From contig CAJQLX010000001.1 in assembly GCA_905479265.1 (NCBI GenBank), positions 62,001-126,000 of the forward strand: 64,000 nucleotides of DNA. The letters are read 5' to 3'. Made by a program: the position numbers and the translations under genes. How positions within the stretch are numbered: the stretch's first letter is position 1; every line of letters starts with the position of its first letter. This document shows positions 1 through 64,000 of the stretch, one piece after another. A model generated the notes under the pieces. It was not told the DNA's origin. It saw only the letters and a program-made list of their open reading frames with translations, and ran no database searches. Source of the stretch: an uncultured Alphaproteobacteria bacterium. GTDB lineage: Bacteria; Pseudomonadota; Alphaproteobacteria; UBA7985.

Positions 1-539
1 ACCTAACCTTCAAGCGTCAGCAACCGTTCGCGAGCATTTTGGTGGCTCGGACAGTGCCAAGCGTCGGCGGTGATACGCTGTGGTCCAGCCTTTACGCCGC
101 CTATGATCGCTTGCCAGAGGGCATGAAAACAGACCTTCGAGGCCTAGAAGCGATCCACGACATGGGCGATTTCCGGAATACCTTTGCAGACAATTCAGAC
201 CCCGATCAAAGCCTGAATGACGCCGTGAGCCGCTTTGGGCATCGCGTCCGACCGCTGATCGACCACCACCCGGTGACCCAGCGCCCGTTCCTCAATTTCA
301 ATGAGGCCTTCGTCACCCACATCAAAGGTCTGACCACGAACGAGGCCAACAGCCTCAAGACTTGGCTCGCCAATCACATGAATCGACCAGAGCTGCAGGT
401 TAGATGGCGCTGGCAGGCAGGGGATCTGGCCATGTGGGACAATCGCGTCACTATGCATTACGCCGTTGCCGACTACCTCCCTGCTTATCGCTGCATGAAC
501 CGGGTGACAGTCGTTCATGATCGGAGAGTTCCGAATTAA
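1..539 (+). CDS. TauD/TfdA-family 2-oxoglutarate/Fe(II) dioxygenase, 3' part
   Basis: The reading frame is open from the left edge (first full codon at base 3), so the true start lies outside the window and only about the last 178 residues are seen. The segment near VGGDTLW is the usual core of alpha-ketoglutarate dioxygenases that act on taurine, sulfonates or related small acids. The distal iron ligand is the His of TMHYA and the 2-oxoglutarate-binding Arg lies in MNRVTVVHD near the C-terminus. The proximal HxD motif would be upstream of the window. The exact substrate cannot be told. The gene ends 77 bases before rph and is probably not functionally linked to it. Confidence 0.85.
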
Positions 540-616
540 GCCATTATCTGCGACAACAAAGGCACACGAGGTTCCCAAAACCGATCCCTCCCCCAACCGA
601 AACAGGAAGTTTTTCC

Positions 617-1342
617 ATGTCCTATACCCGTCCTTCTGGCCGCGCTGTTGACCAGATGCGTGAAATCACCATCGAAACCGACGTCAACAAGTACGCGGAA
701 GGCTCCTGCCTGATCAGCTTTGGCGATACCAAAGTTTTGGTCACCGCCACTGTCGAAGATTCTGTTCCGGGCTGGATGCGCAATACCGGTAAGGGCTGGA
801 TTACCGCTGAGTACGGCATGCTGCCACGATCGACAGATCAGCGCATGGGCCGAGAAGCGGCGCGGGGGAAACAGTCCGGCCGGACGCAGGAGATCCAGCG
901 CTTGATTGGTCGCTCCCTGCGGGCTGTGGTTGACCTGAGCAAACTGCCTGAAGTCCAAATCAAGGTTGATTGTGATGTCCTACAAGCCGATGGCGGCACG
1001 CGGACAGCCTCGATTTCGGGCGCTTACGTGGCGCTGCAGATGGCGTTCAAGCACCTGATGAAAATCGGCATGCTCAAGGAAAGCCCCATGTCTGGCCAAC
1101 TGGCTGCGATTTCCTGCGGCATTTGCGAAGGCACAGCGCTTCTGGATCTTGATTATGCCGAAGACAGCACGGCTGAAACCGACGCGAATTTCGTGATGGT
1201 CGCAGATGGCGGCATTGTTGAGATTCAGGCAACAGCCGAAGAAACACCCTTTGCACAGACGGAGTTCATGGCGCTGCTGGCGCTGGCGAAAAAGGGCGTG
1301 AGCGAGATTGCCGACGCTCAGAACAAAGCATTGGAAGGCTAG
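617..1342 (+). CDS. rph: Ribonuclease PH
   Basis: Phosphorolytic 3'-5' exoribonuclease that trims tRNA 3' ends, using phosphate and releasing nucleoside diphosphates. The 241-residue length matches the family (about 238-240). Visible signatures are the N-terminal RPSGRAxDQMR, the [10 protein letters not shown] and [13 protein letters not shown] phosphate/RNA-binding stretch (residues 68-90) and the [14 protein letters not shown] core (118-131). It heads a same-strand run with rdgB (8-base gap) and hemW, an arrangement common in alphaproteobacteria. Start at ATG 617, preceded by a purine-rich AACAGGAAG. Confidence 0.97.
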
Positions 1343-1350
1343 CAACACAG

Positions 1351-1950
1351 ATGGCGCGTCTTTTCAAAGAGCCTAAACTCGTCCTTGCCACCCACAATCC
1401 CGGCAAAGTCGTCGAAATCGCCGCCTTGGTGAAGCCCTTCGGCATTGAGGTCGTATCGGCTGGTGAGTTGGATTTGCCCGAGCCGGAAGAAACCGAAACC
1501 ACGTTCGAGGGCAACGCGCGGCTCAAAGCTCATGCCGCGGCAAAGGCCTCTGGGCTGCCAGCGCTGGCCGATGATAGCGGATTGTCGGTCGGAGCACTGG
1601 ACGGCGCGCCCGGGATTTACTCGGCGCGGTGGGCAGGACCAACCAAGGACTTTGGCATTGCCATGGATCGCGTGCGGGCGGAGTTGGGTGACAACCCCTC
1701 GCGCGATGCCATGTTCATCTGCGCGCTCACGCTGGCGTGGCCAGATGGCCATGACGAGACCTTTCTGGGAACCATCACCGGCGCGCTGACGTTCCCAGCC
1801 AAAGGCGAGCATGGCTTTGGCTATGATCCCATCTTTGTACCAACGGGCTTTAGCCAAACCTTTGGTGAAATGGACCCGGCGAAGAAGCACGCGATGAGCC
1901 ATCGCGCTCATGCTTTCGAGCAGCTTGTCGCCGCATGCTTTGCTGAATGA
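1351..1950 (+). CDS. rdgB: RdgB/HAM1 non-canonical purine NTP pyrophosphatase
   Basis: Hydrolyses dITP, XTP and ITP to monophosphates, keeping deaminated purines out of DNA and RNA. The 199-residue protein carries the family signatures: LATHNPGK near the N-terminus (the TxNxxK substrate loop), ADDSGLSV with the metal/catalytic acids, [11 protein letters not shown], and the C-terminal HGFGYDPIF and SHRAHAF elements. It follows rph by 8 bases, and its stop codon overlaps the hemW start (ATGA at 1947-1950), so the three genes are probably cotranscribed and translationally coupled. Confidence 0.97.
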
Positions 1951-3113
1951 TCGCGGCAGAAGATTTCAAGCTCGGTCTTTACGTTCACTGGCCCTTTTGC
2001 CAGAAACGCTGCCCCTATTGCGATTTCAATGTTCATGAAGTCGGCCCAGACGACCCCACGGACCACCAGCGGTGGGCGTCGGCCCTGGTGCGGGAGCTGC
2101 AGCACTTTGCCCCGCTCGCGCAAGGCCGGAAACTCACATCCATCTTCTTTGGTGGGGGCACGCCTTCGCTGATGCAGCCAGAGACTGTGGCCGCGGTCAT
2201 CCTCGCCGCTCAAACAGAAATTGGCTTTCGCAACGACATTGAAATCAGTCTGGAAGCCAACCCCACCAGCACAGACGCAGACCGCTTTACCGGGTATCGT
2301 GACGCAGGCGTAAACCGGCTTTCGGTTGGTGTTCAGAGTTTGCGTGACAAAGCGCTGCTCGCCCTTGGTCGGCAACACAGTGTCGAAGAGGCACTTTCCG
2401 CATTGGACGTGGCCCGTTCCGTGTTTGACAACATCAGCTTTGATCTCATGTACGCCCGCCCCCGACAGACGTTTAAGGATTGGCAAAACGAGCTGGCACA
2501 AGCATTGGCGCTGAAGCCAAACCACATTTCGCTCTACCAACTCACCATCGAACCCAACACAATTTTCGAGCAGCTCACGCGCAAGGGCTTGATCCAGCCC
2601 AAGAACGAAGACGATACGGCGGATTTCTACATTGCCACCCGTCAGGCGCTCGAAGCCGCTGGCTATCATGGTTACGAGGTCAGCAATCACGCCCCGGCTC
2701 CGCATCTGCAAAGCCAGCACAACAGCCTTTATTGGCGCTATCAGGACTACATCGGCATTGGTCCCGGCGCGCATGGTCGCTTGACCACTGGTGGTGCAAA
2801 AGTGGCGACGCGGCAGCATCGGGCACCGACAGTTTGGCTGGATCACGTGGAAAGCGACGCCGGTCATGCCACCGTCACGCAAGACAGGCTAACACCAGAG
2901 GATCAATTGGCCGAAGCCCTGCCTTTTGGCCTGCGCCTGTCCGAAGGCATGCCGCTGAGTCATTATCAGGCACTGGCTCAAGCGCCGCTGAATGCCGCCC
3001 ATCTCGACACACTCGAACGCGAAGGGCTGCTGACAACGGCGGATGCGATCTTGAAAGTAACAGACGAGGGCCGCCCGGTTATTGACGCGCTGGCCCGCTA
3101 CCTGCAGTCCTAA
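1947..3113 (+). CDS. hemW: HemW, radical SAM heme chaperone (HemN-like)
   Basis: Radical-SAM protein of the HemW branch, which binds heme and is thought to deliver it to respiratory proteins; often misnamed oxygen-independent coproporphyrinogen oxidase. The CxxxCxxC cluster motif is CQKRCPYC near residues 18-25, preceded by YVHWPFC. Other signatures are [23 protein letters not shown] and a GIGPGAHGR segment. At 388 residues it is shorter than true HemN (about 450) and fits HemW. The start overlaps the rdgB stop by ATGA. Assignment to HemW over HemN rests on length and on the rph-rdgB-hemW neighbourhood. Confidence 0.93.
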
Positions 3114-3116
3114 GCC

Positions 3117-3941
3117 ATGTTGATCCTTGTTACGACCCCGATTGGGAATCTCGGCGATATGCCGCCGCGTGGAATCGAAGCGATGAAGGCTGCGGACGTG
3201 GTTCTGTGTGAAGACACGCGCGTCACCCGAAAGCTCACCACCCGCTTTGGCGTGGAAACGCGCTTGGTGCCTTTGCACGATCACAACGAAGATCAGATGA
3301 TCGACGGCATCTTGCATCGTCTGACACAGGGGCAAACGGTTGTTTTGGTCTCTGACGCCGGAATGCCGCTGATCTCGGACCCCGGCTACCGGCTGGTTCG
3401 CGCAGTGATTGGCGCAGGCTATTCGGTCACCGGTGTACCCGGCGCCAATGCTGCTTTGATGGCGCTCCAACTCAGTGGACTGCCGACAGACCGCTTTTTC
3501 TTCGCTGGCTTTGCCCCGAACAAGACCGTTGGGCGCAAGAAATGGCTGGAAGAGATGACCGTCGTGCCGGCCACGTTGATCTTCTATGAATCAGCCAACC
3601 GTCTCGCAGCCGCTCTGCGCGACATGGCCGAGGTCTTTGGCGACCGTCCCGCCTCTGTATCCCGAGAACTGACCAAGCAGTTTGAAGAAACGCGGCGAGG
3701 CTCGTTGGCGGCTTTGGCGGTGCACTATCAAGACGCAGGGCCACCCAAGGGCGAAATATGCATCTGCGTGGGCGCCCCCTTGCCACCCGAACCGACCACG
3801 GAAGCGGATTTGGACGCTGCCTTGTCCGCAGCATTGGAGACCCAATCGGTCAAGAATGCCTCCGCTGAAGTTGCAAAAGTGTTGAACTTGCCCAAACGTG
3901 ACGTGTATCAACGTGCCTTAGCTCTCCAAAAAGGAGAGTGA
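3117..3941 (+). CDS. rsmI: 16S rRNA 2'-O-ribose C1402 methyltransferase RsmI
   Basis: SAM-dependent methyltransferase that 2'-O-methylates C1402 in the P-site region of 16S rRNA. The 274-residue protein has the tetrapyrrole-methylase fold markers LVTTPIGNLGD at the N-terminus, LCEDTRVTRKL, VSDAGMPLISDPGYRLV and GxPGANAAL, with a C-terminal helical part ending in NLPKRDVYQRAL. It starts 3 bases after the hemW stop and is followed 18 bases later by the YraN-family gene, the usual partner of rsmI in proteobacteria. Confidence 0.96.
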   Translation: MLILVTTPIGNLGDMPPRGIEAMKAADVVLCEDTRVTRKLTTRFGVETRLVPLHDHNEDQMIDGILHRLTQGQTVVLVSDAGMPLISDPGYRLVRAVIGAGYSVTGVPGANAALMALQLSGLPTDRFFFAGFAPNKTVGRKKWLEEMTVVPATLIFYESANRLAAALRDMAEVFGDRPASVSRELTKQFEETRRGSLAALAVHYQDAGPPKGEICICVGAPLPPEPTTEADLDAALSAALETQSVKNASAEVAKVLNLPKRDVYQRALALQKGE

Positions 3942-3959
3942 CACAGGGGGGCGCATTCG

Positions 3960-4322
3960 ATGAAGCCGTGGCAGGCGCAGGTAAATAATTTTGTGGGCCA
4001 AGGCGGGGAGGCTGCGGCAAAGCGTCACTTATTGGATCAGGGCTACGAAATCCTTGAAACAAATTGGTCCTGCAAGATTGGTGAAATTGACATAATCGCC
4101 CGCAAAAATCGGATGATTATCTTCGTTGAAGTCAAAACAAGCAGAACAATCCACGCTGCACGCCAAATGATAGGCCAAGCGCAGCAGCGCCGTATCGCCA
4201 ATGCCGCTCAATTATGGATCCGTGAAAATGCGTTCAAGCCAACGTACTTGTTCAGATTCGATGCGATACTCGTTGGCGCAGAACAGAAATTGCAGCATAT
4301 CGAAGGGGCATGGACGACGTGA
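3960..4322 (+). CDS. YraN/UPF0102 family nuclease-fold protein
   Basis: Small (120 aa) member of the UPF0102 family, which has a restriction-endonuclease-like fold and is predicted to act on DNA or RNA; its role is not settled. The family core is visible: GEAAAKRHLLDQGYEI, then GEIDIIARKN and FVEVKTS, which supply the D...ExK catalytic triad of the PD-(D/E)xK fold. It sits directly after rsmI, the standard neighbour. The coding sequence looks somewhat more AT-rich than the flanking genes. It is followed after 3 bases by the SirB1-type gene. Confidence 0.9.
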   Translation: MKPWQAQVNNFVGQGGEAAAKRHLLDQGYEILETNWSCKIGEIDIIARKNRMIIFVEVKTSRTIHAARQMIGQAQQRRIANAAQLWIRENAFKPTYLFRFDAILVGAEQKLQHIEGAWTT

Positions 4323-4325
4323 TCT

Positions 4326-5258
4326 GTGCCTGAGCAAACAACTGAAAACAAACTGGATTTGGCTTTGACGGACTTCAGAGTGCCTAGCCCACTGAACGCA
4401 CCACCAAGCACGGAACGCGAACTGGTTTCCAGACTTCGGGCGCATGGTAAGTCATCGACAGGGTCGTTTCCGATCCTGCAAGCCGCGTTGGATATCGCCG
4501 CTTATGCGCGCATCCAGACGAACACGGCCTTTCCAGACTTCGACTCGATCATCAATCAAATGAACGCCTTGTCGCAAGCCGCTGAAGAGTGGGTTTCCGT
4601 GTACGACACGAAACCTCCCGCCAATGAACAAGTCGATTGGCTGCGGCAGATCATGCAGGAGCAAGGCGGCTTTGTTGGTGCAACGCAGAACTATGATGCG
4701 TCAGAAAACGCCGACATCGTTGCGGTGATCGATAACCGGCGCGGACTGCCGGTGAGTCTGGGTCTGCTGTACATCCACGTTGCCCGTTGCTGTAACTTCA
4801 GCATCGATGGCTTGAATTTCCCGGGGCATTTCCTGCTGCGCGTCAACGCGGACGAAGGATCTGCCATCTTTGATCCGTTCAACGATGCGCGGATCCTGGA
4901 ACCCCAAGACCTGCGCGCGACGCTCAAGCGCTTCCACGGCCCAGCGGCGGAAATGGATCTGTCCTTTACCCGCAGCGTGCGCGATCGAGACGTGCTGACG
5001 CGCATGCAGAACAACTTGAAAATCCGTGCTCTGCGAGAAAGTCGCCTGGAAGACGCGATTTTAGTGCTTGAGCGGCTGTTGCTGCTGGAACCCGGCAACG
5101 GTGTGTTTTGGCAGGAAGCAGGTTTGATCCATCAGCGGCTGGGCAATCTGCGCGCTGCTGTCCTCGCGTTCGAGAACGCGGTTGAGACAATGCAGGAGCC
5201 TGCGTTGTCCGTTCGTGTGCAGTCCCTGCTTGACGAGGTGCGTAGTCAGTTGAATTGA
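4326..5258 (+). CDS. SirB1/transglutaminase-like protein with C-terminal TPR
   Basis: Begins with GTG 4326, three bases after the YraN stop. The middle holds the SirB1/YchA family signature (DNRRGLPVSLGLLY, then NFPGHFLLRV), a transglutaminase-like fold whose biochemical role is unclear. The C-terminal 70 residues form tetratricopeptide-like helices (LERLLLLEPGNGVFWQEAG and following). At 310 residues it is slightly longer than E. coli YchA (about 270) because of a low-complexity N-terminus. The position between yraN and gshB is typical of alphaproteobacteria. Confidence 0.85.
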   Translation: MPEQTTENKLDLALTDFRVPSPLNAPPSTERELVSRLRAHGKSSTGSFPILQAALDIAAYARIQTNTAFPDFDSIINQMNALSQAAEEWVSVYDTKPPANEQVDWLRQIMQEQGGFVGATQNYDASENADIVAVIDNRRGLPVSLGLLYIHVARCCNFSIDGLNFPGHFLLRVNADEGSAIFDPFNDARILEPQDLRATLKRFHGPAAEMDLSFTRSVRDRDVLTRMQNNLKIRALRESRLEDAILVLERLLLLEPGNGVFWQEAGLIHQRLGNLRAAVLAFENAVETMQEPALSVRVQSLLDEVRSQLN

Positions 5259-5291
5259 TGGGCCAGCACTTGACCCAAAGGGATGGTAAGC

Positions 5292-6248
5292 ATGGCTCTG
5301 CGTATCGCGGTCCAGATGGACCCACTCGAAAGCGTTAATATCGACGCCGACTCAACATTTGCAATGATGCTCGAAGCCCAGCGGCGCGGGCATTCTTTGG
5401 TCGAATACCATCCCGACGCCCTGACCTATTCCAACGGTGCCATCCGTGCGCGCGTTCGTCCTGTGACCGTGCAGCGCAACGAAGCCAATCACGCACAGTT
5501 TAGCCCCGCCCGGTCGATTGATTTGGCGCACGAAAGTGATGTGGTGCTGATGCGGCAGGATCCCCCCTTTGACATGCAGTACATCGCGGCGACGCATCTG
5601 CTGGAAAGCATTCACGGTGTGGGGAACACCAAGACGTTTTGCGTCAACCATCCCGGCCACGTCCGCAATGCGCCGGAAAAGATCTTCGTGACCGAGTTTG
5701 CTGAATTCATGCCGCCGACGATGATCAGCCGAAACGTTGAAGACATCACGGCCTTCCGCGACGAACACCGCGATATCATCGTAAAGCCGTTGTTCGGCAA
5801 TGGCGGTGCGGGCGTCTTCCACCTCAAGCCCGATGATGAAAATCTGACATCCCTGCTGGAAACGCTGCTGCTGTCCTCTCGCGAGCAGCTGATGATCCAA
5901 GCCTATCTGCCGGCAATCCGAGCGGGTGATAAGCGGATCATTCTGGTCGATGGCGAGCCCATTGGCGCGATCAATCGCATTCCGGCCGCCGGTGAAGCCC
6001 GCGCGAACCTGCACGTTGGCGGTCGGGCAGAGCCGGTTAAGCTGACGGACCGCGAGCGTGACATCTGTGACGCGCTTGGTCCGGTGCTCAAGCAGCGTGA
6101 TCTGATCTTTGTCGGCATCGATGTGATCGGCGACAGCATGACGGAGATCAACGTGACCTCCCCCACAGGTTTACAAGAGCTCCAGCGCTTCGACGGCACC
6201 GACGGCCCTGCACTGATCTGGGACGCCATCGAAAAGCGCTTCGCTTGA
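5292..6248 (+). CDS. gshB: Glutathione synthase
   Basis: Joins gamma-glutamylcysteine and glycine using ATP, the second step of glutathione synthesis. Features are the GshB N-terminal domain (AVQMDPLESVNIDADSTFA, LEAQRRGH), then an ATP-grasp with VKPLFGNGGAGVF and the C-terminal metal-binding EINVTSPTGLQEL. The frame is open from ATG 5283, but ATG 5292 gives the family-like N-terminus and leaves AGGG nine bases upstream, so 5292 is chosen (318 aa). Its stop overlaps the start of the next gene (TGATG at 6246-6250). Confidence 0.96.
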   Translation: MALRIAVQMDPLESVNIDADSTFAMMLEAQRRGHSLVEYHPDALTYSNGAIRARVRPVTVQRNEANHAQFSPARSIDLAHESDVVLMRQDPPFDMQYIAATHLLESIHGVGNTKTFCVNHPGHVRNAPEKIFVTEFAEFMPPTMISRNVEDITAFRDEHRDIIVKPLFGNGGAGVFHLKPDDENLTSLLETLLLSSREQLMIQAYLPAIRAGDKRIILVDGEPIGAINRIPAAGEARANLHVGGRAEPVKLTDRERDICDALGPVLKQRDLIFVGIDVIGDSMTEINVTSPTGLQELQRFDGTDGPALIWDAIEKRFA

Positions 6249-7567
6249 TGAAGCCACAAAACTGGGATCCGGCTCACTGGCGCGACCTTGGTTGGCCTGA
6301 TATCCGGTTTGTCGGGTTTGGCGCGTCGCTGGTGTTTTGGTCCGGCATTGGTCAAACCTATCTGATTGGCTTCTTTGGCGGAGAACTGCGGGAAGCGTTT
6401 TCACTGACCGACGGCCAGTACGGTCAAATCTATGGCGCGGCGACTTTCGCCAGCGGCTTGCTGATCCTTTGGTCCGGAGGCTTGGTCGATCGAATGCCGC
6501 TGAGCCGTATTAGCGGGATTGTCGTGCTCGGCGCCGTGATCGCCGGATTGACGATGGCCGCGACGCCGCATTGGATCTTCCTGTTGCTATCGTTCTTCCT
6601 GCTCCGGCAATTTGGCCAAGCACTGATGGGACACGTCGCAAACGCCAGCATGGGCCGGTATTACGAGCGGTTCAAAGGGCGTGCGACCGGATTGTTGGGC
6701 GTCGCCTATTCAGCCGGTGAGCTGATTTTGCCTCTGTTTGCATCGTACTTGATTGGCCAATTGGCCTTGCCGCCCGCGCTGGCGATGTTCGAGATTGATA
6801 TTGGCTGGCGCGGGGCATTCCTTGTCATGTCCGGCTTAATCGCGCTCAGCGTTTTCCCTGTGTTGCCCTTTCTGCTCCGCGATATGCCGGCTCGGAATGG
6901 CGCGTTAGAGGCGAGATTGGCGGATGACGCGCGCGTGCTGGCCACGCAGCCCGGCTCCCGACGGCGTCAGTGGACGCGAGGCGAAGTTCTGCGCGATCGG
7001 CGGTTCTGGCTGATTGTTCCGATGTTGCTGGCACAGTCGGGAATCTTCACCGGCCTGTTCTTTCACATTGTTTCAGTGTTGGAGGAAAAAGGCTGGAACC
7101 CCGAGCTTTGGCCCTACTACTGGAGCTTTTACCCCATTGCTGCCTTTGCCTTGAATCCGGTGGCGGGCTGGTTGGTCGACAAGTTCACCGCGACCCGTCT
7201 GTTCCCATTTTCCCTCCTACCCTTTGGGCTGGGCCTGCTGCTGCTGGGCGCGCTTACGCCGTTTGCGGCGATGATGCTGTGCTTGTTGTTGCTTGCCATC
7301 GCCGTGGCGTTTTACGGCACCACGTTCAACACGCTATGGCCCGAGCTGTACGGCGTTCAGCATCTGGGCAAAGTGCGGACACTCAGCACCACAGCGGTAG
7401 TTTTTGTCTCCGCCTCTGGCCCTCTGGTCATGGGCGGGCTCAAGGATTTGGGCGTGAGCTATTCGACGCAGTGCGTCTATGCCGGTGTGTTCATTTTTAT
7501 CGCATGCGGGATCGCTTGGGTCGCCCTGCGCAACACGGACAGCCGCCCTCTGGCCAAGGCGAGTTAG
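6248..7567 (+). CDS. MFS transporter
   Basis: Major facilitator with about twelve hydrophobic helices over 439 residues. A DRMPLSR loop after helix 2 corresponds to the MFS motif A position, and a longer charged loop (around 225-250, ending RRQWTRGEVLRDRRFW) separates the two six-helix halves. The ATG at 6248 overlaps the gshB stop, suggesting cotranscription with it. The sequence does not reveal the substrate. Helix-rich composition and two similar halves make a secondary carrier almost certain. Confidence 0.88.
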   Translation: MKPQNWDPAHWRDLGWPDIRFVGFGASLVFWSGIGQTYLIGFFGGELREAFSLTDGQYGQIYGAATFASGLLILWSGGLVDRMPLSRISGIVVLGAVIAGLTMAATPHWIFLLLSFFLLRQFGQALMGHVANASMGRYYERFKGRATGLLGVAYSAGELILPLFASYLIGQLALPPALAMFEIDIGWRGAFLVMSGLIALSVFPVLPFLLRDMPARNGALEARLADDARVLATQPGSRRRQWTRGEVLRDRRFWLIVPMLLAQSGIFTGLFFHIVSVLEEKGWNPELWPYYWSFYPIAAFALNPVAGWLVDKFTATRLFPFSLLPFGLGLLLLGALTPFAAMMLCLLLLAIAVAFYGTTFNTLWPELYGVQHLGKVRTLSTTAVVFVSASGPLVMGGLKDLGVSYSTQCVYAGVFIFIACGIAWVALRNTDSRPLAKAS

Positions 7568-7605
7568 GTATCGCGACCACACGCGAAAGGTGCTAAAGCC
7601 GATGA

Positions 7606-9138
7606 ATGGTCGCTCATATCAAAACAGTTTCTTTCCAAGGCCTCGATGTCCAAACCGTCGATGTCCAAGTGCTCATGACCAGCGGGTTGCCCAAGGTCAA
7701 CATCGTCGGCCTGCCAGAACGCGCGGTGGGGGAGAGCAAAGAGCGTGTGCGCGGCGCATTGGCGTCTTTAGGATTGATGCAGCCACCAGCGCACGTTTCC
7801 ATCAATCTCGCCCCGGCTGACTTGTCCAAGGAAGGCACGCACTTCGACCTGCCGATCGTCTTGGCTTTGCTGGTTGAAATGGAAGTGCTGCCGCCAGATT
7901 GCTTGGACGGCATGTTGGCGATGGGCGAATTGGGTCTGGATGGGTCGATCAACTCGGTGCTGGGCGCTCTACCCGCAGCCATCCACGCCAATCGCCAAAA
8001 CCTCAGCTTTATCTGTCCCGAAGCGCAAGGAACTGAGGCGGCATGGGCGGGGGATACCCTCGATATCATTGCGCCCAAAAGCCTGCTTTCGCTGATGAAC
8101 CACTTGATGGGGCGGGGTCAAATCCCCCGCCCAAAGGTGCAAGAACGCGTCAGCAATCACAGCGTGACCTTGGACATGCGCGACATCAAAGGGCAGGAAA
8201 CCGCCAAGCGCGCGCTGGAGATCACCGCAGCAGGCGGCCACAACCTGCTGCTTTTGGGTCCACCGGGCGCGGGCAAGTCCATGCTGTCGGCCCGCTTGCC
8301 CGGTCTGCTGCCACCGCTCAGTGCTGAAGAAGCGCTGTCTGTCACGATGGTGCATTCTTTGGCGGGCACGCTCACCGAAGAAGGGCTGGTGACCGCCCGC
8401 CCCTACCGCGACCCGCATCACTCGGCAAGCCTGCCAGCGCTTGTTGGCGGGGGCAGCAAGGCCAAGCCGGGCGAAGTCACCCTCGCGCATTTGGGCGTTC
8501 TTTTCCTCGACGAATTGCCGGAGTTTGACCGTCGAGTGCTGGAGGCTTTGCGCCAACCCATCGAAACAGGCACCGTCACTGTTTCTCGCGCCAATGCCCA
8601 CGTAACCTATCCGGCACACTTCCAGTTGATCGCGGCGATGAATCCATGTCGTTGTGGCTATCTGGCAGACCCGTCCCGAGCATGCTCTCGCGCGCCAAAG
8701 TGCGGACAGGATTATCAAGCCAAAATCAGCGGCCCACTCTATGACAGAATTGATCTCGTGCTCGAAGTCCCAGCAGTCTCTGCCATGGACCTGACATTGG
8801 CGCCTGCGAAAGAAGGAACGGCAGAAATCGCTCAGCGCGTGCAGCGGGCCCGCGCGCGACAGGCTGAACGCTTCAGCCGACAAAGCACGGAAAACCTGCT
8901 GAACAAGCCACCGGTTAATGCGTCCCTCGAAGGGGAACTGCTGGAAAAACACTGCGAGCTGGAGCCCGACGGTCAAGCCCTGATCGCAGAAGCGGCAGAG
9001 CAACTCAATTTGTCTGCTCGCGGGTTTCACCGTCTGTTGCGGGTCGCCCGAACCATCGCGGATCTGGAAAACCAAGACCGCATCAAACGCCTTCACATTG
9101 CAGAGGCGCTATCTTTCCGTCGGACAGCACTGGCTTAG
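7606..9138 (+). CDS. YifB/ComM family Mg-chelatase-like AAA+ ATPase
   Basis: 510-residue AAA+ protein of the YifB (ComM) family; characterised members are helicases that help integrate transforming DNA. The N-terminal Lon-protease-like domain starts with the diagnostic MVAHIKTVSFQGLDV. Walker A is GPPGAGKS, Walker B is VLFLDELPEF, and a cysteine-rich insert MNPCRCGYLADP...CSRAPKC is the usual zinc-like knot of the family. The C-terminal domain is the Mg-chelatase C part with RGFHRLLRVARTIADLE. It follows the MFS gene and precedes ispH by 49 bases. Confidence 0.95.
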   Translation: MVAHIKTVSFQGLDVQTVDVQVLMTSGLPKVNIVGLPERAVGESKERVRGALASLGLMQPPAHVSINLAPADLSKEGTHFDLPIVLALLVEMEVLPPDCLDGMLAMGELGLDGSINSVLGALPAAIHANRQNLSFICPEAQGTEAAWAGDTLDIIAPKSLLSLMNHLMGRGQIPRPKVQERVSNHSVTLDMRDIKGQETAKRALEITAAGGHNLLLLGPPGAGKSMLSARLPGLLPPLSAEEALSVTMVHSLAGTLTEEGLVTARPYRDPHHSASLPALVGGGSKAKPGEVTLAHLGVLFLDELPEFDRRVLEALRQPIETGTVTVSRANAHVTYPAHFQLIAAMNPCRCGYLADPSRACSRAPKCGQDYQAKISGPLYDRIDLVLEVPAVSAMDLTLAPAKEGTAEIAQRVQRARARQAERFSRQSTENLLNKPPVNASLEGELLEKHCELEPDGQALIAEAAEQLNLSARGFHRLLRVARTIADLENQDRIKRLHIAEALSFRRTALA

Positions 9139-9187
9139 TTGCTCTAGGGATTCTATTTGATGGGGTAGTGATGAAGGATCAGTCCCC

Positions 9188-10153
9188 ATGAGCGCCACCA
9201 AACCCCACCTGACCGTCAAACTCGCCGCCCCTCGTGGATTTTGCGCTGGCGTTGTCCGCGCCATTGATATTGTCGAGCTGGCTCTGAAAAAATACGGACC
9301 TCCGGTCTACGTCCGCCATGAAATCGTGCACAACCGTTTCGTGGTCGAAGGGCTAGAGGCCAAAGGCGCGATCTTTATCGACGAGCTGATTGAGGCGCCC
9401 GACGACCGCCCCGTCATCTTTTCCGCGCACGGCGTTCCCAAGTCCGTGCCAGCGGAAGCCCAACGCCGAAATCTGCACTTTGTCGATGCGACCTGCCCCC
9501 TTGTCTCCAAGGTTCACAGAGAAGCCGAGCGCGCCCACGGTGCGGGTAAGCGTGTCATCCTGATCGGGCACGACGGCCACCCGGAAGTCATTGGAACCCT
9601 CGGACAGCTGCCCGGTGATGCCGTAACGCTGATCGAACACCCTGAGGACGTGGCACGCATCGACACCAACGACGGCGAAGATGGTTCCGGGCTTGCCTAC
9701 GTGACCCAAACCACGCTTTCGGTTGATGACACCAGCGCCGTCATTGACGCCCTCAAACAACGCTTTCCGGCGATCACCGAACCCAAGGCTGGCGATATTT
9801 GCTACGCCACCACCAACCGGCAGGAAGCGGTGAAGATCATCGCGCCGGGGTGCGAGGGCTTTCTTGTCGTGGGGGCGCCAAATTCATCGAACTCGAACCG
9901 ATTGGTGGACGTTGCCCAGCAATCCGGTGTCGCCAAAGCCTATCTGGTTCAGCGCGGCACAGACGTGGCCAAGCTCGACCTTTCGGGCATCCAAACCTTG
10001 GGGCTCACCGCTGGCGCTTCGGCCCCGGAAGTGCTTGTTGAAGAAATCTTGGACGCCCTGCGTCGGGATTTTGACGTGACCGTAAACGTGGAAGTTGTCC
10101 GGGAGGAAAACGTGATCTTCAACGTGCCGCTTGAACTGCGAGATGTTGTCTGA
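9188..10153 (+). CDS. ispH: 4-hydroxy-3-methylbut-2-enyl diphosphate reductase IspH
   Basis: Last step of the MEP isoprenoid pathway, making IPP and DMAPP with a [4Fe-4S] cluster. The three cluster cysteines are in APRGFCAGV (residue 19), [11 protein letters not shown] and GDICYATTN. Substrate-binding motifs [19 protein letters not shown] and SSNSNRL are all present. The 321-residue length is normal. Its stop overlaps the rnhA start (TGATG at 10151), and the ispH-rnhA pair is recurrent in alphaproteobacteria. Confidence 0.97.
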
Positions 10154-10590
10154 TGGCTCAGGTCGAAATTTTCACCGATGGTGCCTGTAGCGGCAATCCC
10201 GGCCCCGGCGGTTGGGGCGCCATATTGCGCTATGGCGAAACGGAGCGAGAGCTTTCGGGTGGCGAAGCCGACACCACCAACAACCGCATGGAACTGACAG
10301 CCGCGATCGAAGCGCTCAACGCCCTGAAGCGACCATGCGATATCGTACTGACCACCGACAGCACTTACGTCAAAGACGGGATTACGTCTTGGATCGATGG
10401 CTGGAAAAAACGCGGCTGGAAAAATTCTCAGAAAAAGCCAGTGAAGAACGAGGACTTATGGAAAGCCCTCGATGAGGCCCGGTCTCGACACACTGTTGAA
10501 TGGAAATGGGTCAAAGGGCACGCTGGCCACGCGGAAAACGAGCGGTGCGACGAGCTTGCTCGGCTCGCCATGCCGTCTCGGAAATCCTAG
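10153..10590 (+). CDS. rnhA: Ribonuclease HI
   Basis: Degrades RNA in RNA-DNA hybrids. The four acidic active-site residues can be placed: D9 in [14 protein letters not shown], Glu in NNRMELTA, Asp in [10 protein letters not shown] and the C-terminal Asp in NERCDELAR, with the catalytic-loop His in KGHAGHAEN. The 145-residue length is typical of bacterial type 1 enzymes. It overlaps ispH by one base and converges on the peroxiredoxin gene, 12 bases away. Confidence 0.97.
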
Positions 10591-10602
10591 ATTTGCTGAG
10601 CC

Positions 10603-11070
10603 CTAGAGCGCTGCGAGAATAGCCTCGGCGCCGGATACCTCTAAATCGCCTTCGCCAAAGTACGTAATCTCACCATTTTTCACGATCAACGCGTAACGCT
10701 TGGCGCGAATGCCCAAACCGGTGCGGGACATGTCCGCGTCCACACCCAGCGCTTTAGCGAACTCTGCATTCCAATCGGCAATGGTGTGAATGTGCTCAGA
10801 CCCTTGCTGCTTGTTCCACGCATTCATGACATGAGGATCGTTGACGGAGTGAACCGCGATGACGTCCACACCCTTGGCCATTAACGCCTCGGCATGATCG
10901 ACAAAACCCGGCAGGTGTCGAATGCTGCACGTGGGCGTAAAGGCACCGGGCAAACCGAAAATAACAGCGGTTTTGCCTTCGGTCAGTGCGCCAATGGAAA
11001 GGTCAGCCACACCGTCTTCCCAAGTCTTCACCGTTACGTCGGGAAGCGCGTCGCCAACTTTGACTGTCAT
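10603..11070 (-). CDS. Peroxiredoxin, Prx5 (AhpE/PMP20-like) type, single cysteine
   Basis: Thiol peroxidase that reduces hydrogen peroxide and alkyl peroxides. The peroxidatic cysteine is in PGAFTPTCSIRHLPG, with the matching Thr three residues before and a downstream Arg in GLGIRAKRYAL. It is the only cysteine, so this is a 1-Cys enzyme that needs an external thiol, plausibly glutathione/glutaredoxin. An ATG at 11079 is in frame, but the one at 11070 has AAGAG about nine bases upstream and gives the typical MTVKVGD start. It lies downstream of dsbD on the same strand. Confidence 0.93.
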   Translation of the reverse strand: MTVKVGDALPDVTVKTWEDGVADLSIGALTEGKTAVIFGLPGAFTPTCSIRHLPGFVDHAEALMAKGVDVIAVHSVNDPHVMNAWNKQQGSEHIHTIADWNAEFAKALGVDADMSRTGLGIRAKRYALIVKNGEITYFGEGDLEVSGAEAILAAL

Positions 11071-11121
11071 GTGAGGCATCTCTTTTCATGTTTTGGTACC
11101 GATGCCTCAGAAATGGTTCAT

Positions 11122-13248
11122 TCAGCGCGCCCGATCAAGCGCTTCTAGCACATTGTTTGCGGATAGCAGCTCTGGCAGCACCTCAACCTCACCCGTTTTA
11201 CCGCTGTAAACAGCATCAAAAGGAATGGCTCGACGCCCCAAAGACGCCAGATAGGTGGTGATGCTTGGGTCGTAGGTCGTCCAATCAGCCTGCAGCGCGA
11301 CCACGTCGTTCTTGGCCAATTCGGCTTTTACCTCTGGGACGTTAATGGCGCGAATCTTGTTGGTTTTACAGGTAAGGCACCAATCGGCTGTCACGTCGAC
11401 AAAGACCGTTTTACCCTCATCCAAAGCCGCCTGCAGAGCTGCCTCGGTAAAGGGCTGGAAGATTGCATCCTTGCTCACCGCAGCCTGTGGGCTTGCAATG
11501 ATGATCAGGGCGAGCGGGATCGCCGCCGCAGCCGCACCAAGACCCGCTGTGCGCCACTTGGCAAAATACGCACCCGTGGCAAAGGCTGCACCCGCGATCA
11601 GTGCCGCAGCCCAGCGCCAATCAGATCCAACGCCCCACTGCTTGAGCAGAACACCCAACAGCCAAACGGCTGTAACCACCAACGCAAGGCCAAGCACTTG
11701 ACGAAGCCGCAACATCCAACGGCCCGGCTTTGGCATGACGGACGCCAATTTTGGGAAAGCAATCACGGCAAGGTAAGGCAGCGCAAGGCCAACCCCGACG
11801 AACATGAAAATCAGGATGAGGATCATCACCGGTGCGGCGAGCGCAAAGCCGATCGCTGTGCCAAGGAAGGGGGCGGAGCACGGGGTTGCGAGCAAGGTTG
11901 CGAGGATGCCAGAGGTAAAGTCCCCCAAGAACCCACGCTGATTTGCCCCCAACCCGCCAAGGCCGGGAATGTTTGGAATCTCGAACAAGCCAAACAGGTT
12001 CAGCGCAAAGCCAAGCAACACCACCAGCAAGGCCAGAATGAAGATCGGCTGCGTGAATTGTACCCCCCAGCCGAACGACGCGCCTGCGAGTTTAAGGCTT
12101 GCGAAGATCAAGGCGAGGATCAGAAAGCTGACCAAAATCCCCGCTGCTGTCGCGGCAAAAGACAGTCGAATTTTCCGATCAGCCTGCCCGCCATGCGAGA
12201 CCACAGAAAACATCTTCAGCGACAAAACCGGAAGCACGCAGGGCATGAAGTTGAGAATAAAGCCACCAATGACGGCGAGCACCAACATGCCCAGCAGGGT
12301 CGGTAGCGACAAATCAAGCGCGTCCGGTGTTGCCGCCAAGGCCTTGGCACCGGTGCCAAAACCGTCGAGCAAGCGGAAGGGCGTCAGTTCAACGCCGCGA
12401 ATGCCATCCGCGACCGTGATTGTGAATGCGGCATCGGACGGTTCTGCCGTGGCCCAATTCTCCCGAAAAACTGGCGAGCGCAGCGAACCCGTCATCGCGT
12501 CGTCGGCCAAGCTGACCGTTGGCTTGCGCACAAAATACCCGTCGGGCACTTCAGCGAATACATCGGGTTTGGTCATTTCGAAAACGGAGCTGACGTTGGT
12601 CACCAGATGACCGATCAGGGCTGGTTTTTCTGGGTCCGTTGTTGGCTCAAAAGCGATGGACTCAACCGTCAGCCCAACCGAGCCGCCATTTTCTGATGGA
12701 ATCCGTGTCTCAAAAGTATTGAGCAACGCCGCTTCATTGGCAGCGACGCGGGCCGGTCCGCCCGGCAAGCTAAAGGCAACGTCCACCGTGTCGGGAATGC
12801 AGACTTCTTCACAAATCAGGAAATCGACGCGACCCCGCAAATCCAACGGCTGACCCGGCTGCTGCAACGTCACGTCAAAAGGCAGGACAACGGTGTCTTT
12901 GTAGATGAAGGTCTCGATGCCGAACTGCACATCACGAACAGGCACGGGCCAGGAAAAGGATACATCTTGAATGTTCAGGGATTGGCCATAATCCAGCTGC
13001 GGGGGCAAGCCTGCTTCGCCGGGGGTGCGCCAGTAGATGTGCCAGCCCTCGTTCATTTTGAACTCAAGCCCCAGCGGCACCGTCGCCTCGTTCTCTCCCG
13101 TCGCGGTATAGGGAGAAATAACGCGAACCTCGGACTGGACGCCTTGCATCCAAAACGATGCATCTGCGGTTGCCGTGGTTGCGGGTGCGCCAAAGGCGAG
13201 CGTTGCGACGGCCGCGAAGCCGAGCAAAATGCGCTGGAGTGCTGTCAT
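11122..13248 (-). CDS. dsbD: DsbD-family thiol:disulfide interchange protein
   Basis: Carries electrons from cytoplasmic thioredoxin across the membrane to periplasmic thiols. After an N-terminal signal segment, the protein has a periplasmic DsbD-alpha-like domain with the CEEVC cysteine pair. A central CcdA-like membrane part follows with about eight helices (NFMPCVLPVLSLK and TPCSAPFLG hold the membrane cysteines). The C-terminal thioredoxin domain has active site DWCLTCK. At 708 residues it is longer than E. coli DsbD (about 565) because of an extended N-terminal domain, as in ScsB-like forms. The neighbouring peroxiredoxin may be a functional companion, but this is inferred. Confidence 0.93.
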   Translation of the reverse strand: MTALQRILLGFAAVATLAFGAPATTATADASFWMQGVQSEVRVISPYTATGENEATVPLGLEFKMNEGWHIYWRTPGEAGLPPQLDYGQSLNIQDVSFSWPVPVRDVQFGIETFIYKDTVVLPFDVTLQQPGQPLDLRGRVDFLICEEVCIPDTVDVAFSLPGGPARVAANEAALLNTFETRIPSENGGSVGLTVESIAFEPTTDPEKPALIGHLVTNVSSVFEMTKPDVFAEVPDGYFVRKPTVSLADDAMTGSLRSPVFRENWATAEPSDAAFTITVADGIRGVELTPFRLLDGFGTGAKALAATPDALDLSLPTLLGMLVLAVIGGFILNFMPCVLPVLSLKMFSVVSHGGQADRKIRLSFAATAAGILVSFLILALIFASLKLAGASFGWGVQFTQPIFILALLVVLLGFALNLFGLFEIPNIPGLGGLGANQRGFLGDFTSGILATLLATPCSAPFLGTAIGFALAAPVMILILIFMFVGVGLALPYLAVIAFPKLASVMPKPGRWMLRLRQVLGLALVVTAVWLLGVLLKQWGVGSDWRWAAALIAGAAFATGAYFAKWRTAGLGAAAAAIPLALIIIASPQAAVSKDAIFQPFTEAALQAALDEGKTVFVDVTADWCLTCKTNKIRAINVPEVKAELAKNDVVALQADWTTYDPSITTYLASLGRRAIPFDAVYSGKTGEVEVLPELLSANNVLEALDRAR

Positions 13249-13476
13249 TGATTCCCTGCCAAAATGAACACGTTGCCTGAGTTTGGTTTTTCATAGTCCC
13301 GCAAGCGGGCTGAAGCGTCTCTCCCCCCTCCCATAAGCAATTTTCACGCTCCTGTCGCATCACGTACGTCTGAGCAGTGCGTGTACTGTCCTCAACAATC
13401 CCTGTGAAAAGATGTGAAACACAAAACGACCGATTTGCGCCTTTACACCCGGCGGCTGTCCCCTACTCTTACACGC

Positions 13477-14073
13477 ATGGAAGATATCGCGACTGATCCA
13501 GACTTTTCGATGAGAAACACACCCTACGGCTTGCAGGGTAAGCTGCTGGTGGCAACGCCGCACGTGGGAGACCCGTTGTTTGAAAAGTCCGTCATCTACA
13601 TGTGCTTGCATGGTGAAGATGGAGCAATGGGTGTGGTCGTGAACCATGTTCATCATGCGCTGACGTTTACCGAAGTTCTGGAAAACCTGTCGATCGATGC
13701 CCTTGTTCCCCCGCGCGGGCGGGTCACACGCGGCGGGCCGGTGCAAGAACAGCGTGGGTTCGTGCTGCATTCCCCCGACTACACCCACGACACAACCATC
13801 AAAGTCACGGACGACGTTTGCCTGACAACAGCCGTTGAAATCCTGCGCGACATTGCCGAGGGCGTTGGTCCGGAGAATTATCTGATTGCGCTCGGTTGCT
13901 CGCAGTGGTCGCCGGGACAGTTGGAGCAAGAGCTAGAAGCCAATGCTTGGCTCAGCATCGAACCGGACCACGACTTGATCTTTGTCTCGGAGAACGAACC
14001 CGCGTGGAAACAAGCCATTGATAAACTGGGCATCGACCCGGGGCAGCTTGCTTCCATCGGTGGTCACGCCTGA
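13477..14073 (+). CDS. YqgE/AlgH family protein
   Basis: Member of UPF0301 (YqgE/AlgH), a conserved family of uncertain function. Signatures are GKLLVATPHVGDPLFEKSV, DGAMGVVVN, the GGPV stretch and the C-terminal LGCSQWSPGQLEQEL. The start is uncertain: the frame is open from GTG 13414, with ATGs at 13477 and 13510 and no convincing Shine-Dalgarno for any; 13477 gives 198 residues, near the family's usual 185-200. It is divergent from dsbD with a 228-base gap. Confidence 0.9.
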   Translation: MEDIATDPDFSMRNTPYGLQGKLLVATPHVGDPLFEKSVIYMCLHGEDGAMGVVVNHVHHALTFTEVLENLSIDALVPPRGRVTRGGPVQEQRGFVLHSPDYTHDTTIKVTDDVCLTTAVEILRDIAEGVGPENYLIALGCSQWSPGQLEQELEANAWLSIEPDHDLIFVSENEPAWKQAIDKLGIDPGQLASIGGHA

Positions 14074-14155
14074 TTTACCAGCTTGGCCGATGACAGCCGG
14101 GATTTGACCGGTTAAAGAAACTGTCCAACATCACAAAACAGTTGAGACAACAATC

Positions 14156-14731
14156 ATGCGTCAATTCTGGGTCGTAGGCGGCGAATACGAATCGACCGCT
14201 TTCAAGAACCTCGCAGAAGGCACCACCGAAGTCCGCGAAGGTCCGTTTGATGACTACGACAAAGCGCTGAAAGAATGGCAGCGGTTGGCATGGGAAACCG
14301 TGGACGACTGCAACGCACATTTTCACATCGAAGAAGAAAATGTCGATTTCGGCGCGGCGGGCGCGTACTGGGTTATTGGCGGTACGTTTAAGGACACGTC
14401 ATTCAAAGAATGGGCCGGCGTGCCAGACCGCTTTGGTCCCTATGCCACCTATGCCGAAGCAGAGGGTAAATGGCAGGAAATGGCGTGGGCCACCGTGGAC
14501 GACGCGACCGCGCAGTACCGCATTGAGACCGTCAAAGCCGACGATGAAGCACCCGCCAAGGAACGGCTTGCCTACCGCCTGCTCACCGGCTTCGACAGCC
14601 GCGAGTTTTGCCAAAAAGTGTCTCAGGCATTGTCGGACGGCTACGTGCTTTATGGCGATCCGTCCATGACCACCGTCGACGGCCAAGTCAGATGCGCCCA
14701 AGCCGTTATCCTGCCTGACGTCGTCGCCTAG
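14156..14731 (+). CDS. Tandem DUF4170 plus DUF1737 fusion protein
   Basis: Small soluble protein of 191 residues made of three modules. Residues 1-60 and 69-124 are two copies of the same fold-sized unit: FWVVGGEYESTAFKNL / YWVIGGTFKDTSFKEW, then GPFDDYDKAL / GPYATYAEAE, then WQRLAWETVDD / WQEMAWATVDD. Each resembles DUF4170, which is normally a single-copy protein of about 80 residues. Residues 138-186 (YRLLTGFDSREFC, LSDGYVLYG, CAQAVI) look like DUF1737. Neither family has a known function. It follows yqgE by 82 bases and converges on the M16 peptidase gene. The architecture is unusual. Confidence 0.8.
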   Translation: MRQFWVVGGEYESTAFKNLAEGTTEVREGPFDDYDKALKEWQRLAWETVDDCNAHFHIEEENVDFGAAGAYWVIGGTFKDTSFKEWAGVPDRFGPYATYAEAEGKWQEMAWATVDDATAQYRIETVKADDEAPAKERLAYRLLTGFDSREFCQKVSQALSDGYVLYGDPSMTTVDGQVRCAQAVILPDVVA

Positions 14732-14736
14732 CCCGG

Positions 14737-16002
14737 CTAAGCCAGCCGCTGATTGATATCGTAGAGTGTATCGGTGTCTGACAGCGGCCCAATGGCTGAA
14801 AGCGTCACCGGGCTCGACAGCATCAGTTCCGCTTCACGCCGAATCGCAGCAGCATCCACCGCATCGAGTTGGCCAATCAAGTCGCTCACGGTCCGCGGAA
14901 TGCCATACACCAGCATTTGCTGTGCGGCGTCTTCGGCCCTGCTGGATGTGCTTTCTCGGCCCATGAGCACAGACGCACGAATTTGCGCACGCGCGCGTTC
15001 GATTTCCAGCTCAGGCACGTTGGTATCAACCAACCGCTTGAACTCGTCGATGAGGACGGAGAGCAGCTCGGCTTCTGCCTCTGGCGCCGTCCCCGCATAA
15101 ACCGCAAACAGGCCGGTATCGGCATAGCCTGAAGTATGCGCCCCGACGTGATAGGCCAGCCCGCGCTTTTCTCGGATTTCCTGAAAAAGCCGCGAAGACG
15201 ATCCGCCGCCCAGCAAGGTCGAAAGCACGGCGCTGGCGAAATATCGAGGATCGGTCATCGACGCACCCTCAAAGCCCAAAACCGTATGAACCTGCTCCAA
15301 TGCGCGGGTCTTTAGCGTTACGCCGCCGGTGTACTTTGCCGCCGTCGGCATCTCACGGGGACCACGTTCACCGCGATCGGGCCAGAACAAGCGCTCCGCA
15401 AGCCGAACAAAGGCATCATGATCGACCCCGCCACTGGCCACCAAAATCGCCTTATCAGGCCGATAATGATACTGCCAAAACGCCATCGCATTCTCGCGAT
15501 TGATGTTGCTCAGGGTCTGTTGTGACCCCAGAACCGACTGCCCCAAACCCTGTCCCGCAAAGGCCTGTGACTGAAAATCGGTGAAAACCACGTCATCAGG
15601 CGTATCTTCCGCCTGCGCGATTTCCTGGCTGATGACTGTTTGCTCGCGTTCAATGTCTTCCGGCTCAAACCGCGAATGTTGCAGCACGTCGGCAAGCACA
15701 TCGAGGCACAGCTCCGTATCTTGCGCCAACATGCGCGCGTAAAACGCTGTATTCTCGCGACTGGTGTAGGCGTTCAGATACCCGCCTGTCGCTTCGATTT
15801 CTTCACTGATCGAAAACGATGAGCGCCGGTCGGTGCCTTTGAACAACATATGCTCAATGAAATGCGCCATCCCGCTCAGCTTGGCGGTCTCATAGCGCGC
15901 GCCAACTTTGAACCACAAGCCAAGGGCGGTGGACTCCACCCCCTCCATCGGATCGGTAACAACTTGTAAGCCGTTATCGAGTTGACTGATTTTAACGCTC
16001 AA
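14737..16002 (-). CDS. M16 family zinc peptidase (processing-peptidase-like)
   Basis: Pitrilysin-family metallopeptidase of 421 residues, close in length to the mitochondrial processing peptidase beta-like bacterial forms. The inverted zinc motif HxxEH is HFIEH near residue 48, followed by the downstream Glu in the TENTAFYAR-like region (TSRENTAFYAR). The C-terminal half carries GGGSSSRLFQEIREKRGLAY, characteristic of the inactive-fold second domain. It lies 36 bases after thrC on the same strand, an arrangement widely seen in alphaproteobacteria. Natural substrates are unknown. Confidence 0.94.
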   Translation of the reverse strand: MSVKISQLDNGLQVVTDPMEGVESTALGLWFKVGARYETAKLSGMAHFIEHMLFKGTDRRSSFSISEEIEATGGYLNAYTSRENTAFYARMLAQDTELCLDVLADVLQHSRFEPEDIEREQTVISQEIAQAEDTPDDVVFTDFQSQAFAGQGLGQSVLGSQQTLSNINRENAMAFWQYHYRPDKAILVASGGVDHDAFVRLAERLFWPDRGERGPREMPTAAKYTGGVTLKTRALEQVHTVLGFEGASMTDPRYFASAVLSTLLGGGSSSRLFQEIREKRGLAYHVGAHTSGYADTGLFAVYAGTAPEAEAELLSVLIDEFKRLVDTNVPELEIERARAQIRASVLMGRESTSSRAEDAAQQMLVYGIPRTVSDLIGQLDAVDAAAIRREAELMLSSPVTLSAIGPLSDTDTLYDINQRLA

Positions 16003-16038
16003 AAAACCTCCCCGCGCATGGCGCGGAAACCTTGGACA

Positions 16039-17433
16039 CTAAGTGTATCTTCGGTGATTGCGCACGTGCTGCTGCACCTCTTTTAACTGGTTTGGCAGCG
16101 AGGTGAAGCTTTCTGAACGATCGTAAAGATCACTTAGGTGTGTCGGTAAGTCTGGCGTGTGGTTTAAGGCCTGCTCAACCGCCGCCGGGAACTTCGCCGG
16201 ATGCGCTGTTGCAAGCGCCACTGTCGGCACACCATCGCGTCCAAATTGCGCCGCGTGCTCAACGCCAATAACGGTGTGCGGGTCAAGGACTTCGCCCGTT
16301 TGATCGAACCATTTCCGCATGGCGTCCAGACACTTATCGTCGTCGAGCGAGAATGCATGAAAATCTTTCTTCGCCTGATCCCAGCCGCCCTGACCGACGC
16401 TCATGCGGCCCGAGGCGCGAAAATCGATCATGGTCTTTGCGGTCGCAGAACCGCTGCGGTCCAGCAAATCAAACAAGTAACGCTCAAAGTTAGACGAAAT
16501 CTGAATGTCCATCGAAGGGCTCAGGCTTGGTTCAACGCCCTGTATCGACATGTCGTCGCTCTCAAAAAACCGCGTCAGAATGTCATTGCGGTTGGATCCG
16601 ACCATCAACCGCCCCATCGGAAGCCCCATTTGCTTCGCCGCGTAGCCTGCGAAGACGTTGCCAAAGTTACCCGTCGGCACACAAAAATCGACTTCCCGAT
16701 CCGGTCCGCCCAAGCGCAGAGAGGCCCAGAAGTAGTACACGATCTGCGCCATGATCCGCGCCCAGTTGATCGAGTTCACGGCCGACAAGCTGACTTCACC
16801 CCGAAAATCTGCATCAGCGAACATGGCCTTCACGAGGTCTTGGCAGTCGTCAAAAGTGCCCTCAACGGCCAGCGCATGAACGTTTTCAGCATTCACCGTC
16901 GTCATCTGACGCTGCTGCACAGGGCTCACCCGGCCTTCGGGGAACAGAATAAAGATATCAGCGCGCTTGCGGCCTTTGATCGCCTCAATCGCTGCTGAAC
17001 CTGTATCGCCAGAGGTCGCGCCCACGATGGTCACACGCTCGTTCCGGCGCTCCAGCACGTAATCGAACAAGTGCCCCAACAGCTGCAAGGCACAGTCCTT
17101 GAACGCCAAGGTCGGGCCGTGGAACAGCTCCAGCAGGTAGACGTTGGTGTCGAGCTGCTTAACCGGCGTTACCGCGCTGTGTTGGAAGGTGGCATAGGCC
17201 CGCTGGACCAAGGTGGCGAAATCTTCGCGCGGAATGCTTTTCTCCACGAAAGGCAACATGACCTCGACCGCCAGCTCTGGATAGGACAGTCCCCGCCAAC
17301 TGCGCATGGTTTCTGCGTCAACCTTTGGCCAGCTTTCCGGCACGTACAGGCCGCCATCGTTGGCCAGTCCAGCGAGAAGAACATCATCAAAGCTGAGCTT
17401 TGGCGCTTCACCGCGCGTGGAAATATACTGCAT
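16039..17433 (-). CDS. thrC: Threonine synthase
   Basis: PLP enzyme converting O-phospho-L-homoserine to threonine. The N-terminus MQYISTRG and the PLP lysine in GPTLAFKDCALQLLG are diagnostic. The phosphate-cup motif GATSGDTGSAA and the VPTGNFGN segment follow. At 464 residues it fits the long bacterial/fungal class. It is upstream of the M16 peptidase and about 37 bases downstream of the M32 carboxypeptidase gene on the same strand. Confidence 0.97.
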   Translation of the reverse strand: MQYISTRGEAPKLSFDDVLLAGLANDGGLYVPESWPKVDAETMRSWRGLSYPELAVEVMLPFVEKSIPREDFATLVQRAYATFQHSAVTPVKQLDTNVYLLELFHGPTLAFKDCALQLLGHLFDYVLERRNERVTIVGATSGDTGSAAIEAIKGRKRADIFILFPEGRVSPVQQRQMTTVNAENVHALAVEGTFDDCQDLVKAMFADADFRGEVSLSAVNSINWARIMAQIVYYFWASLRLGGPDREVDFCVPTGNFGNVFAGYAAKQMGLPMGRLMVGSNRNDILTRFFESDDMSIQGVEPSLSPSMDIQISSNFERYLFDLLDRSGSATAKTMIDFRASGRMSVGQGGWDQAKKDFHAFSLDDDKCLDAMRKWFDQTGEVLDPHTVIGVEHAAQFGRDGVPTVALATAHPAKFPAAVEQALNHTPDLPTHLSDLYDRSESFTSLPNQLKEVQQHVRNHRRYT

Positions 17434-17470
17434 GATCGGGGTCCGTTTCAGGCGTTGGTGTGAAAGCAGA

Positions 17471-18961
17471 TTAGCCGTCGAGGTAACGCTTGCGCAAATG
17501 CGCTTTGAACGCGTCAGCGCGGAGGCCAGAGCCGGTCGCAGCGGTTAAGATCTCGTCCGTGGACCCAGACGACGCTTTGCCGTGCACGTTGTCCCGCAAC
17601 CATTGAACCAGCGGGGCAAACTCACCCCGTTCAATCTGTGCTTCGACATCGCCCAAATTCTCACGCGCCGCATTGAACACTTGAGCCGCGCACATGGCGC
17701 CAAGGCTGTACGTCGGGAAATAGCCAAAAGCGCCGGAGTACCAATGGATATCCTGCAAGCAGCCTTCGCGGTCCGTCTTCGGACGAATACCGAGCAGCGC
17801 CTCTAGACCGTCGCCCCACGCTGCTGGCAAATCAGCGAGATCGAGATCACCGGACAACAGCGCCTTTTCCAAGCGATAGCGCAAAATTACGTGCGCGGGA
17901 TAGGTCACTTCATCCGCCTCAACACGAATGAAAGATCGCTCCACACGAGCCGCGTGGCGTGACAGGTTCTCGCCCGTCCAAGCGGGTCCAGACTTGCCAA
18001 AGGCCTTGGCCAGCATTGGCGCGGCATAGTTCATGAACGCGCGGCTGCGCACCACTTGCATCTCGATGGTCAGGGACTGGCTTTCGTGCAGCACCATCCC
18101 CCGTGCGAGGCCGACCGGCTGGCGCGCGTAATCCTTGGGCAGACCTTGTTCGTAAAGCGCGTGACCGGTTTCATGCAAAACGCCCATCATCGCGTCCATG
18201 AAATCTTCGTCGCGGTAGCGCGTGGTCATGCGAACGTCCGCCGGGGTGCCGCCGCAAAACGGATGCGCTGATGTGTCGAGGCGACCATGATCGAAATCGA
18301 AGCCGACAGCCTTCATAATATCCTGAAACACATGTCGCTGTGTCTGGATGTCAAAGGGACCATCGAGCGGCAGGGGTTCGCCGCGGGCCTGTTGCGCCGC
18401 CAGAACGTCGTCGAGAAAGTCTGGCAAAAAGGCTGCGTAATCATCGAAAACAGCGTCGATTTGCGCGACGGTCAGCCCCGGTTCAAACCCATCGATCATG
18501 GCTTCATAGAGCGGCTGGCCGGTTTTGTCGGCGATGGCCTGACCGGCCTGTTTGGCGAGATTGAAGCAATCGCGCAAAGCCGGGAGTGCGGCGGCAAAAT
18601 CGTTGTTGGGGCGCGCTTCCTGCCAAATGGCGAGCGCGTGGCTTTCCGCTTTGGACTTGGCCGCGACCAGATCAGAAGGAATGGCCGTCGCACGGATATA
18701 CGAGCGCTTGGTTTCCTCGACATTCGCGCGCTGCCAAGGGTTCAGGGCGTTATCGCCTTCTGCGGCTTCAATGGCTTCACCGAGCGCGCGGCCTGCGGTG
18801 ATGTCGTGCACCATGGTTTCCAACAGCGCGGTCTGATCGGAACGGCTGGGGCCACCGCCGCTCGGCATCATCGATTGCTGATCCCAATACAGGATCGACA
18901 GCGCTTCGGACAACGTCCCGGCCTTGGCGTTCAAGGCTTCCATCGCAGTGTAATTGGTCAT
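17471..18961 (-). CDS. M32 family carboxypeptidase (Taq-type)
   Basis: Zinc carboxypeptidase with broad C-terminal specificity. The HExxH motif is HETGH in GVLHETGHALYEQGLP, with the third ligand Glu in the following ESQS segment (LHESQSLTIEMQV). The family hallmarks HPFCGG and RVEADEVTYPAH are present. The frame is open further upstream, but the ATG at 18961 overlaps the SURF1 stop as ATGA and starts MTNYTAMEALNAKA, giving 496 residues, the usual size. It is probably coupled to SURF1. Confidence 0.94.
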   Translation of the reverse strand: MTNYTAMEALNAKAGTLSEALSILYWDQQSMMPSGGGPSRSDQTALLETMVHDITAGRALGEAIEAAEGDNALNPWQRANVEETKRSYIRATAIPSDLVAAKSKAESHALAIWQEARPNNDFAAALPALRDCFNLAKQAGQAIADKTGQPLYEAMIDGFEPGLTVAQIDAVFDDYAAFLPDFLDDVLAAQQARGEPLPLDGPFDIQTQRHVFQDIMKAVGFDFDHGRLDTSAHPFCGGTPADVRMTTRYRDEDFMDAMMGVLHETGHALYEQGLPKDYARQPVGLARGMVLHESQSLTIEMQVVRSRAFMNYAAPMLAKAFGKSGPAWTGENLSRHAARVERSFIRVEADEVTYPAHVILRYRLEKALLSGDLDLADLPAAWGDGLEALLGIRPKTDREGCLQDIHWYSGAFGYFPTYSLGAMCAAQVFNAARENLGDVEAQIERGEFAPLVQWLRDNVHGKASSGSTDEILTAATGSGLRADAFKAHLRKRYLDG

Positions 18962-19668
18962 GCCGCGTCTCCTCGTTTCGGAAAGCTTAGGATCAACACA
19001 AACACCGCCAAAATCAACGCAAAGCTGAACCATTGAACGGCGTAGCTTAGATGCGGGTTGCGAAGTGCGTTGTTTGTGGGATTGGGGGTAAAGGGACTGC
19101 GTTCGCCCAAGGATTCTGTTAGCTCAACCAACATGGGCACCGTGACCTCTGGATCCAGCCCGGCGTGAAGCGACATGGCTGCGGGGTCGGCGACGGCCCA
19201 CATGCCGCGCTCTGGCTGGTTTCCGGGGTCAAAGGCCGGGTTGCCGCGCCAACCGCCCGCGTAAACCTGTCCACGCGGCAGGGCGCCAAAGGCAATGGGC
19301 GTGTCGGCGGGATCATAGCTTGGTGCAAAGCCCAGTTTCACCCACGCGATCTGTGCATCGGACAGCGTCAACGGCGCATAGAAATCCTGGCCCGATTGTC
19401 CATTCAAGGATCGACCAAAAAAGCCAATCGCCTTTGAAAGATCGAGTGTGCCGGTCAGAACGACCGGATAATGGTCCTCCAACCCAAACAGCGGATGGCT
19501 GGCATCGGTCTCAATCGCCGGTGTCGCGTTGAGCGCCGCTTGGTTTGCCTGCAGCGTTTGCTTCCACGCAAGCCGCTGCAGCTGCCACGCGCCCAAACCA
19601 CACAGCAGCGCAAAGCACGGCAGAGCCAGCAGGTACATCAATGGGCGAGGTTGGAAGCGTCGATTCAT
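18958..19668 (-). CDS. SURF1 family cytochrome oxidase assembly protein
   Basis: Assists insertion of heme a into cytochrome oxidase subunit I. The 236-residue protein has the standard two transmembrane helices, one near each end (residues about 11-30 and 210-230), with a periplasmic domain between. The GAWQLQRLAWK segment after helix 1 and the LRNPHLSYAVQWFSFA segment before helix 2 match the family. It lies at the end of the oxidase gene cluster and overlaps the M32 start by four bases. Confidence 0.93.
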   Translation of the reverse strand: MNRRFQPRPLMYLLALPCFALLCGLGAWQLQRLAWKQTLQANQAALNATPAIETDASHPLFGLEDHYPVVLTGTLDLSKAIGFFGRSLNGQSGQDFYAPLTLSDAQIAWVKLGFAPSYDPADTPIAFGALPRGQVYAGGWRGNPAFDPGNQPERGMWAVADPAAMSLHAGLDPEVTVPMLVELTESLGERSPFTPNPTNNALRNPHLSYAVQWFSFALILAVFVLILSFPKRGDAA

Positions 19669-19678
19669 GGTGCGCCGA

Positions 19679-20071
19679 TCACTTATATTTCGCGCTGCCG
19701 CTGTCGGACGCCTTGTTCAGATACTGCAGGGCGATAAAGATGGCCTTGGCTCGGGGAGCGAGCAGCCAGAACAGCACCAAAACCAGCGGCAACCAGATGC
19801 TGAAATGAACCCAATAAGGCGGTTGGGCCGCTAATTCAACGACCAGCGCCAAGAACAAAACCACACCACCAATGCCGAAAATTAGAAAGGCGGCGGGACC
19901 GTCGCCACTGTCTTCGCGGCTGAGATCCAAACCGCAGGATTCGCAGCTGGCGCGGACTTTGAGAAAAGATTGGTAAAGCGAGCCTTGCCCACATTGGGGG
20001 CATCTCTGCTTGATACCGAGGCCCACGGCCTCGGCAGATGTACGGCGGGGAAAAGACGGTTCTTTTGTCAT
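19679..20071 (-). CDS. DUF983 zinc-ribbon membrane protein
   Basis: 130-residue protein with an N-terminal zinc ribbon formed by two CxxC pairs (RCPQCGQ near residues 23-28 and CESCGLD near 43-49) and two hydrophobic helices (about 65-85 and 90-108). This is the DUF983 layout, a family often found inside alphaproteobacterial aa3 oxidase operons between subunit III and SURF1, as here. A role in oxidase assembly is inferred from location; no activity is known. Confidence 0.88.
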   Translation of the reverse strand: MTKEPSFPRRTSAEAVGLGIKQRCPQCGQGSLYQSFLKVRASCESCGLDLSREDSGDGPAAFLIFGIGGVVLFLALVVELAAQPPYWVHFSIWLPLVLVLFWLLAPRAKAIFIALQYLNKASDSGSAKYK

Positions 20072-20096
20072 ATTTTCCCCGCGTGCAACGGATCGC

Positions 20097-20951
20097 TTAA
20101 CCGCGATCGAAAATGCCCCAATAGATGGACACGTAAAGGAACAACCACACCACGTCGACGAAGTGCCAGTACCAAGCCGCAGCTTCGAAGCCGAAGTGCT
20201 TTTCCTTGGTCATGTTGTTCGCCAAACCCCGGAACCAGCACACCGCAAGGAACGTCGTGCCGATGATCACGTGGAAACCGTGGAAGCCGGTTGCGATCAG
20301 GAAGGTCGATGGGTAGGTCTCCACCACGCCTTCGGCATTATAGCCATAGCCGTAGACAGCGAAGGCTTCAAAGTACTCAACAGCCTGCATGCAGGTAAAC
20401 AGAATGCCCAACAGAACCGTTAGACCCAAGGACAGCAGGAAGTCGCGGCGGTCGCCATGGCGGATCGCTTCGTGCGCCCATGTTACCGTCACGCCGGACA
20501 GCAGCAGGATCACGGTGTTGTAAAGCGGCATGTCGATGGGATTGAACGTGTCTGTCCCCTGTGGCGGCCAGACTTCTTCGGTGACACCGAAGTTGAAGTA
20601 CGCCCAGAAGAACGCGAAAAAGAACATCACCTCGGACGCGATGAAGAACAGCATCCCATAGCGCAAGCCAAGCTGGACCACTGGCTTGTGATCGCCTTGG
20701 CGGCTTTCCTTGATCACGTCGCTCCACCAGCCAAACACGGACGCAATAAAGCCTGCGCCGCCGAGACCGACGATAAACCAACGCGCATCCATCAGCGTGT
20801 TCATCAGGCCGTCAGCTTGACTGGGGTTATTGTGGAACATCAACACCGCGCCAAACAGCAAGACGCCGACAGCGAGCGAAGTTGCGAGCGGCCAAATGGA
20901 CGGCTCGAGCAAGTGATAGTCGTGGTTCGGACCGTGATGTGCGTCAGCCAT
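20097..20951 (-). CDS. ctaE: Cytochrome c oxidase subunit III
   Basis: Core membrane subunit III of the aa3-type oxidase, with seven predicted helices in 284 residues. Signatures are HHGPNHDYHLLEPSIWPL at the N-terminus, SEVMFFFAFFWAYF with the conserved Glu, WPPQGTDTFNP, NTVILLLSGVTVTWAHEA, and GFHGFHVIIGT and WYWHFVDVVWLFLY near the C-terminus. An AAGGA lies about nine bases before the start on the minus strand. It is the last structural oxidase gene of the cluster. Confidence 0.98.
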   Translation of the reverse strand: MADAHHGPNHDYHLLEPSIWPLATSLAVGVLLFGAVLMFHNNPSQADGLMNTLMDARWFIVGLGGAGFIASVFGWWSDVIKESRQGDHKPVVQLGLRYGMLFFIASEVMFFFAFFWAYFNFGVTEEVWPPQGTDTFNPIDMPLYNTVILLLSGVTVTWAHEAIRHGDRRDFLLSLGLTVLLGILFTCMQAVEYFEAFAVYGYGYNAEGVVETYPSTFLIATGFHGFHVIIGTTFLAVCWFRGLANNMTKEKHFGFEAAAWYWHFVDVVWLFLYVSIYWGIFDRG

Positions 20952-21074
20952 CGCTGGATGTCCTTATGCTAGAATTTGTACATGACCCCCCTTCTAAGGG
21001 GCGCGGCGCGGCGGTGCAACGCTCTATCAGCGGTTCGGACCTTTGCGTTTTTGGAAAGCGTCCGGCCTGCCCGA

Positions 21075-21659
21075 TTAATCTGCGGCGTTGAAGAAGGTGT
21101 AGGCCAGCGTGATCTGCCGCAAATCCTTCATATCCGGGTCATCCCGAATGGCGGGATCGACGTAGAAAACCACTGGCATATCAACGGCTTGCCCCGGCTC
21201 AAGCTGCTGATCTTCGAAGCAGAAACACTGGATTTTCGAAAAGTAGCGCCCGGCCTGAAGCGGCGTCACGTTGAACGTTGCCGTCCCCCGCGTAATCATC
21301 GTTTTCGATTGATTTTTCGCCACATATTCGATTTGACGCTGCTCACCAATGGGAAGCGTAATCGTCCGCTGCTTGGGCCGAAATTTCCAGTCCAGCGACG
21401 GTTCAACAGACGCTGTAAACAAGATCTCGATTTCACCCAGCCCACCTGCTTGCGCGGCCTGCTCCGCGACGGCGAGTTCAGCGGCGCTGGCCACTTGCGT
21501 GGTGCCCGCGATGCCCGTGATTTCGCAGAACTTGCGATAGGCCGCCGGCGCCGTCGCGACCAACACCAGCATGAAGCAAATCACCCCCAGCGCGATCAGA
21601 AGGACGCGGGTGTTCTTTGACTGGGTTGAGCGAGGCTGTGGCTGCTGCTGTGCTGTCAT
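21075..21659 (-). CDS. ctaG: Cox11/CtaG copper chaperone for cytochrome oxidase
   Basis: Delivers copper to the CuB site of subunit I. The 194-residue protein has one N-terminal transmembrane anchor (about residues 20-40) and a periplasmic Cox11 domain. The copper-binding cysteines are the CFCF motif in SKIQCFCFEDQQL, followed by the family's PGQAVDMPVVFYVDP and LTYTFF-like ending (LAYTFF). It lies between the 48-residue membrane ORF and ctaE, separated from ctaE by about 120 bases. Confidence 0.97.
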   Translation of the reverse strand: MTAQQQPQPRSTQSKNTRVLLIALGVICFMLVLVATAPAAYRKFCEITGIAGTTQVASAAELAVAEQAAQAGGLGEIEILFTASVEPSLDWKFRPKQRTITLPIGEQRQIEYVAKNQSKTMITRGTATFNVTPLQAGRYFSKIQCFCFEDQQLEPGQAVDMPVVFYVDPAIRDDPDMKDLRQITLAYTFFNAAD

Positions 21660-21665
21660 TCCGAC

Positions 21666-21812
21666 TTAGCCTGCTGCGCGTGAGGCGGTGTTGGCGAGGA
21701 AGAAACCGTACCAGCCAATAACGAACACCACGAGCACCGCTAGGATGATCCAATTGCCCTTGGACCGGCCTTTGGTCCATTCAGGGCGCTTATCGTCTTT
21801 TTTGTCTGCCAT
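21666..21812 (-). CDS. Small single-helix membrane protein of the oxidase cluster (CoxF-like)
   Basis: A 48-residue ORF read directly from the bases between ctaB and ctaG. It has a lysine-rich N-terminus (MADKKDDKRPEWTKG), one hydrophobic helix (residues about 20-40, WIILAVLVVFVIGWYGFF) and a short tail. It starts 28 bases after the ctaB stop and ends 6 bases before ctaG. Many alphaproteobacterial oxidase operons have a short one-helix ORF at this exact place (often called CoxF). Homology cannot be proven by eye at this size, but the position, length and topology agree. Confidence 0.75.
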   Translation of the reverse strand: MADKKDDKRPEWTKGRSKGNWIILAVLVVFVIGWYGFFLANTASRAAG

Positions 21813-21840
21813 TTTCGACGGCCTCCAACAAAAACAGGGT

Positions 21841-22809
21841 TTAGATCCACGTCAGGCTTACGTGCGTTCGTGCGTCGAACAGCAACAAGCCGAACATCAA
21901 GAAGAGGTAGAAGATAGAATAGCCGAACATCCGCTTTGCCGGTGCGAGCGAATCGCCGCGCATCAACTGCCATGCATTGACCATGAACAGCGCCCCAAAA
22001 GCCAAGGCAACGATAAAGTAAATATAGCCAGCCGCGCCAAGCAGGAACGGCACCAGACCCGTCAACGACATGGCGGCAGTGTAGATCACGATTTGGCGCT
22101 TGGTTTCTTTAGCGCCAGCAACGTTCGGCAGCATGGGCACGTTGACCGCGCCGTATTCGGATTCCTTGACCAACGCCAAAGCCCAGAAGTGCGGCGGGGT
22201 CCACAGGAAGATCAGACTGAACAGCACGAAGCCGACCCACGTGATATCGCCCGAAACCATGGCCCAGCCAATCATGGGCGGGAACGCACCGGCTGCGCCA
22301 CCAATGACAATGTTCTGCGCGGTTCGGCGCTTGAGCCATATGGTGTAGATCACGACATAGAACGCGTTGGTAAAGGCGAGTATGCCCGCTGCGACCCAGT
22401 TGGTCACAAAACCAAGCGCAATCACCGATCCAATCGACAGCACGAGGCCGTAGATCAGCGCATGGTTTGGCGTTACGTCGCCGTTTGGAATGGGCCGCTT
22501 GGCCGTGCGGGACATGACCGCATCGATGTCACGGTCGTACCACATGTTCAGCGCGCCAGAGGCTCCGGCACCGATGGCCAGGATCAGCAGGCCAAGCACG
22601 GCTCGCCACGCTTCGATTTCACCGGGTGCGAGCCAGAGACCGACCGCAGCTGTGAAAACCACAAGCGTCATCACGCGCGGCTTTAGCAATTGAAAATAAG
22701 CGCGCGCCACAGAAGGGTTCTGTGGCGCGTCTTTTTCACTCAACTCAGCAGCTGTAATCTTGGAAGATTCGTCAGCGGCTGCGTTCTTCTCGTCGACAAT
22801 AGTCGTCAT
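21841..22809 (-). CDS. ctaB: Protoheme IX farnesyltransferase (heme O synthase)
   Basis: UbiA-family prenyltransferase that adds farnesyl to heme b on the way to heme a. The diphosphate-binding motif is [15 protein letters not shown] with the two aspartates, followed by KRPIPNG; the second motif region is around YTIWLKRRT and [11 protein letters not shown]. Roughly eight to nine membrane helices cover 322 residues. It follows ctaD by 8 bases on the minus strand, so subunit I and its heme-synthesis enzyme are probably cotranscribed. Confidence 0.97.
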
Positions 22810-22817
22810 ATTTGCCC

Positions 22818-24437
22818 TTAGTGAGCGGCCTCAGGTTCAATCTGTGGCAGATCATCGAACGTGTGGAATGGAGGAGGCGAAGATACAGTCCACTCCAGCG
22901 TCGTGGCACCGTCACCCCAGTAGCTGTCACCGACACGGCGACCCGCAACCAAAGTGTAGATGGCGAGGCCAATAAAGAAGAGCGTCGAACCAAACGACAG
23001 GTATGCACCCCACGTTGAGATCATGTTGTAGAACGCCTGGGTATCAAGATAGTCGATGTATCGGCGCGGCATCCCCTGCATCCCCAAGAAATGCTGCGGG
23101 AAGAAAATCACGTTTACACCGATGAAGAAGGTCCAGAAGTGCAACTTACCGGCCCACTCGGGGTACTGACGGCCCGACATTTTGCCAATCCAGTAATACC
23201 AGCCACAGAAGATGCCAAAGACGGCACCCATGGACAGCACGTAGTGGAAGTGCGCAACAACAAAGTAGGTGTCGTGCAGCGGCTTATCGAACTGCGCCAT
23301 CGACAGCATCACGCCTGTCACACCACCAAGGGTAAACAGGAAGATGAAACCAATCGCCCAAAGCATCGGCGTGGTGAAGCGAAGCGAGCCGCCCCACATG
23401 GTCGCGATCCATGAGAAAATCTTAATCCCGGTTGGCACCGCGATAACCATGGTTGCCAGCGTAAAGTACGCCTGAACGTTTGTCGGCATGCCAACGGTGT
23501 ACATGTGGTGAGCCCACACAACGAAGCCGATGAAGCCGATGGAAACCATCGCGTAGGCCATCCCAAGGTAGCCGAAGATTGGCTTGCGGGAGAACGTGCT
23601 GATCACGTGGCTTACGATACCGAAAGCCGGCAGGATCATGATGTACACTTCAGGGTGACCAAAGAACCAGAAAAGATGCTGGAACAACACCGGGTCGCCG
23701 CCTTCGGCACAGAAGAAACAAGTTCCCAGCGCGTTGTCAGCCAACAGCATCGTAATCGCGCCGCCCAATACAGGGACAGCAAGCAACAGCAGGAATGCTG
23801 TAACCAACATCGCCCAAGCGAACAGCGGCATACGGTGCAGGGTCATGCCCGGTGCGCGCATGTTCAGGATCGTCGTGATGAAGTTGATCGCACCCATGAT
23901 CGACGATGCACCCGCCATGTGGAGCGCGAAAATCGCCAAGGAGACCGACATACTTTCCGGCTGCGTGACGGATAGCGGCGGGTAGAACGTCCACCCCGTA
24001 CCCGCGCCGCCACCGACGACAGCGGACAAGATACCGAAGATCACAGCAGGGACGAGCAACCAGAATGAGATGTTGTTCATCCGCGGGAACGCCATGTCTG
24101 GCGCGCCAATCATCAGCGGAACAAACCAGTTACCAAAACCACCAATCAGCGCCGGCATGACCACAAAGAAGATCATGATAACGCCGTGAGCGGTAATGAT
24201 GGTGTTCCAGAAGTGACCGTTGGGCTCGCCATCGGCCCGAACGAGGAATTCTACACCCGGCTCAGACAGCTCCATCCGCATAACGACGGAAAGCGCTGCA
24301 CCAATAAGGCCAGTGATAACGGAGAACACGAGGTACAGCGTACCAATGTCCTTGTGGTTCGTTGAACCAAACCAACGCCAAAATGGGTTGGGCTTGTGAT
24401 CGTGATGATCGGCTGCGTGATCTGCTGCGTAAGCCAT
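22818..24437 (-). CDS. ctaD: Cytochrome c oxidase subunit I
   Basis: Catalytic subunit with heme a and the heme a3-CuB centre, twelve helices. Key motifs are [13 protein letters not shown] (heme a His), [14 protein letters not shown] (CuB His and the cross-linked Tyr), HHMYTVG (two CuB His) and [13 protein letters not shown] (heme a3 and heme a His). The HPEVY tyrosine and the following helix mark it as an A-family oxidase. The frame is open 11 codons further upstream, but ATG 24437 has a good AAGGAAGAG in front and gives 539 residues. Confidence 0.98.
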
Positions 24438-24524
24438 AGTCTCTTCCTTGAATCTTTGGCCTGTATTCATTGTCGTATCCGAGACCGAAAAGACGTCGCC
24501 TTTCAGTCTCGCATACGGTCTGTC

Positions 24525-25475
24525 TTAGTTCGCTGCCGCGACTTGGTTGTCGTAAACCGCTGGCAGGGATGGGCCGATAGCGCCACCTTCTAGCTCTTGC
24601 TTGGCCGTTGCCGCCCACGTCAGGAACTCATCCTTGGGTAATGCATCAACCGCGATTGGCATGAAAGAGTGCCGGTCGCCGCAGATCTCAGAACACTGAC
24701 CGATGTAAAGGCCAGCCTTGTCTGCGTTAACCAAAGCCCAAGTCGCATTCATGTGACCCGGGATCGCGTCAATCTTCACACCCCACGCTGGCATCGCAAA
24801 GGCGTGCAAAACGTCGGAAGCGGTTACGTTGAAGCGCACAACCGTGTTGGTTGGGATGACCACGTGGTAATCGGCTTCACCCTTGTACAGGCCTTGATCG
24901 CGACGAGGGTCTGCCAGCAAAGCATCCCGTGAAAGCATGTTGGCCGTGAATTCGATACCAGAGACGTCCGTCTCCACACCGTTTTCATCACGATATAACA
25001 GGTATTCGTAGGACCAGTTCCACTGGTTACCCGTTGCTTGAATCACCAGCTCAGCGTGCTTGTCGTAGCCGCGCTCGCCGTTGATCAGCATGTCGGGGCC
25101 GTTCTCATTGAAGTACAGAAAACGCATCGCCGGGATAAACAGCACCACCAAAATCAAGATGGGAACAGCTGTCCAGACCACCTCGATCATCGTGTTGTGT
25201 GTCACCGTGCTCGGCTGGCGACCTTCCTGCTCCCGAAACCTCCAGCATGTCCACAGCAGAAGGACGAGAACGAACACCGTCACCGCTGCCATAATCGGAA
25301 GGATCAGCACATTGTACTGCGCGACTGCACGCTCCATGATTGGAGTTGCAGGGTCTTGGAAGCCAAGACCACGCTCAACCGGCACGCCCTGTACCGTAAC
25401 TTGAGCTTGGGCCGCTGCGCTGGTCATCAAAAAGAGGGACAACGCGAGCATGAACGTTTTGAAAATCCGCACCAT
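24525..25475 (-). CDS. ctaC: Cytochrome c oxidase subunit II
   Basis: Periplasmic CuA-bearing subunit that takes electrons from cytochrome c. A signal peptide (cut near AAAQAQ) is followed by two transmembrane helices and a cupredoxin domain. The CuA ligands are in YIGQCSEICGDRHSFMPI (two Cys, His, Met), with the upstream His in DVLHAFAMP. The aromatic electron-entry patch is GNQWNWSYEY. At 316 residues it is a standard length. It is the first gene of the oxidase cluster, facing a 250-base gap shared with divergent tldD. Confidence 0.98.
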   Translation of the reverse strand: MVRIFKTFMLALSLFLMTSAAAQAQVTVQGVPVERGLGFQDPATPIMERAVAQYNVLILPIMAAVTVFVLVLLLWTCWRFREQEGRQPSTVTHNTMIEVVWTAVPILILVVLFIPAMRFLYFNENGPDMLINGERGYDKHAELVIQATGNQWNWSYEYLLYRDENGVETDVSGIEFTANMLSRDALLADPRRDQGLYKGEADYHVVIPTNTVVRFNVTASDVLHAFAMPAWGVKIDAIPGHMNATWALVNADKAGLYIGQCSEICGDRHSFMPIAVDALPKDEFLTWAATAKQELEGGAIGPSLPAVYDNQVAAAN

Positions 25476-25725
25476 GGGACCTGTCTACTTGCCGTTAAAA
25501 TGTTAAGCGAATGGGCGGGGCCGAATGGGAGAAACCACACCGCTCTCCGCCTGCTTCGGTGTGTTCTTAGACGACATACTTTCACAAGCAAAGTCATAGG
25601 TGAGCCGCAGGGCGTAATGACGCGGGAAATCTGCTATTCGTGGCTTTAGAAAACGTTAGACTTGGCAATGTTGACCGCAGAGCCTACCTGACTCTGCAAC
25701 GCACCTTTGCTTAGGATGATTGAAT

Positions 25726-27144
25726 ATGGGCCTGCCGCTGCTTCCTGACCTCGACCTCGACCCAGACCTTGCTTTGACAAAAACGGAGTCGGCGCTGTCC
25801 GGCGCTGATGATGGCGAGCTGTACCTGGAACACTCCAAGGCTCAAACGCTGGTTTTTGACGATGGACGGCTCAAGCGTGCCTCTTACGACGAAGATCGCG
25901 GCTTTGGCTTACGCGCTGTGGCTGGTGAGCTGACGGGCTATGCCCACTCGGATCGCCTGACTGAAGACTCGCTGGTACGCGCCGGACAGACAGCAGCGGC
26001 GGCGGCCAAATCTGGTGGCGGCAGCTTCGCCGTAGACCCATCTGGCACCAACCAGCGCCCCTACACCGACGAAGACGTTATCGAGTCCGGTCCTTCGTTT
26101 GAACGCCAAGTATCGCTGGCGCAAACCATCGACGCGGCCGCGCGGGCTGCGGACCCTCGCGTGCGTCAGGTGACGGTTGCGCTGTCCACCGCGCACAAGG
26201 ATGTCACCATCCTGCGTCCGGGCGGTTTTCGCGTCAGTGACTCCCGGCCCATGTCATCGATGCGGGTCTCGGTCATGTTGCAAGATGGCGACAAGCGCGA
26301 AGCGGGTGGCTTTGCGCTTGGCGGTCGCACGGCGCTCGATCCGCACATTGGCGAATTGGCGTGGGAAGAAGCCATTCAGCAAGCCATCCGCCAAGCTGAA
26401 GTCAACCTCGAAGCCGTCGACGCCCCGGCGGGCGAAATGACGGTGGTCTGCGGCCCCGGCTGGCCCGGTGTTTTGCTGCATGAAGCCGTGGGCCACGGGC
26501 TAGAGGGCGACTTTAATCGCAAGCAAACCTCGCTCTATGCCGGCATGATGGGGGAGATGGTCGCAGCCCCGGGGGTAACGATCATCGATGACGGCACGCT
26601 GACCGATCACCGTGGCTCGCTCGCCATCGACGACGAAGGCACGCCGACACAACGCAATGTGTTGATCGAAAACGGTAAGCTGGTCGGTTACATGCAGGAT
26701 CGCATGAATTCCCGACTGATGGGGGTAGCAGCGACCGGGAATGGCCGCCGCGAGTCTTACGCGCACGCACCGATGCCGCGTATGACCAACACCTTTATGG
26801 CCGCCGGTAATGACGACCCGGCTGAGATCATCGCGTCCGTCAAAGATGGCATTTACGCCGTCGATTTTGGCGGTGGGCAAGTGGATATCACCAACGGCCA
26901 ATTCACCTTTAAAATCACCGAAGCCTACCGCATTCGGAACGGTAAAATTGCTGAACCGATCAAAGGCGTAACGCTCATTGGCAATGGCCCTGAAGTGATG
27001 CGCCGCGTGTCTATGGTCGGCAATGACCTCGCCATCAAAAAGGGCGTAGGCATGTGTGGCAAGGCCGGGCAAAGCCTGCCGGTTACGGTTGGACAGCCGA
27101 CCTGTAAAATCGACGCCATCACCGTCGGCGGCACACAGGTCTAA
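25726..27144 (+). CDS. tldD: TldD metalloprotease subunit
   Basis: Zinc subunit of the TldD/TldE protease, which degrades unfolded peptides and in some hosts matures peptide antibiotics. The zinc motif HExxxH is HEAVGHGLEGDF. Other hallmarks are FDDGRLK near the N-terminus, the glycine-rich DRGFGLRA, and the C-terminal GMCGKAGQSLPVTVGQPT. A TTG at 25720 is in frame, but ATG 25726 has AGGA nine bases upstream and is preferred (472 aa). It is divergent from ctaC; its partner pmbA/tldE lies about 3 kb downstream on the other strand. Confidence 0.96.
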   Translation: MGLPLLPDLDLDPDLALTKTESALSGADDGELYLEHSKAQTLVFDDGRLKRASYDEDRGFGLRAVAGELTGYAHSDRLTEDSLVRAGQTAAAAAKSGGGSFAVDPSGTNQRPYTDEDVIESGPSFERQVSLAQTIDAAARAADPRVRQVTVALSTAHKDVTILRPGGFRVSDSRPMSSMRVSVMLQDGDKREAGGFALGGRTALDPHIGELAWEEAIQQAIRQAEVNLEAVDAPAGEMTVVCGPGWPGVLLHEAVGHGLEGDFNRKQTSLYAGMMGEMVAAPGVTIIDDGTLTDHRGSLAIDDEGTPTQRNVLIENGKLVGYMQDRMNSRLMGVAATGNGRRESYAHAPMPRMTNTFMAAGNDDPAEIIASVKDGIYAVDFGGGQVDITNGQFTFKITEAYRIRNGKIAEPIKGVTLIGNGPEVMRRVSMVGNDLAIKKGVGMCGKAGQSLPVTVGQPTCKIDAITVGGTQV

Positions 27145-27152
27145 CCGCAGCC

Positions 27153-27596
27153 ATGACCCTCGCCTTTATCGAAGACGCCCTCGCCGCAGCCCTTGAGGCG
27201 GAACGGGCGGGGGAAGTGCCCGTCGGGGCCGTGATCGTGCGCGACGGTGTCATCATCGCCACCGCACGCAATCAGGTTGAAGGCGAGCAAGACCCCTGCG
27301 CCCACGCCGAGCTTCTGGCCATACGGCAAGCAAGCGCTGCGATGGGGTCAAAATGGCTCTATGACTGCGATTTATACGTGACGCTCGAACCCTGCCCCAT
27401 GTGCGCAGGCGCCATCTCGCTCGCCCGGCTTCGGCGGCTGTACTATGGCGCACCAGACCCAAAATCCGGCGGTGTGGATCACGGTCCACGCGTGTTCGCA
27501 CAACCAACCTGCCACCACGCACCCGAAGTCATCGCTGGCGTCGAAGAAAGCCGCTGTGGAGAAGTTCTCAAGCGGTTCTTTGCCCAGCGTCGCTGA
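27153..27596 (+). CDS. tadA: tRNA-specific adenosine deaminase / cytosine deaminase family
   Basis: Zinc deaminase of 147 residues. The active site is PCAHAELLA (His ligand and catalytic Glu) and EPCPMCAGAI (two Cys ligands). The flanking AARNQVEG-like segment (ARNQVEGEQDP) and LYYGAPDPKSGGVDHG are typical of TadA, which converts A34 to inosine in tRNA-Arg(ACG). A guanine or cytosine deaminase relative cannot be fully ruled out, but the length and motifs fit TadA. It is 8 bases from tldD and 17 bases before xseA. Confidence 0.92.
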   Translation: MTLAFIEDALAAALEAERAGEVPVGAVIVRDGVIIATARNQVEGEQDPCAHAELLAIRQASAAMGSKWLYDCDLYVTLEPCPMCAGAISLARLRRLYYGAPDPKSGGVDHGPRVFAQPTCHHAPEVIAGVEESRCGEVLKRFFAQRR

Positions 27597-27613
27597 GCTG
27601 CTAAGCCAACATT

Positions 27614-29143
27614 ATGGACATTTTCGACTTCGACGGCCAAGACGCCCCTCAAGCCTCCAACGCTCCCGAATTCAGCGTCACGGAAATCGCGCAAGCGGTG
27701 AAGCGGACGGTTGAAACGACGTTTGATCGCGTGCGCATCCGCGGCGAGATCTCGCGGCCCAACTATCACCGCTCTGGGCACCTTTACCTCACGCTCAAAG
27801 ATGAAAAGGCGGTGATTGACGCTGTCTGCTGGCGGGGCGCGGTGTCCAAGTTGTCGATCCGGGCAGAAGAAGGCATGGAAGTGATCGTCACGGGCAAGCT
27901 GACGACCTTCCCCGGCGGCTCAAAGTATCAAGTCGTTATAGAATCGATGGAGCTGGCGGGCGAAGGCGCCCTGCTGAAGCTGCTGGAAGATCGCCGCAAG
28001 CGCTTGATGGAAGAAGGTCTCTTTGACCAAGACCGCAAGCTGCCCATTCCGTTTTTGCCCCGTGTCATCGGCGTTGTGACGTCGCCAACCGGTGCGGTTA
28101 TTCGCGATATTCTGCACCGCGTCAGCGACCGCTTCCCGCGCCATGTGATTTTGTGGCCCGTCGCGGTACAGGGGGAGAAAGCCGCCCCCGACATCGCCAA
28201 AGCCGTTCGCGGATTCAACGCTTTACCCGCAGGTGGCTCTGTGCCGCGTCCCGATGTCCTGATTGTTGGCCGCGGAGGTGGCTCACTCGAAGACCTGTGG
28301 GGCTTCAACGAAGAAGCCGTGGTGCGTGCTGTTGCCGAAAGCACCATTCCCGTCATTTCCGCCGTGGGGCATGAGACCGATACGACCCTGATCGATTTCG
28401 TCGCCGACCGACGCGCGCCTACGCCAACCGGGGCGGCAGAAATGGCCGTACCCGTTCGCGCCGACCTTTTGCTCGGCATCGAGGAATTTGGCTCACGACT
28501 GGGTCGCGGGCTTCAGCGCCGCGTGACGCTCGCCCGATCCGACCTCTCCGGCCTCACGCGCGGTCTGGGCGATCCCAGCCGGCTGTTGCACGAGCGCAGA
28601 CAATCGCTTGACGTGCTCGACCAACGCCTTGATCGCGCGCTAGAAACCGCTATTCGAGCGCAAAAAAGCCGCTTGGAAACCCTGTCGGCCAAAGTCCGGC
28701 ATCCTCGCGAAAAACTGCACCGAATGGCCGAACAAACCAGCAGTTTGGGGGATCGCTTGAGCGGAGCATCCCGGCAACGCTTGCAAACGCTTGGGCAAAA
28801 CGTGCAAGCCCAGCGCTTCGCCGATCGCCTGCTACAGGCCAGCACGCGAAACCTGACACAGCACAAGCAGACCCTCGACAACGCCCAGCGCCTGCTGGAC
28901 TCCTTTGCCAAAAGCCGAGATCGATTGCTGGAACAGGGCTATGTTTGGGTCAGTTCCGCTGATGGTGAAGTGGTGCCGCGTGCTGGTGCCGTTACTGAGG
29001 GGATGGGGCTGAAGCTGCACTTCATCGACGGCGCCGTAGACGTGGTTGCCGGTCAGGGCGGAACGCCAACGCCACCTGCAAAACCCGCTTCTCGCCCCAA
29101 AAAACCCAGCCCGCCAGCCGACGACCAAGGCTCCCTGCTCTAA
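27614..29143 (+). CDS. xseA: Exodeoxyribonuclease VII large subunit
   Basis: Large subunit of the single-strand exonuclease ExoVII. The N-terminal OB fold runs from [11 protein letters not shown] through [21 protein letters not shown]. The catalytic core has [32 protein letters not shown] and [24 protein letters not shown] long helical coiled-coil follows, then a C-terminal cap with GYVWV. The 509 residues are near the normal size; a Pro/Lys-rich tail is present. The gene overlaps the convergent waaA by four bases. The small subunit xseB is not in the window. Confidence 0.96.
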
Positions 29144-30267
29144 AGCACGCTGTCGATGGCCGAACGCGCCTGTTTCAGGGCTGTGTTTGCAAGGCGGTCG
29201 AGCGTGCCGAGATCGGGTCCGCCGGTGGGCCACGCGGGGGCCGGCACCATCATCCCTTGCTGCTCCAGCAAAGCGATCACATCGGCCTGCTTTCCCGGAT
29301 GCGGGCCTCGCACCACCGCGCATTCCGCTCGTAACGCTTCAAGCGGGTTGTGAGACCCGATTTTAGCGTCAAACCCGCCCCCGATTACCACTGTCCCGCC
29401 TAGGGCAAAAAGCGAGCCCAAGGTGCCGAAGCTGGTCCAATACGCTAGCCGTTCATCCGCCGCGCCAAAGACCTGCTCGAATGCCGAAATTTGCGCCGGA
29501 TAACGGGGTGCAATGATGATCTTTGCGGCGGGATCTGCCGTGTCCAACACGCCTTTCAGAGCATCAATCTCCGAGCGATGCGCATTTGCCAAAATGACGA
29601 GCGGCGCGCAACCGCGCCACTCGGCCCATTGCGTTTGTAAAGCGGCATCAACCGGCAAGGCGTTGCCAGCGAGCTTTAGCGGCAGGGCGAGGGTTGCGGG
29701 ACCAAAGCCAACGGCATCAAGCGCCTGTTTCTTGGCCGAGCTGCTCGTCGTCACCTGCGCCAAACCGCCCCCAATCACCTGGGCCAATCCGCGCAATCGC
29801 CGCCATCGGCGAGCGCTGGTTGCTGACAATGCGCCATCGAGCAGAACCACAGGAACGCGCCGATGTTTAAGCGTCGCCATCCATCCCGGCCACAGCTCAC
29901 TTTCCACCAAGACCAGCGCTGCGGGTTTCATGCGTGCGGCGAAGGTTGAAACAACAAACGGCGCATCCAGCGGCGCGGGGAGCACGGTGAAATGCGGCGG
30001 CAACTCCCGCCGCGCCACAGCCAGCCCTTGGCGGCTCTGCACCGTCACAACCACATCCCGGCCCCAGTCCATGAGGATCAAGGGTTTGAGCGCACGAAAC
30101 TCGCCCACGGACGCCGCATGAAACCACAGCGTTCCGCGCGCTTTACCCGGCACAAGGCCCAAGCGATGCCCCACGGTCTCGACGCCATCTCCGCGCATCA
30201 GTAGCGCCAGTGCGACAAAGGGTGCCGCCAGCAGCGTTATCAAGCGGTAGAGCGCCAAGGTGACCAT
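29140..30267 (-). CDS. waaA: 3-deoxy-D-manno-octulosonic acid (Kdo) transferase
   Basis: Transfers Kdo from CMP-Kdo to lipid A precursor in the inner leaflet of the inner membrane. The N-terminal membrane-anchoring helix is at residues 3-23; then HAASVGEF with the catalytic base Glu, ESELWPGW, and a C-terminal CMP-Kdo-binding domain ([18 protein letters not shown]). At 375 residues it is a little shorter than E. coli WaaA (425). It lies downstream of pmbA with a 16-base gap, a pairing often seen in alphaproteobacteria together with DUF4170 and lpxK; lpxK is absent here. Confidence 0.94.
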
Positions 30268-30283
30268 CTGCCTGATCGCCAGA

Positions 30284-31639
30284 TTAGGTTCCGGCGATCG
30301 TCAGGCCGGTCATTTGCAGCGTTGGCGCGCCCATGCCGCCGAACCATGTCAAATCACTGGCCGTGGACATGGCCATCCACATATCTTGCAGCTTGCCACC
30401 CAATGTCATGCTTTCAACCGGCTCAGCCAATACGCCATTGCGCACCCAAAAGCCGGTTGCGCCTTGGCTGTAATCGCCCGTAATCATGTTCGCGCCCTGC
30501 CCCATCAGCGATGTCACGTAAAACGCTTCACCCGCGTCTTTCAGCATCTCCTCGACCGACAGCTCTGAGGGCGAAAGCCACGTATTCGCATAGCCAATCC
30601 CGACTGAGGCACCGCCCCGGCTGGCATGGCCTGTCGGCTCAACACCGGCTTGCTTGGCCGTGGCGAGGTTGTGCAAATGCGTGGTCAGAATGCCCTGATC
30701 GAAAAGCGTATTCTTGCGCACGGGCAAGCCTTCGCCGTCAAAAGGCCGCGAGCCTTGCCCCCGCGGCTTGAAGGGGTCTTCGAAGACCGAGAGTCCCGGC
30801 GCTATCACCGGTTTACCGACATGATCGGCCAGCAAAGATGTACCGCGAACCACGGATTCGCCGTTGATTGCCCCCATGAGCAGCGCGAACATGCGCACAG
30901 CGACCCGAGGCTCGAAAATCACGGGAACTTGCGCCGTTGACCCCTGTTTTGCGCCCAGCTGCCGAACGGATCGGCGCCCGGCTTCCAAGCCGATTTCGCG
31001 GGGGTCTTTCAGGTCTTCACCGTAAACCGCGAGCGAATAGTCGTAGTCCCGCTTCTGCGCTTCGCCCTCGCCCGCAATGCCGCTGACGGACAGCCCTTGG
31101 CGTGTTGATTGAACGCTGCCCAAAAAGCCATTGGTGGTGGCAATGACCAGCGAAGATTTCGTCCAACCGGCGGAAGCGCCACCGGAGTTGGTTATGCCCT
31201 CAACCCCCAGCATGGCTTCTTCTGCCTCTGCTGCGCGGTTCAACATGTCTTCCGTGCTTGGCTCGACCGGATCGCAGGTTTCAAGCGCTGGCAACTCTGT
31301 GGCCAGTTGTTCGGGGTCCGCGAGTTGTGCGAATGGGTCTGCGGGGCTGTATTTTGCCATGCCCACCGCCCGCTCTGCCAAACGCTCTAAACCACCATCG
31401 GTCAGGTCGCTGCCGCTCACTTGAGCGATTTGGCCGTTAACAAACACGCGCAAATCAACCCCAGCACTGTCGGCACGCTCCAGCGTTTCCACCTGGCCCA
31501 TACGTCGGCCCACCGAAATCTGATCGCTGCCAAAGACGGTTGCATCCGCCGCGTCAGCCCCAACTTTCGTTGCGAGGTCCAACAGGGTCGCAACACGGTT
31601 TTCCAGTTGCAGGTCGTCAGCCGTGTTTGCAGTGCTCAT
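30284..31639 (-). CDS. pmbA: PmbA/TldE metalloprotease partner subunit
   Basis: TldE-type subunit (about 451 residues) that pairs with TldD. It shares the TldD fold but has no HExxxH, as expected for the partner that does not hold the zinc. Signatures include GQVETLERADSAGVDLRVF, the GGASAGWTKSSLV-like segment, and a C-terminal SLMGQGANMITGDYSQGATGFWV followed by NGVLAEPVESMT. An open frame extends 63 codons upstream over the divergent pip gene, but ATG 31639 gives the family N-terminus. It overlaps nothing on its own strand and is followed by waaA. Confidence 0.94.
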   Translation of the reverse strand: MSTANTADDLQLENRVATLLDLATKVGADAADATVFGSDQISVGRRMGQVETLERADSAGVDLRVFVNGQIAQVSGSDLTDGGLERLAERAVGMAKYSPADPFAQLADPEQLATELPALETCDPVEPSTEDMLNRAAEAEEAMLGVEGITNSGGASAGWTKSSLVIATTNGFLGSVQSTRQGLSVSGIAGEGEAQKRDYDYSLAVYGEDLKDPREIGLEAGRRSVRQLGAKQGSTAQVPVIFEPRVAVRMFALLMGAINGESVVRGTSLLADHVGKPVIAPGLSVFEDPFKPRGQGSRPFDGEGLPVRKNTLFDQGILTTHLHNLATAKQAGVEPTGHASRGGASVGIGYANTWLSPSELSVEEMLKDAGEAFYVTSLMGQGANMITGDYSQGATGFWVRNGVLAEPVESMTLGGKLQDMWMAMSTASDLTWFGGMGAPTLQMTGLTIAGT

Positions 31640-31690
31640 GGCATATCTCATTTCGTGAAGTGAAGCGTTAGCTCTGATATAGGGTGAAGC

Positions 31691-32641
31691 ATGGACAAGG
31701 TCGAACACTCTCCGCAACATCCCCGCTATCAATCCTTCGATAACGGCTATTTGGCCGTTTCGGACGGCCATACACTCTATTATGAGCAAGCCGGAAACCC
31801 CGACGGTGCGCCCGTGGTCTGCTTGCACGGTGGGCCCGGCGCAGGATCAAACGCGTGGACGCGGCGCTTTTTCGATCTCGACCACTATCGCATCATCCAG
31901 TTTGATCAGCGCGGCGCCGGTAAATCGACCCCTTCTGGTGGGCTGGAGGCAAACACAACACCGCATCTGGTCGCTGACATCGAGGCGCTGCGAGAAGCGC
32001 TAGGCCTGCCCGATTGGTTGGTTTTTGGCGGGTCATGGGGAGCGACGTTAGCCCTGGCCTACCTTGGCGCGCACCCAAGCCGGGTTCGCGGGATGATCCT
32101 GCGGGGGCTGTTCTTGGGTCGGGCGGGCGATCGAGATTGGTTCCTCGACGGCCTCAAGCAATTTTACCCCGATGCCCATCAAAACTGGCTCAACGCTCTG
32201 CCCGAAGACCTGCGCGCTCGACCCCTCGATGGCTATCAGCAGCAACTCAACAGCCGCAACAGCACCGTTCGACTGGCCGCCGGAGAAGCTTGGGCGAACT
32301 ATGAGGCGGCCTGTTCTTCCTTGGCGGGGAGTCGCGGGTTTGGCCGCTCTGAAGGGGCTTGGCGCATGGCCCGGCTGGAGGCGCACTATCTCGCCCATCA
32401 CTGTTTCTTTGACGACATCCGCGCCGGCGCGCTGTCCGCGCTCTCGGCCACCCCAACCGTGCCGGGCATTCTGGTGCACGGTCGCTTTGACATGATTTGC
32501 CCACTGGAAGGGGCTTTTGCCCTCAAGGCGCTGTGGCCGAAATTGGATGTCCGGGTGATCCAACAAGCTGGACATTCCGCGGGCGAACCGGCCATTGCCG
32601 AAGCCCTGACAAAAGCGGTTGAAGACGCCAAACGCTGGTAA
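31691..32641 (+). CDS. pip: Proline iminopeptidase (peptidase S33)
   Basis: Alpha/beta hydrolase that removes N-terminal proline. The oxyanion motif is HGGPGAGS, the nucleophile Ser is in FGGSWGATLALAY, the acid is in HGRFDMICP and the catalytic His in QAGHSAGEP. DQRGAGKS is also typical. At 316 residues it matches the standard prolyl aminopeptidase. It is divergent from pmbA with a 51-base gap and is followed by the tRNA-Arg gene. Confidence 0.96.
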   Translation: MDKVEHSPQHPRYQSFDNGYLAVSDGHTLYYEQAGNPDGAPVVCLHGGPGAGSNAWTRRFFDLDHYRIIQFDQRGAGKSTPSGGLEANTTPHLVADIEALREALGLPDWLVFGGSWGATLALAYLGAHPSRVRGMILRGLFLGRAGDRDWFLDGLKQFYPDAHQNWLNALPEDLRARPLDGYQQQLNSRNSTVRLAAGEAWANYEAACSSLAGSRGFGRSEGAWRMARLEAHYLAHHCFFDDIRAGALSALSATPTVPGILVHGRFDMICPLEGAFALKALWPKLDVRVIQQAGHSAGEPAIAEALTKAVEDAKRW

Positions 32642-32806
32642 ACACGCCCGACGCACACCGCCTTGAAGCCGCTTTAGTTGTCGGGCAAAGGGGCTTAAAT
32701 CGACCGGATCAATGACCTGGCACGCCAGCGTAAATATCTGATTTATATGACTTTTTTCGACCTGCTATTTCTCAGTGACAAATACGGAAAATTTCTAACT
32801 CCGTAA

Positions 32807-32834
32807 TGGACTGATCAAAATTAGCGTCTATGAT
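32807..32834 (+). promoter_or_regulatory. Possible sigma-70 type promoter of tRNA-Arg
   Basis: TGGACT at 32807-32812 and TATGAT at 32829-32834, separated by 16 bases, resemble -35 and -10 boxes. The predicted transcription start would be about 10 bases before the tRNA. This is a by-eye match with two mismatches in the -35 box. Confidence 0.4.
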
Positions 32835-32850
32835 GGCGCAAATCACCGTT

Positions 32851-32927
32851 GGACCGTTAGCTCAGTTGGATAGAGCGAGTGATTCCTAATCACTAGGCCA
32901 CAGGTTCGAATCCTGTACGGTCCACCA
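32851..32927 (+). tRNA. tRNA-Arg (anticodon CCT)
   Basis: A 77-base cloverleaf: 7-bp acceptor GGACCGT/ACGGTCC, D arm GCTC...GAGC, anticodon stem AGTGA/TCACT with loop TTCCTAA, T arm ACAGG TTCGAAT CCTGT, discriminator A and an encoded CCA. The anticodon CCT reads AGG, hence arginine. The gene stands alone; the DNA on its 3' side is AT-richer and carries an orphan gene, so the tRNA may have served as an insertion target, although no attachment repeat of its 3' end was found downstream by eye. Confidence 0.96.
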
Positions 32928-33145
32928 CCTCAACCTTCTGATAGTGCTGCATTAACATCGCGCAGCAACAGTCGTCTGAGCCGTCTTTTTCCAGCACGGA
33001 CTTCACTGGGCTCAAGTCGAAGGTGCTTTCGTAATGGACCCATTCACGCCTTCTACAATGTCCGCAGGGACGGCCTACGCTCTATTTCAATAATAAGACC
33101 CGTGGAGCGCTGCGCCACTTCATTTTTCATGCTACTAATTTTTGC

Positions 33146-34129
33146 TTGGTGAAAAGAGTATTCAAGATACGGGCAGAGAAAACGTTGGCTCCTTACAAAA
33201 ACGCATTTTTCAGCATGCTCGCATTCATTTTGCAGCGAAGACTCGGGTCATCCTATGTTTTCGGCATCTTTATAGCCTTAGTATTCAGCACAAATGCTTC
33301 AACGGCCCATGCTCAATCACTTAAGGACTGTGATGGTAATAATTTCTTTGCAATCGAATACGTCAAAGAAATTAGCTTAACCTCCCTGAGCGGTACGCTT
33401 CTGGTTAGCCTGCCAGAAGATAGCCCTTTTGACGTTTCATCGATCAAAAGCCAGTTATCACCGGCTGTCCGATTAAACAGTGAAATCAATCAAGACAGCG
33501 GCCAAACGGTCAGGAGAAGTTTAGTCACGTTGCCCATTCGTGCAGAGCTCAACAAGTACCCCTTTCTTGAAGCCTTTGTAGACATCAATATCCTCGATCA
33601 AGTGCAAGCCCAAGACTGTGCAAAATCGGACGCGTTGGGACTGCTTGAGGGCAACCTGAGAGGTTGGAAACATACAAATACAGACGTCACGATAAAGGGC
33701 GGATCCCTTAGAGCCTCATACCGCCTCGAAAAGAGCAGAATTCAGATATTCTTTGACGTTATCTTTCCTCTTGGCGCCATGATCATGATCTCGATTTTCA
33801 CATCTCTTTTCATGGATGTCAGGAACTTCGAGCGGATACCCTGGAAGATTGGTGTCCAAGTCACTTTGCTGCTAGCGGCGCTATTTTTACGGTCGTCTTA
33901 TGAGCAAATCGCCCCGCAAAACAATGCTTTGATGCACGGTGATGTGATGTTCATCACCTGCTATTTGACCATTACAATCAGCACTCTTTTCCCGATGGCC
34001 TTCCGACTCGTCATAGACCCTGAGCTGCCTCACTATCCGAGTGCTTACCGGACCGGTCTGTTGCTTCTATACATGGTGGTAGCGGTGAGTGCCGCCACGG
34101 CCATCCTTGTTGTTAGAGGCCTCATTTAA
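33146..34129 (+). CDS. Putative divergent pentameric ligand-gated ion channel (ELIC/GLIC-like)
   Basis: Orphan 327-residue membrane protein. A secretion signal ends at AHA/Q near residue 57, and a mostly beta-like extracellular part spans about 57-199. Four helices follow at about 202-224, 235-255, 267-289 and 301-326 with short loops. In order it shows a GW at 173-174, Arg-rich pre-helix-1 stretch (SYRLEKSR), FPLG at 207-210 in helix 1, FER at 228-230 before helix 2, IAP at 255-257 in the helix 2-3 loop, and Asp 266 opening helix 3. This series matches my memory of the pentameric-channel membrane domain, especially ELIC. The extracellular part is shorter than the usual 190-200 residues. Starts are unclear: TTG 33146, GTG 33149 or ATG 33215, which gives a tidy 33-residue signal. 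The gene is AT-richer than its neighbours and may be acquired. Confidence 0.6.
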   Translation: MVKRVFKIRAEKTLAPYKNAFFSMLAFILQRRLGSSYVFGIFIALVFSTNASTAHAQSLKDCDGNNFFAIEYVKEISLTSLSGTLLVSLPEDSPFDVSSIKSQLSPAVRLNSEINQDSGQTVRRSLVTLPIRAELNKYPFLEAFVDINILDQVQAQDCAKSDALGLLEGNLRGWKHTNTDVTIKGGSLRASYRLEKSRIQIFFDVIFPLGAMIMISIFTSLFMDVRNFERIPWKIGVQVTLLLAALFLRSSYEQIAPQNNALMHGDVMFITCYLTITISTLFPMAFRLVIDPELPHYPSAYRTGLLLLYMVVAVSAATAILVVRGLI

Positions 34130-34213
34130 TCGCTCAAATTCGGGCCTTTGCTCAGTCTGATCGGTATAACGCTGGTGCTCGGTGCCAAAACCAAGGATCA
34201 GGCGGCAGTCTGA
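34130..34213 (+). pseudogene. Possible C-terminal remnant of a membrane protein
   Basis: Directly after the stop of the channel-like gene, in the same frame, the bases would read SLKFGPLLSLIGITLVLGAK followed by TKDQAAV and a TGA at 34211-34213. A hydrophobic helix with a charged tail resembles the last helix of a secondary carrier. There is no start codon and no upstream body, so it is either a gene fragment left by insertion or a chance reading. Confidence is low. Confidence 0.25.
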
Positions 34214-34227
34214 ATCGGCAGCGACTA

Positions 34228-36207
34228 TTACTTTTTGCCCAAGTCGACGACAGCCTCAACGGTCGGCAGATGCGCATAGATGGTTGTTCGGGATAGCCCC
34301 AGCTTCCGTGAAACAAGCGATATGTTGCCGTCATTCTGCAGCCACGTCCGGCGGATGGTCATGCACTTGTCCCGCTTGATCACGCCGTCCGAGCACGACG
34401 GGCAAGGCTGTACTTCATCTTCCTCAGTGGAGAGGAAAGGCGCGACCTGCTGGGGCCTGACGTACTGATCGGTGCTAGCCCGCAAGATCTGGCGCAGCGT
34501 CTTTCGCATCGACCGGATCGACGAAGGCCAGTAGGTTTGCGAGAGCAACCGCACGGTTTCCACGGTCAAAATCTTACTATCATCCAACCCCGTTGCCGTG
34601 CTGCGGATCACGTAATCGATGTCCATACGCTCATTCAGCGATGGAACAGCCAGCTCGTCCGGGATTTCAGCGAGCAACTCCCGCAGGGCAGGCGAGGCGC
34701 ATTCTGCAAACTCTTCACGCGAACGGGACGAGGCAAGGACCAAAAGGTTTGGCAACAAAATATGGAACTTGTGGTGGTCGGGATCGGGTGTTTCCATTGC
34801 ACGGATTACACGCAGCAAATCATCCGCCATTCTCTCCGGCATCTTCTCTGCATTGCGCAGGTACAGCATGCCCTTGGCCGATTTCTGGATCTTGCCGGAG
34901 AAGACACGCGACATCTCCGTATCATGGCTTTGGCGGGGATCAGTCGTCGTCACCGGCGACATGAAATCAGGCTCGAAGTACCCGAGACGGCCCCCGTTGC
35001 CAAACAGCAGACCTTCGTACGTCCGCCCATCGATCAGCGCACAGTCCAACTCGAGGACAGGTGAGCCGGGCGACACCCGCGTCAGAAGCTGGCGGGCAAT
35101 GACGGATTTTCCGGCACCATAGGGTCCGTGACACACCAAGGCACCACCATCTGCCAAGCTCTCTTCCAGCTTATCCAGCTGCGCGAGGATCTGCGGGTCG
35201 CGCGCGTCGGTTGCAGCTTTTGGCTGAGGTGTTGGCTGGCTGGGCGCCTTTGATACACCGCCAAAAATGCGCGATTCAGGGGCTGAGAAATGGATCTTGT
35301 TGATGTACCGCATCAAGTGACCGATTTCTTTGATGGTGAAGTAAACCGTCGAGCGCATGTGGTCTTTGACCATCGCCGTCCCTCGGGTCAGCACCTCCTG
35401 CAGCAGCGTCGAGAAGCGCGCGTCGAAAAGATTCTCAAAGGCGATCGGCCGGCTCAAATCTGAGCCTTGCAGCATCTCTTGCGCACTGCCATTCGCCCCC
35501 ACCACAAAACCGTCTTCATTCAGCGCCAGCAGAGCAGCGCTGGTGGTGTTGAGGTATTCTTTTCGGGGGTGAAATCCGAGGACCAACGCGCCAGCGTGTT
35601 CGGATCGAAACAGACGGTTTTCGACATTAACAGAAGCAAGCTTCACCAAAGCCAGCGTGTGCCGCTGGCGCGAGCGGGCGTCGGTCGAGGCATCAATAAC
35701 CCCCACCACTTCGTTGCGCGAATTGCGGACCGGACAGGCAAAACAGGAGATTTGATCGAGACGACTCAAGTAATGTTCACCGCCATCCACCACAGAAGCG
35801 CGACGGGTCGCGATCGACAGACCCAGCGCGTTTGTTCCACGGATATCTTCCTGCCAAATCGAACCCGGCACCACCATACGGCTGGCGCTGCTGGAGGAGA
35901 ATTCTTGGTCGTGGATGGCTTCGAGGATGGTCCCGGTATTGTCCGCAAAGGCGACGACATAGTTCGAACCGGCGACTTGCGAGAACAGCTCTTGCAGTTC
36001 TGTTTGCGCGAGCTGGATCAGCGCATTGTTCTGCTCCCGCTTCTCGCGCAGTTCTGAGGCATGGAGCATGACGGAGCGCAGGGGGTCTTCCCGTCGAAGT
36101 CCAGCAAACTGGCAACGCTCCCAACTCTCAGCGACCTGCGCGCTAAGTAATGGCGCTTCGACCAACCCGTCAGACGGGGTCTGTGATGAGTCATCCTTCA
36201 TATCCAT
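34228..36207 (-). CDS. AcoR-like transcriptional regulator with degenerate AAA+ domain
   Basis: A 659-residue regulator with an N-terminal GAF-type sensory half of the AcoR kind (residues about 25-205, with SWERC, GTNALGL and FACPV), a PAS-like section (about 215-300), an AAA+ domain and a C-terminal Fis-type helix-turn-helix (about 618-647, GNISLVSRKLGLSRTTIYAHL). Walker A is intact (GPYGAGKS, 361-368). The sigma-54-contact GAFTGA loop is absent (FGNGGRLGYFEP instead) and the Walker B acids are lost (GMLYLRNAEKMP where a DE pair is expected). It is therefore unlikely to drive sigma-54 polymerase by ATP hydrolysis. CPSCSDGVIKRDKC at 602-615 may bind metal. It is divergent from the alcohol dehydrogenase, which it probably controls. 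Confidence 0.85.
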   Translation of the reverse strand: MDMKDDSSQTPSDGLVEAPLLSAQVAESWERCQFAGLRREDPLRSVMLHASELREKREQNNALIQLAQTELQELFSQVAGSNYVVAFADNTGTILEAIHDQEFSSSSASRMVVPGSIWQEDIRGTNALGLSIATRRASVVDGGEHYLSRLDQISCFACPVRNSRNEVVGVIDASTDARSRQRHTLALVKLASVNVENRLFRSEHAGALVLGFHPRKEYLNTTSAALLALNEDGFVVGANGSAQEMLQGSDLSRPIAFENLFDARFSTLLQEVLTRGTAMVKDHMRSTVYFTIKEIGHLMRYINKIHFSAPESRIFGGVSKAPSQPTPQPKAATDARDPQILAQLDKLEESLADGGALVCHGPYGAGKSVIARQLLTRVSPGSPVLELDCALIDGRTYEGLLFGNGGRLGYFEPDFMSPVTTTDPRQSHDTEMSRVFSGKIQKSAKGMLYLRNAEKMPERMADDLLRVIRAMETPDPDHHKFHILLPNLLVLASSRSREEFAECASPALRELLAEIPDELAVPSLNERMDIDYVIRSTATGLDDSKILTVETVRLLSQTYWPSSIRSMRKTLRQILRASTDQYVRPQQVAPFLSTEEDEVQPCPSCSDGVIKRDKCMTIRRTWLQNDGNISLVSRKLGLSRTTIYAHLPTVEAVVDLGKK

Positions 36208-36273
36208 CCCAAATGTTACTGCTTGATATGATGACTTTTATTGTAGTCCACTTATCCACGAAAGCCATGGCTC

Positions 36274-36290
36274 TGTTCAATAACTGAACA
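36274..36290. promoter_or_regulatory. Inverted repeat, candidate operator in the regulator-adh gap
   Basis: Perfect dyad TGTTCA-N5-TGAACA lying centrally in the 186-base gap between the divergent regulator and alcohol dehydrogenase genes. Fis-type helix-turn-helix dimers bind such spaced palindromes, so it may be the regulator's site. No convincing sigma-54 -24/-12 element was seen between it and the dehydrogenase start. Confidence 0.5.
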
Positions 36291-36393
36291 CTATTTCGCC
36301 GAGTCTGGCCGAAAACTGGACACGTATTACGATATTAAAGTCTAGCGCTCTCACCGACCTTCTCCCCCAACGAACTGTTCGAGGAGGAAAGCC

Positions 36394-37455
36394 GTGAAAG
36401 CTCAGGTTCTATACGAATACGATCCGTCCATGCAGAAGGACCTGTGGGTCCAAGAAGCGGATCTTCCCGAGCCGAAGATTGTGAAATCTTCGGACGTGAT
36501 CGTGAAAATTGGCGCAGCAGGCGTTTGCCGCACCGATCTGCACATCATCGAAGGGGTGTGGCGGCATATCCAAGACCCTGACAACACGCTTTTGCCGTGC
36601 GTCATGGGGCATGAAAATGCTGGTTGGGTCGAAGAAATCGGTTCCGACGTGACAAATTTCAAAGTAGGCGACCCTGTGATCTTGCACCCGCTGATTTCAG
36701 GCACGGATGGGACTTGTCTGTCCTGTCGCCGAGGTCACGACATGCAAGCGGAAGACGGCGCATTCCCCGGCTTGAACATCAAGGAAGGCGGTTACGCGGA
36801 ATACCTGAAAACCAGCGTCCGTAACCTGATCAAACTGCCTTCCGTCCTCGCGCCAAAAGACGTTGCACCGTTCTCAGACGCGGGCCTGACGGCGTATCGC
36901 GTGGTGAAGAAGGCGAGCCGTCATCTGCTGCCGGGCCAAGCCTGTGTGATCATCGGTGCTGGTGGACTGGGCCACATCGGAATCCAGTGTCTGAAGGCCA
37001 TGTGTGCCGCAGATATCATCGTGGTGGAAAAATCGATTAACGCACTCACTCACGCCATGGACCTCGGCGCGGATCACGGCGTGCTGATCGATGGCAACGA
37101 ACATGAAGCCATCCTGTCTTTGACCGGTGGCAAGGGCGCAGAGGCTGTCATCGACTTTGTGGGCGAGCATGGCTCAACCAGCATGGGTCTGAACATGACG
37201 GCTGCAGCCGGGCACTACTACATCGTTGGATACGGTGAAGATATCAAGATTCCTACAGTTGATTTGGTGAGCTCTGAAAAGACGATCGTCGGCAACTTGG
37301 TGGGAACTTGGGCAGAGCTCTATGAGTTAATGGAGTTGGCCAATAGAGGGCGCGTGAAGCTCTCCATGTCCGAATACAAACTCTCTGAAGCGAATAAAGC
37401 CCTGCACGACCTCAACGACGGCAACGTCAAGGGTCGAGCCGTTTTGGTGCCTTAA
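36394..37455 (+). CDS. Zinc-dependent NAD(P) alcohol dehydrogenase
   Basis: Medium-chain dehydrogenase of 353 residues oxidising a primary or secondary alcohol. Catalytic zinc ligands are Cys45 (GVCRTDLH) and His73-Glu74 (MGHENAGWVEEIG). The Rossmann motif is IGAGGLGHIGIQ (187-198). The structural-zinc lobe is reduced: only C108 and C111 remain of the usual four cysteines. Start is GTG 36394, fixed by a strong GAGGAGGAAAG immediately upstream. It heads the cluster with the ABC importer genes and is divergent from the AcoR-like regulator, so the imported compound or its product is probably the alcohol it oxidises. Substrate is unknown. Confidence 0.9.
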   Translation: MKAQVLYEYDPSMQKDLWVQEADLPEPKIVKSSDVIVKIGAAGVCRTDLHIIEGVWRHIQDPDNTLLPCVMGHENAGWVEEIGSDVTNFKVGDPVILHPLISGTDGTCLSCRRGHDMQAEDGAFPGLNIKEGGYAEYLKTSVRNLIKLPSVLAPKDVAPFSDAGLTAYRVVKKASRHLLPGQACVIIGAGGLGHIGIQCLKAMCAADIIVVEKSINALTHAMDLGADHGVLIDGNEHEAILSLTGGKGAEAVIDFVGEHGSTSMGLNMTAAAGHYYIVGYGEDIKIPTVDLVSSEKTIVGNLVGTWAELYELMELANRGRVKLSMSEYKLSEANKALHDLNDGNVKGRAVLVP

Positions 37456-37492
37456 GCACTGAAACACTTTCTCTTTTTATTGGGAGGTAAAA

Positions 37493-39031
37493 ATGAAGAG
37501 AATTACCGTAGCAATCACAAGCATGTTGGTTGGCGTCACCGCCGCTGGTATCGCGGCTGGTGACAAGTGGAGCGATCAGTTCCCGCACATTAAGAACACT
37601 GGCGATATTGCTGGTGAGTGTTCCTATGAGTCCATGTCCCAAAAGGACTACAGTGGCCAAACTCTGACGATCAACACCCACGCTGTTCCAGTAATGGGTG
37701 AGCCAACGGCACTGCACGCTGAGCAATTTTCAGCGCTGACGGGCGCAGAGGTTAACGTCATTCACACCCCGGCGGGTGACTTGTACTCCAAGGCGATGAT
37801 CCCTTTCCAAGCCGGTCAAGCGCCGTACGACATCGTCTTCGGTTTCTCGAACTTCATCCGCGACTGGATGGCCTACCTCGAGCCCGTGCCCGAGTACTAC
37901 GTCAACATGCGTCAGATGCAGGACGTGACCAAGTCACACATCGATGTGGCGTCTTGGGACGGTACGATGATGCAGTTCCCGATCGATGGCGACCGTCATT
38001 ACCTCAAGTACCGCAAAGACGTGATCGACAACCCCGAGCTTCAGGCCAAGTACTTGGCTGAAACAGGCAATGAGTTGCGCGTTCCACAGACGTGGAAAGA
38101 GTACGCCGAAATCGCAGCGTACTTTAATGGCTGGGACTGGGATGGCGATGGCGAGCTGGAATACGGCTCTGCAGAAGTCATGAAGAAAGACGACCTGATG
38201 TACGCGGCATTCTTTAGCCGTTCGGTTGCCTACGCCAAGAACCCAGCAACGCCGGGTGGCTTCTTCTTCGACCTCGATACCATGACCCCGCTGATCAACA
38301 GCCCTGGTTTTGTTGAGGCGCTGACCGATTGGGTTGAGGCCGTAAACTACGTGCCACCGGGTGGCATCAACTTTAGCCTTGGTGACGAAATTAACTCCTT
38401 CGGCGGCGGACAAGCACTGTTCAGCTTCTCTTGGGATGATGCTTTCGTTGCTGCCATGGAAGACGGCAGCGCCATTAAGAACAAGGTTGGTGTTGCTCCT
38501 CTGCCGGGCGCAGATCGTGTCTGGAACCGGGAAACCGGCGCATGGGACGAGACCTACAACCAGGCACCGTACATCGTATGGGGCTGGGCAGCGGCTGTTG
38601 CGAAGAAGTCCAAGAACCACGAGTTGGCCTTTGACTACCTTTGCTTCTTCTCCAACGATGCGAACCACCAGGCAGACATTGCCATTGGTCGTTTCGGTGT
38701 GAACCCGTTCAAGAAGTCTGACTTTGTGCCAGACATCTACATTGAGCGTCAGGGTTGGGATCAGCAGATCGCAGAAGAGTACACAGAGACCCTCATGGAC
38801 ATGGAAGAAAAGAGCACAAACCGTGTGTTCCCACTGCGTGTACCAGGCGTCTTTGAGTTCACAAGCGCAGTTGCAACCGGAACCTCCAAAGCTCTGGCTG
38901 GCCAGCTCTCTCCACAGGAAGCACTCGATGAAGTTGCGGCTGAGTGGGAAGCGATTATCGAGCGTGTCGGTGTCGACAACGTTCGCGAAGCATACGCCGT
39001 TGGCGTAGCCCTGGAAGACAACCTCCGTTGA
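37493..39031 (+). CDS. ABC transporter extracellular solute-binding protein (family 1)
   Basis: Periplasmic binding protein of 512 residues with an N-terminal signal (cut near IAAG/D), LALTGAEVNV-like family 1 core (SALTGAEVNVIHTPAGD), and a DWDGDGELEYG stretch at about 215-225 that looks like a calcium-binding loop. Family 1 proteins bind sugars, polyols, glycerol phosphates and similar compounds. A strong GGGAGGT precedes ATG 37493. It is followed by a hairpin and then by two permeases and two ATPases. The substrate is not evident; the GlpST-like ATPases suggest a polyol or small alcohol. Confidence 0.93.
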   Translation: MKRITVAITSMLVGVTAAGIAAGDKWSDQFPHIKNTGDIAGECSYESMSQKDYSGQTLTINTHAVPVMGEPTALHAEQFSALTGAEVNVIHTPAGDLYSKAMIPFQAGQAPYDIVFGFSNFIRDWMAYLEPVPEYYVNMRQMQDVTKSHIDVASWDGTMMQFPIDGDRHYLKYRKDVIDNPELQAKYLAETGNELRVPQTWKEYAEIAAYFNGWDWDGDGELEYGSAEVMKKDDLMYAAFFSRSVAYAKNPATPGGFFFDLDTMTPLINSPGFVEALTDWVEAVNYVPPGGINFSLGDEINSFGGGQALFSFSWDDAFVAAMEDGSAIKNKVGVAPLPGADRVWNRETGAWDETYNQAPYIVWGWAAAVAKKSKNHELAFDYLCFFSNDANHQADIAIGRFGVNPFKKSDFVPDIYIERQGWDQQIAEEYTETLMDMEEKSTNRVFPLRVPGVFEFTSAVATGTSKALAGQLSPQEALDEVAAEWEAIIERVGVDNVREAYAVGVALEDNLR

Positions 39032-39047
39032 TTTCCTGACCTCTGAT

Positions 39048-39076
39048 GATGGCCACCTTCCCAAGGGGTGGCCATC
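39048..39076 (+). terminator. Intra-operon hairpin after the binding-protein gene
   Basis: Perfect 10-bp stem GATGGCCACC/GGTGGCCATC with a nine-base loop, 17 bases after the binding-protein stop and before the first permease, followed by ACTCTTTTAC. Such hairpins partly stop transcription or protect the upstream message, giving more binding protein than membrane parts. Confidence 0.75.
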
Positions 39077-39101
39077 ACTCTTTTACTTTCGGAGACAAAG
39101 T

Positions 39102-39971
39102 ATGCGCTACGGCCATAAATATGTGTTTCTTCTGCCTGGTCTCTTGGTCCTGATCGCCATTCTGATTTTCCCGGTGATCTTTACGGTCCGACTGAGTTTG
39201 TCCGGTTGGAACAGCTACAATCCGGGCTTGGATTTTGTTGGCATTAAGAACTACGTCCGTCTGTTCACCAGCGACCCCCGGTTCTGGGAAGCCTTTTCCC
39301 GCTTGGCCTTTTTCTCTTTAACGACCGTTTTCCTGCAGTACATCCTCGGTTTTGGATTGGCGCTGCTGGTATGGCGCGATGTGCTGTTTAAGCGTTTCTT
39401 CCGCGTCCTGTTTCTCATTCCCATGATGACCACACCCGTCATCATGACGGTGATCTGGAAGACCGTGTTTCACGAGTCACTGGGGCCAGTTAACGATTTC
39501 CTGTCCATGTTTGGCCTCACACCGCTATGGCTGAGCGATCCGATGCTCTCCAAAGTCACAGTGATCATTGTTGAGGTCTGGCAGTGGACGCCGTTCATGT
39601 TCTTGCTGCTGCTCGCAGGCCTGCTTTCCTTGCCCAAGGAAGCGTTCCTCGCCGCCTCAATCGATGGCGCGGGACCGCTGCGCAAGTTCATCTACGTGAC
39701 TTTCCCGCTCATGGCACCGATTTCGATTGGCGCGATTATCATCCGATTGATCGAAGCCTCGAAGATCATGGATACGATTTACGTTCTCACCTCGGGCGGG
39801 CCGGGGACATCCACGGAAACGACCAGTTTCTACATCTTTATCAAAGGCCTGCGGGAATTCCAGATGGGCTACTCCGCCGCCATGTCCTTCACCTATCTGA
39901 TCGTGATGATCCTCAGCCTGACGGTCATCGTTAACATTCTGATCCGCGTGTTTATTGGGAGAAACGACTGA
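39102..39971 (+). CDS. ABC transporter permease (MalF/UgpA-like)
   Basis: 289-residue inner-membrane permease with six helices. The cytoplasmic EAA loop that contacts the ATPases is recognisable as KEAFLAASIDGAGPLRKFIYVTFPLMAPIS. The MalF-type N-terminus FLLPGLLVLIAILIFPVIFTVRLS fits carbohydrate permeases. It overlaps the next permease by one base (TGATG at 39969-39973), so the two are translationally coupled. Confidence 0.93.
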   Translation: MRYGHKYVFLLPGLLVLIAILIFPVIFTVRLSLSGWNSYNPGLDFVGIKNYVRLFTSDPRFWEAFSRLAFFSLTTVFLQYILGFGLALLVWRDVLFKRFFRVLFLIPMMTTPVIMTVIWKTVFHESLGPVNDFLSMFGLTPLWLSDPMLSKVTVIIVEVWQWTPFMFLLLLAGLLSLPKEAFLAASIDGAGPLRKFIYVTFPLMAPISIGAIIIRLIEASKIMDTIYVLTSGGPGTSTETTSFYIFIKGLREFQMGYSAAMSFTYLIVMILSLTVIVNILIRVFIGRND

Positions 39972-40819
39972 TGCGATCTTTCTATATCACTCTGAAGTAT
40001 CTCGCGATTGCGCTCTGGACGGCCTTTGTTGTCGGTCCGTTTTTGTGGGCGCTGAGTACGTCGTTCAAGGACTTTTCCTCGGTCACTTCTGGGGCAAAGT
40101 ACATCCCGTGGCTGCAGTTCAAACCAACGCTAGAGGGCTGGAATGTCCTGTGGCGGACCCCGGCGCGCGGTGGGGTCGATATTGCAGAGCCGTTTATGAA
40201 CAGCCTGATGGTGACCACGCTGGCAAGTGCCATCTCGATCGCCCTGGGCACGCTCGCGGCCTACGCTTTGTCGCGCTACACCTTCAAATTTGGGTTCGTG
40301 AAGAACAACGACATCACGTTCTTCTTTATCTCCCAGCGGATCATGCCGCCGGTGGTGCTGTCGATCCCGTTTTTCATCATGCTGAGCAAGTTCGGCCTGC
40401 TGGATACGATTGCCGGGCTGGTGACGGTCTACATCGTCCTGCTGATGCCGATTGCGGTTTGGATCATGGTGGACTTCTTTAACAAGGTGCCACGCGAGCT
40501 GGACGAAACTGCGCTGATTGACGGCTGCAACCCGTTCCAAGCGTTCTTCCAGGTCGTGCTGCCGAACTCCATTCCGGGGTTGGTTGTGGCGACCATGTTC
40601 TGTCTGATCTTTGGTTGGACCGACTTCTTTTTCTCCTTCATCCTGACGTTTACCGAGGTGCAGTTACTGCCGGTTCGGATCGTTGCGTTGAATTCCTCAA
40701 TTACCCCTTGGTGGAGCCTGTCAGCCGCAGCTTTGATTTCTGTGGCCCCGCTGCTGCTTGTCGCATTCGTCGTTGAGCGCTTCCTCTCCAAGGGCAACCT
40801 GTCCGGAGCGTTGAAGTAA
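39971..40819 (+). CDS. ABC transporter permease (MalG/UgpE-like)
   Basis: 282-residue second permease with six helices. The EAA loop reads PRELDETALIDGCNPFQAFFQVVLPNSIPGL and the C-terminal helix ends VAFVVERFLSKGNLSGALK, typical of MalG-type subunits whose tail ends with a conserved GxxKG-like region. It starts on the stop of the first permease and is followed 4 bases later by the first ATPase gene. Confidence 0.93.
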   Translation: MRSFYITLKYLAIALWTAFVVGPFLWALSTSFKDFSSVTSGAKYIPWLQFKPTLEGWNVLWRTPARGGVDIAEPFMNSLMVTTLASAISIALGTLAAYALSRYTFKFGFVKNNDITFFFISQRIMPPVVLSIPFFIMLSKFGLLDTIAGLVTVYIVLLMPIAVWIMVDFFNKVPRELDETALIDGCNPFQAFFQVVLPNSIPGLVVATMFCLIFGWTDFFFSFILTFTEVQLLPVRIVALNSSITPWWSLSAAALISVAPLLLVAFVVERFLSKGNLSGALK

Positions 40820-40823
40820 GATC

Positions 40824-41900
40824 ATGTTGGTAGGTGACAAAATTTCACTCGAAGTCGGCGGGGAAACCCACCTCTCTGATGTCTCTTTCGAGATGGCGCC
40901 CGGCGGGCTTTACACGATCCTTGGGCGGACATTGGCGGGGAAAACCACCCTGTTGAAGTCCATCGCGGGTCTGACGGAGTTCGACAGTGGCGCGCTTAGC
41001 AGTTCGGGCCAGGACTTTACCAAAGTCCCCGTCTGGCAGCGCAACGTAGCGATGGTCTATCAGCAGTTCATTAACTACCCGCACTTCAACGTCTTCAACA
41101 ACATCGCCTTCCCGCTGCGTAAGAAGGGTCTCTCCAAGGACGAGATTCAGAAGCGTGTGGCTCGCTCGATTGAGCAGGTGGGCCTCGAAGGCTTTGAGCT
41201 GCGGAAGATCCAAGAGCTCTCTGGCGGTCAACAACAGCGCGTGGCGCTGGCACGGTCGCTGGCAAAAGCGTCAAAGATCCTGCTGCTCGACGAACCGCTG
41301 GTGAACCTCGATTACAAGCTGCGCGAGCAGCTGCGGGAAGAGCTCAAAGATCTGATCGATTCAGAGTTTAACAAGGACGGCATCGTCGTCTATTCCACTA
41401 CCGATCCGCTGGAGGCTATGCAGTTTGGCGGCACGCTACTGGTGATGGATGAGGGCCGCATCATTCAGCAAGGCCCTGCCGTTGACGTGTTTGAGCATCC
41501 GGCAACGTGCCGCGTCGCTGAAATCACCAACGACCCGAGCATGAACCTGTGGCCTGCGACGTTCACTGGCGGTCAATTCCATATTGCCGAGGGTATCGAC
41601 CTGCCCGCGCCTGCTGACACCAGCGGCGTGAACGAAGGCGCCTGCATTGTCGGCTTTCGCTCGAACGACATTCGCATCGAAGCCGGGGGCTTGGAATTCG
41701 TCGTTGAACTGTCCGAGATCGCTGGTTCCGAGACCATCATCCACTTGCGCCGCGGCGAAACCGGGATGATTGCGCGCGTCGAAGGCGTTGTGGACCTGAA
41801 AATGAACGAGGTGGTCCCGGTGAAAATTAACACCGACTGGCTCTACATTTTTGGCACTGATGAGACGTTGGTGAAGTCACCATTTGGGAGCAAAGACTGA
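40824..41900 (+). CDS. ABC transporter ATPase, GlpS-like
   Basis: 358-residue ATPase of the carbohydrate importer class with a C-terminal OB-like regulatory domain. Walker A is GRTLAGKT (34-41), an unusual form shared with GlpS of the rhizobial glycerol importer; signature LSGGQ (132-136) and Walker B LLLDEP (153-158) are intact. The H-loop His is replaced by Thr193 (VYSTTDP). It therefore has a good signature but a weak switch. It overlaps the second ATPase by one base. Heterodimer formation with that partner is inferred. Confidence 0.9.
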   Translation: MLVGDKISLEVGGETHLSDVSFEMAPGGLYTILGRTLAGKTTLLKSIAGLTEFDSGALSSSGQDFTKVPVWQRNVAMVYQQFINYPHFNVFNNIAFPLRKKGLSKDEIQKRVARSIEQVGLEGFELRKIQELSGGQQQRVALARSLAKASKILLLDEPLVNLDYKLREQLREELKDLIDSEFNKDGIVVYSTTDPLEAMQFGGTLLVMDEGRIIQQGPAVDVFEHPATCRVAEITNDPSMNLWPATFTGGQFHIAEGIDLPAPADTSGVNEGACIVGFRSNDIRIEAGGLEFVVELSEIAGSETIIHLRRGETGMIARVEGVVDLKMNEVVPVKINTDWLYIFGTDETLVKSPFGSKD

Positions 41901-42973
41901 TGGCACGTATCGACCTCGAAGGCGTCCAGCACAGCTACGGCAACGTCGAAGCGCTGGAGAAATTTGACCTGACTTGGAATGACGGTGGCCGCTACGCCAT
42001 TCTCGGTCCATCGGGCTGTGGCAAGACCACCATGCTCAACATCATGTCGGGCATCATCAAGCCCACGCAGGGTCGTATCCTGTTTGACGGCAATGACATC
42101 ACCAATCTTCAAACTGCCGACCGGAACATCGCACAAGTGTTTCAGTTCCCGGTGATTTACGGGACCATGCGGGTTTGGGATAATCTGGCGTTTCCGCTGG
42201 TGTGCCGGAATGTACCCTCGGACCAAATCAAGACCAAAGTCGAAGAAGTCGCGAACACGCTCAGCCTGACACACCTGTTGGACCGAAAAGCCAACAAGCT
42301 AACCGCAGATCAGAAACAGTTGATTTCTCTGGGCCGCGGCTTGGTCCGCGATGACGTGGCGGCGGTCCTGATGGACGAGCCGTTGACCGTGATTGACCCA
42401 GATCTAAAGTTCCGACTGCGCCGCAAACTCAAAGAAATCAATGAGCAATACCGGACGACGCTGATCTACGTGACTCATGACCAAAACGAAGCCATGACCT
42501 TTGCTGAGCAAATCATGGTGATGGACAAGGGCCGCATCGTTCAGATGGGCACGCCGGGTGAGTTATTTGACCGGCCCAGCACGACCTTTGTCGGCTACTT
42601 CATCGGCGCGCCAGCGATGAACGTCTTCCCCGCAACTGTTAAGCAAGACCATCAGTTGGATGTTGCCGGCACCGCGATCGACGTAGAACCAAACCTGCAA
42701 GGGGCGGCCAGTGAAACCTTAAAATTGGGCATACGAGCGGAACATATCTCGCTGCAGGACGATCCCAAGAGCAATGACAATTGCCTCCCTTTTCACGTCG
42801 ACCGGATCGATGATTTTGGGAACTACAAGCTTGTCGTTGGCAAGGCTTCAGGGCAGATCACCAAGGTCAAGGTTGACCGCAATCAACCGATTGCTAGCGG
42901 GGAAATGTTTATGACTTTCAAAGCCAAAAACTGCTGCGTTTACGCGAACGACAGGCTTATTTCTACGAGCTGA
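41900..42973 (+). CDS. ABC transporter ATPase, GlpT-like
   Basis: 357-residue second ATPase. Walker A is a standard GPSGCGKT (36-43), Walker B VLMDEP (156-161) and H-loop YVTHDQ (His193) are intact, but the signature is LTADQ (134-138) in place of LSGGQ, as in GlpT of the rhizobial glycerol importer. The segments NIAQVFQFPVIYGTM and SLGRGLVRDDV also fit that family. C-terminal regulatory domain present. Last gene of the operon, followed by two hairpins. Confidence 0.9.
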   Translation: MARIDLEGVQHSYGNVEALEKFDLTWNDGGRYAILGPSGCGKTTMLNIMSGIIKPTQGRILFDGNDITNLQTADRNIAQVFQFPVIYGTMRVWDNLAFPLVCRNVPSDQIKTKVEEVANTLSLTHLLDRKANKLTADQKQLISLGRGLVRDDVAAVLMDEPLTVIDPDLKFRLRRKLKEINEQYRTTLIYVTHDQNEAMTFAEQIMVMDKGRIVQMGTPGELFDRPSTTFVGYFIGAPAMNVFPATVKQDHQLDVAGTAIDVEPNLQGAASETLKLGIRAEHISLQDDPKSNDNCLPFHVDRIDDFGNYKLVVGKASGQITKVKVDRNQPIASGEMFMTFKAKNCCVYANDRLISTS

Positions 42974-42993
42974 GATCTCGGTCCATCTGTCCC

Positions 42994-43017
42994 CACGACG
43001 CAGCCTCTTGCGTCGTG
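42994..43017. terminator. Hairpin after the ABC operon
   Basis: Perfect 9-bp stem CACGACGCA/TGCGTCGTG with a six-base loop, followed by GAAAAA. It lies 20 bases after the last ATPase gene. Read from the other strand, the run of T (complement of AAAAA) precedes the stem, so it is more convincing as part of a paired terminator with the next hairpin. Confidence 0.6.
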
Positions 43018-43027
43018 AAAAACGAAC

Positions 43028-43059
43028 ACGGGGCACAGGCTGTTTTGCCTGCGCCCCGT
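43028..43059. terminator. Strong hairpin between convergent transcripts
   Basis: A 13-position stem ACGGGGCACAGGC / GCCTGCGCCCCGT with one A-C mismatch and a TGTTTT loop, followed on the + side by TTTCGCGTTT. It sits between the ABC operon (+) and the oxidoreductase gene (-) and probably ends transcription from the operon. Confidence 0.75.
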
Positions 43060-43096
43060 TTCGCGTTTCGGGGAACAGCCCTTAAACCAACTAGAT

Positions 43097-44071
43097 TTAC
43101 GGCGTCAGAATAACTTTGCCGTCGCGGTTTGATTCACCAGCTCGGGTGACCGCCTGCTTGATCTCATCAAGCGTGAAACGAGAATCCACTTTTGAGGACA
43201 GCTTACCCCCGGCAATCATTGGGATAATTTCACCAAAGGCCGCTTGCTTTTCCTCCGCTGAGCCCGTCTCAAACCACTTTGCCAGCCAAAAGCCTTTGAC
43301 GGCGATATCGTTGAAGATCACGGCCATCAAATCCAGTGTCGGCATCTGCATCGCCAGCACGCCATAACATGCGATTTTAGAACCATAGGCGAGGCTTTGA
43401 ACCATGCGGGTGAAAGTATCGCCCCCAACGGCATCGACCGCATAGACGATGTCTGCGCCGTTGGTTGCCGCCTTTGCGCGCTCAGCCAAATCGGGGCCAT
43501 CGACCAAAACAACAGTCGCACCCAGCGATTTCAACTGCGGCACGAGGCTTTCACGGCGGACGACGTTGATGGTGTTTATGCCCCGCTGTGCAGCAAGCTG
43601 GATCAGGTATTCCCCCACGGCAGAATTGGCCGCGCTTTGGATGATCCAATCACCCTCCTTCAACGCCTGCACAGACTTCAGCAGCAGGTGCGCGGTCAGG
43701 GGGTTAATCACCGCCATAGACATCTGCTCGATATCACCAGCAGGAACCGGAATAAAGGCTTGGGCCGGGCCGGTAATCTCCTCACGCCACGTACCACCAA
43801 CGCCAGAAAGCAGAACATGCTGCCCGACTTGCAAGTGGCTAACACCAGCGCCAACCTCAGCAACCTGCCCCACACCCTCAGCGCCAGGTTGGGCCGGGAA
43901 GGTTGGCATGGTGCCGTATTGGCCGCTGATCTGCAGCAAATTTGACGGGTGAATCGGTGTTGCGAGCACTTTGACCCGCACCTGACCTTCGCCCGGGGCA
44001 ACCGAAGGGACATCTTTGATTTCTAGAACGTCAGCAGGGTTACCAATAGCGTTGTATTCAATGACCTTCAT
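43097..44071 (-). CDS. MECR/quinone-oxidoreductase-like NADPH oxidoreductase
   Basis: Zinc-free medium-chain reductase of 324 residues. There are no zinc-site cysteines; the cofactor region IIQSAANSAVGEYLIQLAA resembles trans-2-enoyl-CoA reductases (mitochondrial MECR/ETR) and quinone reductases, followed by NVVRRESLVPQLKSLGATVV. The N-terminal GroES-like domain has PIHPSNLLQISGQYG. Start ATG 44071 has GGAG six bases upstream. It faces a LysR gene with a 129-base gap. Actual substrate (enoyl-CoA, quinone or other enone) is undetermined. Confidence 0.88.
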   Translation of the reverse strand: MKVIEYNAIGNPADVLEIKDVPSVAPGEGQVRVKVLATPIHPSNLLQISGQYGTMPTFPAQPGAEGVGQVAEVGAGVSHLQVGQHVLLSGVGGTWREEITGPAQAFIPVPAGDIEQMSMAVINPLTAHLLLKSVQALKEGDWIIQSAANSAVGEYLIQLAAQRGINTINVVRRESLVPQLKSLGATVVLVDGPDLAERAKAATNGADIVYAVDAVGGDTFTRMVQSLAYGSKIACYGVLAMQMPTLDLMAVIFNDIAVKGFWLAKWFETGSAEEKQAAFGEIIPMIAGGKLSSKVDSRFTLDEIKQAVTRAGESNRDGKVILTP

Positions 44072-44157
44072 TGTCGTCTCCAAAAGGCTGTATTATTGAT
44101 TTTTTGTGAATATAGAGAAGAATGCAGGTCAGAAAACCATAAGTGCTGGCATTCAAA

Positions 44158-44174
44158 ATTGTCTTTTCGGCAAT
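44158..44174. promoter_or_regulatory. LysR-type operator candidate
   Basis: ATTG-N9-CAAT dyad about 27 bases before the LysR start and 87 bases before the oxidoreductase start. The size and T-rich/A-rich ends fit the loose T-N11-A rule for LysR regulators. Function not shown by the sequence alone. Confidence 0.4.
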
Positions 44175-44200
44175 AATAACCTCCTCTAACGGATACGTAC

Positions 44201-45160
44201 ATGGATCAACTTCGCGCCATTTCTTACTTCATCAAGGTTGCCGAGCTGGGTAGCTTTGCCGAGGCATCAAAGGCTCTGGGCGTGCCGGCATCCTCCGTAT
44301 CTCGGCGCTTGCAAGACCTAGAGGCCGCTTTGGGCGTCACCTTGCTCAGCCGAACCACCCGTGTTGTGAAACTGACGGAGCTGGGCCAAATTTACCTCGA
44401 TCAGGTGCGCCCCACGATCAACGATCTGCGGCACGCCAACGAGCTGGTCCGCAATCAACTGTCTGCACCAAAAGGTACGCTGCGCATTTCGGCGATTACC
44501 GGTTACGGCGAATACCTGCTCGTTCCCGCATTGCGTCGCCTGCGAAAGCGGTATCCTGAGTTGGTCGTGGACCTTGAGCTAACCGACCAATTGATCGACC
44601 TCGCCAATGACGATGTGGATATCGCTGTTCGCGTCACAGCTTACCCGCCCGAGCGCGCCATTGCCCGGCGACTGAACAGCAACCGTTCAGTGCTCGTTGC
44701 TTCTCCAGAATATCTCATTCAACACGGCACTCCGAAGACACTCGATGATCTGCAACTCCATCAAACGCTACTCTATCGCGGGCCAGATCGGATCGTCTTT
44801 TGGCAAGCAAGAACAGCTGACGGATGGACGGAAATCAAAACCCAGCCGGCTTTTGTCTGCAACATCGGTAAAGAATTGCGCGCCGAAGCCGCAGCAGGGC
44901 GAGGGCTCGCGCTGTTGCCCCGATGGGGCGTGCAGCCGCAGATCGATACCGGTGATCTGCAGGTGGTCAGCCTGAGTGATGGCAAACTCCACCTATCTCG
45001 CAACGAGGGGACCAGCACTTATCTGCTCTATCAGCAGCCCAAATATCGCTTGACGAAAATCAAGGTCGCCGTCGATTTTCTGGTCGAAGCCCTCAGTGAC
45101 CCAGCGGAGCTGCATGCAAAACCGGACGACGAACCCACCCCGCCCCATCTGAAATTTTGA
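44201..45160 (+). CDS. LysR-family transcriptional regulator
   Basis: 319-residue LysR protein. The N-terminal winged helix-turn-helix runs over residues 1-60 (MDQLRAISYFIKVAELGSF, then ALGVPASSVSRRLQDLEAALG). The effector domain has the pattern of the aminobenzoate/CrgA-like group (VRVTAYPPERAIARRL). Its divergence from the enoyl-reductase-like gene suggests it controls that gene and itself. The C-terminus is an extra charged tail (AKPDDEPTPPH). Confidence 0.94.
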   Translation: MDQLRAISYFIKVAELGSFAEASKALGVPASSVSRRLQDLEAALGVTLLSRTTRVVKLTELGQIYLDQVRPTINDLRHANELVRNQLSAPKGTLRISAITGYGEYLLVPALRRLRKRYPELVVDLELTDQLIDLANDDVDIAVRVTAYPPERAIARRLNSNRSVLVASPEYLIQHGTPKTLDDLQLHQTLLYRGPDRIVFWQARTADGWTEIKTQPAFVCNIGKELRAEAAAGRGLALLPRWGVQPQIDTGDLQVVSLSDGKLHLSRNEGTSTYLLYQQPKYRLTKIKVAVDFLVEALSDPAELHAKPDDEPTPPHLKF

Positions 45161-45227
45161 ATTTACCTTTGCCAGCAATTAAATTTAGGGTGGTCCTTCG
45201 ACAACGAGAACGCTTACGTCATTGGGG

Positions 45228-45998
45228 ATGATTGTCATGGGGCCGATCACTATTCTGCAGATGGGTTATCGCGAGTTCACCACGCGGTGGAACGAATTGG
45301 CGCGATTTATTCTCGTGTTCATGGGCGTCATCATGGTCGAGGGCATTGTGCTGGATCTGTTTAAGATCGATGCAACAATCGGCTCCAACATCCTGTTGGC
45401 GATCCTGTCTGTAATCATCTTTCGCAAGCTGATGGGCGCAGCACCAAACGGCGCTCCTTATTTCGCGTATTTTGGGAATTCACTTCTGATCGGTTTGGTC
45501 TGCGGCGTGCTTTTGATTCCGCTGATCATTGTGTTCGTTATCATGATCCTTGGCATGTTTGCTGAGGGCTTTAACTGGGTTCAGCCTTGGGTACTGCTGG
45601 TGCTCGCGTTGGCCTTACCGGTTTCACTTGGGTATTTTTACCTGTTTGTGCGCCTGCTTTACTGCTTGCCCGGCGTTGCCATGGGGCGCCGTCCCTACGG
45701 CTTTTTGGAAGGCTGGCGGGACTCAAAGGGCGTGGCCGCGTCGCTTGTCTTCGCGTCAATACTGGCCAGCATTATTTTCGGCGTCGTCGGAATGGTCATC
45801 ATCGTTATCTTCGGCATCATTGTTGGCTTTCTTGCCGTGGCTGGAGGGGGTTCCCTATTTTGGGTCGAACTGATCGGCACTAATTTGCTGGCTGGAATCT
45901 TGGCCGGCGGCTGGCTGATGTTCCTCACGGTTATGCAGGGAACCGTTTATCGCGAGCACACGCACGGACCTCAGCAGGCCGTCGTCGACGTGTTTTAA
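45228..45998 (+). CDS. Six-helix integral membrane protein of unknown function
   Basis: About 256 residues with some six hydrophobic helices and a glycine-rich stretch near the C-terminus (FLAVAGGGSLFW). Between helices 4 and 5 a loop reads RLLYCLPGVAMGRRPYGF followed by LEGWRDSKGVA, similar to the repeated RxxxxxPxxA...SWxxTKG element seen in YciC and GDPD-membrane-domain proteins. In-frame starts are TTG 45222, ATG 45228 and ATG 45237. It stands alone between a LysR gene and a P450 gene; no function can be assigned. Confidence 0.75.
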   Translation: MIVMGPITILQMGYREFTTRWNELARFILVFMGVIMVEGIVLDLFKIDATIGSNILLAILSVIIFRKLMGAAPNGAPYFAYFGNSLLIGLVCGVLLIPLIIVFVIMILGMFAEGFNWVQPWVLLVLALALPVSLGYFYLFVRLLYCLPGVAMGRRPYGFLEGWRDSKGVAASLVFASILASIIFGVVGMVIIVIFGIIVGFLAVAGGGSLFWVELIGTNLLAGILAGGWLMFLTVMQGTVYREHTHGPQQAVVDVF

Positions 45999-46058
45999 GC
46001 GGCTTAAACCGAGAATCGGTCCGGGTCACCAAAACGCAACCAAAGGGGTTGAGTTACC

Positions 46059-47219
46059 ATGTCTACTGCCACTCATTTCGACATCGATCCTGATGAATTC
46101 TGGCACGACCCCTATCCTACGCTGAAGCAAATGCGCCAGCGCGCAGCCATTGCTTTTGTCCCCCAGCTTGGCGCAACGCTCATGGTGAGGCGGGATGACA
46201 TCGCGTTGAATGAGAAGAAAATCGAGATTTTCTCATCCGTGCAGCCTGACGGATTGATGACCAAGTTGATGGGGCAAAACATGATGCGGAAAGATGGCCG
46301 GGAGCATCGCAGCGAGCGAAAAGCAATTTTCCCCGCCATTTCACCCCGAACCGTCAAGGACGTTTGGCGCGCAGCGTTTGAGGACATGGTCGACCGTGTC
46401 CTCGAAGACCTGCACCCCCGCAAAAAAGCGGACATGACACGCGATATTGCGCGCCGGTTGGCGGGTGAAGCGCTGTGTCTGGTGACGGGGTTAACCAACA
46501 TGGATTGGCAGACCATGGACAAGGTAAGCCAAGGCATGGTGGACGGCTGCGCCAATTATTCTGGCGACCCGACGGTAGAAGCCCACTGCATCGCCTGTGT
46601 CGAGACCATCGACCAGCACATTCTGCAGCGCTTTCCCCATGTCCGCCAAAGCCCCGATTACTCACTTTTATCGGTGCAGCAGCAGTCCGGCATGAGCGAT
46701 GATCAAAACGGGATCAACATTCGCCTGGCGATCTCAGGCGGTCAAAACGAAACACGAGACGCCATCGCTGGCACAATATGGGCCTTGCTCACGCACCCCA
46801 GCGAGCGCGAGAAAATTGCCAACGGACAGGCAAGCTGGATGAACGCCTTTGAAGAATATGCCCGATGGATGTCCCCAATCGGCATGTCACCGCGCCGCAT
46901 TGCGCAGCATTACACCTATGGGGGTGTTGAATTTGCCCCCGAAGACCGGGTGTTCTTCATGTTCAGCTCAGGAAACCGGGACGAAGACATCTTCGCGCAC
47001 CCGGACCACTTCAATCTCAGCCAAGACTGCACCCACGCCATTTCGTTTGGTGCAGGGCCGCATTTCTGTGCCGGAGCGTGGATTTCAAAGTGTTTGATCG
47101 CGGATGTCGTCTTGCCGCGCTTGTTTGAGCGCTTCAAAGGCCTGCGGTTGGCGGGTGAGGTTCCGTTTGGCGGGTGGGCCTTCCGGGGACCAATGGCCAT
47201 GCCGGTTGAATGGGACTGA
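46059..47219 (+). CDS. Cytochrome P450
   Basis: Soluble heme-thiolate monooxygenase of 386 residues. The heme-binding loop is FGAGPHFCAG with the axial Cys; the helix-K ExxR is in FEEYARWMSPI; the oxygen-activating helix I reads SGGQNETRDAIAG with the acid-threonine pair; helix C HRSERK follows the GREH element. The substrate cannot be told. No ferredoxin or ferredoxin reductase is adjacent, so redox partners must come from elsewhere. AGGGG lies upstream of ATG 46059. An MFS carrier follows on the same strand after about 210 bases. Confidence 0.95.
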   Translation: MSTATHFDIDPDEFWHDPYPTLKQMRQRAAIAFVPQLGATLMVRRDDIALNEKKIEIFSSVQPDGLMTKLMGQNMMRKDGREHRSERKAIFPAISPRTVKDVWRAAFEDMVDRVLEDLHPRKKADMTRDIARRLAGEALCLVTGLTNMDWQTMDKVSQGMVDGCANYSGDPTVEAHCIACVETIDQHILQRFPHVRQSPDYSLLSVQQQSGMSDDQNGINIRLAISGGQNETRDAIAGTIWALLTHPSEREKIANGQASWMNAFEEYARWMSPIGMSPRRIAQHYTYGGVEFAPEDRVFFMFSSGNRDEDIFAHPDHFNLSQDCTHAISFGAGPHFCAGAWISKCLIADVVLPRLFERFKGLRLAGEVPFGGWAFRGPMAMPVEWD

Positions 47220-47431
47220 GAACGGCGCTGACTGGTCGGCTGACTGAACGGAACTGTTAAGATATAGCCTGTTTCGTCGAAAATGCTATCTTTATGCCGC
47301 TGTTCGCCCTTGAGTTGGGGGTGGCTGGAGGTGAAATCACCTGATCCCGCAGAAAACTCGCGCACGTGCCCCGCGCCGCTGAACGAAGCGATCAAGGGCT
47401 TGTGCGACATTGGACGAAGGGACACGGCCTG

Positions 47432-48610
47432 ATGGGACGTGCTTGGCCTGTGTTAATCCTTCTGGCTTTCACGCAGTTTTGTGCAAGTTGGGGGTCACTG
47501 ACCATCATCGGCGTGCAGGTAGAAATGCGCGACGGGCTGAATGTATCCGGCGACGCGATTGCTGGGTTGATTTGGTCCTATTCTTTCTCAATCGCTGTCG
47601 GCGCGATTTTGGCTCAAGTCCTCATCGGACATTGGCCCCGCCGAGCCGTGTTGCTGTGTTCCATGTCTTTACTGGGGTTGGGTGCCTGTTTCTTGGGTCT
47701 GGCCCAAACGTGGGAACAGGCGATGATCGCACGGGTGTTGATGGCCGTTGGCGGCTGCTCCATCATGCCAACAACAACGGTGATCGCAGCCTCACTCGTC
47801 CCAGAATCCCAACGACCCGCCGCGTTGTCGGTGGTGTTTACGGGCCTGACTGCGTCATTGGTTCTCGCGCTGCCCATCGCAAGTCTGGTCAGCTCATCCG
47901 CGGGTTGGCGGGCCGCGTGGTTTGTTTCGGGCGGCTCAGCCTTTATCGCTGTTATAGGCTTAGCGTGGGGTGTTCCCGCGGGCATTCAGGGAACACGCGC
48001 AACGTTCAAATCCATCCGCGCTGTTTTGGCCGATCGCGCCACGTCGCTGACCATTCTTACCACGCTGCTTCTGATTACCGGCGGCTTCATGACCTATGCG
48101 ATGGTTTCATTCTGGCTGGTCGAGGTCACCCAAACACCGCGATGGGCGGTGATCCCCATTCTGCTAGCCTCTGGCATAGCGTCCACAGCGGGCAATATCC
48201 TGTCCTCCCCCATCCTCAAAATTCTAGGCCGCGACCCAACAATCATCGCCGGTATGGGCTCAGCCGCCGCGTGCTTTATCATCCTTTGGACCCTGCCCCA
48301 GATTCTCTGGCTTTCCTATCCGGCGATGATCCTAATGGGCTTGGGCTGGTCGCTCTGTCTCGCGCCGCTGCAGGCGCGTCTGGTCCAGACCGCTGGCCCT
48401 CGGTCGCAATTAGCCCTCGCGCTCAACGCGTCGGCCTTTTTTGGCGGGCAAGGGTTCGGCGCCATTTGCGGCGGTGCGGTCTATGTCGCCTTTGGTCCCG
48501 TGCTGCTCCCGCTGTTTTCTGTGCTGGTTCTTGGCGGGGCAACGGTGCTGTTTTATCTCGCCAAAGACATCAAATCAGCAGCCGAAACGGCGTCAGACTC
48601 CCCGATATAA
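47432..48610 (+). CDS. MFS transporter
   Basis: Secondary carrier of about 392 residues with twelve helices. The frame is open from GTG 47366, but ATG 47432 starts MGRAWPVLILLAFTQF just before helix 1 and has AAGGGA upstream. Motif-A-like region is GHWPRRAVLL after helix 2. The order of gene and the P450 before it may mean export or import of a P450 substrate or product; this is inference. The next gene, recQ, starts about 200 bases later. Confidence 0.88.
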   Translation: MGRAWPVLILLAFTQFCASWGSLTIIGVQVEMRDGLNVSGDAIAGLIWSYSFSIAVGAILAQVLIGHWPRRAVLLCSMSLLGLGACFLGLAQTWEQAMIARVLMAVGGCSIMPTTTVIAASLVPESQRPAALSVVFTGLTASLVLALPIASLVSSSAGWRAAWFVSGGSAFIAVIGLAWGVPAGIQGTRATFKSIRAVLADRATSLTILTTLLLITGGFMTYAMVSFWLVEVTQTPRWAVIPILLASGIASTAGNILSSPILKILGRDPTIIAGMGSAAACFIILWTLPQILWLSYPAMILMGLGWSLCLAPLQARLVQTAGPRSQLALALNASAFFGGQGFGAICGGAVYVAFGPVLLPLFSVLVLGGATVLFYLAKDIKSAAETASDSPI

Positions 48611-48806
48611 GAACGCCAACGCTGAGGCGCGCAAAAGTTACCCAGAAGCAAACACCGAAATGCCCCGCTTCGTGGCTTGGGAGTCATTTCGTTGCGCGTC
48701 CCGCTGTGCTTTAACATCCCCAAAAGAATATGCGACGACTTGGCGGCGGAAACCCCACCCCGGAAAGCCAAACCGGCGCACTCAAAAAATGGAGGGAAGC
48801 GACACC

Positions 48807-50612
48807 GTGAGTCTCGGCAACAAGCATGATGTTCTCAAAACTGTCTTTGGCTTCGATGATTTCCGTCGAGGTCAGGAGCAGATTGTCGATCATTTGCTGG
48901 ACGGCAAAAACTCACTTGCCGTTATGCCCACCGGTGCCGGCAAATCTCTGACCTACCAAGTTCCCGCTTTGGTCAAAGGCGGTTTGAGTTTGGTGGTCTC
49001 TCCATTGGTCGCGTTGATGCAGGACCAAGTGGCCGCGCTGAAACTGGCCGGCATCAATGCTGCAAGCATAAACTCAGCCCAAAGCCGTGAAGAAAACGTC
49101 CGCATCTGGCGCGCCGTCGCAGCGGGTGAAGTGCCGATCCTGTATCTCGCACCGGAGCGATTGATGACAGATCGAATGATCGCCGCTTTGCGCAAAATCA
49201 GCCTTAGCCTGATTGCCATCGATGAAGCGCACTGCATCAGCCAATGGGGGGCCAGCTTTCGTCCTGAATACGATGCACTATCCCAGCTGCGCACGTCCTT
49301 TCCCGATACGCCCATCGCAGCGGTTACGGCGACGGCGGATGAGCCAACGCGCCAAGACATCGTAAAGAAGATCTTTGGCGGCACGGCTGAAGTCTACGTC
49401 GCCGGTTTCGATCGCCCCAATATCCGTCTAGCCGTCCGAGCAAAACAGCGTGCGAAAGAGCAACTGTTGGACTTCCTTGACGATCACCGAGGGAACAGCG
49501 GCATTGTCTACACGCTGTCCAGAAAGAGCAGCGAGGATTATGCCGCGTTTCTCGTGGAAAAGGGCTTTAACGCGCGGGCTTATCATGCCGGTTTGAAGCC
49601 TGAAGAAAGGTCAGAGACCCAAGCTGCCTTTATGACAGAGCCCGATCTGATCGTTTGCGCCACCATCGCCTTTGGCATGGGGATCGATAAAGCCGATGTC
49701 CGCTTTGTCTTTCACGCTGACTTGCCAGGCTCGTTGGACGCCTACTATCAGGAAATTGGCCGCGCCGGTCGCGATGGTGAACCCGCAGTGGCTCAGATGG
49801 TTTTTGGGGCGCAGGATATCAATTTACGCCGTCGCTTCATTGATCAGGAGTTCGAAGACGGCGAACGCCTGCGTCGCGAGCATGCGCGCTTGAGTGCGCT
49901 TGTGGCCTATTGTGAAGCGCCAGATTGCCGACGCCAGACGCTGCTGGCCTACTTTGGCGAGGCTGCAAAACCGTGCGGCAACTGCGATCTCTGTCTCGAT
50001 CCAGATGACAAAACCGACGGCACAGATATGGCGCAGTTGGTTCTTCGTGCCGTCGATGCCACCGGCAATCGTTTTGGCGCGACATACGTGATTGAATTCC
50101 TGCTGGGCAAAGCGTCCGACAAGCACACAGCAAACAAACACGATGAACACGCGGAATTTGGCCAAGGGCAACATCAAGCCAAGACGTTCTGGCAGAGCTT
50201 TCTGCGGCAAATGGTGGGTGGAGGACTGCTTGAGCGCGATGTTTCCGGTTTTGGTGGTCTGTCGATTACGACCAAGGGCCAAAATCTGCTCGATGGTGCA
50301 TCGACATTTGAGTTCCGATCGAACCAGATCCCGAAGACCCGCGCGGAGCGGGTTCGTCGTTCAACGCAGGATCAAGCCGCACAAGCGGACGTATCAACGG
50401 ACCTGCTGCAAGCCCTCAAAAAGCGGCGCACCGCGTTTGCGGCAGAGCGTGGTGTTCCCCCGTACGTCATCTTCTCGGACAAAACACTGATCGATATGGC
50501 ATCGGTCAGACCGTCCAACCGGGAGGAGTTTCTGACCGTGAACGGCGTTGGCGACGCGAAGGCTGATCAGTTTTGTGAAGCCTTTTTATCCGTTCTAGAT
50601 ACCTTTGGTTGA
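48807..50612 (+). CDS. recQ: ATP-dependent DNA helicase RecQ
   Basis: 3'-5' superfamily 2 helicase for recombination and replication-fork repair. Motif I is PTGAGKSLTYQ, motif II DEAHCISQWG, motif VI YYQEIGRAGRDG. The RecQ zinc-binding site has YCEAPDCRRQ and CGNCDLC; then the winged helix, and a C-terminal HRDC domain ending at SVLDTFG. The frame stays open back to 48441 over the MFS gene. GTG 48807 is chosen since GGAGGGAAG lies just upstream and the length (601) equals E. coli RecQ; ATG 48789 is the alternative. Confidence 0.95.
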   Translation: MSLGNKHDVLKTVFGFDDFRRGQEQIVDHLLDGKNSLAVMPTGAGKSLTYQVPALVKGGLSLVVSPLVALMQDQVAALKLAGINAASINSAQSREENVRIWRAVAAGEVPILYLAPERLMTDRMIAALRKISLSLIAIDEAHCISQWGASFRPEYDALSQLRTSFPDTPIAAVTATADEPTRQDIVKKIFGGTAEVYVAGFDRPNIRLAVRAKQRAKEQLLDFLDDHRGNSGIVYTLSRKSSEDYAAFLVEKGFNARAYHAGLKPEERSETQAAFMTEPDLIVCATIAFGMGIDKADVRFVFHADLPGSLDAYYQEIGRAGRDGEPAVAQMVFGAQDINLRRRFIDQEFEDGERLRREHARLSALVAYCEAPDCRRQTLLAYFGEAAKPCGNCDLCLDPDDKTDGTDMAQLVLRAVDATGNRFGATYVIEFLLGKASDKHTANKHDEHAEFGQGQHQAKTFWQSFLRQMVGGGLLERDVSGFGGLSITTKGQNLLDGASTFEFRSNQIPKTRAERVRRSTQDQAAQADVSTDLLQALKKRRTAFAAERGVPPYVIFSDKTLIDMASVRPSNREEFLTVNGVGDAKADQFCEAFLSVLDTFG

Positions 50613-50851
50613 GAATCTCCCACTGCTGACAAACGCTTCTGCACGACGAATCTTCATAACTGGAGCCCAATTTTACCGGGATTTTTTGCCCAATCCGCAC
50701 AATTCCGGCCACAAATTGAGGCTATCCCCAATAAAACAGCGCCAATTTCCCGAATGTGCGCATAATGTCTTTTTCTTTTTGGGCAGTTTCATTAAACCGA
50801 AAGCTCATTCGGGGTGGTGCCACGACACCATGACACAAGGGAGTTATCACG

Positions 50852-51148
50852 ATGTCAAAAACCGCTTTCACCGCATTGGTTTCCGCAGCCGCTCAAGAAT
50901 CTGGCGTCGCTGAATCTCAGGCTAAAGCAACAATCGAAGCGTTCCTCGGCGCGCTTCAGTCCGAACTGGTTTCCGGCAACGACGTCGCTGTCGGTGCTTT
51001 TGCAACCATTAAGTCGGAAGTTCGCGCTGCTCGCACGGGCCGCAACCCGTCCACGGGCGCGACGATCAATATTCCTGAGAAGCGTGTTGCTTCCTTCAAG
51101 CCGTCCACGGCTTTGAAAAATGCTATGGGTGACGCTGCAACCAGCTAA
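50852..51148 (+). CDS. HU/IHF-family DNA-binding protein
   Basis: 98-residue histone-like protein that binds and bends DNA as a dimer. The family core is ESQAKATIEAFLGALQSEL, then VGAFATIKSEVRAARTGRNPSTG with the DNA-clamp arm and INIPEKRVASFKPS. It diverges from standard HU at GAF in place of GFG, and its helices are rich in Ala/Ser. AAGGGAG precedes the ATG. It is monocistronic, ending in a good terminator. Confidence 0.94.
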   Translation: MSKTAFTALVSAAAQESGVAESQAKATIEAFLGALQSELVSGNDVAVGAFATIKSEVRAARTGRNPSTGATINIPEKRVASFKPSTALKNAMGDAATS

Positions 51149-51214
51149 ACACTCAGGCAAGGGGGAAGCACGCTGTCGTCAGCGGCACCCCAGAATCAGG
51201 ACAATGTCCTCATC

Positions 51215-51258
51215 AAGGGCGCGAAGTGGCACAATATCCTGCCGCGTTCGCGCCTTTT
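51215..51258 (+). terminator. Rho-independent terminator of the HU-like gene
   Basis: Stem GGCGCGAA (51218-51225) with TTCGCGCC (51247-51254), extended inward by GTGGC/GCCGC around a ten-base loop, and followed by TTTT. It is 67 bases after the stop of the HU-like gene and ends that transcript before cysG. Confidence 0.75.
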
Positions 51259-51340
51259 GTGATTTGAGGCTTATTTTTTCCTTCATATTGTGATTTTTCA
51301 GGAAAATGGCACATTTAAACGGTGTTGAACCGAGGGTGCC

Positions 51341-52372
51341 ATGAAAGCCTTTCCTTTATTCCTGACCGTGCAAGCGCGTTCGCTCGTGGTTTTTGGTGGT
51401 GGCGAAGAAGCCGCCGCAAAGCTGCGGCTTTTGCTGAAAACAGAAGCACAGGTGATTGCGGTGGCGTCTGCGTTTGAGCCAGCCGTGTCTGAGCTTGAAG
51501 GCCTGACCTTGGTTCGCCAGAACCCGCTGTGCTTCGCGTTCCCATCCAATACGCCCTTTGCCTACGCCGCCACCGGCGATGAGGAACTCGACGCTGACCT
51601 GGCCCGAAAAGCGCGTCACGCCGGCGTGCTGGTTTGTGCCGCTGATCAGCCTGCGGTTTCTGATTTTTCTACGCCGGCCCTTGTTGATCGTGACCCCGTG
51701 GTGATTGCCATCGGCACCGAAGGGACAGCACCCGTGCTCGCCCGCTCGATCAAAGCACAAATCGAATTCATGCTGGAGCCGAGCTTAGGCCTCATCGCCA
51801 AGACGGCGGCAGGCTTGCGGGATCAGGTTGCTCGGACGCTGAAACCCGGTCAGCCACGGCGCGATTTCTGGCGCGCCTTCTTTAGCACCGCACGCACCGA
51901 ACGCTTGAGTTCCGCCCAAGCGGTTGAGACGCTTGGCAACGACCTGTTGACCGCCCCCGCCCAAAGCCAGCAGGCCGGCAGCCTGACGATTGTTGGGACC
52001 GGTGCTGGGGAAGCGGATCTGCTGGCCATTGCCGGACACCGCGCGCTCGATACCGCAGCCGTCGTTCTCTATGAGCCCTTGGTCGCTCGGTCCGTGCTGG
52101 AACTGGCACGACGAGAAGCAACATTTCAGGTGTTAGAACTCAACGCTTTTGCTGACGTTTTGCGCCACGTGGCAGCGGGTCATCAAGTGGTTCGCCTTGT
52201 TTCTGGCGACGGCACCTTGGCCGCAGACGAACATAAGGCCGCGCAAGCCGCAGGCCTGAAGGTTCGGTTGATTCCGGGCCTGAACGTCACGTCTGACACA
52301 GCTTCAACCCATCCGCCGTCGCGCACCCAGCGCGCTGCGCTTCCCCCCTATATTTCCCGAAAGGCTGCATAA
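51341..52372 (+). CDS. CysG-like protein: precorrin-2 dehydrogenase domain with degenerate methyltransferase half
   Basis: 343 residues. The first half is a CysG N-terminal (Met8-like) precorrin-2 dehydrogenase/sirohydrochlorin ferrochelatase: FLTVQARSLVVFGGGEEAAAKL for NAD binding, then LVCAADQPAVSDFSTPALV and GTAPVLARSIKAQIE. The second half starts like a uroporphyrinogen III methyltransferase (SLTIVGTGAGEADLLAI, VVLYEPLVA) but covers only about 100 of 240 residues, and the GGDPFxFGR substrate/SAM site is replaced by VSGDGTLAADE. It likely makes siroheme only in the second-stage reactions. First gene of the sulfite reduction operon. Confidence 0.85.
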   Translation: MKAFPLFLTVQARSLVVFGGGEEAAAKLRLLLKTEAQVIAVASAFEPAVSELEGLTLVRQNPLCFAFPSNTPFAYAATGDEELDADLARKARHAGVLVCAADQPAVSDFSTPALVDRDPVVIAIGTEGTAPVLARSIKAQIEFMLEPSLGLIAKTAAGLRDQVARTLKPGQPRRDFWRAFFSTARTERLSSAQAVETLGNDLLTAPAQSQQAGSLTIVGTGAGEADLLAIAGHRALDTAAVVLYEPLVARSVLELARREATFQVLELNAFADVLRHVAAGHQVVRLVSGDGTLAADEHKAAQAAGLKVRLIPGLNVTSDTASTHPPSRTQRAALPPYISRKAA

Positions 52373-52374
52373 TC

Positions 52375-52677
52375 ATGGCTGCTGCATTAACCACCAAGGC
52401 AATTCTGACCGCCAATGACGTACGCAACGGCGACATCGTGTTTTGGACAGCGGACCAGCGCTGGTCCACGTCCATCGATGATGCCGCGATCGGCTACGGC
52501 AAAGACGACACGGATCAACTCGCCGATGCAGGGAAACAGGCAGAAGCGGCAAATACCGTTGTTGGGGCGTATCTGATTGCTCTGCGCCCGGAAGAAACCA
52601 CGGCCCGCGTGCCGGTGAAAATGCGCGAAGTGCGTCGCTTGGCCGGTCCAAGCATCGAATTTGCGCAAGCGGCCTGA
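52375..52677 (+). CDS. DUF2849 domain protein
   Basis: 100-residue protein of DUF2849, a family found almost only beside cysI/cysG in alphaproteobacteria. Core is LTANDVRNGDIVFWTADQRWS, ending YLIALRPEETTARVPVKMRE. Function is unknown; a link to siroheme-dependent sulfite reduction is inferred from this context. It begins 3 bases after the cysG-like stop and precedes the reductase by 12 bases. Confidence 0.88.
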   Translation: MAAALTTKAILTANDVRNGDIVFWTADQRWSTSIDDAAIGYGKDDTDQLADAGKQAEAANTVVGAYLIALRPEETTARVPVKMREVRRLAGPSIEFAQAA

Positions 52678-52689
52678 GGGACTTCAACC

Positions 52690-54339
52690 ATGTATCAGTA
52701 TGATGATCACGACCAATCCTTTGTCGAGGCGCGCGCGGATGAATTTCGCAACCAAGTGGAGCGCCGTTTGGCGGGCCAACTGAGCGAGGATGAATTCAAG
52801 CCGCTGCGCCTGCAAAACGGGCTGTACTTGCAACTTCACGCCTACATGCTGCGGGTTGCCATTCCCTATGGAGAGCTGAGCAGTGCCCAGCTGCGGAAAC
52901 TGGGGTATATCGCCGATACCTACGACAAAGGCTACGGGCACTTTACCACGCGCCAGAACATCCAGTTCAACTGGCCCAAGCTGGTTGATACACCCGACAT
53001 TCTGGATCACTTGGCTGGGGTCCAGATGCACGCCATCCAAACCTCTGGCAACTGCATTCGGAACGTGACGTCCGACCCCTTTGCCGGTGTCGCAGCGGAT
53101 GAGTTTATCGACCCAAGGCCGATCTCTGAGCTCATGCGGCAGTGGTCCATGCTGCACCCTGAATTCGCGTTTTTACCGCGCAAGTTCAAGTTCGCGGTCA
53201 CTGGTGCGGCTGATGATCGGGCGGCGATCAAGTTCCATGACATTGGCATTTGGGCCAAAGTGGACGACGCCGGCGCGCCGGTCTTTGACGTCTACGTTGG
53301 CGGCGGGCAAGGCCGCACCCCACGGGTGGCCAAGCTGTTCGAAAGCGCGGTTCCTCTGCCCGAGCTCATGCCACTGCTGGATGCCATGCTGCGGGTCTAT
53401 AACCTGCACGGCCGCCGGGACAACAAATACAAAGCGCGGATCAAGATCCTGGTTGAAGAATTGGGTTTGGAGAATTACCGCGATGAGGTGAAGGCAGAAG
53501 TCGCCGGCATCGACCGCGCACCGTTCGCCACTGTCGAAGCGGAGTATGCACGGATCAAAGACGCCTTTGAAGAAGGCACCCCCGGCATGACACCCGGCGA
53601 GCCGATCGATCTGGGCGCAGCGGATCCAGCGTTCAGCGGTTGGGTCAAAACCAATGTTGCCGCCCATCGTGTCCCCGGCTGGGCCATTGCGCAAATTTCC
53701 GTCAAACCCAAGGGCGGCATTCCCGGTGACGTGACCGGTGAGCAAATGCGGGCGCTCGCAGACCTTGCTGACACATTCTCGCAAGGCGAATTGCGGATCA
53801 CACACCGACAAAACGTGGTGTTCCCCTACGTCAAAGCCACAGACTTGCTGGCGCTTTATCAAGGACTGGCTGCGGTTGGCCTTGGCGAAGACAACATCGG
53901 TGAGGCATCCGACATCATTGCTTGCCCCGGACTGGATTACTGCGCGCTGGCCACGGCCCGCTCGATCCCTGTGGCGCAGGAATTGTCTTCCATGCTGCGG
54001 GATCGCGAAGCTAAGGACGAGCTCGGCTCTATCTCGTTGAACATTTCCGGCTGTATCAATGCGTGCGGGCATCACCACGCGGCGAACATTGGTATTCTGG
54101 GGCTGAACAAGGCCGAAAAGGAAAGCTACCAAATCACGCTTGGTGGGCGGTCGGATGAGAACGCGGCGGTTGGTGATATTCTCGGCCCGGGCTTTGCCCA
54201 AGCCGACGTGCCCGGCGCGGTTTCCAAGATCATCGACACCTATCTCGACCTGCGCACCAGCACGCAAGAACGCTTCCCCGATACCTATGCGCGGGTTGGC
54301 AAAGAACCGTTTAAGGAGGCTGTCTATGTGGGTGCTTAA
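52690..54339 (+). CDS. cysI: Siroheme nitrite/sulfite reductase (ferredoxin-type)
   Basis: 549-residue reductase that takes six electrons to turn sulfite into sulfide (or nitrite into ammonia). The coupled siroheme-[4Fe-4S] cysteines are in IACPGLDYCALA and NISGCINACGHHH. The parachute N-terminal domain repeat includes YGHFTTRQNIQFNWPK and a second copy LRITHRQNVVFPYVK. The co-transcription with DUF2849, DUF934 and a ferredoxin-NADP reductase marks it as the assimilatory sulfite enzyme. It ends overlapping the next gene by 14 bases. Confidence 0.95.
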   Translation: MYQYDDHDQSFVEARADEFRNQVERRLAGQLSEDEFKPLRLQNGLYLQLHAYMLRVAIPYGELSSAQLRKLGYIADTYDKGYGHFTTRQNIQFNWPKLVDTPDILDHLAGVQMHAIQTSGNCIRNVTSDPFAGVAADEFIDPRPISELMRQWSMLHPEFAFLPRKFKFAVTGAADDRAAIKFHDIGIWAKVDDAGAPVFDVYVGGGQGRTPRVAKLFESAVPLPELMPLLDAMLRVYNLHGRRDNKYKARIKILVEELGLENYRDEVKAEVAGIDRAPFATVEAEYARIKDAFEEGTPGMTPGEPIDLGAADPAFSGWVKTNVAAHRVPGWAIAQISVKPKGGIPGDVTGEQMRALADLADTFSQGELRITHRQNVVFPYVKATDLLALYQGLAAVGLGEDNIGEASDIIACPGLDYCALATARSIPVAQELSSMLRDREAKDELGSISLNISGCINACGHHHAANIGILGLNKAEKESYQITLGGRSDENAAVGDILGPGFAQADVPGAVSKIIDTYLDLRTSTQERFPDTYARVGKEPFKEAVYVGA

Positions 54340-55147
54340 GGAACAAGGCGCACGCTTTGAACATCGCGCAGACAGCAGCGATAGCGCTGCAGGATTGACG
54401 GTCGATGCCGGTGAACCATGCCTGGACGAGCAATCCTTCGCGAACGAAGGCAACTGCGTCACGCTTAACTTTCCCAGCTCCCACGATGGTCGTGGATTTT
54501 CCTTTGCCAAGCGCGTTCGTCGGGAGCGCGGTGAAGGGGTTCGGATCATCGCAACCGGCAACCTGATCCCCGATCAAGCACGCATGGCGTTCCAATGCGG
54601 CTTTTCGGAAATCCACCTCAGCGATGAGTTGGTCAGCCGCCACGGTGAAACAGCATGGCGCGCCGCAACCACCGTCGCACCGGACGCGCTGTACACCAAA
54701 TCCGGCAAAGCGCCTTCCATCTGGGACGCGCGGCATCAACACAGCGTGAAGATCAAGTCGCTCACATCCGCGGAAGCGTTCGAAGACCTACAGCGCTCCG
54801 CCAAGGGGGTCTTGCTGGACGTGCGCACCTCCGCCGAATGGCAGTTCGTGGGCCGCCCTGCCTTTGAACGCAGCGTTGGTATCCAATGGCAGACCTTCCC
54901 TTATGCCTCGCAAAATCCCAATTTCCTGGATGAAGTTGCCGATGCCGGGTTGACGCAGGAAACGCCGATTTACGTGCTATGTCGCTCTGGCGTTCGCTCG
55001 TTGGCAGCAGCACAAGCGCTGAAGGCAGCGGGTTACAAAGACCTGACCAACGTGTCAGACGGCTTTGAAGGTGCAAAGAATGCATCCGGCCGTCGCGGCA
55101 TTCTCAACGGCTGGAAAGCGGCGCATTTGCCGTGGAATCAAGACTAA
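54326..55147 (+). CDS. DUF934-rhodanese fusion protein
   Basis: 273 residues in two parts. Residues about 1-115 belong to DUF934, a family that accompanies cysI (VTLNFPSSHDGRGFSFAKRV, then IIATGNLIPDQARMAFQCGF). Residues about 142-270 are a rhodanese domain (VLLDVRTSAEWQFVG, then YVLCRSGVRSLAAAQALKAAG), with active-site Cys219 in the loop CRSGVRS. Start ATG 54326 has AAGGAGG six bases ahead and overlaps cysI. The rhodanese part suggests persulfide handling, but that is inferred; normally DUF934 stands alone. Confidence 0.88.
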   Translation: MWVLKEQGARFEHRADSSDSAAGLTVDAGEPCLDEQSFANEGNCVTLNFPSSHDGRGFSFAKRVRRERGEGVRIIATGNLIPDQARMAFQCGFSEIHLSDELVSRHGETAWRAATTVAPDALYTKSGKAPSIWDARHQHSVKIKSLTSAEAFEDLQRSAKGVLLDVRTSAEWQFVGRPAFERSVGIQWQTFPYASQNPNFLDEVADAGLTQETPIYVLCRSGVRSLAAAQALKAAGYKDLTNVSDGFEGAKNASGRRGILNGWKAAHLPWNQD

Positions 55148-55162
55148 GGACCGAACCCCACC

Positions 55163-55930
55163 ATGTTCGAACAAACCGTACTCGAAACCCAGCACTACAC
55201 CGACCGCCTGTTCCGGTTCCGTATGACACGGCCCCAGAACTTCCGGTTCCGCTCGGGTGAATTTGTGATGATTGGTCTGCCCGGGGAGAACGGCAAGCCG
55301 CTGCTGCGCGCTTACTCCATCGCGTCGCCAGCGTGGGATGACAATCTTGAGTTCTTCTCGATCAAAGTTCCCGACGGCCCACTGACCTCTCGTCTGCAAA
55401 ATATTGGCGAAGGCGATACGGTCATTCTGGGCAAGAAGTCCACGGGCACGCTGGTGCTTGACGCGCTGAAGCCGGGGAAGACGCTGTACCTGCTGTCCAC
55501 CGGCACGGGCATTGCGCCCTTTGCCTCGTTGATCCGCGAGCCGGAGACGTTCGAGCGGTTTGAAAAGGTCGTGCTGTGCCACACCACGCGGGAGATTTCA
55601 GAGCTCCAGTACGGCACCGACTTGATCAACGAAATTCGCGATGATGAAATGCTTTCAGAAGTCGCAGGCGACAAGCTGGTGCACTTCACCTCCGTCACCC
55701 GCGAAGACTACGCCGTCAAAGGCCGCATCACCAACCTGATCGAAGACGGCACGCTCTTTCGCGAAATCGGGGAAAGTGAGGGCTTTGACCCGGAAAGCGA
55801 CCGGGTGATGATCTGCGGCTCGATGGAAATGTTGAAGGATTGCGCAGACCTGTGCGAAGCCGCCGGCATGGTCGAAGGCTCGAACAACCAGCCCGGCGAT
55901 TACGTGATTGAAAAGGCGTTTGCCGACTGA
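55163..55930 (+). CDS. fpr: Ferredoxin-NADP reductase
   Basis: 255-residue FAD enzyme that reduces ferredoxin with NADPH, the likely electron source for the sulfite reductase upstream. FAD motif is LLRAYSIASPAWDD, NADP motif LLSTGTGIAPFASLI, then ICGSMEML and the typical C-terminus GDYVIEKAFAD. It follows the fusion gene by 15 bases, forming the last gene of the operon, and converges on the SDR gene 11 bases away. Confidence 0.95.
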   Translation: MFEQTVLETQHYTDRLFRFRMTRPQNFRFRSGEFVMIGLPGENGKPLLRAYSIASPAWDDNLEFFSIKVPDGPLTSRLQNIGEGDTVILGKKSTGTLVLDALKPGKTLYLLSTGTGIAPFASLIREPETFERFEKVVLCHTTREISELQYGTDLINEIRDDEMLSEVAGDKLVHFTSVTREDYAVKGRITNLIEDGTLFREIGESEGFDPESDRVMICGSMEMLKDCADLCEAAGMVEGSNNQPGDYVIEKAFAD

Positions 55931-55941
55931 CGCAATGGGGT

Positions 55942-56700
55942 TTAGGCCGTCAAGCCAACCGCGCGGCGGCCTTCTTCGGTTTTAAGCGAAAAATCAGTGC
56001 CCGCGTGCGGCTTTGCCGCGTCGGTGCACAAGTAAGCAATGGTGCGGCCCACCCATTCCGGTGGGATGTGATCGGACCATTCCAGCGTGCTGATCGGGTT
56101 CACGCCAGATTTCTTGATCACCACTTGCATGTCCGTCGCAACCGTTCCCGGTGACAGGCCGACCACGGTGATGCCCAGCGGCCCCCATTCTTTCTCACCG
56201 CTGCGGGTCAGGCTCAGCACGGCGGCTTTGGTGGCGCAGTAGTGACTCCACCCTTCCAGCGCGTTCAGCGCAGCGCCGGAGGAGATGTTGATGATGGTCC
56301 CGCCGCTGGCCTTGAGCGGCTCAAACGCGGCGTGCATGCCGTTGTAAACGCCCATGAGGTTGATCTCGACCACTTTGGCCCATTGTGACGGGTCTGAGTC
56401 TTCGAGGCGCGCGACCGGGTCAATCACGCCCGCGTTGTTCACGACGACATCGAGACGGCCAAAGGTCGCTACAGCCTGCTCCACGGCGCTTTTGACGGCG
56501 TCGTAGTCGCCGACATCGCCCGCAATGGCGAGCGCCCGCCCTTCGCCCAACTCTGCCGCTAACGCGTCAATCGCAGCTTGCCCTCGCGCCATCAGGACGA
56601 CGTTCGCGCCGAGACCATGCAGCACCTCAGCCGCCGAAGCGCCAATGCCTTTGGACGCGCCGGTGATGAGGACGGTTTTGTTGGTTAGATCGATGGTCAT
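55942..56700 (-). CDS. Short-chain dehydrogenase/reductase
   Basis: 252-residue SDR. NAD(P) motif TGASKGIG (residues 14-21), NNAGV, and active-site Ser-Tyr-Lys in SSGAALNALEGWSHYCATK. The usual acid replacing the Arg for NADP specificity is not clear. The substrate cannot be told. It sits between the convergent fpr gene and sdhB, with 43 bases to sdhB, so it may be transcribed after the sdh genes. Confidence 0.93.
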   Translation of the reverse strand: MTIDLTNKTVLITGASKGIGASAAEVLHGLGANVVLMARGQAAIDALAAELGEGRALAIAGDVGDYDAVKSAVEQAVATFGRLDVVVNNAGVIDPVARLEDSDPSQWAKVVEINLMGVYNGMHAAFEPLKASGGTIINISSGAALNALEGWSHYCATKAAVLSLTRSGEKEWGPLGITVVGLSPGTVATDMQVVIKKSGVNPISTLEWSDHIPPEWVGRTIAYLCTDAAKPHAGTDFSLKTEEGRRAVGLTA

Positions 56701-56743
56701 GGGACAGACTCCAAAAATATCCGCGTGGAGCCTCAGCTTATCC

Positions 56744-57535
56744 CTAGCCCCGACGCTCCACCATCATCTTCTTGATTTCGGTGATCGCTTTTGCTGGGTT
56801 CAAGCCCTTTGGACAGGTCTTGGTGCAGTTCATGATCGTGTGACAGCGGTACAGGCGGAAGGGATCTTCCAAAGCATCGAGGCGTTCGCCCGTCGCTTCA
56901 TCCCGGCTGTCAGCCAGCCACCGATAAGCCTGCAGCAGGATAGCCGGACCGAGGTAGCGGTCGCCGTTCCACCAGTACGATGGGCACGCGGTCGAACATG
57001 AGAAACACAGAATGCACTCCCACAGGCCGTCCAGCTTCTCGCGGTCTTCAACCGACTGATACCGCTCACGCGATGGCGCCGGGCTGTCGGTTTTCAGCCA
57101 CGGCTCGATCGACGCCAACTGGCTGTAAAGCTGATCCAAGTCCGGCACCAGATCCTTGACCACAGGACGGTGCGGCAGCGGGTAAACGCCCACATCACCG
57201 CGAATGTCATCAAGGTTCTTGGTGCAGGCCAGCGTGTTTGTGCCATCGATGTTCATGGAACACGACCCACAAACCCCTTCGCGGCAAGACCGGCGGAAAG
57301 TCAGCGAGCTGTCGATGTTGTTCTTGATCCAGATCAGTGCATCAAGAACCATCTGCCCCGCCCGCTCGACCGGCACATCATAGGTGTCGATGCGCGGGTT
57401 TTCGCCCGTATCGGGGTTCCAGCGATAGACCTTGAACGCGCGCGTTTTGCCGCTCTCACCCATTTTATCGGCGGGGGCTTTCCAATGCAGGCCTTTCTTG
57501 ACCTGGGAATTCTTCGGCAGAGTGAACTGAGCCAT
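56744..57535 (-). CDS. sdhB: Succinate dehydrogenase iron-sulfur subunit
   Basis: Complex II subunit carrying the [2Fe-2S], [4Fe-4S] and [3Fe-4S] centres. Cysteine groups are CREGVCGSC...[16 protein letters not shown] and [17 protein letters not shown]. Its 263 residues are of normal size. Last gene of sdhC-sdhD-sdhA-sdhB; 35 bases after sdhA. Confidence 0.98.
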
Positions 57536-57570
57536 GAACTGTGCTTCTCTTTCGTCGTGTCGCTGTTCGC

Positions 57571-59367
57571 TTAGTAGACGCGCTTGGCTGGCTCAACGAC
57601 GGCAACGTCGTTGGTCAGCGTGCGCATGACGACTTCGCGGTAGGTGATTTCCACCTTGCCGCTCTCGTCAACCCAAGCGAGGCTGTGCTTCATCCAGTTT
57701 TCGTCGTCCCGCTCCGGGAAGTCCTCGCGGGCGTGGGCGCCACGGGATTCTTCGCGGTTGGCGGCGGAGTTGATCGTCGCCGAAGACTGGTAAATCAGGT
57801 TATCGAATTCGAGGGTTTCAATCAGATCGGAGTTCCAAACCAGCGACTTGTCGGCCACGCGCAGGTCATCGCGCTTGTCCCAAGCCTGATCCATCAGCTC
57901 CACACCTTCTTTCAACACCTCACCGGTCCGGAACACGGCGCAGTTGTTCTGCATCACCCGCTGCATTTCCAGCCGCAGGTCCGCCGTTCCGGTTTCACCG
58001 TTGGCGTGACGGGCCTTGTCGAGGCGCGCGAGGCTGCTGTCGCCTGCGTCGGCGGGCAAGTCTTGCTGCTTCGCGCCCGGCTCAACCATTTCCTTACAGC
58101 GCAAGCCCGCTGCACGGCCAAACACCACCAAATCCAGCAGTGAATTCGACCCCAAGCGGTTCGCACCGTGAACGGACACACAGGCCGCTTCGCCAACAGC
58201 CATCAGGCCGTCAACCGTCGCGTCGGGGTTCGCCGCCGTCGGGCGCAGCACTTCGCCATGATAGTTCGTAGGAATGCCGCCCATGTTGTAGTGACAGGTT
58301 GGCAGCACCGGGATCGGTGACTTGGTGACATCCACGCCAGAGAAGATTTTTGCCGTTTCGGAAATGCCGGGCAGGCGTTCTTCCAACTGGGCTGCGGGCA
58401 AGTGTGACAGGTCCAGCATGATGTGGTCGTTGTCTTCCCCAGCACCGCGGCCTTCACGGATTTCCATGGTCATCGCGCGGGAAACAACGTCTCGCGACGC
58501 GAGGTCTTTAGCCGATGGTGCGTAGCGCTCCATAAAGCGTTCGCCTTCGGAGTTGCGCAGAATGCCGCCTTCGCCGCGCGCGCCCTCTGTGATCAGCGCG
58601 CCAACACCGTAAACGCCGGTTGGGTGGAATTGTACGAACTCCATGTCCTGCGTCGGAATACCCGCACGCAACGCCATTCCGCCACCGTCACCGGTACATG
58701 TGTGCGCTGCGGTACAGCTGAAGTACGCACGACCATAGCCGCCCGTTGCCAAAATCGTCCGTTGTGCGCGGAAGCGGTGCAAGGTGCCGTCGTCCATCTT
58801 GAGCGCGATAACGCCCCGGCAATTGCCCTCGTCATCCATAATCAGGTCGATGGCGAAATATTCGATAAAGAACTCTGCGGATGCGCGCAAAGACTGCTGA
58901 TACAGCGTGTGGAGCATGGCGTGACCAGTCCGGTCAGCCGCCGCACACGTTCGCTCAGCCTGACCGCCCTTGCCGTAGTTCGTGGTCATCCCGCCGAATG
59001 GCCGCTGGTAGATCTTGCCGTCTTCCCGGCGAGAGAACGGCATGCCGTAGTGCTCAAGCTCGATGATCGCCGGCACCGCTTCGCGGGTCATATATTCGAT
59101 GGCGTCCTGATCGCCCAACCAGTCCGACCCCTTTACGGTGTCGTACATGTGCCAGCGCCAATCGTCTTCGCCCATGTTCCCCAGCGAGGCAGCGATGCCA
59201 CCCTGCGCAGCAACGGTGTGCGAGCGCGTTGGGAAAACCTTGGTAATGTTGGCGGTCTTCAACCCCGCCTCAGCCAATCCGAGGGTCGCACGGAGGCCGG
59301 AACCCCCAGCGCCTACAACGATGACATCGAAACTATGGTCGGTGAACTGATATTCAGAGGTGGCCAT
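57571..59367 (-). CDS. sdhA: Succinate dehydrogenase flavoprotein subunit
   Basis: FAD-bearing catalytic subunit oxidising succinate. FAD is attached to the His of [17 protein letters not shown]; the dinucleotide fold is [13 protein letters not shown]; the active-site Arg region is SRDVVSRAM; the binding loop [20 protein letters not shown] is also present. Start ATG 59367 (AAGGA ahead) gives 598 residues. Confidence 0.98.
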
Positions 59368-59396
59368 GAAATGGTTCCTTAAGAGTTCAGGGAGGC

Positions 59397-59783
59397 TCAA
59401 GCCAGCATAAGACGAAGCACGGACAGCGCAGCGATCAGACCGAGAACGATCAAAACACCCCGCAACACCAGCAACGTCGCAAGTCGGGCTGCATGGTTAC
59501 CAATATAATCCTCAATCACGACCTGTAAGCCGAGATGGGCGTGGTAAAATGACGCGCACACGAACAGGATGGCGACACCACCCCAAAATGGCGAGCCGAT
59601 CTTGGTCGCTGCGGTGGCGTAATCCTCACCAATCAGCGTGATGACCAACAGGATCATGAGCGGTGCAAGAATCATCATGGCGATGGCGCTCAAGCGCTGC
59701 ATCCACCAATGATCTGTGCCTTCTTTGGCCGAACCCAGACCGCGCGCGGTCTTGAGGGACGGAGAAGATGTTGATTTAGACAT
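59397..59783 (-). CDS. sdhD: Succinate dehydrogenase membrane anchor subunit
   Basis: 128-residue hydrophobic anchor of complex II with three helices. The motif [16 protein letters not shown] contains the heme/quinone-proximal His and Tyr. The frame is open further up, but ATG 59783 has AGGAG six bases ahead. Sits between sdhC and sdhA. Confidence 0.94.
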
Positions 59784-59799
59784 GATGACTCCTACGGTC

Positions 59800-60201
59800 C
59801 TAAGTTGCCCAGAAGAACAAGGCCAGGGCGACCATTGCAACGGACAGGATGCCCCAGCCGATCAAGACGGCGATCCCCGCCTTCTCTGCACTTTCGAGTT
59901 CCAGGGCGTGGCCCGTATCCCAAATCAAGTGGCGAATGCCGTTGCAGAAGTGATAGGCGATCGCAATCATCCATCCCAGCAGCGCCAAGCCACCCAACGG
60001 CATCATAAAGGCCGAAAAGACGGCATAGGCGCCCGGTCCTGTTGCCAAGGCGGCCAACCACCAGGCAAGAACCAACGTCCCGAAGGCCAAGGCAACACCG
60101 GTCACCCGATGGGTGATCGACATCAGCGGCAGCAGCGGTAGCCGATAAACCTGCAAATGAGGGGATAGAGGTCGCTGGACAGTTGTGTTTTGTTCGGTCA
60201 T
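59800..60201 (-). CDS. sdhC: Succinate dehydrogenase cytochrome b556 subunit
   Basis: 133-residue, three-helix subunit that binds heme b and quinone. Signatures are RPLSPHLQVYRLP, SITHRVTGVALA with the conserved Ser/Arg, and AYHFCNGIRHLIWD with the heme His. First gene of the operon; it is divergent from pdxY with about 100 bases between the starts. Confidence 0.95.
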   Translation of the reverse strand: MTEQNTTVQRPLSPHLQVYRLPLLPLMSITHRVTGVALAFGTLVLAWWLAALATGPGAYAVFSAFMMPLGGLALLGWMIAIAYHFCNGIRHLIWDTGHALELESAEKAGIAVLIGWGILSVAMVALALFFWAT

Positions 60202-60304
60202 GGGATTTCCCGGTTTTCCGGTGACGGTATGATACTCTTTTCGAGTAGCCTAACTCCGGCGCACCTTCAATCACCTGCGACGTTTTTTGACCAGTGGTTC
60301 AGCA

Positions 60305-61153
60305 ATGACAATTTTGACCCTCTCCAGCCAAGTTCTGTATGGGCACGTCGGAAACGCCGTTGCTGATTTTACGCTCAAACGCCTTGGAAACCCTGTTATC
60401 GCGGTGCCAACCGTGGTTTTGAGCAACCACAAGGGGTATTCGGACACTGTTGGCGAGGTTTTTGGCCCTGATTTGCTGCGCGATTTCTTTTCTGCTCTGG
60501 AACGCCGAGGCGCACTGGAAGACCTCAGCGCGGTTCAAACCGGGTTTATTGCGACGGCGGGACAGGCGCAAACCATCTTTGATTTTCTCCGCGAGCTGCG
60601 CCAAAGCAAGCCAGACTTACCAATCATCGTCGATCCGGTCATGGGAGATAAAGGCAAGCTCTACGTTGATCCGGGTTTGGTCGCGGTTTTTCGAGAGCGA
60701 GTCCCGAGTCTCGCAAGCCTCATCACGCCAAATGCCTTTGAAGCGCAGACCCTCGTGGGGGAAGAACCTGCTGAAACCGACGTCTTGCTAGAGCGCCTCA
60801 TCAGTGGTGGTTTTTCCAGTGGGTTGATCACGTCCGCTGAAACCTTGCTGCCCGCGTCCAGCGACCGCGCCATTCTGTGCTTCAGCCCCGAAGAGCACCA
60901 GATCATCCGACACCCCGGCCTTAGCTTTGCCCGGGATCCCAACGGCGTTGGCGATTTCGTTGCTGCGCTGTCTGCTGGATTGTACGGGCAAGGCACCTTG
61001 TCAGAGCGAACAGAACGAATTGCGCGCGCGCTGGTCGCGCTGTTAACCGCAACGCAGCAAGCGGGCGGCCCAGAACTCGCGCTGGTCACAGCACAAGATC
61101 AATGGGTGCAGGCGCTGGCCTCGTCCGCGTTGATGCGCGCAACAAATGCGTAA
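60305..61153 (+). CDS. pdxY: Pyridoxal kinase
   Basis: Ribokinase-fold enzyme phosphorylating pyridoxal to PLP in the salvage route. N-terminus LTLSSQVLYGHVGNAVADFTLKRLG, metal and phosphate site VDPVMGDKGKLYV, and the C-terminal anion-hole motif NGVGDFVAA. An upstream in-frame TTG exists at 60287; ATG 60305 fits the family (282 aa). The last 55 bases overlap the end of the convergent glycosyltransferase gene. Confidence 0.94.
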   Translation: MTILTLSSQVLYGHVGNAVADFTLKRLGNPVIAVPTVVLSNHKGYSDTVGEVFGPDLLRDFFSALERRGALEDLSAVQTGFIATAGQAQTIFDFLRELRQSKPDLPIIVDPVMGDKGKLYVDPGLVAVFRERVPSLASLITPNAFEAQTLVGEEPAETDVLLERLISGGFSSGLITSAETLLPASSDRAILCFSPEEHQIIRHPGLSFARDPNGVGDFVAALSAGLYGQGTLSERTERIARALVALLTATQQAGGPELALVTAQDQWVQALASSALMRATNA

Positions 61154-61914
61154 AAGCTTTCGCCCGTTATGCGCTCGGACTGATACCGGTCGTTCAACGC
61201 GCTTTTGCCCGCAAACAGGGTCTGTGCCCACGTATCCGCCAGCGCCTCGTCATAGGCCGCATAGGCCGCCGTCAAGGAATCGGAAAAATCTGCTGCAGTG
61301 GTCACAGTGCTGTCCCCCAGACGCAGCCGATAGCTCACCTCTGGCACCAGAGCAGCGGTAAGGCCACAGGCCATGAAAACCTCAACCGCGTGCATCACGT
61401 CTTGCGCTGGCGCGTTCCAAAACGGCCCGTCTGCCGTTCCGCGTGGCAATCCCGCTGCATGCATGGGGTGAAACGAAGCCCCCCACCTGGCGAAATCAGA
61501 CAGCATCAACCGATCTTGGCCCTGGCCGGGAACACGCAGGATTTCCGTGCCATCATGCGCCTCAATCACTGTCGGCGCAAAGGCACATCCCTCGACTTGG
61601 GCGATGGGAAACAACGCCGCGATATAGCCCGGAGACCAGGCATCATCGGCATCCAAGTAAGCGATAAACTGTCCCTTAGCGGCCGCAAACCCCCGGTTCC
61701 GCGCCGGACCCGGTCCGGTTCTGACCTGTCGTCCTTCATCGATCACGCGCACACCGGGCCAGTCTCGCGCAACGACCCCGTAATCATCGCCATCATCAAC
61801 GCTGACGATGATTTCAACGGTCAGGCCCGCAGGAACCTCGATCGACGCAAGCGCGCGCGGCAAAGTCTCCTGCGCGTGAAAAACCGGAATGATGACACTC
61901 AGGTCAACCGTCAT
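61099..61914 (-). CDS. Family 2 glycosyltransferase
   Basis: 271-residue GT-A glycosyltransferase. N-terminus LSVIIPVFHAQETLPRAL, metal site FIAYLDADDAW, and the PGPARNRGFAAAKG stretch. No membrane helix, so a soluble or peripheral enzyme. ATG 61914 is chosen over an in-frame ATG at 61953. It follows the carrier gene by 7 bases and overlaps the convergent pdxY end by 55 bases. Confidence 0.92.
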   Translation of the reverse strand: MTVDLSVIIPVFHAQETLPRALASIEVPAGLTVEIIVSVDDGDDYGVVARDWPGVRVIDEGRQVRTGPGPARNRGFAAAKGQFIAYLDADDAWSPGYIAALFPIAQVEGCAFAPTVIEAHDGTEILRVPGQGQDRLMLSDFARWGASFHPMHAAGLPRGTADGPFWNAPAQDVMHAVEVFMACGLTAALVPEVSYRLRLGDSTVTTAADFSDSLTAAYAAYDEALADTWAQTLFAGKSALNDRYQSERITGESFYAFVARINADEASACTH

Positions 61915-61921
61915 AGAACCC

Positions 61922-63316
61922 TCAGCGCTGCGACCGCTTGGCCATACCGTCAAACAGCAGATACAGCGGTATGGAGATGAACATCAGCCCAGCGGGAATA
62001 AGCGTCAGCGCCCACCGCAAGGCATCAACCGCTTCAGGGAGCTGTGTCACGTCGCCGCCATTGGTGCTGGAAACCCAGCCATACAGCGCCAGCAATTGCC
62101 CCAGAACCAAGGGCGCAATGGCGTTACCGACTTTCTGCCCCAGCAGCCAAAGCCCACTGAACGATCCTGCGATATTGAAGCTCTCACGTTCGACAGACCA
62201 GTCGACCAAATCAGGCATCATCGACCACGGCAACTGCTGGTAACAACCATTGGCCGCCCCAATCAGGAAGACGAACAGCGTGATCAGGCCCAGATTGCTA
62301 ACCCCCATCTCCAAGCCGCTTGAACTCGGCAAGACGAAGTAAAAGCCAATCAGCACAATGCCGTAATAGAGGATGCCCAGAACGAGTGTCGCTTGTTTAC
62401 CAATGGCCTTGGACAGGGTCACCCAGACAATCTGTGACGCCATCGAGCCAAGGATAAACAGCGCAAACGCGGTTGAAAACGAGCCAAGATACCAGACCAC
62501 GGCAAGCGTTCCACTTGCGCCCGTGGTAACGATCAACTCAGCCGCGGCAAAGGGGATACCGAGCGTAATGAACGCGATCCCAAAGGTTTGAACACCGTAA
62601 ATCAGGGTCAGCACCACAAACCGACGATTGCGCAGCGCCGCTTGGATTTGCGCACCGAAGGGGGCTGACGGCGTCACGTCTTGATTGCGCCGTCCATAGG
62701 TCGAAAAGGCAGCGATCCAGATGGTTGCAATCACGATCGGCGCGTAGACCGCCATGGCCATCGCGTGCGACAGCGCCAAGCCGTTCGGGGCCGTCAAAAT
62801 GGGGAAAGCCCCGCCCGTCAGCAAAATACCAACGCCCGCAGCGCCCATCCGCCACCCGGTCATGGTCGCACGCTCTTGCGGGCTATCCGTCAGCTCAACC
62901 GACAACGAGCCATAGGGGATGACCACCATGGTGAAGGCGATAGAAGCAAGCGCGAAGAACACAAAAACCCACGTCGCAGACGCCGCCTGTGACAAACCCG
63001 ATGGGACCGCGAAGGTGACAATCATCAAGACGGCCATCAAGACCGCGCCGGAGATGATGTAGGGGTGCCGACGCCCAAATCGCCCGCCCGTTCGATCGGA
63101 CAGCCACCCCATCAGCGGATCCGTGATCACGTCAATCACCAGAACAGCAGACGTCACCCAACCGGCAAGCGCCGGGTCAACGCCAGAAAACTGAACCAAA
63201 AAGGCGAAAACCAAGAGCCCTTTAAAGATCACGAACACGTTGATGCCCATGTCCGCCAAGCCATAAGCGGCCTTGACGAGCAGGGGTAAGCGCGGCTGAA
63301 CAGATGCGTCAGACAT
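61922..63316 (-). CDS. GPH-family sugar:cation symporter (MelB-like)
   Basis: 464 residues, twelve helices. GPH markers are YGLADMGINVF at the N-terminus, DVITDPLMGWLSDRTGGRFGRRHPYII in the helix 2-3 region (Asp residues and the RxGRR loop), and YGSLSVELTDSPQERATMTGWRM. Such carriers move sugars or glucuronides with Na+ or H+. AGGAG precedes ATG 63316. It is followed by the glycosyltransferase gene. Confidence 0.93.
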   Translation of the reverse strand: MSDASVQPRLPLLVKAAYGLADMGINVFVIFKGLLVFAFLVQFSGVDPALAGWVTSAVLVIDVITDPLMGWLSDRTGGRFGRRHPYIISGAVLMAVLMIVTFAVPSGLSQAASATWVFVFFALASIAFTMVVIPYGSLSVELTDSPQERATMTGWRMGAAGVGILLTGGAFPILTAPNGLALSHAMAMAVYAPIVIATIWIAAFSTYGRRNQDVTPSAPFGAQIQAALRNRRFVVLTLIYGVQTFGIAFITLGIPFAAAELIVTTGASGTLAVVWYLGSFSTAFALFILGSMASQIVWVTLSKAIGKQATLVLGILYYGIVLIGFYFVLPSSSGLEMGVSNLGLITLFVFLIGAANGCYQQLPWSMMPDLVDWSVERESFNIAGSFSGLWLLGQKVGNAIAPLVLGQLLALYGWVSSTNGGDVTQLPEAVDALRWALTLIPAGLMFISIPLYLLFDGMAKRSQR

Positions 63317-63414
63317 GGCGAAAGGCTCCTCCCAAACAACTTGGGCCTAGACCTATAATCTATTTGGGTTTTTTACCAGAAATTACGGCTCAGCGGGGGG
63401 CCGAGGGTGGCGCC

Positions 63415-63663
63415 TTACGCCCCAGTCCCGTTGATCAGCGTCAGGACATGACGCTCTATATCAGGGTCCGTGTTGTCCCACTGCGCAACAGGCTTCCCGT
63501 TTTCCAGCAGCGTGGCCATGCCGTCCGTTTCCATCAGTGAAAACACCGTCACCCTACCGCTCGTCGCGCTTTCCGCGTTCTTTCTGGCCAAGAGCTGCGC
63601 AATCGCGCCCAAGTGCGTTGTTTCCATCGATCCAGTAGCGGCAATTCTTTCCACGTTGCTCAT
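63415..63663 (-). CDS. Small soluble protein of unknown function
   Basis: 82-residue predicted cytoplasmic protein: an N-terminal part rich in Ala/Thr/Met (MSNVERIAATGSMETTHLG), a helix AIAQLLARKNAE, beta-like VTVFSLMETDGMATLLE, and a short tail. It has no signal, helix or motif I recognise. ATG 63663 has a GGGGGA about 9 bases upstream; an ATG at 63678 is a weaker choice. It lies 98 bases before the GPH carrier on the same strand and faces the palindrome-bearing gap. Confidence 0.55.
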   Translation of the reverse strand: MSNVERIAATGSMETTHLGAIAQLLARKNAESATSGRVTVFSLMETDGMATLLENGKPVAQWDNTDPDIERHVLTLINGTGA

Positions 63664-63767
63664 GCTAAAATCCCCCATTGCACAATCACGCTGTCGTAAT
63701 TCTTCTTAAAGAGTCTTTATTAAATCTCAAAGATACAATTTAAAATATATCCCCTAAACTTCATTTT

Positions 63768-63784
63768 CTTGCAATTTTTGCAAG
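63768..63784. promoter_or_regulatory. Palindrome in the AT-rich gap
   Basis: Perfect dyad CTTGCAA-TTT-TTGCAAG in the AT-rich stretch between 63664 and 63916. The gap separates the small minus-strand gene and the next plus-strand gene, so the dyad could be an operator for a divergent pair. It is too AT-poor downstream to be a terminator. Confidence 0.5.
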
Positions 63785-63916
63785 TATTATTGTTAATTTA
63801 AGATGGTTTTTTGCGGTTTTATGCGGGTTTCAGACGTTTTCCTGAGACTCTGCTTGCGCCCTGTTCCGGTCCTGCCTAAGGATCGGCGCCTACGAAACAT
63901 GTCTGTAGGTTGCCAG

Positions 63917-64000
63917 TGACAACGACTGAGCCCATTCGTTCCCTCCCCCAAAGCGCCGTCCGTGATGCCTGCGATTTTATCGGTCGTAACATCGTGTCGG
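63917..64000 (+). CDS. 5' end of a gene running off the right edge
   Basis: From GTG 63917 the frame is open to the last base, reading MTTTEPIRSLPQSAVRDACD and onward (28 residues seen). There is no clear Shine-Dalgarno except GTAGG about ten bases upstream. The gap before it and the dyad fit a promoter region. Product unknown; too little sequence for recognition. Confidence 0.4.

Follow-up and report, generated by a model that had tools for sequence, protein, structure and literature searches.

To our knowledge, all known pentameric ligand-gated ion channels (pLGICs), the superfamily to which the neurotransmitter receptors of nerve cells belong, keep a beta-sandwich of about 200 residues with loops A-F. 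An open frame from an uncultured ocean alphaproteobacterium raises the question of whether a protein with considerably less than this belongs to the superfamily and, if it does, what kind of channel it would form. The frame occupies positions 33146-34129 on the forward strand of a 64,000-nucleotide stretch of contig CAJQLX010000001.1 (the whole of which is referred to here as the window), and a preliminary description had presented its product as a candidate new family of bacterial pLGIC. The analysis set out below identifies the window protein as a new compact, divergent variant of the known superfamily.

A maintained gene

The gene (33146..34129, +) is an open frame of 327 amino acids, whereas stop codons interrupt the reverse strand over the same interval. 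Its N-terminus is uncertain, because translation may start at TTG 33146, at GTG 33149 or further in, but this doubt is irrelevant to the mature protein since a predicted signal peptide precedes it. Hydropathy analysis bears out the secretion signal (peak at residues 33-51) and the four helices noted earlier; the signal peptide would span residues ~33-56 (33242..33313), with likely cleavage before Q57 at an AHA-Q57 motif read from the sequence.

An ortholog, L003, is found in another species of the genus (genome G003), and is 53-56% identical to the window protein over residues 10-165, where the comparison stops because L003 is cut by a contig end. Codon-position identity between the two genes is 0.71/0.80/0.54, the third position being the most diverged, and the corresponding dN of 0.27 and dS of 1.46 give a dN/dS of ~0.18. 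From the mature start to the proline of the Pro-loop there are 82 residues in the window protein and 81 in L003. Because this spacing is the same, the short extracellular domain (ECD) is best read as inherited and kept, and on codon-level comparison the short-ECD form is a maintained gene; a frameshift or wrong start behind the short ECD is ruled out, as the ortholog is spaced alike.

The gene has a G+C content of 46.7% against 57.3% for the window, and the ortholog shows a comparable disparity (46.5% versus 56.3%). Low G+C in both suggests that the gene was acquired from elsewhere before or during its spread in the genus. The same low value, together with a long branch of 1.8 substitutions per site in the TMD tree and a patchy presence in two of the six genomes of the genus, might instead mark a decaying pLGIC gene that no longer specifies a functional channel, but the dN/dS with L003, which is likewise of the short form and equally low in G+C, and a frame with neither frameshift nor internal stop make decay very unlikely.

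Membership of the pLGIC superfamily

Searched by itself, the window protein has no match among Pfam and NCBIfam models, with none at E<=1 to PF02931 (Neur_chan_LBD) or PF02932 (Neur_chan_memb), and its best phmmer match in the PDB, the Cys-loop channel ZACN, is suggestive but not significant (E 0.43) and covers M1-M3 only. BLASTP against a long-type pLGIC of the same genus, L004, gives E 3e-8 over M1-M3, and L004 is itself recognisable as a pLGIC: in phmmer the structure of a chimeric GABA-A receptor matches at E 5.6e-6, ahead of ELIC and GLIC-based entries, and an L004 profile matches eight bacterial pLGICs at E 2.7e-13. With the window protein as query, 43 genomes of a different alphaproteobacterial order yielded five matches at E<0.001, all of them pLGICs. 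Matches to pLGICs of family f241 run from E 4e-6 to 2e-4, and one of these proteins (L042) lies above the PF02931 LBD cut-off at 35.2 bits, whereas L004 lies below it. Two further class-wide matches, to a phosphoglycerol transferase-like protein (L009) and to a frame with stops (L010), were discarded as chance.

Profile comparisons give the same answer. In an HMM-HMM comparison with hhalign, the window protein and its ortholog matched eight bacterial pLGICs at E 1.6e-4 over residues 125-320, the alignments as a whole extending over 120-320. The scores obtained were 37.9 and 46.2; no reversed or block-shuffled control rose above 27.7. When the window protein and its ortholog were left out of the HMMs, these still scored the window protein at 29 and 47 bits, whereas the best among 500 block shuffles reached 7.5 and 18.6 bits for the two HMMs. 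The significant sequence match spans the Pro-loop to M4 only, the N-terminal 60 residues being assigned from the structural model. In the TMD tree the window protein falls with L004, the related L002 and the f241 pLGICs (support 88.5/89), and the M1-M2 link is 47-49 residues long in this set versus 43-45 elsewhere.

It could be argued that the protein is an unrelated four-helix periplasmic sensor whose likeness to pLGICs is convergent, as no curated family matches it and hydrophobic helices inflate similarity, a caution voiced in PMC4795631. Such convergence is extremely improbable, and is already largely refuted: the E<0.001 matches in the 43-genome scan are all pLGICs, the reversed and shuffled controls fail, and conserved Pro and Trp landmarks beyond the helices align. 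Judged on profiles and phylogeny, the window protein belongs to the pLGIC, or Pro-loop receptor, superfamily, and homology is demonstrated at that level. The sequence, profile, tree and fold evidence agree with the original proposal of a divergent pLGIC with an ECD about 50 residues short; the divergence stands, but the label of new family is better replaced by divergent subfamily, because recognisable pLGICs from its genus and from a different alphaproteobacterial family fall in the same group.

Other pLGIC genes are also of note. The window's own genome carries a second one (L002 1453-2145, from G000:C27), 86% identical to L004 over residues 149-379, in which a HAD-type gene on the other strand occupies the place of the first 148 residues, through either decay or an assembly join. 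One f241 genome (G866) holds three pLGIC paralogs (L041, L045 and L046), all without the Pro-loop Asp and the pre-M1 Arg and forming a clade whose scores lie below or close to the Pfam cut-offs. In a small-genome alphaproteobacterium of 1.4 Mb (G249), a contig begins with part of a pLGIC of ordinary appearance (L034, 1-621).

Signature residues and predicted fold

The landmarks of the preliminary description (G173-W174, F207-P208-L209-G210, F228-E229-R230, I255-A256-P257 and D266) all lie at the residues it gave. Seven conserved positions of the superfamily have been listed by Jaiteh et al. (PMC4795631, Table 1), and five of them, Y138, P139, W174, P208 and P257, align in a 21-sequence alignment. 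P139, W174, P208, L243 and P257 fall in conserved columns, that of P139 being invariant in the 21 sequences. The Pro-loop is formed by Y138-P139-F140-L141-E142 (33557..33571), in which Leu takes the place of Asp in the family motif [F/Y]PxD (PMC4795631) and is followed by Glu; the proline of the beta6-beta7 loop, preceded by F/Y, is the one absolutely conserved residue of the superfamily (PMC4795631). W174 (33665..33667) is by alignment the equivalent of the conserved beta9 Trp. The pre-M1 Arg is also absent, since by landmark distances its position, 12 residues before the M1 Pro, is taken by K196 (33731..33733). Neither missing residue is absolute in the superfamily, the Pro-loop Asp being 93% and the pre-M1 Arg 94% conserved (PMC4795631). 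Moreover, the closest relatives (L004, L002 and L041-L046) lack both, with Gly at the Asp site and His at the Arg site, and because they also share the longer M1-M2 link and cluster with the window protein in the TMD tree, the missing pair is, on this alignment, a clade feature and no evidence against membership.

In the membrane half, M1 (residues 198-223, 33737..33814) contains P208, M2 (residues 233-255, 33842..33910) is followed by the M2-M3 loop proline P257 at 23' (33914..33916), M3 (residues 264-289, 33935..34012) opens with D266, and M4 (residues 298-323, 34037..34114) lies beyond a short M3-M4 loop, as had been described; M1 and M2 are placed by alignment and model, M2 also from the sequence, P257 by alignment, and M3 and M4 by model and sequence. 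Counting back from P257 places K234 at 0', in the alignment column where other bacterial pLGICs have Arg, and the remaining residues of the M2 region are P232 (-2'), W233 (-1'), G236 (2'), T240 (6'), L243 (9') and R249 (15'). The basic 0' and the Leu at 9' thus also match, and a basic residue at 15' is common to the window protein, L004 (Arg) and the f241 proteins. The ER before helix 2 that had been likened to that of ELIC and GLIC is present as E229-R230, but it is not the equivalent of the conserved basic position, which is K234.

An AlphaFold model built from 21 aligned sequences (pLDDT 69, pTM 0.53) shows seven main strands followed by four helices, with a beta-sandwich at moderate confidence (pLDDT mostly 55-77); a run on 4 sequences gave a pLDDT of 44, too poor for use. 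All 50 matches listed by Foldseek against the PDB are pLGICs (E 7e-8 to 8e-7, probability 1.00), and VIA-align gives Z of about 10-11 across 227-257 residues, at an rmsd of 9-11 A. The expected fold is to this extent recovered, but the pLDDT is only 69 and whole-chain TM-scores are 0.3-0.4 with an rmsd of 9-13 A, so that the domain orientation or parts of the model must be wrong. The support is also not fully independent, because the alignment given to AlphaFold was made of pLGICs. Against BFVD, a library of viral structures, one match was obtained (A0A5J6VL22, from a Megaviridae environmental sample, E 8e-7), the remainder being noise; this entry is annotated as a neurotransmitter-gated channel ligand-binding-domain protein.

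What the short extracellular domain has lost

The ECD, which would be periplasmic, comprises residues 57-196 (33314..33733) and so agrees with the earlier estimate of ~140 residues, versus the usual ~200 with loops A-F; the loop A segment is gone and loop C is a tight turn. Its strands in the AlphaFold model are residues 67-76, 80-90, 108-115, 120-130, 142-150, 174-184 and 187-196. Between the mature start and the Pro-loop Pro the distance is 82 residues, as compared to 113-149 in full-length relatives, whose mature starts were picked by the analyst. From this Pro to the Trp there are 35 residues against 38-43 in full-length relatives, and from the Trp to the M1 Pro 34 against 43-45, with 35 in L004.

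On the model, the shortening is located between strands 80-90 and 108-115, the stretch that in other pLGICs holds beta3-beta4 and the IWxP(D) loop A, the equivalents of beta2 and beta5 being 17 residues apart versus ~50 in L041. In the model loop C has likewise shrunk to a KGG turn and is ~10 residues shorter than its counterpart in ordinary pLGICs. The strand pair 108-115 and 120-130, with a QDSGQ turn in between (residues 108-130, 33467..33535), corresponds, from alignment and model, to the beta5-PDG-beta6 hairpin, and the N-terminal hairpin is assigned by the model as a putative beta1-beta2.

Cysteines occur at 62, 158 and 272 and nowhere else in the protein. C272 lies in helix 3, so the initial observation that C62 (33329..33331) and C158 (33617..33619) are the only extracellular ones is correct. 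They do not bracket the Pro-loop at short range, and the absence of a Cys-loop is confirmed. Both are kept in L003 and may be disulfide partners; the ECD of L004 also has exactly two (76 and 209).

Gating and selectivity

The window protein is likely to be a divergent pLGIC channel subunit, probably pentameric, that is gated without a canonical orthosteric pocket. It would be a secreted-and-anchored four-helix subunit, five of which probably form an inner-membrane channel with a reduced periplasmic beta-sandwich that a C62-C158 disulfide probably staples. The labels "ligand-gated" and "pentameric" are carried over from the superfamily. Because beta3-beta4 and loop A are missing and loop C is a tight turn, while the coupling elements (beta1-beta2 hairpin, Pro-loop, pre-M1 and the M2-M3 loop with its Pro) appear to be kept, gating is presumably not through the canonical inter-subunit agonist pocket but might instead be driven by pH, ions, lipid or a partner protein, with the small ECD or the membrane domain as the site of action.

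One could also envisage a regular agonist-gated receptor in which the shortened loops form a smaller inter-subunit orthosteric pocket, ELIC-like but for another ligand. Every coupling element is present, and L004 also has a short loop C (35 residues from W to the M1 Pro), yet L004 keeps the loop A region, whereas in the window protein the equivalent of the IWxP(D) segment (~33 residues) is absent and loop C is ~10 residues below ordinary pLGICs; such a receptor is improbable. Slightly less probable still is an auxiliary or regulatory role, in which the protein would be unable to open by itself and would enter hetero-pentamers with longer pLGIC subunits: its own genome has the long-type gene L002, but the first 148 residues are missing from L002 as assembled, a second copy did not turn up, and no long-type gene was seen in the ortholog's genome (G003, 82% complete).

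A stronger version of the preferred reading, non-canonical gating, would make the window protein a minimal homopentameric functional pLGIC, whose ECD is without loop A, loop C and the Asp-Arg salt bridge used in coupling, gated without an orthosteric site and having the smallest natural pLGIC sensor domain known. This version is tentative, and somewhat easier to doubt than to accept.

As to selectivity, an acidic residue at -1' or -2' is characteristic of cation-selective pLGICs, and glycine receptors combine Pro at -2' with a basic 0'. Because P232, W233 and K234 place no acid at -2' or -1', a Pro at -2' and a Lys at 0', analogy weakly favours anion over cation selectivity as the better guess.

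Bacterial pLGICs have been proposed to act in chemosensing, some with periplasmic binding proteins (Tasneem et al., PMC549065). A solute-binding protein gene lies at 37493-39031, with two genes between, and is given no weight as a partner.

Genomic setting and distribution

The gene stands alone, with tRNA-Arg(CCT) upstream (32851..32927, +) and a convergent sigma-54-type regulator downstream (34228-36207). Gene content at the tRNA-Arg(CCT), which lies between pip and the gene that follows, varies within the genus, as seen from the loci compared (window 32851-32927; L020 7018-8312; L007 7141-8544; L018 5587-7223): the site holds the short pLGIC in the window, a long pLGIC in G001 and a different secreted protein in G003. 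In G004 it has a ~1.2 kb insert that carries a single membrane-protein gene and has at its boundary a 47-base repeat nearly identical to the tRNA 3' end; a direct repeat of this kind flanking the gene was not found in the window. The site has the look of a place where small single-gene inserts integrate, and two different pLGICs have landed there.

Five other genomes of the order were searched and lack the short form, and no certain case was seen in the rest of the 385-genome class sample. Scans of genome contigs for close relatives returned the ortholog L003 only, and those of viral contigs, plasmids and phages returned no relatives.

Significance and comparison with known systems

In an open-access literature search no relevant account of a pLGIC with a reduced or absent ECD came up, although this does not prove that none exists. 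The window protein is a candidate for asking how little sensor a pLGIC channel needs. If it does form a natural channel, one that dispenses with loop A, loop C and the Asp/Arg pair, the needs of assembly and coupling would be separable from those of ligand recognition, and it would serve as a compact test protein. Curated profiles miss part of bacterial pLGIC diversity, a risk already raised by the authors of PMC4795631.

Among known systems, the nearest is L004 (G001:C6, 379 aa), whose M1-M4 are homologous at 25-26% identity and which, like the window protein, has two ECD cysteines in similar places, a short loop C and Arg at M2 15', and lacks the Pro-loop Asp and pre-M1 Arg; its ECD, however, is roughly full-length, with 119 residues, versus 82, between the chosen mature start and the Pro-loop Pro. 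The f241 pLGICs (L041-L046) share a YPF Pro-loop without Asp, a basic M2 15', an M1-M2 link of 49 residues and a similar beta6 (TLPI.....YPF), but possess a full ECD with an IWHPEF loop A and a long loop C. The solved channels GLIC, ELIC and sTeLIC resemble the window model in fold and order of elements (Foldseek E about 1e-7), whereas their ECDs are ~50 residues longer with all binding loops, and identity is 14% or less. In animal Cys-loop receptors two cysteines flank the Pro-loop, and the window protein is without these. Bacterial pLGICs that bear additional N-terminal domains, DeCLIC among them, belong to the same superfamily and also depart from the standard ECD size, but they add a domain (PMC9897478, PMC12664993), whereas the window protein has dispensed with part of the core domain itself.
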